Below, piece after piece: positions 1-37,452 of a stretch of 37,452 nt of DNA. The notes under the pieces are model-generated. The model searched no databases, was not told the DNA's origin, and saw nothing but the letters and a program-made list of their open reading frames with translations. How positions within the stretch are numbered: the first letter of the stretch is position 1; every line of letters begins with the position of its first letter. Origin of the DNA: Treponema sp. (GTDB lineage: Bacteria > Spirochaetota > Spirochaetia > Treponematales > Breznakiellaceae); assembly GCA_031276965.1 (NCBI GenBank), contig JAISMC010000004.1, positions 1-37,452 on the forward strand, in the 5' to 3' direction. The position numbers and the translations under genes were made by a program.

Positions 1-557
1 TCATAAACCGCTCCGGTGGGATTATTGGGGTTGATCACCACAATGGCCTTGGTCCGGTCGGTGATTTTGGCCTTAATGTCCTCCAGATCGGGATTCCAGA
101 GGGACGCTTCGTCGCAGACATAGTGAACCGCCTTACCTCCGGAAAGGGTTGCCGCGGCGGTCCAGAGGGGATAGTCGGGCATGGGGATAAGCACCTCGTC
201 TCCGGGATTAAGGAGTCCCTGCATGGCGATCATGATCAACTCGCTCACCCCGTTCCCGATAAAAATATCATCAATGCCCACATCCATAATGCCCCTGGAC
301 TGGAAATCGTGCATTACCGCCTTCCGGGCCGCAAAGAGCCCCCGGGAATCGCCGTAGCCCTGGGCATTCTGAAGGTTGATGATAATATCGTGGATGATCT
401 CGTCCGGGGCGTTAAAGCCGAAGGTGGCCGGATTCCCTATGTTCAGCTTGATAACGTGAAACCCGTCTTCCTCCAGCCGTCTGGCCTCCTTCAAGGCCGG
501 TCCCCGGATGTCGTAACAGACCTCATTCAATCTAACGGATTTCATAAAGTTTCTCAT
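1..557 (-). CDS. Pyridoxal-phosphate class I/II aminotransferase (AlaA-like), 3' end outside the window
   Basis: Reverse-strand translation MRNFMKSVRLNEVCYDIRGPALKEARRLEEDGFHVIKLNIGNPATFGF...DEVLIPMPDYPLWTAAATLSGGKAVHYVCDE...KAIVVINPNNPTGAVY, a characteristic aminotransferase fold I pattern; the + ORF 123..578 is its shadow. Confidence 0.9.
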   Translation of the reverse strand, partial: MRNFMKSVRLNEVCYDIRGPALKEARRLEEDGFHVIKLNIGNPATFGFNAPDEIIHDIIINLQNAQGYGDSRGLFAARKAVMHDFQSRGIMDVGIDDIFIGNGVSELIMIAMQGLLNPGDEVLIPMPDYPLWTAAATLSGGKAVHYVCDEASLWNPDLEDIKAKITDRTKAIVVINPNNPTGAVY

Positions 558-1420
558 GCCGCCGCTCCCTGTCCTTGATACAGCCAGTCCGCGGTTTCTC
601 CTATGTACTTTAAGAGGACCACCGCATAGACCTCGGTTTGCAGTTTTCCCGTCTCTTTCTGCCATGCCCTGCGGGAGGGCAGAACCTTCCGGACTCTGGC
701 CCTGCCGTCATCCGCGGCGGACCGGTACGTTTCACCCCGTTCCGGCAGGGCCTTCCGCAGGGTATTGTCCAAAAAATAGGCCGAGATGCCCGTAATCACC
801 GCATCCCTGGAATCATAAACCAGCAGGGAAAACTGCTCCCCGGCGGTGGAAAACTGCCGGTTCAACAGCAGGGAAAAGCCGTAGTACCAGCGGATCCATT
901 CGGCGGATCCGGTCTTTGCCAAATCGAGGCGCTGGGAAAAAAAACGGGCCGCCCCCGCATTATCCTTGCACAAAATCCGGGCTACCCCAAAGAGCAGAGC
1001 GTTGGCGTCTACCAGGGCGGGCTTGGCTGCCGCCATCCTGCGCTCCAGGGACATGACCGACCCGGAATCGGAAAGGACCAGATAGGTATTCGCCAAAAGC
1101 CGGACCAGATTCGGCGAGTAGCGGCGGTCCTGGAACACCCGGCCTTCAAGGTACTGAACCAGGGCCGGCCAGTCTTCCCGTTCCAGGAGCAGAAAAAGCC
1201 GCTTATTGGTAAAATAGTAGCCGTTTATTCCAAAAAGGAGGAGGACCAGAACCGCCCCCAATGGCCAGTTTGAACGCCAGAAGATCTGCGCAAAACCGGG
1301 ACCAAAAACAATAAAGGGAATAAAAAAAATAAGCCCCATAAAGATCAGTAAAATACTATTAAAAAGGATAAACAAAAACCTGAATTTCAATACGAATTCT
1401 CCCGATTTATGATGTAACAA
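554..1420 (-). CDS. Hypothetical membrane protein (two N-terminal TM segments, helical tail)
   Basis: 288-aa ORF, hydrophobic N-terminus FLFILFNSILLIFMGLIFFIPFIVF; abuts the aminotransferase start. Confidence 0.75.
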   Translation of the reverse strand: MLHHKSGEFVLKFRFLFILFNSILLIFMGLIFFIPFIVFGPGFAQIFWRSNWPLGAVLVLLLFGINGYYFTNKRLFLLLEREDWPALVQYLEGRVFQDRRYSPNLVRLLANTYLVLSDSGSVMSLERRMAAAKPALVDANALLFGVARILCKDNAGAARFFSQRLDLAKTGSAEWIRWYYGFSLLLNRQFSTAGEQFSLLVYDSRDAVITGISAYFLDNTLRKALPERGETYRSAADDGRARVRKVLPSRRAWQKETGKLQTEVYAVVLLKYIGETADWLYQGQGAAA

Positions 1421-1523
1421 CGAATGGGCGCACCGGCTTTAATGATAGATGAAAGGAATGGAGACGTCAATCTACAGCGGGAAGCTTCCATTATGTTGAA
1501 AAAATTGCCATAATAGAGGCAGG

Positions 1524-2651
1524 ATGAAAAATTTTATTATCAAAGAAATTCCCGGGGAAAGCTACTTTTCCAAACCGCTGTATCTTGACGACCATTTTTT
1601 ACTGGCCGCACCGGAAATGCCTTTTACCGAGGAACTGCGCAAAACCATCCTAAACTGGGAATTCAAAGAGGTCTTCAGCGACGGCGATCCCAGGGAAGAG
1701 TATTACTCCGAGGAAGTGGACGCCTCCCCGGATCAGGGCGGCGCCGATACCCTGCTCAACGACAACGATCAGGTTAAACGGGCCGAAGTCTTTTACGATT
1801 CCCTTTACAAGCATGTGGAAAAACTCTTTACCCGGATGATGAGCAAGAACGAGCTTAACTTTAACGATGTGGCGGGAAAGGTTAAAGAGATCTGCGATGT
1901 TATCAAGGAAGACCGCCGTTTCCTGCTCCGGGTCAGGAAAAACACCGGTCCGGAGCAGACCTATACGATAACCCATGCCATCAATACCACCATTATCTCA
2001 ATCATCATCGGGGGTTATCTCAAGCTGCCCAACCACCGGCTTATTGAGCTGGGGGTGGCGGCGCTGCTCCACGAAATCGGCATGTTGAAGCTTCCGCCCC
2101 AGATCTACCTCAACAACCGGCCCCTTACCCCCCAGGAGAAAAAGGCCATCCTTACCCATCCGGTATTGAGTTTCAATATGCTTAAATCCTTCAATTTTCC
2201 CCTTACCGTCAGCCTGGCCGCCCTGGAACACCATGAACGGGAAAACGGAGGGGGGTATCCCCAGAAGCTTATGGGGGACAAGATCAGCCTCTATGCAAAG
2301 ATCATCGCCGTGGCCTGCTCCTACGAGGCCCTGACCAGCTCCAGGCCCCACAAGGACGCCAAAGACGGTTACACGGGGATGATCGATCTTCTTAAAAATG
2401 TGGGAAAACAGTACGACGATACCATAGTCCGGGCCCTGGTTTATTCCCTCTCTATTTATCCCATAGGCCTCTACGTTCTTCTTTCCAACGGCAAAAAGGG
2501 CCAGGTGATCGACGTTAATGCGGAGAATCCCCGCTTCCCCATGGTGCAGATCTTCGGGGACCTGACCCCGGACGGAAAAAACAAAATTCTGGAAACATCC
2601 CAGGAGGGGGTACACATTGTCCGTCCCCTCCGGCGGGAAGAAATTAGCTGA
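1524..2651 (+). CDS. HD-GYP domain protein, variant HD motif
   Basis: LLHEIGMLKLPPQIYLNNRPLTPQEKKAILTHP...LEHHERENGGGYPQKLMGDKISLYAKIIAVACSYEALTSSRP matches HD-GYP architecture with HE in place of HD. Confidence 0.88.
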   Translation: MKNFIIKEIPGESYFSKPLYLDDHFLLAAPEMPFTEELRKTILNWEFKEVFSDGDPREEYYSEEVDASPDQGGADTLLNDNDQVKRAEVFYDSLYKHVEKLFTRMMSKNELNFNDVAGKVKEICDVIKEDRRFLLRVRKNTGPEQTYTITHAINTTIISIIIGGYLKLPNHRLIELGVAALLHEIGMLKLPPQIYLNNRPLTPQEKKAILTHPVLSFNMLKSFNFPLTVSLAALEHHERENGGGYPQKLMGDKISLYAKIIAVACSYEALTSSRPHKDAKDGYTGMIDLLKNVGKQYDDTIVRALVYSLSIYPIGLYVLLSNGKKGQVIDVNAENPRFPMVQIFGDLTPDGKNKILETSQEGVHIVRPLRREEIS

Positions 2652-3952
2652 TGATGGATGCTCCCCCAGCCGAACTGTTTCTTATTGTAATCCTTATTGT
2701 GATAAGCGGCTTCTTTTCTTCGATGGAGACCGCCCTGATATCCTCCCGGAAATCAAAACTCAGGTCCAGGGCCCTGGAAGAAAATTCAAACTATAAAAAA
2801 GTTTTGGATATCGCGGAGCATCCCGGTCCTTTTCTCTTTATCTTCCATGCCTGGATAGGCTTTCTCAGAATCTCCGCGGGAATTATCGGCGGTTTCCGGA
2901 TAGACCGGTACTTTGATGCGGCCTTTGACGCATCCGTACCATTCAGCCCCCATCTCAGGCTGCTTATCCTCTGCATGACTGCCCTGCTTATCACCCTGGG
3001 GGCCATATTCCTGGGAGAGCTTATCCCCCGGCAGATCGCCCTGGCGTCGCCGGAAAAGCTCCTGGCGGGGGTCCTGCCCTTCATCAAGATCCTCGGCTTC
3101 TTCCTCCGGCCCCTTATGATCCTCACCGCCGGATGCTCGGATCTGATTTACCGGATCCTTCGTATTGAAGCCTCCGAACCGGGAATAACCGAGGATGAGC
3201 TGCGGCTTGCCCTGATGGAGGGGGAAAAATCGGGGGTCGTGGAGAGCGAAGAACGGACCATGGTGGAGGGGGTCTTCTACCTGGGGGACCGGCCGGTAGG
3301 GGCCTTTATGACCCATCGATCGGACATCGCCTGGCTTGCCCTTGACGCCGGCGCCGGAGAAGCCCGGAAGGCGGCTCTGGAAAACGGGGCCCGGCAGTAC
3401 TTTCCCATCGCCGACGGAAGACTGGACGAGGTGGTGGGCATAGTTTCGGCCCGGGATATACTGGCGGCCCTGCTGGAGAAACCCTGGAAGGGGCTCAAGG
3501 CGATTATGACCCCGCCCCGCTTTATCCCGGAAACCATGTCCGCCCTTAGGGCCTTTGAAGTGTTTAAGCGGGAGGAAACGGATTTTCTCTGCGTTATGGA
3601 TGAATATGGCGGTTTTGCGGGGGCCCTTTCGGTACAGGACCTAATCGAAGAAATTGTCGGTGAATTTGAGGTGGACAAGGAAGAGATTCTCCCCCGGGAG
3701 GATGGAACTTTCAGCGCCGGAGGGGGCGCCAATATTGATGATGTGGCCGAAGCCCTGGCGGTGGATCTGCCGGAACATCAGGAATACCACACCCTGGCGG
3801 GGTTTATCCTGGAACTGGCGGGGGAGATCCCCAGGCCGGGGATGGTTTTTGAGTGGCGGGGATTCAGGTTCAAAATTACCGCCATGGACGGAAACCGGAT
3901 CGACAGGGTAGCGATCTATCCCCCGGAAACGGCCAAAACGGAAAATCTTTAG
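2651..3952 (+). CDS. CNNM/CorC (HlyC) family protein: DUF21 membrane domain, CBS pair, CorC C-terminal domain
   Basis: FSSMETALISSRKSKLRSRALEE, TEDELRLALMEGEKSGVVESEERTMVEGVFYLGDRPVGAFMTHR, DEYGGFAGALSVQDLIEEIVGEF. Confidence 0.9.
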   Translation: MMDAPPAELFLIVILIVISGFFSSMETALISSRKSKLRSRALEENSNYKKVLDIAEHPGPFLFIFHAWIGFLRISAGIIGGFRIDRYFDAAFDASVPFSPHLRLLILCMTALLITLGAIFLGELIPRQIALASPEKLLAGVLPFIKILGFFLRPLMILTAGCSDLIYRILRIEASEPGITEDELRLALMEGEKSGVVESEERTMVEGVFYLGDRPVGAFMTHRSDIAWLALDAGAGEARKAALENGARQYFPIADGRLDEVVGIVSARDILAALLEKPWKGLKAIMTPPRFIPETMSALRAFEVFKREETDFLCVMDEYGGFAGALSVQDLIEEIVGEFEVDKEEILPREDGTFSAGGGANIDDVAEALAVDLPEHQEYHTLAGFILELAGEIPRPGMVFEWRGFRFKITAMDGNRIDRVAIYPPETAKTENL

Positions 3953-3988
3953 CTTGACGGATCCTTCCGGATCTGGCATTCTTTTCCT

Positions 3989-5635
3989 ATGCGAAAAATC
4001 CTCATCTTTTTGACGCTGCTGTTAATAACGGGTTCCTTTTGCATTGCTCAAGAGGCGGAGGATACATACGATCCTGCGGATTATCAACGCATACCCCTGC
4101 TCAGGCTTCCCCAGGGCTTTGGCGGCGAGGACGATTACCTTGACCTGCACTTCGGCCTCGGCGGGGGCTTCAAAAAACAGCTCTTCTACATCGAAGGCCT
4201 TTCCAGGATGGACTACAATGTGGGGCCTTTTACCCTGACGGCGGAACTTACCGCCAGCAACGACCAGAAGTACGCCCCCGCCCGGGTAATGAACGCGTCG
4301 GGCAATATCGGTGGGATCTACTTTATGCTTCAGGAGGGGGGGCTTGTCTACGACTGGAAGTGGATTAGCCTCCAGGCGGGCCGCTACCGGCTCTACGACA
4401 TTGTGGATTCGCCCTATTCCCTGTACATCAACTCCCTGGGGATTCCCTCCAATACCATGCAGGTAAAGGTGGAAAGCCCCCGGTTTATCTACAGTTCCCG
4501 GTGGATAGACCTTAACTCCCGCAGCGCCATTTCCACTCCGGCCTGGGATGAATATCACCGGCGGGGAGATGCAGGGAATGGGTTTGCCACTCCAACACCT
4601 ACCCCTACTCCGCCTGATACATTGCCTTCGCCCAGTGAAACAGGTTTTCCCGACCGGGGGGTCAACTACAAGATCTACGCCCTCAAATACCGGGACTGGC
4701 GTTTCGGCATCCTCGACGCCACGGTTTATACGGAGCGGTCCTTTGACTACGAGTACTTTCTTAACCCCCTGCCCCAGTACTTTATCCAGTACGTAAAGGG
4801 TACGCCGGGCAGGCCCTGGACCACCGATTCCAACGAAAACGATCTCCTGGGCTTTTTCTGGGATATTAAAAAGCCGAACCGGTGGGAAGCCTACGCCCAG
4901 TTCCTCATGGACGACTTTGGCCTGGGCTTTGTGGCCAAGAACTTTTCCGACAATCCCTGGAAGGCGGCCTGGGCCGTGGGGGGCCGGGTCCATACCTCCT
5001 ACGGACGTTTCGGTTTCCACCACGGGGGCGCCCTCAAGTATACCTTTGAACCCATCACCTCCCCCCAGGGCGGACGCCATGACGGCGACATTGCCCGGAC
5101 CGCCTACGGTTATACCTACTATCCCGAAACCCGGTACAACGACGACGAAGACGGTGGAAATACCGTATCCATTCTTATCGAAGACAACATGGTGGGATAC
5201 AAACACGGGGAAAACAATATCGCCTTCCTCGTGGACTATCAGAATACCTTCGGCGGCTTTAAGGTAAACGCCGAGCTGGAATTTGTCCTGGCGGGGAACA
5301 ATTCTCCCGCCAACCCCTGGCAGGACTATACCCACCGGAGCGAAATGGGGGATGGTTCCAGGCTTTTGGACGACAGTACCCTGGAAAAAAGGCTGGAGCT
5401 CCGGCTCAACGTTTCCCACCGCCGCGGCCCCTGGCTCTTCTACGCCGCAGCCGCCATAGGGGGCCGCTTTAACCGGCTGGAACTGCAGGATGCGGTGCCG
5501 CCCAACGCGGTAGTACAGCCCAACGGCGAATGGAGCGTCGCGGATGATAAAATTCAAATCTGGAAAGGCACCCAGGAACATGAGTTGATATTCCGTTTTT
5601 CCCTGGGCTTCAGATACACCGTTCCCGTACTTTAA
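3989..5635 (+). CDS. Predicted outer-membrane beta-barrel/hypothetical exported protein
   Basis: Signal peptide MRKILIFLTLLLITGSFCIAQ, alternating aromatic/polar strands, aromatic-rich C-terminus ELIFRFSLGFRYTVPVL. Confidence 0.75.
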   Translation: MRKILIFLTLLLITGSFCIAQEAEDTYDPADYQRIPLLRLPQGFGGEDDYLDLHFGLGGGFKKQLFYIEGLSRMDYNVGPFTLTAELTASNDQKYAPARVMNASGNIGGIYFMLQEGGLVYDWKWISLQAGRYRLYDIVDSPYSLYINSLGIPSNTMQVKVESPRFIYSSRWIDLNSRSAISTPAWDEYHRRGDAGNGFATPTPTPTPPDTLPSPSETGFPDRGVNYKIYALKYRDWRFGILDATVYTERSFDYEYFLNPLPQYFIQYVKGTPGRPWTTDSNENDLLGFFWDIKKPNRWEAYAQFLMDDFGLGFVAKNFSDNPWKAAWAVGGRVHTSYGRFGFHHGGALKYTFEPITSPQGGRHDGDIARTAYGYTYYPETRYNDDEDGGNTVSILIEDNMVGYKHGENNIAFLVDYQNTFGGFKVNAELEFVLAGNNSPANPWQDYTHRSEMGDGSRLLDDSTLEKRLELRLNVSHRRGPWLFYAAAAIGGRFNRLELQDAVPPNAVVQPNGEWSVADDKIQIWKGTQEHELIFRFSLGFRYTVPVL

Positions 5636-5703
5636 GCCGCCCCGGAGCGGTAACACACTAATGCGGGAACCGCCGTTACAGGCGCTTCCCCTTCGGAGCC
5701 GCC

Positions 5704-7371
5704 ATGAAACGCCTAACGCTGCTGTGGATTGTTCTGTTCGCGCTCTGCGGTTTTCCGCTTTTTGGAGAAACCTACGGGATACAGTCCCGGGAGGTGTCGG
5801 AACTCAGGTACCTCTACCGCCGGGGGGCCAGGGTCTTCCCCTTCTTCTCCTACCCGGTCCACGGGAGCAATCTCCTGGCGGCGGCGGAGAAGCTGCGGGG
5901 CGGCCTCTCCGGGGAAGATGCGGCGGCCCTGGACCGGGTCATCGCGGATCTGGCGGCCTACGACAAAAGGGCCGTCCTTATCCGGGGGGGCCTCTCCGCC
6001 GCCTATCAGCACCGGTTCCGCAGCGGCAGGGTCCTCATCGATAAGGGGGGCGTGCCCAACGGCGCCGATTTCAGGCGGGCCTTTCTCTCCTTCCCTCCGG
6101 TATTGGATCTAAGCGCCGGAGGCGGCGGCTTTACGGGGCTCTTCCTGGAGGCGGAGGCGATACTCCGGCCCGCCTGGGGCGGCGGCTACAGCCCGGACAA
6201 CAATTTCTTTTTCCCCTCCTCCCAGTTCGACATCACCTTCGACCTTATCAACAAGGGGGTCCTCTCCTGGAACGGCAAATACATCGACGCCTTTTTCGGC
6301 AGGGATGCCAACCACTTCGGGGACACCCCCGGCGGAAGCCTCTACCCTTCCAGGGATCTCCCCTACATGGACGGGCTCCGTTTTATGATAGCCCTGGGGC
6401 CCTTCAGCATGGACTACCTGCTCTCCACCATCCAGCCCAAAGAAGCCCCCTGGGATGTATACCCCAACACGGACGGCCTCGATGCAGGCCCGGGGGGACC
6501 AGGTGATAATGGCGGGGAACACTTCGGCTTTATGACCAGCGCAAACCCCAGCGTCATCCTCTCGGCGCTGCACCGCTTCCAGTGGAACTTCGGCCGGGTC
6601 AAGGCGGGGGCGGGGGCCAACGTGGTCTATGTCCGAAGCAACAATATGTACACCGTCACCGATATCAGCCCCCTCATGTCCTGGCACAATGCGGACATGC
6701 GGCCCAACAATATGAACCTGGTCCTGGATCTGAGCTGGGCCCTGTATCCGGGCCTTACCCTCACGGGGATGCTCGGCTTCGACGACATCAACGGGGACAT
6801 GATTGGCATCCCCGACTCGGGGACCCCCACCATCCCCGCGGGGATCCTCCAGCTCGAGTACGGCTTCCGGGGGGAAAGGCTCCGGGGCGAGTTCCTCTTT
6901 GAGGCCGGCTATACCCACTATCTCTGGGGAAACTTCGCCTACGAGACCGACGACGAATGGGGCAGCGCCCCCCTGGCCCGGGGCGTTTACCGGTACTCCC
7001 CCAGCAAGGAGGGGGTCATCCTTCCCCTGACCAGCCCCTACGGGCCGGGAGTTATCTGGGGGCGGCTGGTTTCGGCGTTCACGCTCCCCCGGTACAATCT
7101 TAAAATCGGGGCGGACCTCCTGCTCTTGACCAAGAACGAAGCGGTCAATCTGATAGACACCTGGTACACTTCGGACGATCCCACCCACCGCAGCCGCCGG
7201 ATTTGGTACCTGTCCCTGGACCTCCCCTGCACCTATACCTGGAAGCGGCTGGACTTCTACCTCAGCCCCGCCCTGCTCCTGCGGAACGCCAGGGCCGCCT
7301 TTGAGTGTACCCTGGGATTTAAGTACACGCTGGAGGGGAAGCGCTTCTTCGCCGAAAAGGACGAAGCCTAG
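5704..7371 (+). CDS. Predicted outer-membrane beta-barrel/hypothetical exported protein
   Basis: Signal peptide MKRLTLLWIVLFALCGFPLFGETYG; C-terminus FECTLGFKYTLEGKRFFAEKDEA resembles the upstream protein's barrel end. Confidence 0.75.
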   Translation: MKRLTLLWIVLFALCGFPLFGETYGIQSREVSELRYLYRRGARVFPFFSYPVHGSNLLAAAEKLRGGLSGEDAAALDRVIADLAAYDKRAVLIRGGLSAAYQHRFRSGRVLIDKGGVPNGADFRRAFLSFPPVLDLSAGGGGFTGLFLEAEAILRPAWGGGYSPDNNFFFPSSQFDITFDLINKGVLSWNGKYIDAFFGRDANHFGDTPGGSLYPSRDLPYMDGLRFMIALGPFSMDYLLSTIQPKEAPWDVYPNTDGLDAGPGGPGDNGGEHFGFMTSANPSVILSALHRFQWNFGRVKAGAGANVVYVRSNNMYTVTDISPLMSWHNADMRPNNMNLVLDLSWALYPGLTLTGMLGFDDINGDMIGIPDSGTPTIPAGILQLEYGFRGERLRGEFLFEAGYTHYLWGNFAYETDDEWGSAPLARGVYRYSPSKEGVILPLTSPYGPGVIWGRLVSAFTLPRYNLKIGADLLLLTKNEAVNLIDTWYTSDDPTHRSRRIWYLSLDLPCTYTWKRLDFYLSPALLLRNARAAFECTLGFKYTLEGKRFFAEKDEA

Positions 7372-7509
7372 CGGCCCGCCGCGCTTCGCGGAGGAAGCCC
7401 CCGGCGGGGGCCCGCCGGGCGCCCCCCTACCCCGCCGGGTCCGCCCGGACCCAAGGCCCCCGCCGGCCCGGTATGGGGGATTTTCCCCGGCGCCGGGCCC
7501 GGCGGGCCC

Positions 7510-7656
7510 CCAAAGAAGACGCCCTGCTTGCCCAAGAAAACGCCTTGTTGTCCGAAGAAAACGCCACAGATTCTTAAGAAAATGACCCGGATTCTTAAGA
7601 AAACGGGATGGATTCTTAAGAAAATGGCCCATTTTCTTGAGAAAACGGGATAGATT
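7510..7656. repeat. Array 1: seven contiguous imperfect 21-bp repeats (type cttaagaaaacgggatggatt)
   Basis: Units: ccaaagaagacgccctgcttg / cccaagaaaacgccttgttgt / ccgaagaaaacgccacagatt / cttaagaaaatgacccggatt / cttaagaaaacgggatggatt / cttaagaaaatggcccatttt / cttgagaaaacgggatagatt. Confidence 0.92.
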
Positions 7657-7740
7657 TGCAAGATTTTACCGCCAAATGTAAGCAAATGTCAAGAAACCGC
7701 ACCGTATGCGCTATCTTTGGTTCACCTATCGGAAGAATAA

Positions 7741-7917
7741 GAACCACGAACCACACGAAAAGCACGAACTTTCGCTCTGGCGGCCCTCATTGCACCTGTA
7801 TCGCCGGTTTGTCTGCGGAAAACGGGGAAGCGGGACGGGAAGGAAGGGGCGTGCCCGAAGCAAGGCGCCGCCGTTCGTGCTGGTTCGTGTCATCGAACCG
7901 GAGGTTCGCCGTGGTTA
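7741..7917. repeat. Foldback element A (imperfect inverted repeat)
   Basis: Left arm 7741-7769 gaaccacgaaccacacgaaaagcacgaac; right arm 7873-7917 gttcgtgctggttcgtgtcatCGAACCggaGGTTCGccgtggttaa. Confidence 0.75.
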
Positions 7918-7937
7918 AACCGCTTTTGATTGACGGG

Positions 7938-9143
7938 TCAAGTTTGGCGCTGCCGGGGGTCCCGGGGGCCGTCCCATGCCGCGGGGGCCCGGAGGCTTCC
8001 GCCGTAGAGTTCCTTGGGGTAGACCGCAATGCCCAGGCGCTTCTCTATCGCCGCCAGGCGGGGCAGCTCCTCCGCATCCCCGATGGTAACCATGACGCCC
8101 CGCCGCCCGGCCCGGCCGGTCCGGCCCGCCCGGTGCAGGTAGGCCTCTTCACCGGCGGGTACGTCCAGGGCTATCACATGGGTAACGCCGGGTATGTCCA
8201 GGCCCCGGGCGGCAAGGTCGCTGGAAACCAGTACCCGGACCCGGCCGGCGCGGAAATCGTCCAGCGCCGCCCGGCGCTTCCTCTTGTCCAGATCGCCGTA
8301 GAGGCCGGCGGCGGCGATCCGGTGATGCTGGAGCTGGGCGGTGATATTGCCCGCATCCCCGGGCCGTCCGGTAAAGACCAGCGCCTTGCCGGGGCGGGCC
8401 GCGCTGATAAAGGAACGGAGGGTCCGGATCTTCCGCCGGCCCTCGCTGAAGATCGCCCAGTGTTCGATGAAGTTCCGGTACAGCTCTTCGCCGCCGGCCC
8501 GGATGGTCAGGCAGCCCTCCCCCATCAAAGGGAGGAGCCGTTCCCGGCTTTTGCGGCCGATGGTGGCGGAACAGGCCGCGGTGAGCAGATCCTTCCGGCG
8601 GGATCCCGCCAAAAGGGCCAGGTCCCTGGTGTTGGCCAGGAGTTCGTCTGCGGTAAGCCGGTCCCCCTCGTCCAGTACCAGAAAGCGGAGGCCCTCAAGC
8701 TTGAGCTTCCCCAGCCGGGCCAGCATCAAAAGCCGCGCGGGGTTCCCCACCGCCGCCGCGGGCCTTGTCTTTTTGAGGGTTTCGATCTGCCGCGCCGGGG
8801 AAACCGAACCGATGAGGAGCGCCGCCTTCAGGGGGCTTCCCTCCAGGAGAAAGTCCGCCTCGGCCTTTATTTGGGAGCAGAGCTCGTGGGTGGGGGCGGC
8901 GATAAGCAGGGCCGGCCCGCGGGGGGCCGCTTCTCCGGGGCCGGATTCCAGCAGGATCTGAAGCAGGGGGAGGAGGTAGGCGAAGGTTTTGCCCGTGCCG
9001 GTGGCGGACTGGAAGAGGACCCCCCTTCCCTCAAGGAGCGGGGGGATGACCCGGCGCTGAATCTCCGTTGGCTCCAGGATATGCCGCCGGGCCAGTTTTG
9101 CGGCAAGGAAGGGATGTATCCCCAGGGCGGCGAAGGATTCCAT
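7938..9143 (-). CDS. DEAD/DEAH-box-type RNA helicase (SF2), DEGD motif II variant
   Basis: EPTEIQRRVIPPLLEGRGVLFQSATGTGKTFAYLLPLL, VLDEGDRL, SATIG, ARGLDIPGVTHVIALDVP, HRAGRTGRAGRRG. Confidence 0.95.
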   Translation of the reverse strand: MESFAALGIHPFLAAKLARRHILEPTEIQRRVIPPLLEGRGVLFQSATGTGKTFAYLLPLLQILLESGPGEAAPRGPALLIAAPTHELCSQIKAEADFLLEGSPLKAALLIGSVSPARQIETLKKTRPAAAVGNPARLLMLARLGKLKLEGLRFLVLDEGDRLTADELLANTRDLALLAGSRRKDLLTAACSATIGRKSRERLLPLMGEGCLTIRAGGEELYRNFIEHWAIFSEGRRKIRTLRSFISAARPGKALVFTGRPGDAGNITAQLQHHRIAAAGLYGDLDKRKRRAALDDFRAGRVRVLVSSDLAARGLDIPGVTHVIALDVPAGEEAYLHRAGRTGRAGRRGVMVTIGDAEELPRLAAIEKRLGIAVYPKELYGGSLRAPAAWDGPRDPRQRQT

Positions 9144-9155
9144 AAGAACGATCCG

Positions 9156-10121
9156 TTAATCCGCCCGGGGCGTTTTGCGGCGGGCCGAAAAGAAGCCGCC
9201 CCGGCTTTGAGTCCGGCGGAGCCGCCTGTTTTTTTTATCAAGGTAGCTTCCCAAATCCTCCATGAGGTGGGAATATTCGTTTATCTGCGGCTTAAGCTGT
9301 CTCATCTCCGCCTCTTTGAGCTGCTGCAGGCGGCTGAAACGCCGGGACCGCTCCTCGATTTTAAGCAGCCGCCTTTCGACCATGTCGAGGAAGCTGCTGT
9401 CCTCGTTCTCCCCGGCCTTATCGAAGGCGTCGAACTCATACTTGACCACCTCCCTGTCCCTAATCTCCCCCCAGAGGGCCCGGTGGAGGTTCAGCTTGAT
9501 GCCCTTCTTCATGTAGGCGAAGCGGCCTTCCTTTTCAAAGCGCCGGATGCTCACCATGATGTAGGCGGAACTGAGAAACCTGAGCGGCCTGTAGGCCGAA
9601 CCGCGCTTCACGAAGTCGTTGTCCTCCGCCACATAGATGGTCTCGTCAAAACCGCCGATGCGGCGGAAGAGCCGCTTGGTTACAAAGATACAGAAGCCGA
9701 AGGCCTTGGGATCGAGCCAGAGATTGAGGATCACCATGAGGTTGATAAGCCGGTGGATGACCCGGTCCAGCCGGTAGTCCGAGAGGGGCCGGATCTCGCA
9801 GGTGGCCAGATCGATGTAACGGTCCTCCATCTCGTCATATACATTGCGGATAAAGCCCAGGGGGAGTATCACGTCGGCGTCAAAGAAGAAGAGCAGCTCC
9901 CCCCGGGCCGCGGCGGCGCCGGCGTTCCGGCCCGCGGCGGGGAGGCCCCCGTCCACCACCCTGCAGCCGTAGCTTCGGGCGATTTCCCTGGTCCTGTCCC
10001 TGGAATGGGCGTCGGCGACTATCACTTCGTAATCATCAAAATTCTGGGCCTTAATGCTGTCCAGCAGGCTGGGAAGCATGGCTTCTTCGTTAAGGGCCGG
10101 AATAATAATGCTGACTTTCAT
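9156..10121 (-). CDS. Family 2 glycosyltransferase
   Basis: MKVSIIIPALNEEAMLPSLLDSIKAQNFDDYEVIVADAHSRDRT, AAGRNAGAAAARGELLFFFDADV. Confidence 0.93.
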   Translation of the reverse strand: MKVSIIIPALNEEAMLPSLLDSIKAQNFDDYEVIVADAHSRDRTREIARSYGCRVVDGGLPAAGRNAGAAAARGELLFFFDADVILPLGFIRNVYDEMEDRYIDLATCEIRPLSDYRLDRVIHRLINLMVILNLWLDPKAFGFCIFVTKRLFRRIGGFDETIYVAEDNDFVKRGSAYRPLRFLSSAYIMVSIRRFEKEGRFAYMKKGIKLNLHRALWGEIRDREVVKYEFDAFDKAGENEDSSFLDMVERRLLKIEERSRRFSRLQQLKEAEMRQLKPQINEYSHLMEDLGSYLDKKNRRLRRTQSRGGFFSARRKTPRAD

Positions 10122-10268
10122 GGCTGGGACATCTTAGCACAATCCCGCCGGAACGTAAAGTTTTAGCCCGGCGTCTGGCGGAAAACGGCGCGGTTTGATA
10201 GAATGGCGGCGGTTCCGCTTGGGGCCGTTCCGCCGCCGCTTCCGGGCCGGAAACAAAAAGGAGGATCC

Positions 10269-11753
10269 ATGATTGGGATCGGCATTGTTTTTCTTGCGGT
10301 CTTTTTAGCCCTTATGACGGGAATCGGCGTATGGGGGATGCGAAAAACGAAGACCCTGGGGGATTTTTTCCTGGGGGGAAGGACCCTGGGGCCCTGGATA
10401 TCCGCGGCGGCCTACGGCACTTCTTATTTTTCGGCGGTAATCTTTATCGGTTTTGCCGGGACCCAGGGCTGGCAGTTCGGCCTGAACGTGCTGTGGATAG
10501 CCCTGGGCAACGCCGTCATCGGCGCCGGGGCGGCCTGGTTCATCCTTGCCCGCCGGACACGCCGCATGACCCAGAACCTGGACGCCATGACCATGCCGGA
10601 ATTTCTCCAGGAACGCTACGGGGCAAAGCACCTTAAGCCCCTGGCGGCGTCGGTGATCTTCTTCTTCCTCCTCCCCTACTCTGCTTCGGTCTTTAAGGGC
10701 CTGGGCCATCTCTTTGAGGCGGTCTTTCATATTCCCTACGACGCGGTCCTCCTCATCATGATCGCCTTTACCGGGGTTTACCTGATCCTGGGCGGCTACT
10801 TTGCCATCGCCGTTACCGACTTTATCCAGGGGATCATCATGTTCTTCGGGGCGGCGGTGATGATTTTGGCGCTCTCCGGCAGGGGCGGCGGCGTCTTTGA
10901 AATGATCCGCAGGGTGGCGGAAAACTATCCCCTGCACATTCCCCCGTCCCAGCAGCCTTCGCTTCTGACGGTGATATCCCTGGTATTTATGACCAGCTTC
11001 GGCACCTGGGGCCTGCCCCAGATGACCCAAAAATTCTACGCCATCAAAAATGAGGCGGTGATCTCCAAGGCGGCGATTGTTACCACGATCTTCGCCCTGA
11101 TGATAGGCTTTTCCGCCTACCTGACCGGCGCCTATGCCCACGTATTTTTTGATCCCGCCGGCCTGCCCAGAAACGAAGCGGGGGCTATCCTCTACGACTC
11201 CATCGTACCCAGCCTGCTGACGGGACAACTGACGGGGAACCTGCAGCTCCTCCTGGCGCTGATCCTCCTGCTGGTGCTTTCCGCTTCCATGTCCACCCTT
11301 TCCTCCCTGGTGCTGGTGTCCTCATCCTCGGTGGCAATCGACCTGTACCCGTCCCGGCAGGAGGCAAAGGCGGGCAAAGACCGGTCGGTGGCGATGATGC
11401 GCTTCCTCTCGGCGATTTTTATCGTCATTTCCTATTTTATCTCCCGGTTCCAGATCAGCATCATCGTGTACCTCATGTCCCTAAGCTGGGGCGTCGTCTC
11501 GGGATCCTTCGCCGCCCCCTATGTTCTGGGGCTCTACTCGAAAAAGGTAAGCAAGGCCGGAGCCTACGCCGGCCTTCTGTCGGGGACCGCCCTGATGATA
11601 CTGCTCTTTTTCCTCTGGGGCCCCGGCCGGTCTCCCCTGGCGGCGTCCATCGCCATCACCGTTCCCTTTATCGTGGTAAGCGTTGTTTCACTGTTTACCC
11701 GCAGGCCGGAGCAGGCCGTTATCGACAGGGCCTTTGAGGGGATCCGGGCGTAA
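10269..11753 (+). CDS. Sodium:solute symporter (SSS family)
   Basis: ATG at 10269 preceded by aaggaggatcc; MKTxTLGDFFLGGRTLGPWISAAAYGTSYFSAVIFIGFAGTQG-type N-terminus, many TM helices. Confidence 0.92.
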   Translation: MIGIGIVFLAVFLALMTGIGVWGMRKTKTLGDFFLGGRTLGPWISAAAYGTSYFSAVIFIGFAGTQGWQFGLNVLWIALGNAVIGAGAAWFILARRTRRMTQNLDAMTMPEFLQERYGAKHLKPLAASVIFFFLLPYSASVFKGLGHLFEAVFHIPYDAVLLIMIAFTGVYLILGGYFAIAVTDFIQGIIMFFGAAVMILALSGRGGGVFEMIRRVAENYPLHIPPSQQPSLLTVISLVFMTSFGTWGLPQMTQKFYAIKNEAVISKAAIVTTIFALMIGFSAYLTGAYAHVFFDPAGLPRNEAGAILYDSIVPSLLTGQLTGNLQLLLALILLLVLSASMSTLSSLVLVSSSSVAIDLYPSRQEAKAGKDRSVAMMRFLSAIFIVISYFISRFQISIIVYLMSLSWGVVSGSFAAPYVLGLYSKKVSKAGAYAGLLSGTALMILLFFLWGPGRSPLAASIAITVPFIVVSVVSLFTRRPEQAVIDRAFEGIRA

Positions 11754-11764
11754 TCCCGGCGGGA

Positions 11765-13033
11765 CTATGCGGCGGGGATAATTTTATCCGCGGGGGCGCC
11801 GCAGACGGGGCAGTTTTTAGGACGTTCCGTTCCGGAAAAGGTATATCCGCAGGAGGAGCAGGTATAGTACGGCCCGCCGGCAATATCCTCCTCCGTTTCC
11901 AGTTGTCCGCCGGCCTGCCGGAACAGGCGGAGATGTACCTTCTCCGCCATCAGCGCATCGGTAAAGGCATAGGCGGGAAGCCCCAGCCCCCGCTCCCTGG
12001 CGTAGTCCAGGCATTCCCCGTAGATCTCCTCAACCTCGTGGCGTTCCTTTTCCGCGCTTTCCTTAAGGGCCGGAAGCGGTTCCTTCATGCCCGGCATGGT
12101 ATAGTAAAAGTTTTTCGCGTGGTACCATTCCGAATCCGCCGCCGCCCGGAACAGCCTGGCGGTATTCTTCATGCCCCGCTTTTCCGCATCCTCCGCATAG
12201 AGTTTATAGCGGACATGGGCCATACATTCCTGGGAAAACGCGTTAAAGAGCAGGGTTTTCATTTTCGGATCATCATAGTCTTCCTGCCCCGGAGGGATGT
12301 CCCTTTTTTTATGGGAGAGGACGCCCCGCTCGTCGTAAAAAAAATCCACCACGTGATTATAGGGCGCCCTGATGCCGGGCTCTTCCTCTATCCTGGCCCC
12401 CGCGCCGCCGGAGACAATCAGCTTCGTTCCCTCCAGTTCATCCTCAAAGTAGGAATGGAGATGTCCGCAGATGATGTACCTTAACCGGTCCCGGCAGGGC
12501 GCAAGAACGGCGCTGAGCTTTTTCCACTCCTCCGGGGGAATTGTATTACCGGAAACTCCGTTGGGCGGCGGAATGTGCATCGTCAGGATAATGTTGGGCC
12601 GCCGGTACCGTTCCAGGGCCTGGGACAGTACTTCCAGGGAATGGGCGGAAATGATCCGCCTGGAATTATCCAAGGCCGCGATGAGGGTCCTGCTGTCCGC
12701 CAGGGCATAGTCCTTGAGGCCGAAACTGCCGTCATAGTAGTCCGTGTCGTGGTTGCCGCAGATCACAAAGACCGGCTTATCCGCCGCGGCGTTTACCAGC
12801 TCTGCCATATTAGCGTAGAACACCTTCGAACCAAAGGGGACAATGTCGCCCAGGATCAGCTGAAAATCTCCCTTTCCCGGCGGGATGCCCGAAGTTTCCC
12901 TTAAGCCCCGGGCAAAAACCGACACAATTTCGGCGCCCAGCCCGTCGCAGCCCGGATCGCCCAAAACCGTGAAGGAATTAAAATCGTCTATTGGGATAAA
13001 ACGTTGGGTTATAACCTGAATGCCGTTTTTCAT
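11765..13033 (-). CDS. Calcineurin-like metallophosphoesterase fused to rubrerythrin with C-terminal rubredoxin-like domain
   Basis: Phosphoesterase motifs GDI, GNHDTD, GHLHSY; then FNAFSQECMAHVRYKLYAEDAEK, DSEWYHAKNFYYTM, EKERHEVEEIY and YTCSSCGYTF...NCPVCGAP; ATG at 13033 with upstream AAGGAA. Confidence 0.92.
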   Translation of the reverse strand: MKNGIQVITQRFIPIDDFNSFTVLGDPGCDGLGAEIVSVFARGLRETSGIPPGKGDFQLILGDIVPFGSKVFYANMAELVNAAADKPVFVICGNHDTDYYDGSFGLKDYALADSRTLIAALDNSRRIISAHSLEVLSQALERYRRPNIILTMHIPPPNGVSGNTIPPEEWKKLSAVLAPCRDRLRYIICGHLHSYFEDELEGTKLIVSGGAGARIEEEPGIRAPYNHVVDFFYDERGVLSHKKRDIPPGQEDYDDPKMKTLLFNAFSQECMAHVRYKLYAEDAEKRGMKNTARLFRAAADSEWYHAKNFYYTMPGMKEPLPALKESAEKERHEVEEIYGECLDYARERGLGLPAYAFTDALMAEKVHLRLFRQAGGQLETEEDIAGGPYYTCSSCGYTFSGTERPKNCPVCGAPADKIIPAA

Positions 13034-13110
13034 AGGGGTTTCCTTGCTCTCAAGCATAATACATTTTGAAGCGGCCCACAAAGCGGCGCGGCGAACCAGG
13101 GGCACGGCGC

Positions 13111-15585
13111 TTACCGCTTCCCCGTAATGGTGCCGCCGGTGTAGTCGAGGCGGCCTTCCAGAATGGGGGAGCCGCCGCCGTACTTCGCCCTGCTGCGGTC
13201 GCCGCAAAAGAAGGCCGCGCCCCTGTCGCCGGAAACCTTGTTGGCCTTGTCCCCCGCGCCGGAGCCGTATATCGTACCGCCCTCCATGGTGAAGGTTCCG
13301 CGGCTTATATGAACGCCGCCGCCGTAGCCGTAACGGGCGGCATTAGCGGCAATCTCCCCGCCGGACATGGTGAAGGTCCCGCTGTTCATAAACACGCCGC
13401 CGCCGTTATAAGCGGCGGAATTGCCGCAGATCTTCCCGCCGGACAGGGTGAAGGTCCCGCCGTCCACCGATACGCCGCCGCCGGCGGCTTCGGCGGAATT
13501 GCCGCTAATCTCCCCGCCGGACATGATGAGGATTCCGCTGTGTACCGACACGCCGCCGCCCCCGGCGCCGGAGTTGCCGCTGACGGCCCCGCCGGACAGG
13601 ACGAAGGCTCCGCTACCCACATACACGCCGCCCCCCCCGGCGCCGGTGGAATTGCCGCTGACGGTCCCGCCGGACATGGCGAAGCTTCCGCTGCCCACAA
13701 ATACGCCGCCCCCGCCATAACCGTAACGGATGGAATTGCCGCCAATGGTCCCGCCGGACATGGTGAAGCTTCCGTCCCCCACAAATACGCCGCCCCCGGC
13801 GGTGCCGCCGCCGCCGCAATTACCGCCGATGATCCCGCCGGACATGGTAAAGGTTCCGCCGCCCACATACACGCCCCCGGCGCCGCCATTGCCGCCGCCA
13901 TCCCCGCCCCCGCTGCGATTACCGCCGATAATCCCGCCGTCCATGGTGAAGCTTCCGCCCTCCACATACACGCCGCCGCCGCCGGAATCGCCGGTGGCAT
14001 TGCCGCTGACCTCCCCGCCGGAGAGGACGAAGGCTCCGCCATCTATATACACGCCGCCGCCGTAACCGCCTTCGCCTTCAGCGGAATTGCCGCTGACGGT
14101 CCCGCCGGACATGGTAAAGGTTCCGCCGCTTACATACACGCCGCCGCCGGAGCCGTAGCGGACGAAATTGCCGCTGACGGCCCCGCCGGACAGGACGAAG
14201 GCCCCGCCGCCCACATACACGCCCCCGGCGCCGGTGCTGCCCCGGCCGCCGTCGCCGGAATTGCCGCTGACGGCCCCGCCGGACATGGTGAAGCTTCCGC
14301 CGTTCACATACACGCCCCCGGTCCCGCGGATCTCCCCGCCGGAGAGATTACAGATTCCGCCGTCCACATGCAGGCCCACCACTATGTCCCCGGTAAGGTC
14401 CCCGGCACTGCCGCCACCGGCGATGTCGGAATCGCCGCAGATAATCCCGCCGGACATGGTGAAGCTTCCGCCGCCCACATATACGCCCCCGGCGCAGATC
14501 TCCCCGCCGGACAGGATAAAGGCCCCGCCGCCCAGATATACGCCGCCGCCGAGGGTCCCGCCGGACATGGTAAAGATTCCGCCGTCCACATATACGCCGC
14601 CGGTCCCGCGGATCTCCCCGCCGGACATGGTGAAGGTTCCGCCGTTTACATACAGGCCGCCGGCGCCGCCGGCGGAATCGCCGCGGATCTCCCCCCCCTC
14701 CGCCATAATGAGGGTTCCGCCGGCGACGCTTATGGTCTCCGCAGCCTCAAAGGCGATATCCCGCAGAATCAGGGTTTCCCCGGCGGCGGCGGTAAAAGAA
14801 GAGCCGGTCAGGGCGCTTTCGTCCGCGCCGCCGCCCCGCAGGGAGACGGCCACCCCGCTGTGGGCCTGTTCAAAGGAGAGGCCCCCGGGGAAGCTTCCGC
14901 TTATGTTGACAATATAGTTTTTGTCGTCCCCCCCGCGGTCGATGGCCCGGACAGCCTCGTTCCACTGCGCCTCGTTTGTTACCTCGAAGCTCCGGGCGAT
15001 GGCCGCCCCCGGACCAAAATCTTCGGCGTCCCACCGGAGCGCCGGCCGCGCCCGCTCTCCGGCTTCAGCCCGGACCTCTGCCCCCGCTTCGGCTTCCCGT
15101 ATTCGTCCCTCCCCTTCCGCCACGCCCCCCGCCGTTCCACAGCCGGCCAGAACGGACAGCAGCAAAGCGGCCAGCGTTCCCGCGGCGCATAAGCGGCCCT
15201 TCTTTACCGCATCCGTACTACGGGCCGCGGATTTTAAGCCGGAATCCACGGATTTTAAGCCGGAATCCATGGATTTTAAGCCGGAATCCATGGATTTTAA
15301 GCCGGAATCCATGGATTTTAAGTCAGAATCCACGGATTTTAAGTCAGAATCCACGGATTTTAAGCCGGAATCCACGGATTCTAAGCCGGAATCCACGGAT
15401 TTTAAGTCAGAATCCACGGATTTTAAGCCGGAATCCATACCGGATGACCGCTCCGGCGCAAGGCCGGGGCGCTGCGCAGGACCCGCCGCGCCGGGCTCCG
15501 GGGACTGCGCCCTGCAGGGGGGAAGGCGGGGTAACTGTTTACAGGATAAAGAATTACGGAACGCTGGGGCGGGCCCTTGCTTCAT
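13111..15585 (-). CDS. Repetitive right-handed beta-helix (Pmp-like) predicted lipoprotein
   Basis: About 19 imperfect copies of GGGVYVxGGxFTMSGGxIxGN; LCAAGTLAALLLSVLAGC lipobox; ATG at 15585 preceded by GGGAGGTG. True start uncertain: alternatives lie inside the 21-bp array. Confidence 0.8.
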   Translation of the reverse strand: MKQGPAPAFRNSLSCKQLPRLPPCRAQSPEPGAAGPAQRPGLAPERSSGMDSGLKSVDSDLKSVDSGLESVDSGLKSVDSDLKSVDSDLKSMDSGLKSMDSGLKSMDSGLKSVDSGLKSAARSTDAVKKGRLCAAGTLAALLLSVLAGCGTAGGVAEGEGRIREAEAGAEVRAEAGERARPALRWDAEDFGPGAAIARSFEVTNEAQWNEAVRAIDRGGDDKNYIVNISGSFPGGLSFEQAHSGVAVSLRGGGADESALTGSSFTAAAGETLILRDIAFEAAETISVAGGTLIMAEGGEIRGDSAGGAGGLYVNGGTFTMSGGEIRGTGGVYVDGGIFTMSGGTLGGGVYLGGGAFILSGGEICAGGVYVGGGSFTMSGGIICGDSDIAGGGSAGDLTGDIVVGLHVDGGICNLSGGEIRGTGGVYVNGGSFTMSGGAVSGNSGDGGRGSTGAGGVYVGGGAFVLSGGAVSGNFVRYGSGGGVYVSGGTFTMSGGTVSGNSAEGEGGYGGGVYIDGGAFVLSGGEVSGNATGDSGGGGVYVEGGSFTMDGGIIGGNRSGGGDGGGNGGAGGVYVGGGTFTMSGGIIGGNCGGGGTAGGGVFVGDGSFTMSGGTIGGNSIRYGYGGGGVFVGSGSFAMSGGTVSGNSTGAGGGGVYVGSGAFVLSGGAVSGNSGAGGGGVSVHSGILIMSGGEISGNSAEAAGGGVSVDGGTFTLSGGKICGNSAAYNGGGVFMNSGTFTMSGGEIAANAARYGYGGGVHISRGTFTMEGGTIYGSGAGDKANKVSGDRGAAFFCGDRSRAKYGGGSPILEGRLDYTGGTITGKR
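15231..15440. repeat. Array 2: ten contiguous 21-bp repeats (attttaagccggaatccaygg / attttaagtcagaatccacgg)
   Basis: Exact 21-bp period over 210 bp; on the minus strand encodes (L[K/E]S[V/M]DS[G/D])n upstream of the lipoprotein signal. Confidence 0.97.
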
Positions 15586-15618
15586 TGCGCGCCACCTCCC
15601 TATAAAACGGGAGCGCTT

Positions 15619-15639
15619 CCAAAACCCGCTTGGTTTTGG
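15619..15639. other. 21-bp hairpin CCAAAACC-cgctt-GGTTTTGG
   Basis: Perfect 8-bp arms with 5-nt loop. Confidence 0.8.
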
Positions 15640-15703
15640 GAAAGCCCCACGGTATAGATCTATTTTACCGGCCTGGTTATACTCATACCCGGAGAAAGGG
15701 ACT

Positions 15704-15856
15704 ATGTCAACGGCGCTTAAAAACGGGGCGGGGCAAAACCGCCTGATCCGGGCGGATTATCCGGCCCGGGAAACAGATACGGCGGGGGATATGCCGGAGC
15801 TTTCGATTCCGCCCGGCCCGGCGGCGGCTTTTAACGGTATCCGGAGCGTTCTTTGA
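15704..15856 (+). CDS. Possible small ORF (50 aa) overlapping the iorA TTG start
   Basis: ATG at 15704 after ggagaaagggact; MSTALKNGAGQNRLIRADYPARETDTAGDMPELSIPPGPAAAFNGIRSVL, stop TGA overlaps TTG at 15853. Confidence 0.4.
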   Translation: MSTALKNGAGQNRLIRADYPARETDTAGDMPELSIPPGPAAAFNGIRSVL

Positions 15857-17559
15857 GCGGCTGTACCGGACAAACCCTGACCCTGCTGGGGGATGAGGCG
15901 GCGGCCCTGGGCGCCCTTCATGCGGGGATAAGCGCCGCCTACGGTTATCCCGGCACTCCTTCCACCGAAATTCTTGAATACCTCATCGCCCGGTACGAAG
16001 GGGCCGCGGGAGATACGGATAGTCCGGCGCAGTCCGTTCCCATAGCCCGCTGGTGCTCGAATGAGAAGACCGCCCTGGAGGCGGCCCTGGGGGTATCCTT
16101 CGCGGGCCGCCGGGCGCTGGTAACCATGAAGCACGTGGGCCTCAATGTGGCCGCCGACCCCTTCGTCAACGGGGCGCTCCTGGGCATCAAGGGGGGGCTG
16201 GTGGTTGCCGTGGCGGATGATCCGGGGATGCACAGTTCCCAGAACGAACAGGATTCCCGGTTCTATGCGCATTTCGCCATGGTTCCCTGCCTGGAACCCA
16301 GAAACCAGCAGGAAGCCTACGATATGATCCGGGAGGCCTTCGATCTTTCCGAACGTTTCCAGGCGCCGGCGCTGTTCCGCATGGTTACCAGATTGTCCCA
16401 TGCCCGGGCGGCGGTTCAGGTCTCCGCCCCCAGGGAACAGCGCAAACCCGCCAAGGCGGAGGACCGGACCCGGTGGATGCTCCTTCCCGCCTATGCCCGG
16501 CGGAACTACAGCGCCTTGATTGAAAAGCAGAGGGGCCTTGAGGAATGGTCCGCCGTCCATCCCGCCAATAAGCTGGAACCGGGGGACCGGAGCCTTGTGG
16601 TGATCAGTTCCGGGCTGGGCGGCAACTACTACGAGGAAAATCTTGCGGATCTGATAAGCCTCCGGGGAAAGGCGCCGGCCCGGCTCCATATCGGGACCTA
16701 TCCCCTGCCGGCGGAGCTGATCCGGAGGCTCTGCCGGGATGCGGAGGAAGCGCTGGTGATAGAAGAGGGGCAGCCCTTCATTGAAACCAGCCTCCGGGGC
16801 ATACTGCCCCAGCCCCTCAGGATCAGCGGCCGGCTCCGGCCCGGTCCCGGCGGCAGGGGAATTCCGCGGACCGGCGAGCTGGACCCGGATAATGTCCGGG
16901 AAGCCCTGGGCCTTCCTCCCCGGCCCAGCGTACTTGACGGCCCCGGCGGCCTTGAAATTTCCGAAGCCCTTGCCGGCTTACCCGGAAGACCCCCCCAGCT
17001 CTGCTCCGGCTGCCCCCACGCCGACAGTTACGAGACGATCAAAAGGGCGGTGGCGGAATTGGACGGCTGGCCCGAACATCCCGATACGGCGATTACCTCC
17101 GACATAGGCTGTTATTCCCTGGGGGCCTCCCCGCCCCATTCGGTCCCCGAGACCATAGTCTGCATGGGCGCTTCGGTGGGCATGGCCAGGGGCGCCGCCG
17201 AGGCGGGGATCAAGTACGCCCTGGGGATTATCGGGGATTCTACCTTTCTCCATTCGGGAATCCCCGGCCTTATCGATGCGGCCGCGGCGGATATCCCCAT
17301 GACGGTGGTGATCCTGGACAATTCCACCGTCGCCATGACAGGCTGCCAGAAAACCATACTGCCCTCCGCCAAACTGCGGGATCTGATCCTCGGCCTGGGG
17401 CTTAAGGCCGGACACCTGGTGGAGCTGGAGGCGAAGAAGCAGCTTATCGGTGAAAACGCCGCCAGGCTGAAAGAAGAAATTGCCTACCGGGGACTTTCGG
17501 TGATTATCTTTAAGCGGGAATGCCTTGAGGCCTTCCGCAGGCGCGGCAAAAAATCTTAA
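15853..17559 (+). CDS. iorA: Indolepyruvate ferredoxin oxidoreductase alpha subunit (short form lacking the C-terminal ferredoxin domain)
   Basis: LLGDEAAALGALHAGISAAYGYPGTPSTEILEYL, SNEKTALEAALGVSFAGRRALVTMKHVGLNVAADPF, PPQLCSGCPHADSYETIKRAV, TSDIGCYSLG; ends VIIFKRECLEAFRRRGKKS. Confidence 0.93.
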   Translation: MSGCTGQTLTLLGDEAAALGALHAGISAAYGYPGTPSTEILEYLIARYEGAAGDTDSPAQSVPIARWCSNEKTALEAALGVSFAGRRALVTMKHVGLNVAADPFVNGALLGIKGGLVVAVADDPGMHSSQNEQDSRFYAHFAMVPCLEPRNQQEAYDMIREAFDLSERFQAPALFRMVTRLSHARAAVQVSAPREQRKPAKAEDRTRWMLLPAYARRNYSALIEKQRGLEEWSAVHPANKLEPGDRSLVVISSGLGGNYYEENLADLISLRGKAPARLHIGTYPLPAELIRRLCRDAEEALVIEEGQPFIETSLRGILPQPLRISGRLRPGPGGRGIPRTGELDPDNVREALGLPPRPSVLDGPGGLEISEALAGLPGRPPQLCSGCPHADSYETIKRAVAELDGWPEHPDTAITSDIGCYSLGASPPHSVPETIVCMGASVGMARGAAEAGIKYALGIIGDSTFLHSGIPGLIDAAAADIPMTVVILDNSTVAMTGCQKTILPSAKLRDLILGLGLKAGHLVELEAKKQLIGENAARLKEEIAYRGLSVIIFKRECLEAFRRRGKKS

Positions 17560-17594
17560 CGGTTTGCCGCGCAAACGCTGATACCACTACTACT

Positions 17595-18221
17595 ATGCAG
17601 GAGCCTATTTTGAAATGCGATGTGATTCTGGCGGGAGTGGGCGGACAGGGGGTGCTTTCCATTGCGGCCATTATCGCCCGGGCGGCGGTTAAGGAGGGAT
17701 TCCTGATGCGCCAGTCCGAAGTACACGGCATGGCCCAGCGGGGCGGGGCGGTGCTGGCCCATCTCCGCATCGCCGGCGGCCCCATTGCCTCGGATCTGAC
17801 GCCCCGGGGCGGGGCGGACCTCATCATCTCCATGGAACCCATGGAGAGCCTCCGTTATGCCGCATGGCTTGCCCCGGAGGGAACCCTGATTACCGCGGCG
17901 GAGCGCTTCATCAATATCCCCGGTTACCCCAGCCTGCCCCTCATCCTGGAGAGCATACAAAAATTCCCCCGGCGCCGGATTATCGAAGCCGCGGGCCTCG
18001 CCAGGGAAGCGGGATTTGCCCGGGCGGTAAACATGGTCATGGTGGGGGCGGCCTCCCCCTTTCTCCCCATTCCGGCGGAAACCCTGGAAGAGGCCATTGC
18101 GGAGATGTTCGCATCGAAGTTTTCGGACTCCGGCGGAGTCCGGGACTCTGCCGGAATCCGGGGCTCGGTGGCGGACGCCAACCGGAGGGCCTTCAAAATG
18201 GGAAGAGAGGCTGCAAAGTGA
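17595..18221 (+). CDS. iorB: Indolepyruvate ferredoxin oxidoreductase beta subunit
   Basis: LKCDVILAGVGGQGVLSIAAIIARAAVKEGFLMRQSEVHGMAQRGGAVLAHLRI. Confidence 0.93.
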   Translation: MQEPILKCDVILAGVGGQGVLSIAAIIARAAVKEGFLMRQSEVHGMAQRGGAVLAHLRIAGGPIASDLTPRGGADLIISMEPMESLRYAAWLAPEGTLITAAERFINIPGYPSLPLILESIQKFPRRRIIEAAGLAREAGFARAVNMVMVGAASPFLPIPAETLEEAIAEMFASKFSDSGGVRDSAGIRGSVADANRRAFKMGREAAK

Positions 18222-19531
18222 ACTACCAGTACTGGAACGAACAATTTGAAAAGATGCCCCGGCGGGATCTGGAGGCCTGGCAGCTGGAGAAACTTAGGGA
18301 GACGGCGGGCTTTGCCCTGAGGACCCCCTTCTACAAAGAACGTCTTGCCGGAACAGGCATCGGGGAGCCCGGGGACATTAAAACCCTGGAGGATCTAAAG
18401 CGCATTCCCTTCACCACCAAGGAAGATCTCCGGAGGGGGTTCCCCTACGGCTTTCTCAGCATTTCCCGGGATGAAGTGATCCGGCTCCATGCCTCAAGCG
18501 GCACCACCGGCGCTCCAACCACCATATACTTTAGCCGGGAGGACCTTGCCCGGTGGACCGGCTTTGTGGCCCGCTGCATCTATAGCACGGGATGTAACAA
18601 AACCGACGTATTTCAGAACATGATCACCTACGGCCTCTTTACCGGAGGCCTGGGCTTCCATGCGGGGGGCGAAGCGGTGGGGATGCTGGTGATCCCTTCG
18701 GGGCCGGGAAACACCACCCGCCAGTTCCGCCTGATGCAGGACTTCGGCACTACCGTGGTCCACGCCACCCCCAGCTTCCTGCTCCATGTGGAGGCCAGGA
18801 TGCGGGAGGAAGGGATAAACCGGGACCGTATCAGGCTGAAGCGGGCCTTCGCCGGGGCGGAACCCTACTCGGAAGATACCCGCCGGCGCATCGAAGAACT
18901 GCTCCGTATCGACGTGTACAATTCCTACGGCCTTTCCGAGATGAACGGCCCCGGCGTGGCCTTTGAGTGCCAGGCCAAGAACGGCCTTCATATCTGGGAG
19001 GACGGTTATATTGCGGAGATCATCAACCCCGATACCCTGGAACCGGTGAAGGACGGTGAAACGGGGGAACTGGTGCTGACCATACTTTGCCGGGAAGCCA
19101 CCCCCATACTGCGCTACCGTACCAGGGACCTCTCCGCCTTCTACACCGGGCCCTGCCCCTGCGGCAGAACCCACCGGCGGCTCCGCCGCATCACCGGCCG
19201 TACCGACGACATGCTTATCATCAACGGGGTCAACGTATTCCCCAGCCAGATTGAAGAGGCGATCATGGCCATAAAGGAGGCGGGGAACAATTACCTTATT
19301 GTGGTGGAGAAGGAGGGGGTCCTGGACAAGCTTACCGTAAAAACCGAGGTGGGACCGGATATCTTTATGGACGACGCCCGGCCTCTCAACGCCCTCAGGG
19401 AACGGATCCGCAAAACCATTCAGGCTTCCATCACCGTCAATCCCAGGGTGGAACTGCACGAACCGGGGAGCCTCCCGGTAAGCGAGGGCAAGGCCCTGCG
19501 CGTCCAGGACAAGAGGCCGAAGGATCTATAG
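18218..19531 (+). CDS. paaK: Phenylacetate-CoA ligase family protein (copy 1)
   Basis: GTG start overlapping the iorB stop (GTGA); [90 protein letters not shown]. Confidence 0.95.
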   Translation: MNYQYWNEQFEKMPRRDLEAWQLEKLRETAGFALRTPFYKERLAGTGIGEPGDIKTLEDLKRIPFTTKEDLRRGFPYGFLSISRDEVIRLHASSGTTGAPTTIYFSREDLARWTGFVARCIYSTGCNKTDVFQNMITYGLFTGGLGFHAGGEAVGMLVIPSGPGNTTRQFRLMQDFGTTVVHATPSFLLHVEARMREEGINRDRIRLKRAFAGAEPYSEDTRRRIEELLRIDVYNSYGLSEMNGPGVAFECQAKNGLHIWEDGYIAEIINPDTLEPVKDGETGELVLTILCREATPILRYRTRDLSAFYTGPCPCGRTHRRLRRITGRTDDMLIINGVNVFPSQIEEAIMAIKEAGNNYLIVVEKEGVLDKLTVKTEVGPDIFMDDARPLNALRERIRKTIQASITVNPRVELHEPGSLPVSEGKALRVQDKRPKDL

Positions 19532-19551
19532 CCGGCGGCGTCCGTGCCGAT

Positions 19552-19681
19552 CCAAAACGCAGGGCGTTTTGGTCATTTGCTGCGGGCCGCCATCCATGGC
19601 GGCCCGGTTAGGCAAAACTCACGCCGGACCTACGGTCCGCTGGGCACGAACTTGTTGTTCGATAACTTCGATTTGTTCGTG
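19552..19681. repeat. Foldback element C / cluster of consecutive hairpins
   Basis: CCAAAACGC-agg-GCGTTTTGG (19552-19572); GGGCCGCCAT-cc-ATGGCGGCCC (19584-19605); CGGACC-tac-GGTCCG (19625-19639); CACGAAC (19645) with GTTCGTG (19675-19681). Confidence 0.8.
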
Positions 19682-19850
19682 CGGGTTCGCGCCGTTCGTG
19701 GGTTTTTACCTCCCCCCGCAAATCGCATAGTCAGCGCTCTTTTTTCCGCAAGCGTTCCCTATATGGCGTACTCCGCACATTCCGGCCCGGAACCAGCGGG
19801 CTGATTACACTAAATGATCTGATAAGAAAAAAAGACGGGAAGAAGAATAT

Positions 19851-19959
19851 GAACCGCCAAGGCGCACAAAGGTACACGAAGGACTAGATTCTCAGGCTGT
19901 ATTCCTCCTTTGTGCGCCGCGAACCGAAGGTTCGGCTTCGCCCTTGTGGTAAAATTCTT
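19851..19959. repeat. Foldback element B (imperfect inverted repeat)
   Basis: Left arm gaaccgccaaggcgcacaaaggtacacgaagga; right arm tcctcctttgtgcgccgCGAACCgaaGGTTCGgcttcgcccttgtggtaaaattctt. Confidence 0.75.
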
Positions 19960-19991
19960 AAAAATGCTTTTTAGCCTAATGAAGGTACTGA

Positions 19992-20159
19992 TCAGTTCCG
20001 GCCTGGAATTAGTCAGTTCTGACTTAGAACTGATCAGTTCTGATCTGGAATCAGTCAGTTCCGGCTTGGAATCAGTCAGTTCTGATCTGGAATTAGTCAG
20101 TTTTAACTTAGAACTAGTCAGTTCCGGCCCGGAATCAGTCAGTTCCGGCTTGGAATCAG
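19992..20159. repeat. Array 3: eight contiguous 21-bp repeats (tcagttccggcttggaatcag / tcagttctgacttagaactga types)
   Basis: Exact 21-bp period over 168 bp; in ORF 19910..20203 it reads (LE[S/L][V/I]SS[G/D])n. Confidence 0.95.
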
Positions 20160-20188
20160 CCGTCTCCGGCCCAGCGTTCCGGAGACGG
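20160..20188. other. Strong hairpin directly abutting array 3
   Basis: CCGTCTCCGG-cccagcgtt-CCGGAGACGG, perfect 10-bp arms. Confidence 0.85.
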
Positions 20189-20324
20189 GCCGGATTTGGA
20201 TAGGACGCCCGCCCGTACCTTGGGGCGGCAGAATGTACAGGGCCTTCCCCTGCCTCTAGCGGTTCCGGCGGGGCTGTGTTATAGTTTTAGTGCCAGTCAC
20301 ATCTCTAGTGCAAAGGGGGGCGCA

Positions 20325-21626
20325 GTGATCTTCAATCCTGAGTATGAGTGTATGGAACGGGGGGCGCGGGCGCAGCTTCAGCTTGCCCGGCTTAAAAATC
20401 TGGCCGAGATGCTTTACGAGCGGGTGCCCTTTTACCGGAATAAGATGGAGGCCCTGGGGATACGATCCGGGGACATCCACTGCCTCAGGGACATTGAAAA
20501 ACTTCCCTTTACCACCAAGGACGACCTGAGGGAAAATTACCCCCACGGCCTTTTGGCCTGCCCGAAGGACCGGATCGTGGAGGTCCATATGAGCTCCGGA
20601 ACTACGGGAAAGCCCGTGGTGGACGAATATACCAAAAACGACATCGATATTTGGCGTGAATCCATGGCCCGGACCATGGCCGCCGGGGGCTGTACCAAGG
20701 ACGACATCGTCCAGAACTGTTACGGCTACGGCCTCTTTACCGGCGGACCCGGCGCCCACTACGGAGCTATGACGATAGGGGCGGAGGTCCTCCCCATGTC
20801 ATCGGGCAATACCGCCCGTCAGCTCATGGTGCTGCAGGACTTCGGCTCTACCATGCTTACCTGTACGCCCTCCTACGCGCTCTATATGTCCGAGGAAGCC
20901 GCCGACGCCGGTATTGATCTAAAAAAGCTGCCCATCTGCAAGGGCTGTTTCGGGGCGGAGCCCTGGAGCGAAAATATGCGGAAGGAAATCGAAGACCGTT
21001 ACGGCATGAAGGCCTACGACATTTACGGCCTTACGGAGATCGTCGGCCCCGGGGTTTCCTTTGAATGTGAAGCCCAGAACGGCCTTCACATCAACGAAGA
21101 TCTTTTCTACCCGGAGATCATCGATCCCGAAACGGGAAAGACGCTGCCTGACGGCGAAAAGGGGGAACTGGTCTTTACCACCCTTACCAAAGAGGGAACC
21201 CCCATACTCCGTTACCGGACTAGGGACATCACCTTTCTGATGCGGGAGCCCTGCTCCTGCGGCAGAACCACCGTTAAGATGCACCGCCTCTTTGGCCGTA
21301 CCGACGATATGCTGATTATCCGGGGGGTCAACGTATTCCCCAGCCAGATAGAGCATGCCCTCTTCGAGATTGAAGGGACCGAGCCCCAGTACCTGATAGT
21401 GGTTAACCGGGGAGATACCTACCTGGACGAGGTGGAGCTCCAGGTTGAGGTAAAGCAGGAATTCTTCAGCGACGAGACTAAAAACCTGGAGGTCCTGCGG
21501 AACAAGATCGAAGGGGTAATGAAGTCCAAGCTGCAGATCAGCCTCAAGGTAAAACTGGTGGAGCCCAAGACCATCGAAAGATCCATCGGCAAGGCAAAGC
21601 GGGTCATCGACAACCGGAAAATTTAA
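20325..21626 (+). CDS. paaK: Phenylacetate-CoA ligase family protein (copy 2)
   Basis: GTG after aaagggggg; [70 protein letters not shown]. Confidence 0.95.
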
Positions 21627-21636
21627 GGAGGAAACC

Positions 21637-22053
21637 ATGCCTATTAAGCAGATATCGGTATTTCTTGAAAATAATGCGGGGCGGCTCGCGGAGGTAACCG
21701 AGGTTCTTGCCCGGGCGGATATCAATCTCCGGGCCATCGCCATCGCCGACACGGCGGACTTTGGCATACTCCGGCTTATCGTCGATAAGGAAGCGGAAGC
21801 CGTACAGGCCTTGACCGGAGCGGGGTTCACCACCAGGGAAACTCAGGTGGCGGCGGTGGAAATCGACGACACCCCCGGAGGCCTTGCGGGGGTTATGAAA
21901 ATCTTCAAAGAGTACAATATCAACATTGAATACCTCTATGCCTCCCTGGAACACAAGAGCGGCAAGGCGGTGGTTGTCTTTAGGCTGGAAGACATTGAAA
22001 GGGGAATCGCCATTATTAAAGAGAAGGGCCTCTCCATGATTGAAAAATTCTAG
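21637..22053 (+). CDS. Tandem ACT-domain protein
   Basis: aaggagg RBS; MPIKQISVFLENNAGRLAEVTEVLARADINLRAIAIADTADFGILRLIV; second repeat VEIDDTPGGLAGVMKIFKEYNINIEYLYAS. Confidence 0.92.
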   Translation: MPIKQISVFLENNAGRLAEVTEVLARADINLRAIAIADTADFGILRLIVDKEAEAVQALTGAGFTTRETQVAAVEIDDTPGGLAGVMKIFKEYNINIEYLYASLEHKSGKAVVVFRLEDIERGIAIIKEKGLSMIEKF

Positions 22054-22077
22054 GCCGGATCCGGCGGGCGGGGAAAA

Positions 22078-23574
22078 GTGAAAATTTTAATGGCCGCCAG
22101 CGAGGCCGTGCCTTTCGCCAAAACCGGCGGACTTGCCGATGCGGTATCCGCCCTCTCCTTGGCCCTGGCAAAGCTGGGACATGAAGTCCGCGTGGTTATC
22201 CCCCGGTATTACAGCATAAGCCGCGACAGCCTGAAGAAGCTTGAGGGCGCCATGGGGGTTCCCGTCGGCGGCGGTGAAGAATGGTGCGCCGTCTATACCG
22301 CAAAGCTGCCCGGTTCGGCAAAGCAGGGTTCCGTTCCGGTTTATTTTATCGATCACGAAAATTTCTTTGGCCGGGACGGAATCTACGGAACTCCCAAAGA
22401 GCCGGACTTTCTGGACAACCCCCGGCGCTTCACCTTTTTCTGCCGTTCCGTTTTTCAGCTCTGCCGGAAGATCGACTGGTTTCCGGAAATACTCCACGCC
22501 CATGACTGGCCCTCCGCCCTGGCGCCGGTTTTTCTTAAATACGGCGAAAAGCGCGGCCCCCGGGGGAAATCGGGCTCCTTCGCCGGAACCGTGTCGGTAT
22601 TGACCATCCATAACCTTGGCTACCAGGGCGTCTACAGCAGGGATAACTATCCTTATACCAATCTGGGCTGGGATATTTTCCACGAGGCCGGCTTCGATGA
22701 CTGGAATATGATGAACTTTCTCAAAGTGGGGATCAACTGCGCCGGCAAGCTCAACACGGTCTCTCCCAATTATGCCCTGGAGACCCGGACCCAGGCCCAC
22801 GGCTTCCGCCTGGACGGGGCGCTTCGCTACCGTTCCGCGGACTACCTGGGCATCCTCAACGGCATAGACACGGCGATATGGAATCCCGCCAAAGACCCCC
22901 ATATCCCCCGGCCCTACAGCGCCGCCGACATGAGCGGCAAGGCGGAGGCCAAGGAAGCCCTCCAGAGAAAATTCAGCCTTCCCCCGGAGCCGGACATTCC
23001 CCTCATCGGCATGGTAACCCGCCTTACCGGACAGAAGGGGGTGGGAGAACTTTTCTACCCCGGCTATGGTTCCGCATGGTCTATCTGCCGGGACATGCGC
23101 GTACAGATGGTCCTCCTCGGTTCCGGGGAGGCATGGTGTGAACACGAAGCGGGCAGCCTCAGTTCCAGGCTTTCCAATTTCAAGGCCCATATCGGATACC
23201 GGGAAGATCTAAGCCACCTCATTGAAGCGGGGAGCGACTTTTTCCTTATGCCCAGCCGTTACGAACCCTGCGGTCTTAACCAGATGTACTCCCTCAACTA
23301 CGGGACGCTTCCCATTGTACGAAACACCGGAGGGCTGGCGGATACGGTGGAAAACTACAACCAGGATACGGGAGCCGGTACGGGCTTTATGTTCAACGAT
23401 CTGACCCCGCCGGCCATATACAATACCGTAGGCTGGGCTGTCTGGGCCTATTACAACCGCCGCCCCCACATAGAGGCCATGCGGCTGCGGGGGATGAAGC
23501 AAAATTTTTCCTGGAAAAAATCGGCGGAAAAATATATCAAAATGTACGAAGACTGCCTTGCGTCAAAGGCCTGA
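22078..23574 (+). CDS. glgA: Glycogen synthase (ADP-glucose type, GT5)
   Basis: KILMAASEAVPFAKTGGLADAVSALSLALAKLGHEVRVVIPRY, HAHDWPSAL, TIHNLGYQG, LNGIDTAIWNP, RYEPCGLNQMYSLNYGTLPIVRNTGGLADTVENY. Confidence 0.97.
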   Translation: MKILMAASEAVPFAKTGGLADAVSALSLALAKLGHEVRVVIPRYYSISRDSLKKLEGAMGVPVGGGEEWCAVYTAKLPGSAKQGSVPVYFIDHENFFGRDGIYGTPKEPDFLDNPRRFTFFCRSVFQLCRKIDWFPEILHAHDWPSALAPVFLKYGEKRGPRGKSGSFAGTVSVLTIHNLGYQGVYSRDNYPYTNLGWDIFHEAGFDDWNMMNFLKVGINCAGKLNTVSPNYALETRTQAHGFRLDGALRYRSADYLGILNGIDTAIWNPAKDPHIPRPYSAADMSGKAEAKEALQRKFSLPPEPDIPLIGMVTRLTGQKGVGELFYPGYGSAWSICRDMRVQMVLLGSGEAWCEHEAGSLSSRLSNFKAHIGYREDLSHLIEAGSDFFLMPSRYEPCGLNQMYSLNYGTLPIVRNTGGLADTVENYNQDTGAGTGFMFNDLTPPAIYNTVGWAVWAYYNRRPHIEAMRLRGMKQNFSWKKSAEKYIKMYEDCLASKA

Positions 23575-23604
23575 TACGGCAGCAACAGCCTTGGATAGAC
23601 GGCA

Positions 23605-24858
23605 TTACAGCTTTCTGATGGGGGCCACAATAACTTCCACCACCCGGCGGCGCTGGGTTTTGGAAACGGTGATGGAAAGCTGCCCGCAGGTAAAATGGTC
23701 CCCCTCCTTCGGAAGGCCCCCCAGGTTTTCCAGCACCCAGCCGCCCACGGTGGCGTACCGGCGGGATTCACCCTCTTCATCCCCGATGGAAAAAAATTCA
23801 AACATGTCTTCCAGATCCGTCCGGCCCAAAACCCTATAGGAGCCGGAATTGGTTTCGATTATATTTTCCACCACCTGATCATGCTCGTCCCAGATTTCGC
23901 CCACCAGTTCTTCCATAATATCTTCAATGGTGATGATCCCCAGGGTCCCGCCGAATTCATCCACCAGTACCGCCAGATGGGATTTTTTCTCCTGCATGGT
24001 TTGCAGCAGCCTGGGAACCTTCATTGATTTGGTGGTAAATACCACCGGTTTTACGATACTCTCCGGGGAACGGCCGGCCTTGATCACCTGATAATAAAAA
24101 TCTTTAAGAAGGATGACCCCGGTAATTTTATCGATGGAACCCTCAAACACCGGCAGCCGGGAATAGCCGGTATCCTGGAACTTTGCATCAATGGCATCCG
24201 CCGGATCGGCAATGGACACCGCCGTTACATCTACCCGGGGAGTAAAAATATCACCGGCGCTGAGATCATCAAATTCAATGGCCTGGCGGATCATGTCCTC
24301 TTCCCGTTCATTGATGCCCCCTTCCTGGCGCACCTCTTCCACAAAGGTCAGGAATTCGGCTTCCGTAACGGAGCGGTCTCCTTTTATTCTGAAAAGGCGG
24401 ACAATCATTTTTTTCCATGCCGATATAAGCCTGTTAACCGGGGTGAGGACAAAAATAAAAAAACCCAGGAGGGGCGCCGCAAACATGGCAAAACGTTCCG
24501 GGGCTTCCTTGGCCAGGGTCTTGGGAGATATTTCCCCGATCATCAGGACCAGGACGGTCATTACCAGCGTCGTTACCGAAACTCCGGCGCTGCCAAAGAA
24601 ACCCACAAAGAGCACCGTGGCCAGGGCCGAAGAGGCGATATTAACTACATTGTTGCCGATTAAAACCGTAGACAGGAGCCTGTCAAAATTTCCGGTAAGT
24701 TTAAGGGCCCGGACCGCCCGCCGGTCTCCCCGGGACGCAAGATTTTTCAACTTGGCGCGGTTCAACGAAGAAAAGGCCGTCTCACTGGCGGAAAAAAAGG
24801 CGGAACAGAGAAGCAGCGCCCCAAGGGAAATGATAAGAATTAATACAAAAGAATCCAT
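23605..24858 (-). CDS. CNNM/CorC (HlyC) family protein, second copy
   Basis: FSASETAFSSLNRAKLKNLASRGDRRAVRALKL, LTFVEEVRQEGGINEREEDMIRQAIEFDDLSAGDIFTPRVDV, DEFGGTLGIITIEDIMEELVGEIWDEHD. Confidence 0.95.
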   Translation of the reverse strand: MDSFVLILIISLGALLLCSAFFSASETAFSSLNRAKLKNLASRGDRRAVRALKLTGNFDRLLSTVLIGNNVVNIASSALATVLFVGFFGSAGVSVTTLVMTVLVLMIGEISPKTLAKEAPERFAMFAAPLLGFFIFVLTPVNRLISAWKKMIVRLFRIKGDRSVTEAEFLTFVEEVRQEGGINEREEDMIRQAIEFDDLSAGDIFTPRVDVTAVSIADPADAIDAKFQDTGYSRLPVFEGSIDKITGVILLKDFYYQVIKAGRSPESIVKPVVFTTKSMKVPRLLQTMQEKKSHLAVLVDEFGGTLGIITIEDIMEELVGEIWDEHDQVVENIIETNSGSYRVLGRTDLEDMFEFFSIGDEEGESRRYATVGGWVLENLGGLPKEGDHFTCGQLSITVSKTQRRRVVEVIVAPIRKL

Positions 24859-25007
24859 GGGCCTCCCGGGAATTTCAGTCTATACCACAATAAGCGGCTA
24901 TTGGAAGATTCATCCGAAACGGAATTTCCAAACAGCTCCAATGGACGCCGGGTAAAACATTCCGGAAACTTCTGAAAACTGCGGTTTTTAGAGGTTTCAT
25001 TTCTTCA

Positions 25008-25481
25008 TCAGGGAACAAGGGTTAAATCCGCAGTTACCCCGCGGGTACAGCGCAGCAGATCCGCGGGATGCAATACCATGAGGAGGCCCCGTTCTCCGGC
25101 GCTCACCGAGACGGCGCTGAAGAGTACAGCGGTCTCATCAATAAAAGTGGGGAAGGATTTTTTCATGCCCACCGGGGAACAGCCGCCCCGGACATATCCC
25201 GTAAGGGGCAAAAGATGCTTTACCGGAACAAGATCGGCCTTTTTCTCCCCCGCCAGGCGGGCGGCTTTTTTTAGATCAAGTTCCTCCGCCGCGGGAATAC
25301 AGCAGACCAGGCGGACCCCGGAACTTCCCTGAAGCACCAGGGTCTTGAATATCCTCTCCACAGGAAAGCCGGTACGCTCCGCCGCGTGAACGGCGGAGAG
25401 GTCCGGCCCGTCCGCATGGTAACTGAGAACGGTATACGGGATCCCCGCGGCATCCAGCAGCCGCATGGCGTTGGTTTTCAC
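25008..25481 (-). CDS. ybaK: YbaK/EbsC-family Cys-tRNA(Pro)/aminoacyl-tRNA deacylase
   Basis: MKTNAMRLLDAAGIPYTVLSYHADG, AERTGFPVERIFKTLVLQGSSGVRLVCCIPAAEELDLKKAA, GYVRGGCSPVGMKKSFPTFIDETA. Confidence 0.95.
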   Translation of the reverse strand: MKTNAMRLLDAAGIPYTVLSYHADGPDLSAVHAAERTGFPVERIFKTLVLQGSSGVRLVCCIPAAEELDLKKAARLAGEKKADLVPVKHLLPLTGYVRGGCSPVGMKKSFPTFIDETAVLFSAVSVSAGERGLLMVLHPADLLRCTRGVTADLTLVP

Positions 25482-25518
25482 GGCGCAGTTTTAACCGCGG
25501 GCCTTCCGCCGCCGGAAA

Positions 25519-26757
25519 CTACACGACCCACTTGTACTCGCCATTCTGTTCCACGCCGTAGAAATCCGCATAACTTACCTTCCACGCCGGCTTTCCCAGC
25601 TTATCAATCCTGATCTTGTTCTTTATCAGATGCTGCCAGAATCCGCTCCCGGCAATATTCCCCTGAAGTATGACCCCCGCAGGAGCCCCGTTCCGGAGTA
25701 TCAGCTTCTGATAGTTATTCCGGTCTTCCCTGGTCAAAACCTCATCTCCCTCCTGGGGAGTAAAGGCGCCCACCGACAGGGTAAGGAGATTGAAAAAGTT
25801 TACGGTGTTCTTAACGGCAAAGCGATCCTCGTAGGGAAGATCCCAGCCGCAGATATTTTTTGCCGCAACTTCTCCCTGCTTTTGGGCATTGGGCCAGATG
25901 CCGGAGAGCCCCGCGGCATCCCCCACGGCGTAGATCCCCGGTATGTTGGTCTGGAGTTTGCCGTCCACCGTTACCGCCCGCCCGGTATTTACGCCGCTGC
26001 CGGCAAGGAAGCCTATGGCGGGGCGCACCCCCACAGCCATGATCACCATATCGCAGGGCACAGCCGCTCCGGTGTCAAGCTCCAGGGCACTGATAAAGCC
26101 GCCGCCGCCTGCGGTGTTTACCACCTTCCGGCCCAGGTAAAACTGTACGCCCCGCTCCTCAAAGAGCCTCTGGTATGACAAAGCGGCCCGGGAGTCCATG
26201 TTGATGGCCAGCGCCGTTTCGGCCATTTCCACCACGGTAATGTCAAAACGCTTCCCCCGTCTCTCCCCCAGTTCGATGAGGCCGTCCGCTGCGTCCAGCC
26301 CCACAAGACCGGCGCCGATAACGGCTATCCTTTGGGCTGTTCCGGCGGCCTCCGCAATGGAACGGGCATCGGAGAGGTGCCTTAGGCCGAAGGCATTCTT
26401 CGCCGTTTTAAGTTCTCCGATGGGCGGAGTTACGCTGTTGGCCCCGGCGGCAATTATCACCGTATCCCCGGAGGCAATCTTTTCGTCCCCCGCATAGACC
26501 GCCTTTTCCGCGGCGTCCAGCCTGGTAATGGTTTTTCCCCGTATCCAGTCGAGGCGGGGGCAGCTGAGGAGACCGTCGTTGATAAAGTTGATGCTCTCCG
26601 CGCTCCGCTCCCCGGAGATAAAGCGGTGAAGCATGCACCGGGAATAAACCTCCCGGTCTTCGGATACGATGGTTACCGTATCTTCGGCCCTTTCCTTCAA
26701 AATGGTACGGGCGGCGCTGATTCCCGCGGCTCCGGCGCCGATGATAAGATGTTTCAT
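25519..26757 (-). CDS. FAD/NAD(P)-dependent oxidoreductase (CODH-associated type)
   Basis: MKHLIIGAGAAGISAARTILKERAEDTVTIVSEDREVYSRCMLHRFISG, AVIGAGLVGLDAADGLIELG, GIYAVGDAAGL; RBS ggaggtgag. Confidence 0.93.
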   Translation of the reverse strand: MKHLIIGAGAAGISAARTILKERAEDTVTIVSEDREVYSRCMLHRFISGERSAESINFINDGLLSCPRLDWIRGKTITRLDAAEKAVYAGDEKIASGDTVIIAAGANSVTPPIGELKTAKNAFGLRHLSDARSIAEAAGTAQRIAVIGAGLVGLDAADGLIELGERRGKRFDITVVEMAETALAINMDSRAALSYQRLFEERGVQFYLGRKVVNTAGGGGFISALELDTGAAVPCDMVIMAVGVRPAIGFLAGSGVNTGRAVTVDGKLQTNIPGIYAVGDAAGLSGIWPNAQKQGEVAAKNICGWDLPYEDRFAVKNTVNFFNLLTLSVGAFTPQEGDEVLTREDRNNYQKLILRNGAPAGVILQGNIAGSGFWQHLIKNKIRIDKLGKPAWKVSYADFYGVEQNGEYKWVV

Positions 26758-27221
26758 AAACTCACCTCCGACCAGAAGACATCTTCCACATAGATCGCTT
26801 TCCTGGGGCAGGATCTCACGCAATTGGGATTTTCATCATCCCGCTTGCAGAAATCGCATTTGACAATCTTAGATCCGGTAAGCGTATCGGGCTTGATGTT
26901 TCCAAAGGAACAGCTCATTACGCACATAAAACACCTGCCGCAACGATCGGGATCGTACTGCACATGCCCCGTGACGGAATCCTTCTTCAGGGCCCCCGAC
27001 ATACAGGCGGCGACACATTCCGGTTCGGCGCAGTGCCTGCAGAAGATGGGCAGATAACCCCCCTTCCCGTCCAGCCGTATCACATTCCGGGTTTCGTTTC
27101 CGGGATCCAGCAGATCCAGATCGTAAATGCTGCCGGGCTTTTCCCGGTGGGCCTGCATGCAGGCAAAGGTACAGTTCTTACAGCCGTCGCATTTTGCAGC
27201 GTCAATAAAAATTCGCTTCAT
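26754..27221 (-). CDS. cooF: CooF-like iron-sulfur electron transfer protein
   Basis: CDGCKNCTFACMQAHRE, CRHCAEPECVAACMSGAL, CGRCFMCVMSCSFGNI, CDFCKRDDENPNCVRSCPRKAI; between cooS and the FAD oxidoreductase. Confidence 0.92.
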   Translation of the reverse strand: MKRIFIDAAKCDGCKNCTFACMQAHREKPGSIYDLDLLDPGNETRNVIRLDGKGGYLPIFCRHCAEPECVAACMSGALKKDSVTGHVQYDPDRCGRCFMCVMSCSFGNIKPDTLTGSKIVKCDFCKRDDENPNCVRSCPRKAIYVEDVFWSEVSL

Positions 27222-27231
27222 CCGGTACTCC

Positions 27232-29118
27232 TTAAATGTTCAGGGCCCGGCGTTTTTCCAGGATAATCTTTTCCAGCAGATCCGCGGATTCCTTGGCGCC
27301 GGCATTGATAATGATCTGTCCCCCGGTAAGAGACTTCATATCTTCGGTAAGTACTTTGACCGCTACGGGACTTCCGGTTACATAGGGAGGAAGGCCCAAG
27401 TGGAGGGGCAGCCCCAGGGCAAGGCCGAAACAGCCATCGGCCAGGGCCTGTTCTTCGAGCCACTGGGCCGCGGAGAGAACCAGGGGAAGCTGAGGAATAT
27501 CAATGCCGAGGGTTTCGGCCAGTTCGGTGGCTACAATCTCCAGCCTGCCGATGGCAAGACAGGGACCGAAATTCAGCACCGGCGGAATCCCAAGCTGCCT
27601 GCACACCTCTTTAAGGCCGGGACCGGCAAGTTCCGCCGCTTCGGGAACCATGAGGCCGCAGTTCTCGATGCCCCCGGAGGAACAGCCCGCGGTAAGGACG
27701 ATGATGTCCCGGGCGATAAGTTCTTTGGTCAACGCCACAGTCAGAACGTCATGGCCCCCGGAAACCAGGCTTGAACAGCCCACCACTCCGGCAACGCCCT
27801 TGATCTTTCCGCCGGCGATCAGATCTGCCAGGGGCTTCCAGTTTCCGCCGAGAAACTTTTTAAGGGATACTTCGCTTATGCCGGTAAGGGTATTGTCGTT
27901 GCCGTGTTCCGGCAGCAGATTAAGTTCAACCTTGGATCTCCGGGCTTTATAGGAGGCGATAACCGCATCGATGATCTCCTCACTCAGCTTTTCCCGTTCG
28001 GCAAATACAAAGGGTTTAAGTTCGGCGTTGGCCTTTTTGGCCACATCATCAATACAGATCTGTTTAATCTGAAGCTGGTCGCAGACTGTTTCGATCCCCG
28101 GCAAGGTACAGTTGAATTCGGAGAGCACCGCATCGATGGCGCCGGTGGCAAGAATCGCCTCGCTGGTATAGTTATTTCCCGCATGACCGTCAAAAATATC
28201 CGTATAGTGGGCGCCCCGGAGCTGCAGGTCCTGACCAACGCAGGTACAGCCGACCAGGCGGAAACCCTTGGCTCCGGCGGCCTTTGCCCTGGCAACCACA
28301 TCGTCGCCGGTAAGCCGTTCCTGGAGATGAACAAACATGGTATGCTGATGGCCGGTAATCATAATGTTGATATAAGCGGGATCGATAACCCTAAGCCCCA
28401 CCTTGGCGGGCCGGATCTCCGGTTCGCCCAGGAGTACATCGTTGAGCAGATTCGTCAGGGTAAGGCCGTAGATTCCCGTGGAGATACCCAGGCGGAGACA
28501 GTCCACCAGCATATTCACCGGATCCGAGTTCAGGTTGGTGGAACACTTGACCACCCCCTTAAAGACCTCCGCCTTGGCGCCGCCGGGCAGTATCCCCAGT
28601 TCCTGCCATTTTTTAAACCGGGGAGGATAAGCCATCTTTTCCACCAGATCCATTTTGACGTATTCCGGCTTGTAGAGATCGTTCAAAACCGCATCGGCAA
28701 CCTTGACGGCTTTTTCGTGGTTGTCCCCGCCGGCAATACCGAAAAGGGCACAGAGCCGTTCCAGGGCGCCAAGGCCTTTAAGCTTTCCCTTCCGGAGGGC
28801 CGTATTTTTAAGATTCAGCGCGGTGTTTTCCACCACGTGAATATAACAGCCCGAACCGGAGGCCACCGCCCGGAGCAGATTCCGGGTAACAATAACATCG
28901 GGACCGGCGCCGCAGATTCCCCTGGGCGCATCGGGGGTGATCCGGCAGGGCCCGTTGGCGCAGAGCCGGCAGCATACCCCTTGCAGGCCGAATCCGCATT
29001 TGGTTTCCTGACTCTCCACCCGGTGGTGGGAAGTCTCCATAGGCAGTTTTGATATAAACCCTTCCAGGGGTTTATCCGCGCTGGCGCATGTTGCGCATCC
29101 ATAATAACTTTCGTGCAT
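27232..29118 (-). CDS. cooS: Anaerobic carbon monoxide dehydrogenase catalytic subunit
   Basis: CGFGLQGVCCRLCANGPCRITPDAPRGICGAGPDVIVTRNLLRAVASGSGCYIHVVENTAL; ATG at 29118 with GAGAGG upstream. Confidence 0.96.
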   Translation of the reverse strand: MHESYYGCATCASADKPLEGFISKLPMETSHHRVESQETKCGFGLQGVCCRLCANGPCRITPDAPRGICGAGPDVIVTRNLLRAVASGSGCYIHVVENTALNLKNTALRKGKLKGLGALERLCALFGIAGGDNHEKAVKVADAVLNDLYKPEYVKMDLVEKMAYPPRFKKWQELGILPGGAKAEVFKGVVKCSTNLNSDPVNMLVDCLRLGISTGIYGLTLTNLLNDVLLGEPEIRPAKVGLRVIDPAYINIMITGHQHTMFVHLQERLTGDDVVARAKAAGAKGFRLVGCTCVGQDLQLRGAHYTDIFDGHAGNNYTSEAILATGAIDAVLSEFNCTLPGIETVCDQLQIKQICIDDVAKKANAELKPFVFAEREKLSEEIIDAVIASYKARRSKVELNLLPEHGNDNTLTGISEVSLKKFLGGNWKPLADLIAGGKIKGVAGVVGCSSLVSGGHDVLTVALTKELIARDIIVLTAGCSSGGIENCGLMVPEAAELAGPGLKEVCRQLGIPPVLNFGPCLAIGRLEIVATELAETLGIDIPQLPLVLSAAQWLEEQALADGCFGLALGLPLHLGLPPYVTGSPVAVKVLTEDMKSLTGGQIIINAGAKESADLLEKIILEKRRALNI

Positions 29119-29382
29119 AATTACCTCTCTCAAAATAAATTATACATTCCTGACTACAATTATCAGAAATATTATAAGCCAGCCGGGGTTTTTTTACAAG
29201 ATACGCTAAGATGAGTCCCCGCACAGTAAGCGCGGAAATTATATTCCCCACGCTGCCGGCAGGGACCCGGCCTTTTGCTTCCCGGTACGGTCCTGCATGT
29301 TCCCGGTCCCGGCCTTTACAGCCGTTTCGACAAGATGATAAAATGACCCGCCGGAAGATTTCGGAAATCCCGGCCTGGGCGT

Positions 29383-30447
29383 ATGGCAAAACAAATATTG
29401 GTAGTAGACGACAACATTGCAAGCCTCAAACAAATAGGCGCACAGCTTGCCTCCCATTACGAGGTTTCTCTGGCGAAATCCGGGGCCCTGGCTCTGCAGA
29501 TATGCAGGCAGGAACGGCCGGACCTTATCCTTCTTGATGTGGAGATGCCGGAAATGGACGGTTTCGAGGCCATAGCCCGGCTCAAAGAAGATCCCGGCCT
29601 CAGTGCCATACCGGTTATTTTTCTTACCGGCAACCGCGACGCAGCCACCGAGATAAGGGCCCTTGAATCGGGGGCCATGGATTTTATCGCTAAACCAGCC
29701 AATAAGGATATTCTCTTTCACCGGCTGGAGCTGCACCTCCAGTTTGCCGCATATCAATCTTCCCTTGAGCATACCGTCAAAGAGCTTGAGAACAGCATCG
29801 TTACCTCCTTTGCGGAGCTTATCGAATGTAAGGACGATAATGCGGGAACCCATGTATTGCGGACCGGTAAGTATGTGGAGATTCTGGGCCGGAAACTGCT
29901 TGAGGCGGGAACCTTTGGGGAGGAACTTTCCAGGGAAACCCTTGATATGATAGTCCGGGCCGCCCCCTTTCACGACATCGGCAAGATCGGTGTCAGCGAT
30001 ACCCTGCTGCTTAAGGAAGGGACCCTCAGCGCGAAGGAGTACGAGGAAGTGAAGAAGCATACCCTCATCGGCGCGCGGTTCCTCCAATCCATTTATGAGC
30101 GGACCCCGGAACAGCATTACCTTCAATTTGCAAAACTGATTGCCGAAAACCACCATGAAAAATACGACGGTACGGGCTACCCCTGCGGCCTTGCGGGAAA
30201 CGCCATCCCCCTCTGCGCCCGGATCATGACGGTGGCGAATGTATATGACGGCTGCATTACCGAGCGGGTCTACCGGAAGGCGCTGAGCCACGAAGAGGCC
30301 TGCCGCATCATTCTTGATGGAAGGGGAACCTGGTTTGATCCATGGATTGTGGAAGCCTTTGAAGTGGTTACGGAGCAGTTTGCCCGCCTTAAAATATCCG
30401 TGGAACCCCTGGTAAAAATCCAGGGAAAGAATCTCCGCCATGGATAA
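29383..30447 (+). CDS. Response regulator with HD-GYP output domain (RpfG-like), copy 1
   Basis: ILVVDDN...LILLDVEMPEMDGFEAI...VIFLTGN...FIAKPA; FHDIGKIGVSDTLL, HTLIGARFL, ENHHEKYDGTGYPCGL. Confidence 0.95.
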   Translation: MAKQILVVDDNIASLKQIGAQLASHYEVSLAKSGALALQICRQERPDLILLDVEMPEMDGFEAIARLKEDPGLSAIPVIFLTGNRDAATEIRALESGAMDFIAKPANKDILFHRLELHLQFAAYQSSLEHTVKELENSIVTSFAELIECKDDNAGTHVLRTGKYVEILGRKLLEAGTFGEELSRETLDMIVRAAPFHDIGKIGVSDTLLLKEGTLSAKEYEEVKKHTLIGARFLQSIYERTPEQHYLQFAKLIAENHHEKYDGTGYPCGLAGNAIPLCARIMTVANVYDGCITERVYRKALSHEEACRIILDGRGTWFDPWIVEAFEVVTEQFARLKISVEPLVKIQGKNLRHG

Positions 30448-31471
30448 GGGCGTTCCCAAAATACTGGTGGTGGACGATAACCTGCCGAGCCTCAAGCAGA
30501 TCGGCGCTCAGCTTGGGGAAAGTTACGATATTTCTCTGGCCAAGTCGGGCGCTTTGGCCCTGCAGATCTGTATGCAGGAAAAACCGGACCTTATCCTCCT
30601 TGACATTGAGATGCCGGAGATGGACGGCTTTGAGACCCTGAAACGGCTCAGGCTGAACCGCTATCTGGGGAGTATCCCGGTGATCTTCCTTACCGGCAAC
30701 CACGACACCGAAACCGAGGTCCGGGGGCTCCAGTCGGGGGCCAGGGACTTTATTACCAAGCCGGTGGAGAAGAGCATCCTGCTGCACCGTATAGATCTGC
30801 ACCTGCGCTTTTCTTCTTATCAGTCCCAGCTTGAAAATACCGTGGCGAAAATGTCGGACAGCGTGGCCCTGGCCTTTGCGGAACTTATCGAATGCCGGGA
30901 CGAGAATACCGGAGGGCACGTAGCCCGGACCAGCAGATATGTGGGGATGCTGGGCCGCAGGCTTATGGACATGGGGCTCTTTGCCGAAGAGCTTACCTCC
31001 ACAGACCTGGATATGATGGTCCGGGCCGCGCCGTTTCACGACATCGGAAAAATTGCCGTGAGCGACCGGGTCCTCCTCAAACCGGACCGGCTGGACGACG
31101 AGGAATTCGCCGTTATGAAGCAGCATACCGTCATCGGGGAAGAGATCCTCAAGAACATGCTGACCCGTACCCCGACCCAGCAGTATCTGCACTACGCCAG
31201 GATGATCGCCGCTTCCCATCACGAGCGGTTCGACGGAAAGGGCTACCCCCGCCGTCTTGCGGGGGACGAGATTCCCCTCTGCGGCCGCATCATGGCGGCG
31301 GCGGATGTATATGACGCCCTGGTGGATGACCGGGTCTACCGCCGGGGGATGAGTCATGCCGAAGCCTATGCCATTATTATTGACGGCAGGGGAAAAAATT
31401 TTGATCCGCGGATTATAGACGCCTTTGAGGATATTCACAAAGAACTGGCCGCGGCGGCGAAAAAAGAATAG
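30440..31471 (+). CDS. Response regulator with HD-GYP output domain (RpfG-like), copy 2
   Basis: Paralogous to copy 1; FHDIGKIAVSDRVLL, HTVIGEEIL, SHHERFDGKGYPRRL; overlaps copy 1 by 8 bp. Confidence 0.95.
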   Translation: MDKGVPKILVVDDNLPSLKQIGAQLGESYDISLAKSGALALQICMQEKPDLILLDIEMPEMDGFETLKRLRLNRYLGSIPVIFLTGNHDTETEVRGLQSGARDFITKPVEKSILLHRIDLHLRFSSYQSQLENTVAKMSDSVALAFAELIECRDENTGGHVARTSRYVGMLGRRLMDMGLFAEELTSTDLDMMVRAAPFHDIGKIAVSDRVLLKPDRLDDEEFAVMKQHTVIGEEILKNMLTRTPTQQYLHYARMIAASHHERFDGKGYPRRLAGDEIPLCGRIMAAADVYDALVDDRVYRRGMSHAEAYAIIIDGRGKNFDPRIIDAFEDIHKELAAAAKKE

Positions 31472-31528
31472 GGCTGCCCGGAAAATTGAATTTTCCGCAC
31501 AGGTCCAATGAAATGAGGGAGGGGAAAA

Positions 31529-32680
31529 ATGATTAAAATGCTTACCGCTTTTACCGAAGAGATCGACGATGTGGATCTGGCCATGACGGAACTGCTGGAA
31601 CAGTTGGATTTGGACCGCCGGCTTTTGACCAATGCCCTGGGGATCATACACTGCTACAGCGATTTTGTTGACAGCGGGGTCGTCAAGGCCCTTTCCGGAA
31701 AACTTCCTTTTGATACCGCCGGCTCGACCACCATAAGCGCATCGTCATCTTCGGGTATCAGCCAGACGGGGCTTACGGTAACGGTGCTGACCAGCGGCGA
31801 CGTGCGGTTTGTATGCGGCGTTTCCGCGCCCATTACCGGTTCCGTTGACGCTCCCCTGACGGAACTCTACAACAGGATAACCGCGGGACTCGGCGAAAAG
31901 CCCGCCATGCTGATGCCCTTTATTCCCTTCCTGCTCAATGCGGGGGGGGATGAATTTATCGAAAAACTCGACGCCCTCTCCGGGGGCATTCCCGCCTTCG
32001 GTACCCTGGCCATTTCCAATGAACCGGATTACAGCAGGACCTATACGTTTTACAACGGCGAATCCTATCCGGCCTCTATGGTCTTGGCCGTGCTGCTGGG
32101 CAATGCGGCCCCCGAATTTTTAAGCGTTTCCGTTAATGAAGAAAACATTCTTAAACAAAAGGCGGTTATAACGGGGGTAAACCGCAACATTCTGCAGACC
32201 ATAAACAACATGCCCGCCATACAGTACCTTGAGTCCATCGGTCTTGTTAAAGGCGGCGACGTGCAGGGTCTGCCGGCCATGCCCTTTATTATTTATCTTG
32301 AAGACGGCTCCATGCTGATCCGGGCCTGTATCAGCGGCACCGGAGACGGAGGCTTAATCCTCTGCGGCGCGGTTCCGGTGAATTCCACCGTCGCCCTGGC
32401 TACCATGGGATTTGAGGATGTGGTGAATTCCACCGAACGCAAAGTAACGGAAGCCCTGGCCGCGGCCAAGGGCCGGGGACTCCTGATGTACTCCTGCGGG
32501 GGCCGCAACTGGTCCCTGGGCATGCAGCCCCTGGCGGAGCACGAAAAGGCAAAGGAATGCCTTAAAGACGTGCCCTACCATTTTGTGTATTCCGGGGGCG
32601 AGATATTCCCCTCCCGGCTCAGCGGCGGCAGCGTGGTAAATCATTTACAAAACGACTCGCTGATCATTTGTATTCTGTAA
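31529..32680 (+). CDS. FIST-domain sensory protein
   Basis: FDTAGSTTISASSSSGISQTGLTVTVLTSGDVRFVCGVSAPI...; C-terminal MLIRACISGTGDGGLILCGAVPVNSTVALATMGFEDVV...GLLMYSCGGRNWSLG. Confidence 0.8.
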   Translation: MIKMLTAFTEEIDDVDLAMTELLEQLDLDRRLLTNALGIIHCYSDFVDSGVVKALSGKLPFDTAGSTTISASSSSGISQTGLTVTVLTSGDVRFVCGVSAPITGSVDAPLTELYNRITAGLGEKPAMLMPFIPFLLNAGGDEFIEKLDALSGGIPAFGTLAISNEPDYSRTYTFYNGESYPASMVLAVLLGNAAPEFLSVSVNEENILKQKAVITGVNRNILQTINNMPAIQYLESIGLVKGGDVQGLPAMPFIIYLEDGSMLIRACISGTGDGGLILCGAVPVNSTVALATMGFEDVVNSTERKVTEALAAAKGRGLLMYSCGGRNWSLGMQPLAEHEKAKECLKDVPYHFVYSGGEIFPSRLSGGSVVNHLQNDSLIICIL

Positions 32681-32691
32681 AGAGGATGACA

Positions 32692-35091
32692 ATGGCAGAA
32701 GAAGTCCAGGTTCTGAAAGCGGAAAACGCCGCCCTGCAGATCCAGGTGAAAAAACTTACCCGGCAGCTTGCCGTTCAGCAGAACACGATGATACGGTTTG
32801 AAAAAGTATCCGCCATCAGGGACGGGCTGGCGGCAAAACTGAAAGAGGAACAGACCAAACAGGAAAAATTTATGAATATGATGCTGGAAAACAGTTCCAA
32901 CATCATCATACTGCTGGACGGGGAGGGCCGTTTCGCCTACTGTACGAACACCTTTCTTAAAATCACGGGGATTCAGAATTTCGGCCTGGTCAACGGACTG
33001 CACTTTTCCGAGGTTTTCAGGCGTTTCAACAACGATGCGTTTTCGGAACATGCCGGAATCTGTGTAAGCCGGGCCGTGAACGGACGGGGAACCATAACGT
33101 CCGAGGAGGCCCTGGACATAGACGGCAGCGGTAAACTGCGGATCTACCTTACCAACACCACCGCCATGCGGGACGAGTCCGGCAGGGTGGAGGGGGTTAT
33201 GCTGCTCTTCCACGATGTGACCGAAACCCTCCGGGCCAAGGAAGCGGCGGAGGCTGCGTCAAAGGCGAAGAGCGCGTTCCTCGCCACCATGAGCCACGAG
33301 ATCCGCACCCCCCTTAACGCAATCCTCGGCCTTTCGGAGATACAACTGCAAAATAAGCTGCCCGAAGACGCCCACGCCGATCTGGAAAAGATATACAATT
33401 CCGGTTCCACCCTGCTGGGGATCATCAACGACATCCTGGACATTTCCAAAATCGAGGCGGGGAACTTTGAGCTTATCCCGGTGGACTACGATACCCCAAG
33501 CCTTATCAACGACACGGTGCAGCTTAACATAGTCCGCATCGGCTCCAAGCCCATCACCTTTAAGCTTAACATCGACGATACTTTGCCGGCCCGGCTCTCG
33601 GGCGATGAACTGCGGGTAAAGCAGGTGCTCAACAATATCCTCTCCAACGCGTTTAAGTATACCAAGGCGGGAACCGTTACCCTCCGGGCCCACTGGGAAA
33701 AGCAGGGGAATGATGCGTATATGATCTTTGCCGTAAGCGATACGGGACAGGGGATTAGGAAAGAAGATATAGACAAACTCTTCTCGGAGTACAGCCAGCT
33801 TGATACCAGGGCAAACCGGAAGATTGAAGGTACGGGGCTTGGACTTTCCATCACCAAACAGCTTGTGGAGATGATGAACGGCTCCATCGAAGTGGAAAGC
33901 GAATACGGATGGGGCAGTACCTTTACCGTCCGTTTCCGCCAGGGGCTTGTTGATGAAAGACCCATCGGGCCTGAGGTGGCGGAGAACCTCATGTCCTTCC
34001 GGCTTATCGAGACCCGGCGCAGCCGGAGCAGAAATCTGGTCCGGGCCCGTATGCCCTACGGGAAGGTGCTGGTGGTGGACGATGTGGCCACCAACCTGGA
34101 TGTGGCCCGGGGGCTCATGCTGCCCTACGGCCTTACCATCGACTGCGTGTTGAGCGGGCCGGAGGCGATAGAAAAGATCCGCAGGGAAGAGCTAAGATAC
34201 GATGCGGTATTCATGGACCACATGATGCCCGGCATGGACGGCATTGAAGCGGTCCGGATTATCCGCAATGAAATCGGCAGTGAGTATGCAAAAACCGTAC
34301 CCATCATCGCCCTTACCGCCAACGCTCTGGCGGGCAATGAGGAAATGTTCCTCGCCGCGGGATTCAACGCATTTATCGCCAAACCCATCGACATTATGCG
34401 GCTGGATGTACTTCTTAACCAGTGGGTGCGGGACAAGCAGAACGAGGAGACTCTCTGGAAAGCGGAGCAGGAGAAAGCCGCCGCGGCCGAAACCGGGATC
34501 CCGGCGGGGATACTGGACAAGGCAAAGATCGAGGGTATGGATTTTGAAGCGGGGCTGAAACGTTACGGAACCGAAGAGGTGTATGTACGGATACTCCAGT
34601 CGTTCTTAACCCACACGCCGGGACTGCTGGATAAGCTCCGTTCCCTTACGCGGGAGACCCTGCCGGATTATGCGGTAACCGTTCACGGCCTTAAAGGAGC
34701 AAGCTACGGTATCTGCGCCGGAGAAATCGGCAGGGATGCGGAGGAACTTGAGTTTGCCGCAAAGGCCGGGAACTATGAAAAGACCGGGGCGAAAAATGCC
34801 TCGTTTATAGCGAAGGTTGAAACCCTCCTGGAAGCCCTGGGGGAATTGCTGCAGAATGCAGTGGAAGGCGGAGGCAAAAAACAGGAGGCCCCCGCCCCCG
34901 GCAGGGACCTGCTTGAAAAACTGCTCGACGGCAGCAGGCGGTTCAAACCTGCGATAATGGAAGAGGTTCTGGCGGAACTTGAACAATATAAATACGAATC
35001 GGGGGGAGATCTTATCCCTTGGCTCCGGGAGCAGATCGATAATCTGGAATACGACGTGGTGCGGGAAAAGCTGGAATCCCTTTTGTCATAG
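32692..35091 (+). CDS. Hybrid sensor histidine kinase (PAS-HisKA-HATPase-REC-HPt)
   Basis: FLATMSHEIRTPLNAILGLSEIQ, IEGTGLGLSITKQLVEMMNGSIEVESEYGWGSTF, VLVVDDVATNLDVARGLM, FMDHMMPGMDG, AVTVHGLKGASYGI; ATG 32692 after aaagagg. Confidence 0.95.
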   Translation: MAEEVQVLKAENAALQIQVKKLTRQLAVQQNTMIRFEKVSAIRDGLAAKLKEEQTKQEKFMNMMLENSSNIIILLDGEGRFAYCTNTFLKITGIQNFGLVNGLHFSEVFRRFNNDAFSEHAGICVSRAVNGRGTITSEEALDIDGSGKLRIYLTNTTAMRDESGRVEGVMLLFHDVTETLRAKEAAEAASKAKSAFLATMSHEIRTPLNAILGLSEIQLQNKLPEDAHADLEKIYNSGSTLLGIINDILDISKIEAGNFELIPVDYDTPSLINDTVQLNIVRIGSKPITFKLNIDDTLPARLSGDELRVKQVLNNILSNAFKYTKAGTVTLRAHWEKQGNDAYMIFAVSDTGQGIRKEDIDKLFSEYSQLDTRANRKIEGTGLGLSITKQLVEMMNGSIEVESEYGWGSTFTVRFRQGLVDERPIGPEVAENLMSFRLIETRRSRSRNLVRARMPYGKVLVVDDVATNLDVARGLMLPYGLTIDCVLSGPEAIEKIRREELRYDAVFMDHMMPGMDGIEAVRIIRNEIGSEYAKTVPIIALTANALAGNEEMFLAAGFNAFIAKPIDIMRLDVLLNQWVRDKQNEETLWKAEQEKAAAAETGIPAGILDKAKIEGMDFEAGLKRYGTEEVYVRILQSFLTHTPGLLDKLRSLTRETLPDYAVTVHGLKGASYGICAGEIGRDAEELEFAAKAGNYEKTGAKNASFIAKVETLLEALGELLQNAVEGGGKKQEAPAPGRDLLEKLLDGSRRFKPAIMEEVLAELEQYKYESGGDLIPWLREQIDNLEYDVVREKLESLLS

Positions 35092-35243
35092 GCTGGGGCG
35101 CCAAATACCGCAGGCGCTACGATAAAGCCAGGCCGCCTTTCCAACGGCTGCCCGAACGCGATGACCGCGAAGGCAAGCAAGGCCGCTGTGCCCGCTTCCG
35201 GACAAATCCAACTAATTGTTGAACATTTTACCGCCGCAAAGAA

Positions 35244-35262
35244 CTGCGGATCAATTCCGCAG
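35244..35262. terminator. Possible hairpin at the convergent gene ends (no clear U-tract)
   Basis: CTGCGGA-tcaat-TCCGCAG spanning the stop codon of the minus gene. Confidence 0.35.
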
Positions 35263-36741
35263 GACCCGTTCTACAAGGCCGAGATCCGAACTAAGCTGAC
35301 GCTGGCCGGGAAATTCTTTAAGCCCCTCCTGAATGATCCTGCGGGCTTCTTCGTAATTTCCCCTGTTGTAGAAAGCCGCAAAGGCATTATGGAATTCCGA
35401 AACCCGGTTTGCCCGGAAGACCCGGAGCGCGGTGTTAAGCCGGGAGTCGGGACCATAACGGCTAAGGCTCTCTTCAATATAGGCGGCGGCTTCCGGGTAG
35501 GCTCCGGCCGAGATTCGGCGTTCCCCTTCTTTTATAATTACCATACTCCGCAGTTCATCGATCCTGCTCTTGGGGAATCTGGATGCGGATGCGGCAAGAG
35601 CTTCCAGGGCGGCCTCCGCTTCTTCCGCAGAGGAGGCTCCGGCGCACTGCCTGATCAGTTCCGCTTCCAGCACCACCGTATCAATTTTTACAAAATTCCC
35701 GGAACTTAGAACCGGAGTATGCCGGACCAGGGCTTCCCGGGCTTCGGAGATCTTTTGAGCCCTGATAAGTTTTGTGATCAAATTATTTAAAGCGGCGAAG
35801 ATCATCTCCTGCCAGCGTTCCCCTTCGGGGTATTTCTCCCCCGCAAGGGCGGCCCATCTGAGGGCGTCTTCTTCTCTGCCGTTCCGGATCAGGGCGCCGC
35901 CGAAATTATAGAGGCTGTTCAAAAGATCTCTCCGGGGATTCCCCAAGAAGGGGGAACCGGCGGCGGCGCTTCCCGCCGGAAGCAGGGCCGCCCGGTCCAG
36001 CGCAAGAGAAACCGCTTCGGCATAACGGCCCCTGGATTCGGCCTCGGAGATACGATTGGAAAGAATAAGGGAAATCAGTTCCAGTTGGTTTATGGCGGAA
36101 CGGTCCCGGTAATTCCGGGCCGGCACATAGGCAAAGCCGGTGGTTCTGCCGAAATCATCATGGAAATCTTTTCTATGGCCCGGATCAAAACCATACCGGT
36201 TGGTGGTCTCCACATCGATCAGTTCCGTCCCGGACCGGACCGTTACAAAGGCGTGGTCCCTGGTCATTACCCCCGATACATCAAGCCCCGCGGATACTGC
36301 CAGGATCATGTAAAGCACCGCTGAAGATACGCAGTTGTACCGGCCCGTGCTGAAAAGCAGATCCATCCTGGTCTGCCGTTCCGAGTAGGACATGAGGAAA
36401 CGCCGGTGTATATAGTTAAGGATGTACTCTCCCCGCTCCAGAGTATCCGCCGGGGCGGCCGGGCCGATCTCCGCCGCTGCTTCCCGGAGCCGCTCCATAA
36501 AGGATGCGTTGTCCCCGCTGCCGGAAGCCCAGAGGGCTGTCTCTGCCAGATCCTGCCAGGAATAAGCGGTCCTGGAGGAATAGTCCAGGGCCCTGGGGTC
36601 CGCATCTAAGGAAGGAAAAGAAGTCTGGGCGGAAAGGACAGGGAGGGCAACCGGCATCAAAATCAACAAAACCGCCACAAGGGCAAAAAGCTCCGGAGAA
36701 CCCGGAAGGAGGTTCATTGACGATCTTAAGCTCCTTTTCAT
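35251..36741 (-). CDS. Transglutaminase-like/TPR-like exported protein
   Basis: TRMDLLFSTGRYNCVSSAVLYMILAVSAGLDVSGVMTRDHAFVTVRSGTELIDVETTNRYGFDPGH (candidate Cys/His/Asp triad), helical repeat tail, N-terminal hydrophobic segment. Confidence 0.78.
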   Translation of the reverse strand: MKRSLRSSMNLLPGSPELFALVAVLLILMPVALPVLSAQTSFPSLDADPRALDYSSRTAYSWQDLAETALWASGSGDNASFMERLREAAAEIGPAAPADTLERGEYILNYIHRRFLMSYSERQTRMDLLFSTGRYNCVSSAVLYMILAVSAGLDVSGVMTRDHAFVTVRSGTELIDVETTNRYGFDPGHRKDFHDDFGRTTGFAYVPARNYRDRSAINQLELISLILSNRISEAESRGRYAEAVSLALDRAALLPAGSAAAGSPFLGNPRRDLLNSLYNFGGALIRNGREEDALRWAALAGEKYPEGERWQEMIFAALNNLITKLIRAQKISEAREALVRHTPVLSSGNFVKIDTVVLEAELIRQCAGASSAEEAEAALEALAASASRFPKSRIDELRSMVIIKEGERRISAGAYPEAAAYIEESLSRYGPDSRLNTALRVFRANRVSEFHNAFAAFYNRGNYEEARRIIQEGLKEFPGQRQLSSDLGLVERVLRN

Positions 36742-36963
36742 ATTATATAAGTATACTGTAATACTGGTTTTTCCAGTACCGGTAAAGTGAAGATAGGGAT
36801 TTGTAGTACCGGCTGGGGCCGTACCCCCCCGATCCGGAGCTTGGTTCTACAATTTTTTAAACGGGGGTGAATTTAACCGGGGTATGGACCCATATGCACT
36901 AACTTAGACTTAACAATCCGTTGATTTAACGGTATGCTGTAAAAAATACCGGAGGTTTGTAGT

Positions 36964-37452
36964 ATGCCGTCGATAGCCCAGTTACTGCCGTTGCTCGGAG
37001 AAGATTACGAACGAACATGTATCGAACTCGGGATTATACGGCGGGCGCGTGAAATCAAAACGCCCGCAGATTTAATCTCTAAAGGGGTTAATTCCCCGCC
37101 CTTTAGGGCGTAAGACTGGGGGTTTGGGGGATTTGTTCCCCCATAGACGCAAAAATTTCTAGGAGAAATCTTCAATACCCCGCCATTCATGGCGGGGATG
37201 CTTTATTGATGTTCTGTTTGTTTCATCCGCTCAACGGCGTGTCGCTTATCGCGGTCAGCACGGTCGCGTTCGCCCTGAAAATAGGAGACTTCAGCGATGT
37301 GGCGTTTATGAAAAAGTTCGCCAGGTGCGGCGAATGGTTCAAACAGATAAGCGCGGGCTTATTGCGCGGCGGGTTAATTTCATACCCGAAACCGGCTTAT
37401 CTGGAAGGCCGCCGCGTGCTCGCGGTAGATGCCTCCGATGTGGTTGAAAAGG
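36964..37452 (+). pseudogene. IS4-family-like transposase, 5' part, interrupted at 37075-37205; continues past the window
   Basis: MPSIAQLLPLLGEDYERTCIELGIIRRAREIKTPADL | LMFCLFHPLNGVSLIAVSTVAFALKIGDFSDVAFMKKFARCGEWFKQISAGLLRGG...RRVLAVDASDVVEK. Confidence 0.82.
37075..37205. mobile_element. 131-bp hairpin-rich insertion (candidate non-autonomous element) in the transposase gene
   Basis: TTTA at 37071-37074 and again at 37202-37205; internal dyads at 37097-37110, 37126-37142, 37155-37169, 37178-37197; removal restores the frame. Confidence 0.8.

What the first reader, a model, noticed from the sequence alone, without database searches (positions are those of the whole stretch)
19992..20159. 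Array 3 units show compensatory changes in a conserved dyad
Each of the eight units has complementary arms around a 5-nt centre: TTCC/GGAA, TTCT/AGAA, TTCT/GGAA (wobble), TTCC/GGAA, TTCT/GGAA (wobble), TTTT/AGAA (wobble), TTCC/GGAA, TTCC/GGAA. Unit 2 extends to a perfect 8-bp stem, TCAGTTCT-gactt-AGAACTGA. Paired C-G to T-A substitutions among tandem copies suggest selection on a hairpin or dyad, while leucine, serine and aspartate codons also vary synonymously in the ORF frame. The array may be a train of small RNA hairpins, a phased binding array, a heptad peptide, or a combination.
Basis: partly seen in the sequence, partly recalled or inferred. Interest (0 to 1): 0.78.

Follow-up and report, generated by a model that had tools for sequence, protein, structure and literature searches.

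The report
Genome-wide 21-bp palindromic repeat arrays
The array is one of dozens of non-coding DNA repeat arrays in the genome of an uncultured termite-gut Treponema, each built of near-palindromic units exactly 21 bases long whose sequences differ between arrays while the mirror symmetry is kept; I found no published description of this repeat family.

Summary
Array 3 is real: eight exact 21-nt units with the arms described. The claimed compensatory change (arm position 8 with 14) is not covariation: mutual information 0.31 bits, P=0.43 in array 3, and 0.02 bits, P=0.28 in 64 related units. The tight linkage is 8 with 10, two bases that cannot pair. A hidden dyad on the same axis does covary, between arrays: positions 2-6 with 16-20, both sides changed at 15 of 15 pairs, 0/500 shuffles, while the inner pairs do not covary. 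Array 3 belongs to a genome-wide class. In 513 kb of this termite-gut Treponema MAG, tandem arrays are almost only 21 bp long. They are intergenic (4 of 41 inside an ORF against coding density 0.86), without orientation preference, with 1122 substitutions but 3 indels. A covariance model finds them in 10 of 25 same-family genomes and in 0 of 16 from other families. Nothing supports coding, and the two strands fold equally well, so the feature is DNA-level. I favour a palindromic satellite kept symmetrical by amplification and templated arm correction. A binding array is the main rival.

The parts
19992..20159 (+). Array 3: eight 21-nt units (T CAGTT YYGRYYYRG AAYYR R); partial ninth copy to 20171
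20013..20033 (+). Unit 2, the most palindromic unit (TCAGTTCTGACTTAGAACTGA); with the start of unit 3 it makes the 16-bp palindrome AGAACTGATCAGTTCT
   Evidence: sequence shows directly
19982..20001 (+). 5' edge of array 3 with a second copy of the junction palindrome (ACTGATCAGT)
20160..20194 (+). Inverted repeat just after array 3 (CCGTCTCCGG...CCGGAGACGG), a possible terminator or unrelated hairpin
   Evidence: function not tested
15228..15437 (-). Array 2: ten units TGGATTCYGRCTTARAATCCR of the same family, overlapping the 5' end of a predicted lipoprotein ORF (13111-15585, minus)
7513..7656 (+). Array 1: 21-nt units AAGAAAATGACCCGGATTCTT (arms AGAA/TTCT) between convergent genes
18218..19531 (+). 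Left neighbour of array 3: AMP-binding ligase (phenylacetate-CoA ligase type)
20325..21626 (+). Right neighbour of array 3: a second AMP-binding ligase of the same type

Best explanation
Array 3 is a worn member of a dispersed, non-coding satellite family of termite-gut Treponema-like spirochaetes. The unit is a 21-bp quasi-palindrome (superfamily consensus about TNGATTCTGACTCAGAATCNN) repeated head to tail, so dyads recur every 21 bp. Shown: the strict 21-bp period, intergenic placement, strand symmetry, scarcity of indels, arms that differ between arrays but stay complementary, and restriction to one family of genomes. Inferred: the arrays exist and act as DNA. Units fold as hairpins in single-stranded DNA during replication. 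This promotes unit gain and loss by slippage, and when one arm mutates, template switching copies the change to the other arm. That keeps dyads while arm sequences drift. Blocks such as CCGG and CTGA/TCAG, dyad images of each other, are exchanged whole. This also explains why neighbouring loop bases 8 and 10 are linked while pair 8-14 is not. Any benefit to the cell is unproven.
For: Period: two unselected samples of the own genome (251,651 + 261,012 bases) gave 29 runs of period 21 plus 42-bp multiples, against 3 of 15, 1 of 24 and 1 of 30 in the range 10-60. Covariation: in the loop-anchored register 32 of 55 arm pairs are Watson-Crick over 11 array types; permuting arms gives P=0.0002, and this axis scores 2.91 against at most 1.73 for the other 20. 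Alignment A2: 88.5% paired against 66.1% shuffled, all 15 pairs changed on both sides, 0/500 on five measures, best at slide 0; inner pairs show none. Arms vary 30 times less than loops within related arrays (4/640 against 109/576). DNA level: both strands fold better than column-permuted controls (mean z -2.4 and -2.3), TGAC strand more stable in 11 of 20. Intergenic: 4 of 41 inside called ORFs, P=2e-27; 11 tandem, 6 convergent, 6 divergent. Clade-limited: 10 of 25 family genomes against 0 of 16 others. Quasi-palindrome template switching is a known mutation mechanism in E. coli (PMC7202029).
Against: Indels are nearly absent (3 against 1122 substitutions), which a purely mutational process does not obviously explain and which suggests selection on spacing. 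No template-switch event was observed directly. Array relatedness inflates the covariation statistics. The CM-found arrays are biased towards the dyad. Two of the period-21 arrays found (C120, and to a degree C119) lack a full dyad on the common axis.
Confidence: 0.48

Rival explanations
1. Phased protein-binding array: each palindrome binds a symmetric protein (nucleoid, segregation or regulatory), and 21 bp, two helical turns at 10.5 bp, puts all sites on one face so that binding is cooperative; arm changes are selected in pairs.
For: Strict 21 bp with 3 indels per 1122 substitutions; arms conserved within arrays; strand symmetry; placement in any orientation.
Against: Arm sequences differ widely between arrays, so one sequence-specific protein cannot read them all; a relative (G003) has arrays of 22, 23 and 24 bp, which breaks helical phasing; no candidate protein identified.
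Confidence: 0.28
2. Train of RNA hairpins: arrays are transcribed and act as structured RNA (stability, termination, sponge).
For: Array 3 + strand folds with z -5.4; pairs covary; G-T combinations are frequent at positions 8-14 and 9-13 on the TGAC strand.
Against: No strand asymmetry over 20 arrays (11 of 20); orientation to genes is random, including divergent intergenic regions; no Rfam match; array 3 folds into one long hairpin, not a train.
Confidence: 0.08
3. Heptad peptide: the arrays encode DS[DG]L[KE]S[MV]-type heptads, an amphipathic coiled coil.
For: Period is 7 codons; DSxLKSM has hydrophobic residues at a/d spacing; array 2 lies in frame at the start of a lipoprotein ORF.
Against: Synonymous ratio in the open frame (1.24) is no higher than in a closed frame (1.31); two in-frame stops in the G079 C231 array; 36 of 37 arrays with any open frame against 34.2 expected by permutation, and a 19-unit array with none; only 4 of 41 arrays inside called ORFs; periods of 22-23 in G003; ORF 19910-20203 has no Pfam match and was not called as coding.
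Confidence: 0.06
4. REP/RAYT-like mobile palindromes spread by a Y1 (HUH) transposase.
For: Dispersed extragenic palindromes; the own genome has one Y1_Tnp gene.
Against: Y1_Tnp present in 11 of 13 array-bearing and 15 of 26 array-less family genomes, P=0.15; absent from G005 and G111, which carry arrays; no GTAG/CGTC tag in the unit consensus; head-to-tail tandem architecture.
Confidence: 0.06

Closest known systems
Non-coding satellite families of prokaryotes (Subirana and Messeguer 2019, PMC6749651; Leptospira interrogans, Methanocella conradii)
   Same: Tandem, non-coding, dispersed through one genome, clade-restricted.
   Different: Those families have longer repeats (37-69 nt by the family codes in that paper) and no dyad is described; here the unit is 21 nt, quasi-palindromic, with covarying arms.
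REP/BIME extragenic palindromes (GTAG/CGTC superfamilies, PMC3733652)
   Same: Short extragenic palindromes, many copies.
   Different: Here no GTAG/CGTC tag, head-to-tail 21-bp arrays, arm sequence differing between arrays, no significant Y1_Tnp association.
PARCEL palindromic amphipathic repeat coding elements (PMC2996958)
   Same: Tandem repeats with dyad symmetry in the DNA.
   Different: PARCELs are coding, 25 aa (75 nt) per repeat; these are 21 nt and show no coding signal.
Quasi-palindrome template-switch mutation (E. coli, PMC7202029)
   Same: A mechanism that makes inverted-repeat arms more alike in one event.
   Different: Known at single sites; here it would act repeatedly on tandem arrays.

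Membership tests
Prokaryotic non-coding satellite family | At least 4 tandem repeats of 10-200 nt | tested here: met
   Most arrays have 4-22 units of 21 nt
Prokaryotic non-coding satellite family | Non-coding and dispersed over the genome | tested here: met
   4 of 41 in called ORFs; about 19 loci by model in the own genome
REP/BIME | Extragenic palindromes in high copy | tested here: met
REP/BIME | GTAG or CGTC tag at the stem base | tested here: not met
   Absent from the array consensus sequences
REP/BIME | Association with a RAYT (Y1_Tnp) gene | tested here: inconclusive
   11/13 against 15/26 genomes, P=0.15; G005 and G111 have arrays without it
PARCEL | 25-residue (75-nt) coding repeat | tested here: not met
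   21-nt unit, no coding signal
CRISPR array | Identical repeats separated by unique spacers | tested here: not met
   No unique spacers; 7-9 nt loops recur within and between arrays
Structured RNA element | Covarying base pairs | tested here: met
   Outer pairs only; inner pairs not
Structured RNA element | Better fold on the functional strand and defined orientation to genes | tested here: not met
   11 of 20 arrays; random orientation
Structured RNA element | Transcription | not testable with these tools
   No expression data available
Coding heptad repeat | Excess of synonymous change in the reading frame | tested here: not met
   1.24 in the open frame against 1.31 in a closed frame
Protein-binding array | Binding by a specific protein | not testable with these tools
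   Needs a pull-down or ChIP

The most novel reading that the evidence does not exclude
A chromosome-wide system of phased dyads in which geometry (a dyad every 21 bp, either strand, any arm sequence) and not sequence is recognised, for example by a structure-specific DNA-binding protein or as supercoil-driven cruciforms, organising the chromosome of these spirochaetes.
Probability: 0.18. Interest if true: 0.85.

Novelty: new variant of a known kind. Interest (0 to 1): 0.6.

Why it matters
Non-coding satellites are rare in bacteria (PMC6749651). Here one genome carries dozens of them with a single unit length, conserved mirror symmetry and changing sequence. Because array units diverge inside one genome, they give a natural record for asking whether paired changes in palindromes come from selection or from template switching, a question usually asked with reporter constructs. 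It is also a caution: compensatory changes in tandem copies can look like RNA structure or a peptide repeat when neither is supported.

Tried and rejected
Heptad coding. RNA strand preference. Rfam (none). RAYT association. A shared mobile element around the arrays: flanks share only other intergenic repeats and one 85-bp repeat between C132 and C20. Three 7-bp arrays in relatives (L208 3307, L209 1, L210 3539) have 21 as a multiple of 7 and were left out of the open-frame count; they remain in the 41 arrays and the substitution and indel totals (they add no mismatches or indels). No match in the literature searched for this repeat family.

Full report
What was checked. I number the unit 1-21 with T at position 1 (T CAGTT CTGACTTAG AACTG A is unit 2). 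The symmetry axis passes through position 11 and, equally, through the junction between units, because in a tandem array each arm can pair inside its unit or across the junction.

The claimed compensation. Pair 8-14 is C-G in four units, T-A in two and T-G in two. Mutual information is 0.31 bits with permutation P=0.43, and in 64 related units it is 0.02 bits, P=0.28. Position 8 is instead tightly linked with position 10 (TCC GGC against TCT GAC; 1.00 and 0.77 bits), two bases that cannot pair. So the substitutions within array 3 are two unit subtypes, not compensation. A four-base dyad on a free axis is also common by chance: 43% of random genomic 21-mers have one.

The family. Pattern searches found sister arrays in the window (15228-15437, minus strand), on other contigs of the same assembly, and in termite-gut Treponema MAGs. 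Scanning for tandem repeats of any period from 10 to 60 in two samples of the own genome (512,663 bases together) found periods of 21 and its multiple 42, with five exceptions of 15, 24 and 30. The arrays differ in sequence: AATCC-RT-GGATT, AATCT-NN-AGATT, TGTCT-TT-AGACA, AAGCT-AT-AGCTT, TTCTCC-GG-GGAGAA, TTCT-TA-AGAA, GGCGTT-AC-AACGCC, and AACTG-AT-CAGTT at two junctions of array 3. A relative, G003, is rich in such arrays and has periods of 21 (25 arrays), 23 (11), 22 (4) and 24 (2), many with dyads.

Covariation where it really is. With the register fixed by the loop motif (YGRC at positions 8-11) and not by the arms, 32 of 55 pairs at 2-6/16-20 are Watson-Crick over 11 array types. Permuting arms among types reaches this in 0.0002 of trials, and the axis stands out from the other 20 (2.91 against at most 1.73 matches of 5). 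On an alignment of 18 three-unit stretches, 88.5% of cells pair against 66.1% after shuffling, all 15 pairs carry changes on both sides, none of 500 shuffles reaches any measure, and sliding by 1-3 columns destroys the signal. Caveats: arrays are related to each other, and for array 1 the register in that alignment was set by the dyad. Among arrays found by period alone in the unselected sample, 5 of 7 types have a run of at least 5 arm pairs, against 13.4% of random 21-mers (P=0.0007).

Coding, RNA or DNA. Coding: the heptad frame shows no more synonymous change than a closed frame; stops occur in the G079 C231 array; open frames are as frequent as after column permutation (36 against 34.2 of 37) and a 19-unit array has none. 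Of 41 arrays, 4 lie inside called ORFs although 86% of the sampled genome is coding (P=2e-27); the gene caller is a simple codon-usage one written for this task. Array 2, at the start of a lipoprotein ORF, is the clearest exception. RNA: array 3 folds well on the + strand, but over 20 arrays both strands beat column-permuted controls equally (mean z -2.4 and -2.3; 11 of 20 better on the TGAC strand), and orientation to neighbouring genes is as expected for random intergenic placement (11 tandem, 6 convergent, 6 divergent). The symmetry is therefore a property of the DNA.

Length constraint. Wrap-around alignment of 43 arrays counts 1122 substitutions and 3 indels. Something keeps the unit length. 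In the own genome it equals two helical turns, which favours a protein-binding or structural reading; the 22-24 bp arrays of G003 argue that the length is inherited by copying and not set by helical phase.

Distribution. A covariance model of three units gives 87 matches at about 19 loci in the own genome, matches in 10 of 25 genomes of the same family and none in 16 genomes of other families of the order (Fisher P=0.003). Two single-contig family genomes (G160, G162), whose sizes match from memory the cultured T. azotonutricium and T. primitia, have none. Y1_Tnp transposase genes are not significantly associated.

Mechanism. I favour a non-coding palindromic satellite: hairpin-prone units are gained and lost by slippage and their arms are kept complementary by template switching between arms or units, a mechanism documented for quasi-palindromes in E. 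coli (PMC7202029). It explains arm drift with preserved dyads, whole-block exchange (CCGG, CTGA/TCAG), strand symmetry and random orientation. It does not by itself explain the lack of indels. The main rival is a phased binding array. The two make different predictions for strain-level comparisons and pull-downs.

Comparison with what is known. Non-coding satellites dispersed in a prokaryotic genome were reported as rare, in Leptospira interrogans and Methanocella conradii (PMC6749651); REP/BIME and PARCEL elements share palindromes but fail defining features tested here (tag; coding 75-nt unit). I file this as a new variant of prokaryotic non-coding satellites. The literature search was limited to open PMC papers.

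Noticed in passing
window 19840-19950; L029, L088 and L143 flanks: Another intergenic repeat class (AACCACGAAC.GACACGAAC / GGACCGTAGGTCCGGCGTGG) flanks several arrays, so these intergenic regions stack several kinds of repeat.
   Followed up: partly
L030 (C132) about 3590-3700 and L089 (C20) about 1630-1732: An 85-bp repeat, 91% identical, with the hairpin GAGTTTCGGCTCTGCCGAAACTC, lies just upstream of two different arrays.
   Followed up: no
window 13111-15585 minus and L030 about 3200-3370: A lipoprotein-like ORF of Gly-rich GGVYVxGGSFTMSGG repeats carries array 2 at its 5' end; a similar N-terminal stretch follows the C132 array, there without an intact signal peptide in frame.
   Followed up: partly
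L224 2313, L227 17299, L230 7398, L208 3307, L209 1, L210 3539: Perfect 7-bp tandem repeats (CTGTCTG, TCCCGGC, GTCGCCC, GTGAGTC, CCTGTGG, GAGCCGT) in relatives, a different class of minisatellite.
   Followed up: no
L225, L226, L231, L242 (G003): Arrays of period 23 with dyads of 5-7 bp in a relative, a sister class to the 21-bp arrays.
   Followed up: partly
L211 and L208: Arm variants within a single array look compensatory (AACTG/CAGTT and AACTT/AAGTT; AGCTA/TAGCT and AGCGA/TCGCT); a better place than array 3 to test within-array compensation.
   Followed up: no
window 18218-19531 and 20325-21626: Array 3 sits between two AMP-binding ligase genes of the same type, downstream of an indolepyruvate-oxidoreductase-like gene pair.
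   Followed up: no

Follow-up and report, generated by a model that had tools for sequence, protein, structure and literature searches.

Structure of the interrupted locus

The window analysed here is the whole of contig C80 (37,452 bp), part of a 2.70-Mb draft genome, and it ends within the 5′ part of an IS4-type insertion sequence. The transposase frame is open through ...IKTPADL to 37074, is then interrupted by 131 bp, and picks up at ...MFCLFHPLNG, so that the insert divides the frame just as a preliminary description of this DNA had stated. All features below lie at the right-hand end of the window.

36891..37452, + strand: IS4-type insertion sequence, 5′ part; left end at about CATATGCACTAACTTAG, runs off the contig
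36964..37075, + strand: IS4-type transposase gene, first part (MPSIAQ...IKTPADL); homologues 75-90% identical in termite-gut Treponema MAGs
37071..37075, + strand: left target TTTAA, with cleavage tetranucleotide CL = TTAA at 37072-37075; TTAAT in 19 uninterrupted homologues
37076..37206, + strand: non-autonomous IS200-type element (PATE-like), 131 bp; ends taken from empty sites and copies
37090..37093, + strand: putative left guide GL = AATT, 5′ of the left hairpin; from sequence and from covariation with the target in other insertions
37097..37110, + strand: left-end hairpin CGCCC-TTTA-GGGCG; from fold and base-pair counts
37126..37142, + strand: hairpin GGGGGA-N5-TCCCCC; also found in relatives, as the leader hairpin ahead of tnpA
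37155..37169, + strand: hairpin ATTTCT-AGG-AGAAAT, from the 3′ end of a tnpA element; counterparts just past the tnpA stop codon in L171 and L196
37174..37177, + strand: putative right guide GR = AATA, 5′ of the right hairpin; from sequence and right-end guide counts
37178..37197, + strand: right-end hairpin CCCCGCCAT-TC-ATGGCGGGG; three pairs with compensatory changes
37203..37206, + strand: right cleavage tetranucleotide CR = TTAT, borne by the element; unlike the empty site (TTAA), conserved in other copies
37207..37452, + strand: IS4-type transposase gene, second part (..MFCLFHPLNG..); truncated where the contig ends

The IS4-type gene leaves the contig at 37452, and its 3′ part is absent from the data. 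A Pfam scan of the 119-aa joined fragment of the interrupted transposase gave no match, and longer homologous ORFs were used instead; these match PF01609 and score 114.4 and 80.2 bits with NCBIfam IS4_1 against a cut-off of 115, which bears out the IS4 label of the preliminary description. Close homologues of the gene are found in termite-gut Treponema and Spirochaetaceae MAGs, while in the nearest 59 genomes the best kin reach only 31-33% identity, and searches of viral contigs and of plasmids returned no kin. Most homologous IS4-type copies share upstream sequence from CATATGCACTAA on, and further out they are unrelated. The insert introduces both a stop codon (TAA, 37111-37113) and a frameshift, and this copy of the transposase is therefore broken. 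In four MAG contigs (L074, L075, L077 and L079) the assembly stops only a few bases from where the insertion lies in the IS4-type gene, perhaps because a mixture of filled and empty copies interrupted the assembly, perhaps by chance alone.

Empty sites and the exact ends of the element

Uninterrupted copies of the host gene allow the insertion to be placed to the base. We found 19 homologous transposase genes whose sequence extends to or past the insertion site and lacks the insert (three of them stop 3-5 bases beyond it), and TTAAT is present in 19/19 and TTTAAT in 18/19. The empty site thus reads TTTAAT, in codons DL-M-M, whereas the left junction in the window is TTTAA/T and the right junction TTTAT/T (the slash marking the cut). 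Since the fifth base differs, A against T, the motif on the left represents the original target, and that on the right is part of the element. The insertion point in the IS4-type gene is therefore TTTAA/TGATG, and no target duplication is present, because the right TTTAT belongs to the element and is not a copied target. In another copy (L269) a C follows TTTAT, which places the right end of the element directly after this motif. A second, independent junction is given by L058, where only the right part of an element remains; it reads TTTAT/TGATATACTG where other IS4 copies have TTTAA/TGATATACTG upstream of the gene. A second empty site, of the AATA type, is provided by L245, which reads TTTATTG and is an uninterrupted homologue of the filled L201. 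The latter (position 1433, G120:C347) is a tnpA-bearing relative with guide AATA, inserted after TTTAT at the homologous DL(L/M) codons of another IS4-type transposase.

These junctions refine the boundaries that had been proposed from the window alone. TTTA does occur on both sides, at 37071-37074 and again at 37202-37205, but the true ends, 37076-37206, lie one base away from that register. Precise excision of the 131-bp element would restore the transposase frame, with length and frame unchanged as claimed, although the product would read DLMMF and not the DLLMF of the TTTA register. Of the two mechanisms that had been offered, IS200/IS605-style insertion stands, whereas a 4-bp target duplication is ruled out by the empty site TTTAAT. 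The flanking TTTA copies are what would commend the insert as a MITE of a DDE transposon with a TTTA target duplication; given that the right TTTAT(T) is not a target copy and is conserved at unrelated sites, and that terminal inverted repeats are absent and the hairpins sub-terminal, we regard such an origin as very improbable.

Copies across the family

The genome from which the window derives holds one full copy of the element and one 31-bp relic of its right half (L003, 1904-1934, G000:C37), the relic lying about 75 bp from a transposase-like ORF. Matches to the element were obtained in 35 of 99 relatives, several of which have full-length copies, and at E ≤ 1e-15 in 64 of 200 genomes of the bacterial family, distributed over 28 of its 57 genera. 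The flanks of these copies are unrelated while both ends are constant, and the 131-bp sequence recurs at full length in many genomes, at sites unrelated to one another, as its description as a mobile unit called for. One genome (G191) carries three identical copies and a fourth with a 1-nt difference, at four sites, which indicates recent movement within the family; another (G013) carries six copies of one type that are 91-97% identical among themselves. The suggestion that the element is active is supported in this sense for the family; in the genome at hand, with its single full copy and relic, the element is no more than a candidate for activity.

Some copies of the same IS4-type element lie within GGGG-N7-CC(CC) hairpin feet resembling those of the 131-bp element family. 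This was seen in 5 of 17 copies read, and additionally in L293 (L060, L061, L072, L073, L077 and L293), and the IS4 copy of the window is also preceded by GGGGTATGGACC (window 36875-36891). The 131-bp element family and the IS4-type family thus seem to insert into each other.

Hairpins, guides and targets

All four dyads listed in the preliminary description are found inside the insert. As a single strand, the insert folds at -33.9 kcal/mol versus -19.3 for shuffled sequences (z -5.0; 0 of 200 shuffles as good). Base-pair counts over 16 copies show 92.8% of cells pairing and 17 cells with two-sided changes, and 0 of 500 shuffles scored as high. The comparison suggests that the hairpins are kept as structures, with much compensatory change in the right hairpin only.

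In IS608, the fourth bases of guide and target pair with each other, consistent with both IS608 ends. Guide bases 1 and 2 of IS608 pair with target bases 2 and 1 (A+16 with T-3, A+17 with T-4) (PMC5934647). As judged from sequence, AATT with TTAA on the left and AATA with TTAT on the right would fit all three IS608-type pairings. Among other insertions, left guides ending in T go with TTTAA and those ending in A with TTTAT (24/3/4/42, Fisher p 4e-12), in an automated table that includes some chance pattern matches. By eye, the off-diagonal cases are mostly such chance matches, with L180, L194 and L236 as real exceptions; the end of L039, TTTAAT, is another break of the guide rule. At the right end, guide position 1 is A with T in 28 cases, G with C in 3 (TTCATT) and G with T in 1 (p 8e-4), and this sole G-with-T case, L025, reads TTCATT by eye. 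Related elements have their guides in common by descent; the left target is nonetheless host DNA, and each insertion is for that reason a fresh test of the guide.

The same features bear on whether the unit could be a repeat of the REP/REPIN type whose mobility depends on a domesticated TnpA-REP (RAYT). Y1 genes abound in the bacterial family and some of those listed are probably of the RAYT kind, yet the hairpin feet here are AATT and AATA, and the GTAG/GTGG foot, the usual REP guide (PMC6006769), is absent. Moreover, empty sites define the ends of the unit exactly, and the tnpA sharing these two ends falls in NCBIfam IS200. We consider this origin very improbable, if marginally less so than that from a DDE transposon.

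Relation to tnpA-bearing elements

Our first profile scan of Y1 and TnpB loci for the ends of the element missed its parents, and it was reading the DNA adjoining the Y1 TnpA gene of the own genome that revealed the left end. This genome has one such gene with an open frame (PF01797; NCBIfam IS200), whose product is homologous to the TnpA of IS608 and ISDra2, with the HUH and tyrosine regions aligning. Directly upstream of its ATG lies a left end of the 131-bp element's family, with guide AATA, not AATT; this tnpA element is without a recognisable right end, and a transposase-like ORF comes next. Close relatives of this TnpA occur in 30 of 200 family genomes, and complete tnpA elements measure 536-596 bp, running from TTTAAT or TTTATT to TTTATT. 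In a side observation, one 2.2-Mb genome (G027) contains at least 60 Y1 transposase genes (PF01797), which looks like a large expansion.

The two halves of the element correspond to the two ends of such elements. Its left 73 nt match the left end and leader hairpin before tnpA in G002 (89%, E 3e-23) and G001 (81%), both of which have the left end and hairpin GGGGGATGTGTTCCCCC just ahead of tnpA, while its right 56 nt align at 75% identity with the 3′ end of a tnpA element of 591 bp. Because the left half matches the end that precedes tnpA and the right half the 3′ end of a tnpA element, the 131-bp unit is a tnpA element minus its gene, with the leader hairpin kept; a complete tnpA element of exactly the same sub-type was not recovered among these genomes, the left halves in G001 and G002 running into contig ends inside tnpA. 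Y1 tnpA elements that share the ends of the insert are candidates for the IS200/IS605 transposase source that had been sought, and together with the copies and empty sites they support the earlier view of a MITE/PATE-like element, non-autonomous and lodged in a host gene that is itself mobile.

Descent from an IS605-type element with TnpB, the interior being a relic of an omega-RNA scaffold, was also considered. In its favour, the right half of the element is weakly matched over 58 nt by a single TnpB locus, L115 (E 0.011). PF07282 is, however, present in only 8 of 60 family genomes and absent from the own genome, and both matched segments, the tnpA leader for the left half and the 3′ end of a tnpA-only element for the right, carry tnpA only, which leaves the TnpB route with hardly any likelihood.

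We are therefore confident that the 131-bp unit is a non-autonomous IS200-type derivative (Y1 TnpA, no TnpB), PATE-like. An IS200-type parent lost the whole of tnpA while retaining both ends and the tnpA leader hairpin. For its movement, we infer that TnpA made elsewhere acts in trans on the window copy and, with the DNA single-stranded, binds the hairpins of both ends. Base pairing of the guides, AATT on the left and AATA on the right, would set the cuts, after the target TTTAA and after the element's right-end TTTAT, respectively, and the excised circle would re-enter single-stranded DNA 3′ of TTTAA without duplicating it. In the window, entry was at TTTAA/TGATG of the IS4-type transposase gene, breaking the gene.

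A sub-family carrying CRISPR repeats

The element of the window is without a CRISPR repeat, but in some copies elsewhere the stretch from the left cut to the left hairpin holds a type I-C-like CRISPR repeat of 32 nt. The left tip of this sub-family is the repeat GTTTCAATCCACGCGCTCACATGAAACGCGAC, with variants such as GCGCTCCCATGGAGCGCGAC that have a perfect stem, and it often stands right after a TTTAT/T-like target. The shortest versions consist of the repeat, one hairpin and TTTATT. Loci of the sub-family include L286, L287, L296, L298, L308, L309, L291, L292, L302, L052 and L210, among others, in genomes G121, G135, G136, G126, G118, G184 and G025. Sites with a solo repeat number 11 in G121, 20 in G135 and 16 in G025, and singly dispersed repeats occur also in G126, G184 and others. 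A 31-mer repeat pattern (≤2 mismatches) was found in 17 of 200 genomes, the reversed control giving no matches, and an automatic test placed the foot of the left hairpin directly after the repeat at 29 of 48 distinct dispersed sites. Real CRISPR arrays with related repeats are present in G019 and G136, and cas8c (PF09709) was detected in 5 of 18 genomes tested. We take the solo repeat to be probably of type I-C, judging by its likeness to the array repeat of G136, a genome with cas8c.

The capture of a complete type I-C-like repeat and its single dispersal are seen in the sequences themselves. Solo CRISPR repeats in phages are known as RNA anti-CRISPRs (Racrs) (PMC10651486), and our literature search found no description of transposable solo CRISPR repeats. 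The captured repeats may be Racr-like decoys of Cascade or seeds of arrays; either function is speculation, and we rate the reading that combines capture with such a role as rather unlikely.

Comparison with known systems and implications

PATEs are the palindrome-associated transposable elements of Haloquadratum walsbyi (PMC3119063). Like them, the element lacks terminal inverted repeats, has palindromes close to both ends, produces no target duplication and, at 131 bp, is too short to encode a transposase; some PATEs likewise arose from IS605-type elements, by deletion of the core (PMC3119063). With these features it joins the known PATE, or non-autonomous IS200/IS605, kind. It is unlike PATEs in its bacterial (spirochaete) host, its tnpA-only source, the tnpA leader hairpin that it has kept and its target TTTAA. 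With IS608 and ISDra2 it shares a homologous Y1 TnpA, hairpin ends, guide tetranucleotides 5′ of the hairpins and insertion 3′ of a fixed target that stays on the left; unlike them, it is a 131-bp element without a transposase, targets TTTAA or TTTAT where they use TTAC or TTGAT, and has mostly T, not C or G, as the base after the cut. The IS605 stem-loop relics of Borrelia plasmids (PMC2775950) are also transposase-free IS605-type hairpins in a spirochaete host, but those are free-standing or lipoprotein-gene-linked hairpins (PMC2775950), whereas the copies described here are whole two-ended units at unrelated sites.

The element represents an additional PATE family, from uncultured termite-gut spirochaetes, that has well-defined bounds, known empty sites and a parent type bearing tnpA. 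That guide and target agree over dozens of insertions offers natural evidence of DNA-guided targeting, a mechanism elucidated in vitro with IS608. If confirmed, the CRISPR-repeat sub-family would provide CRISPR repeats in mobile form.
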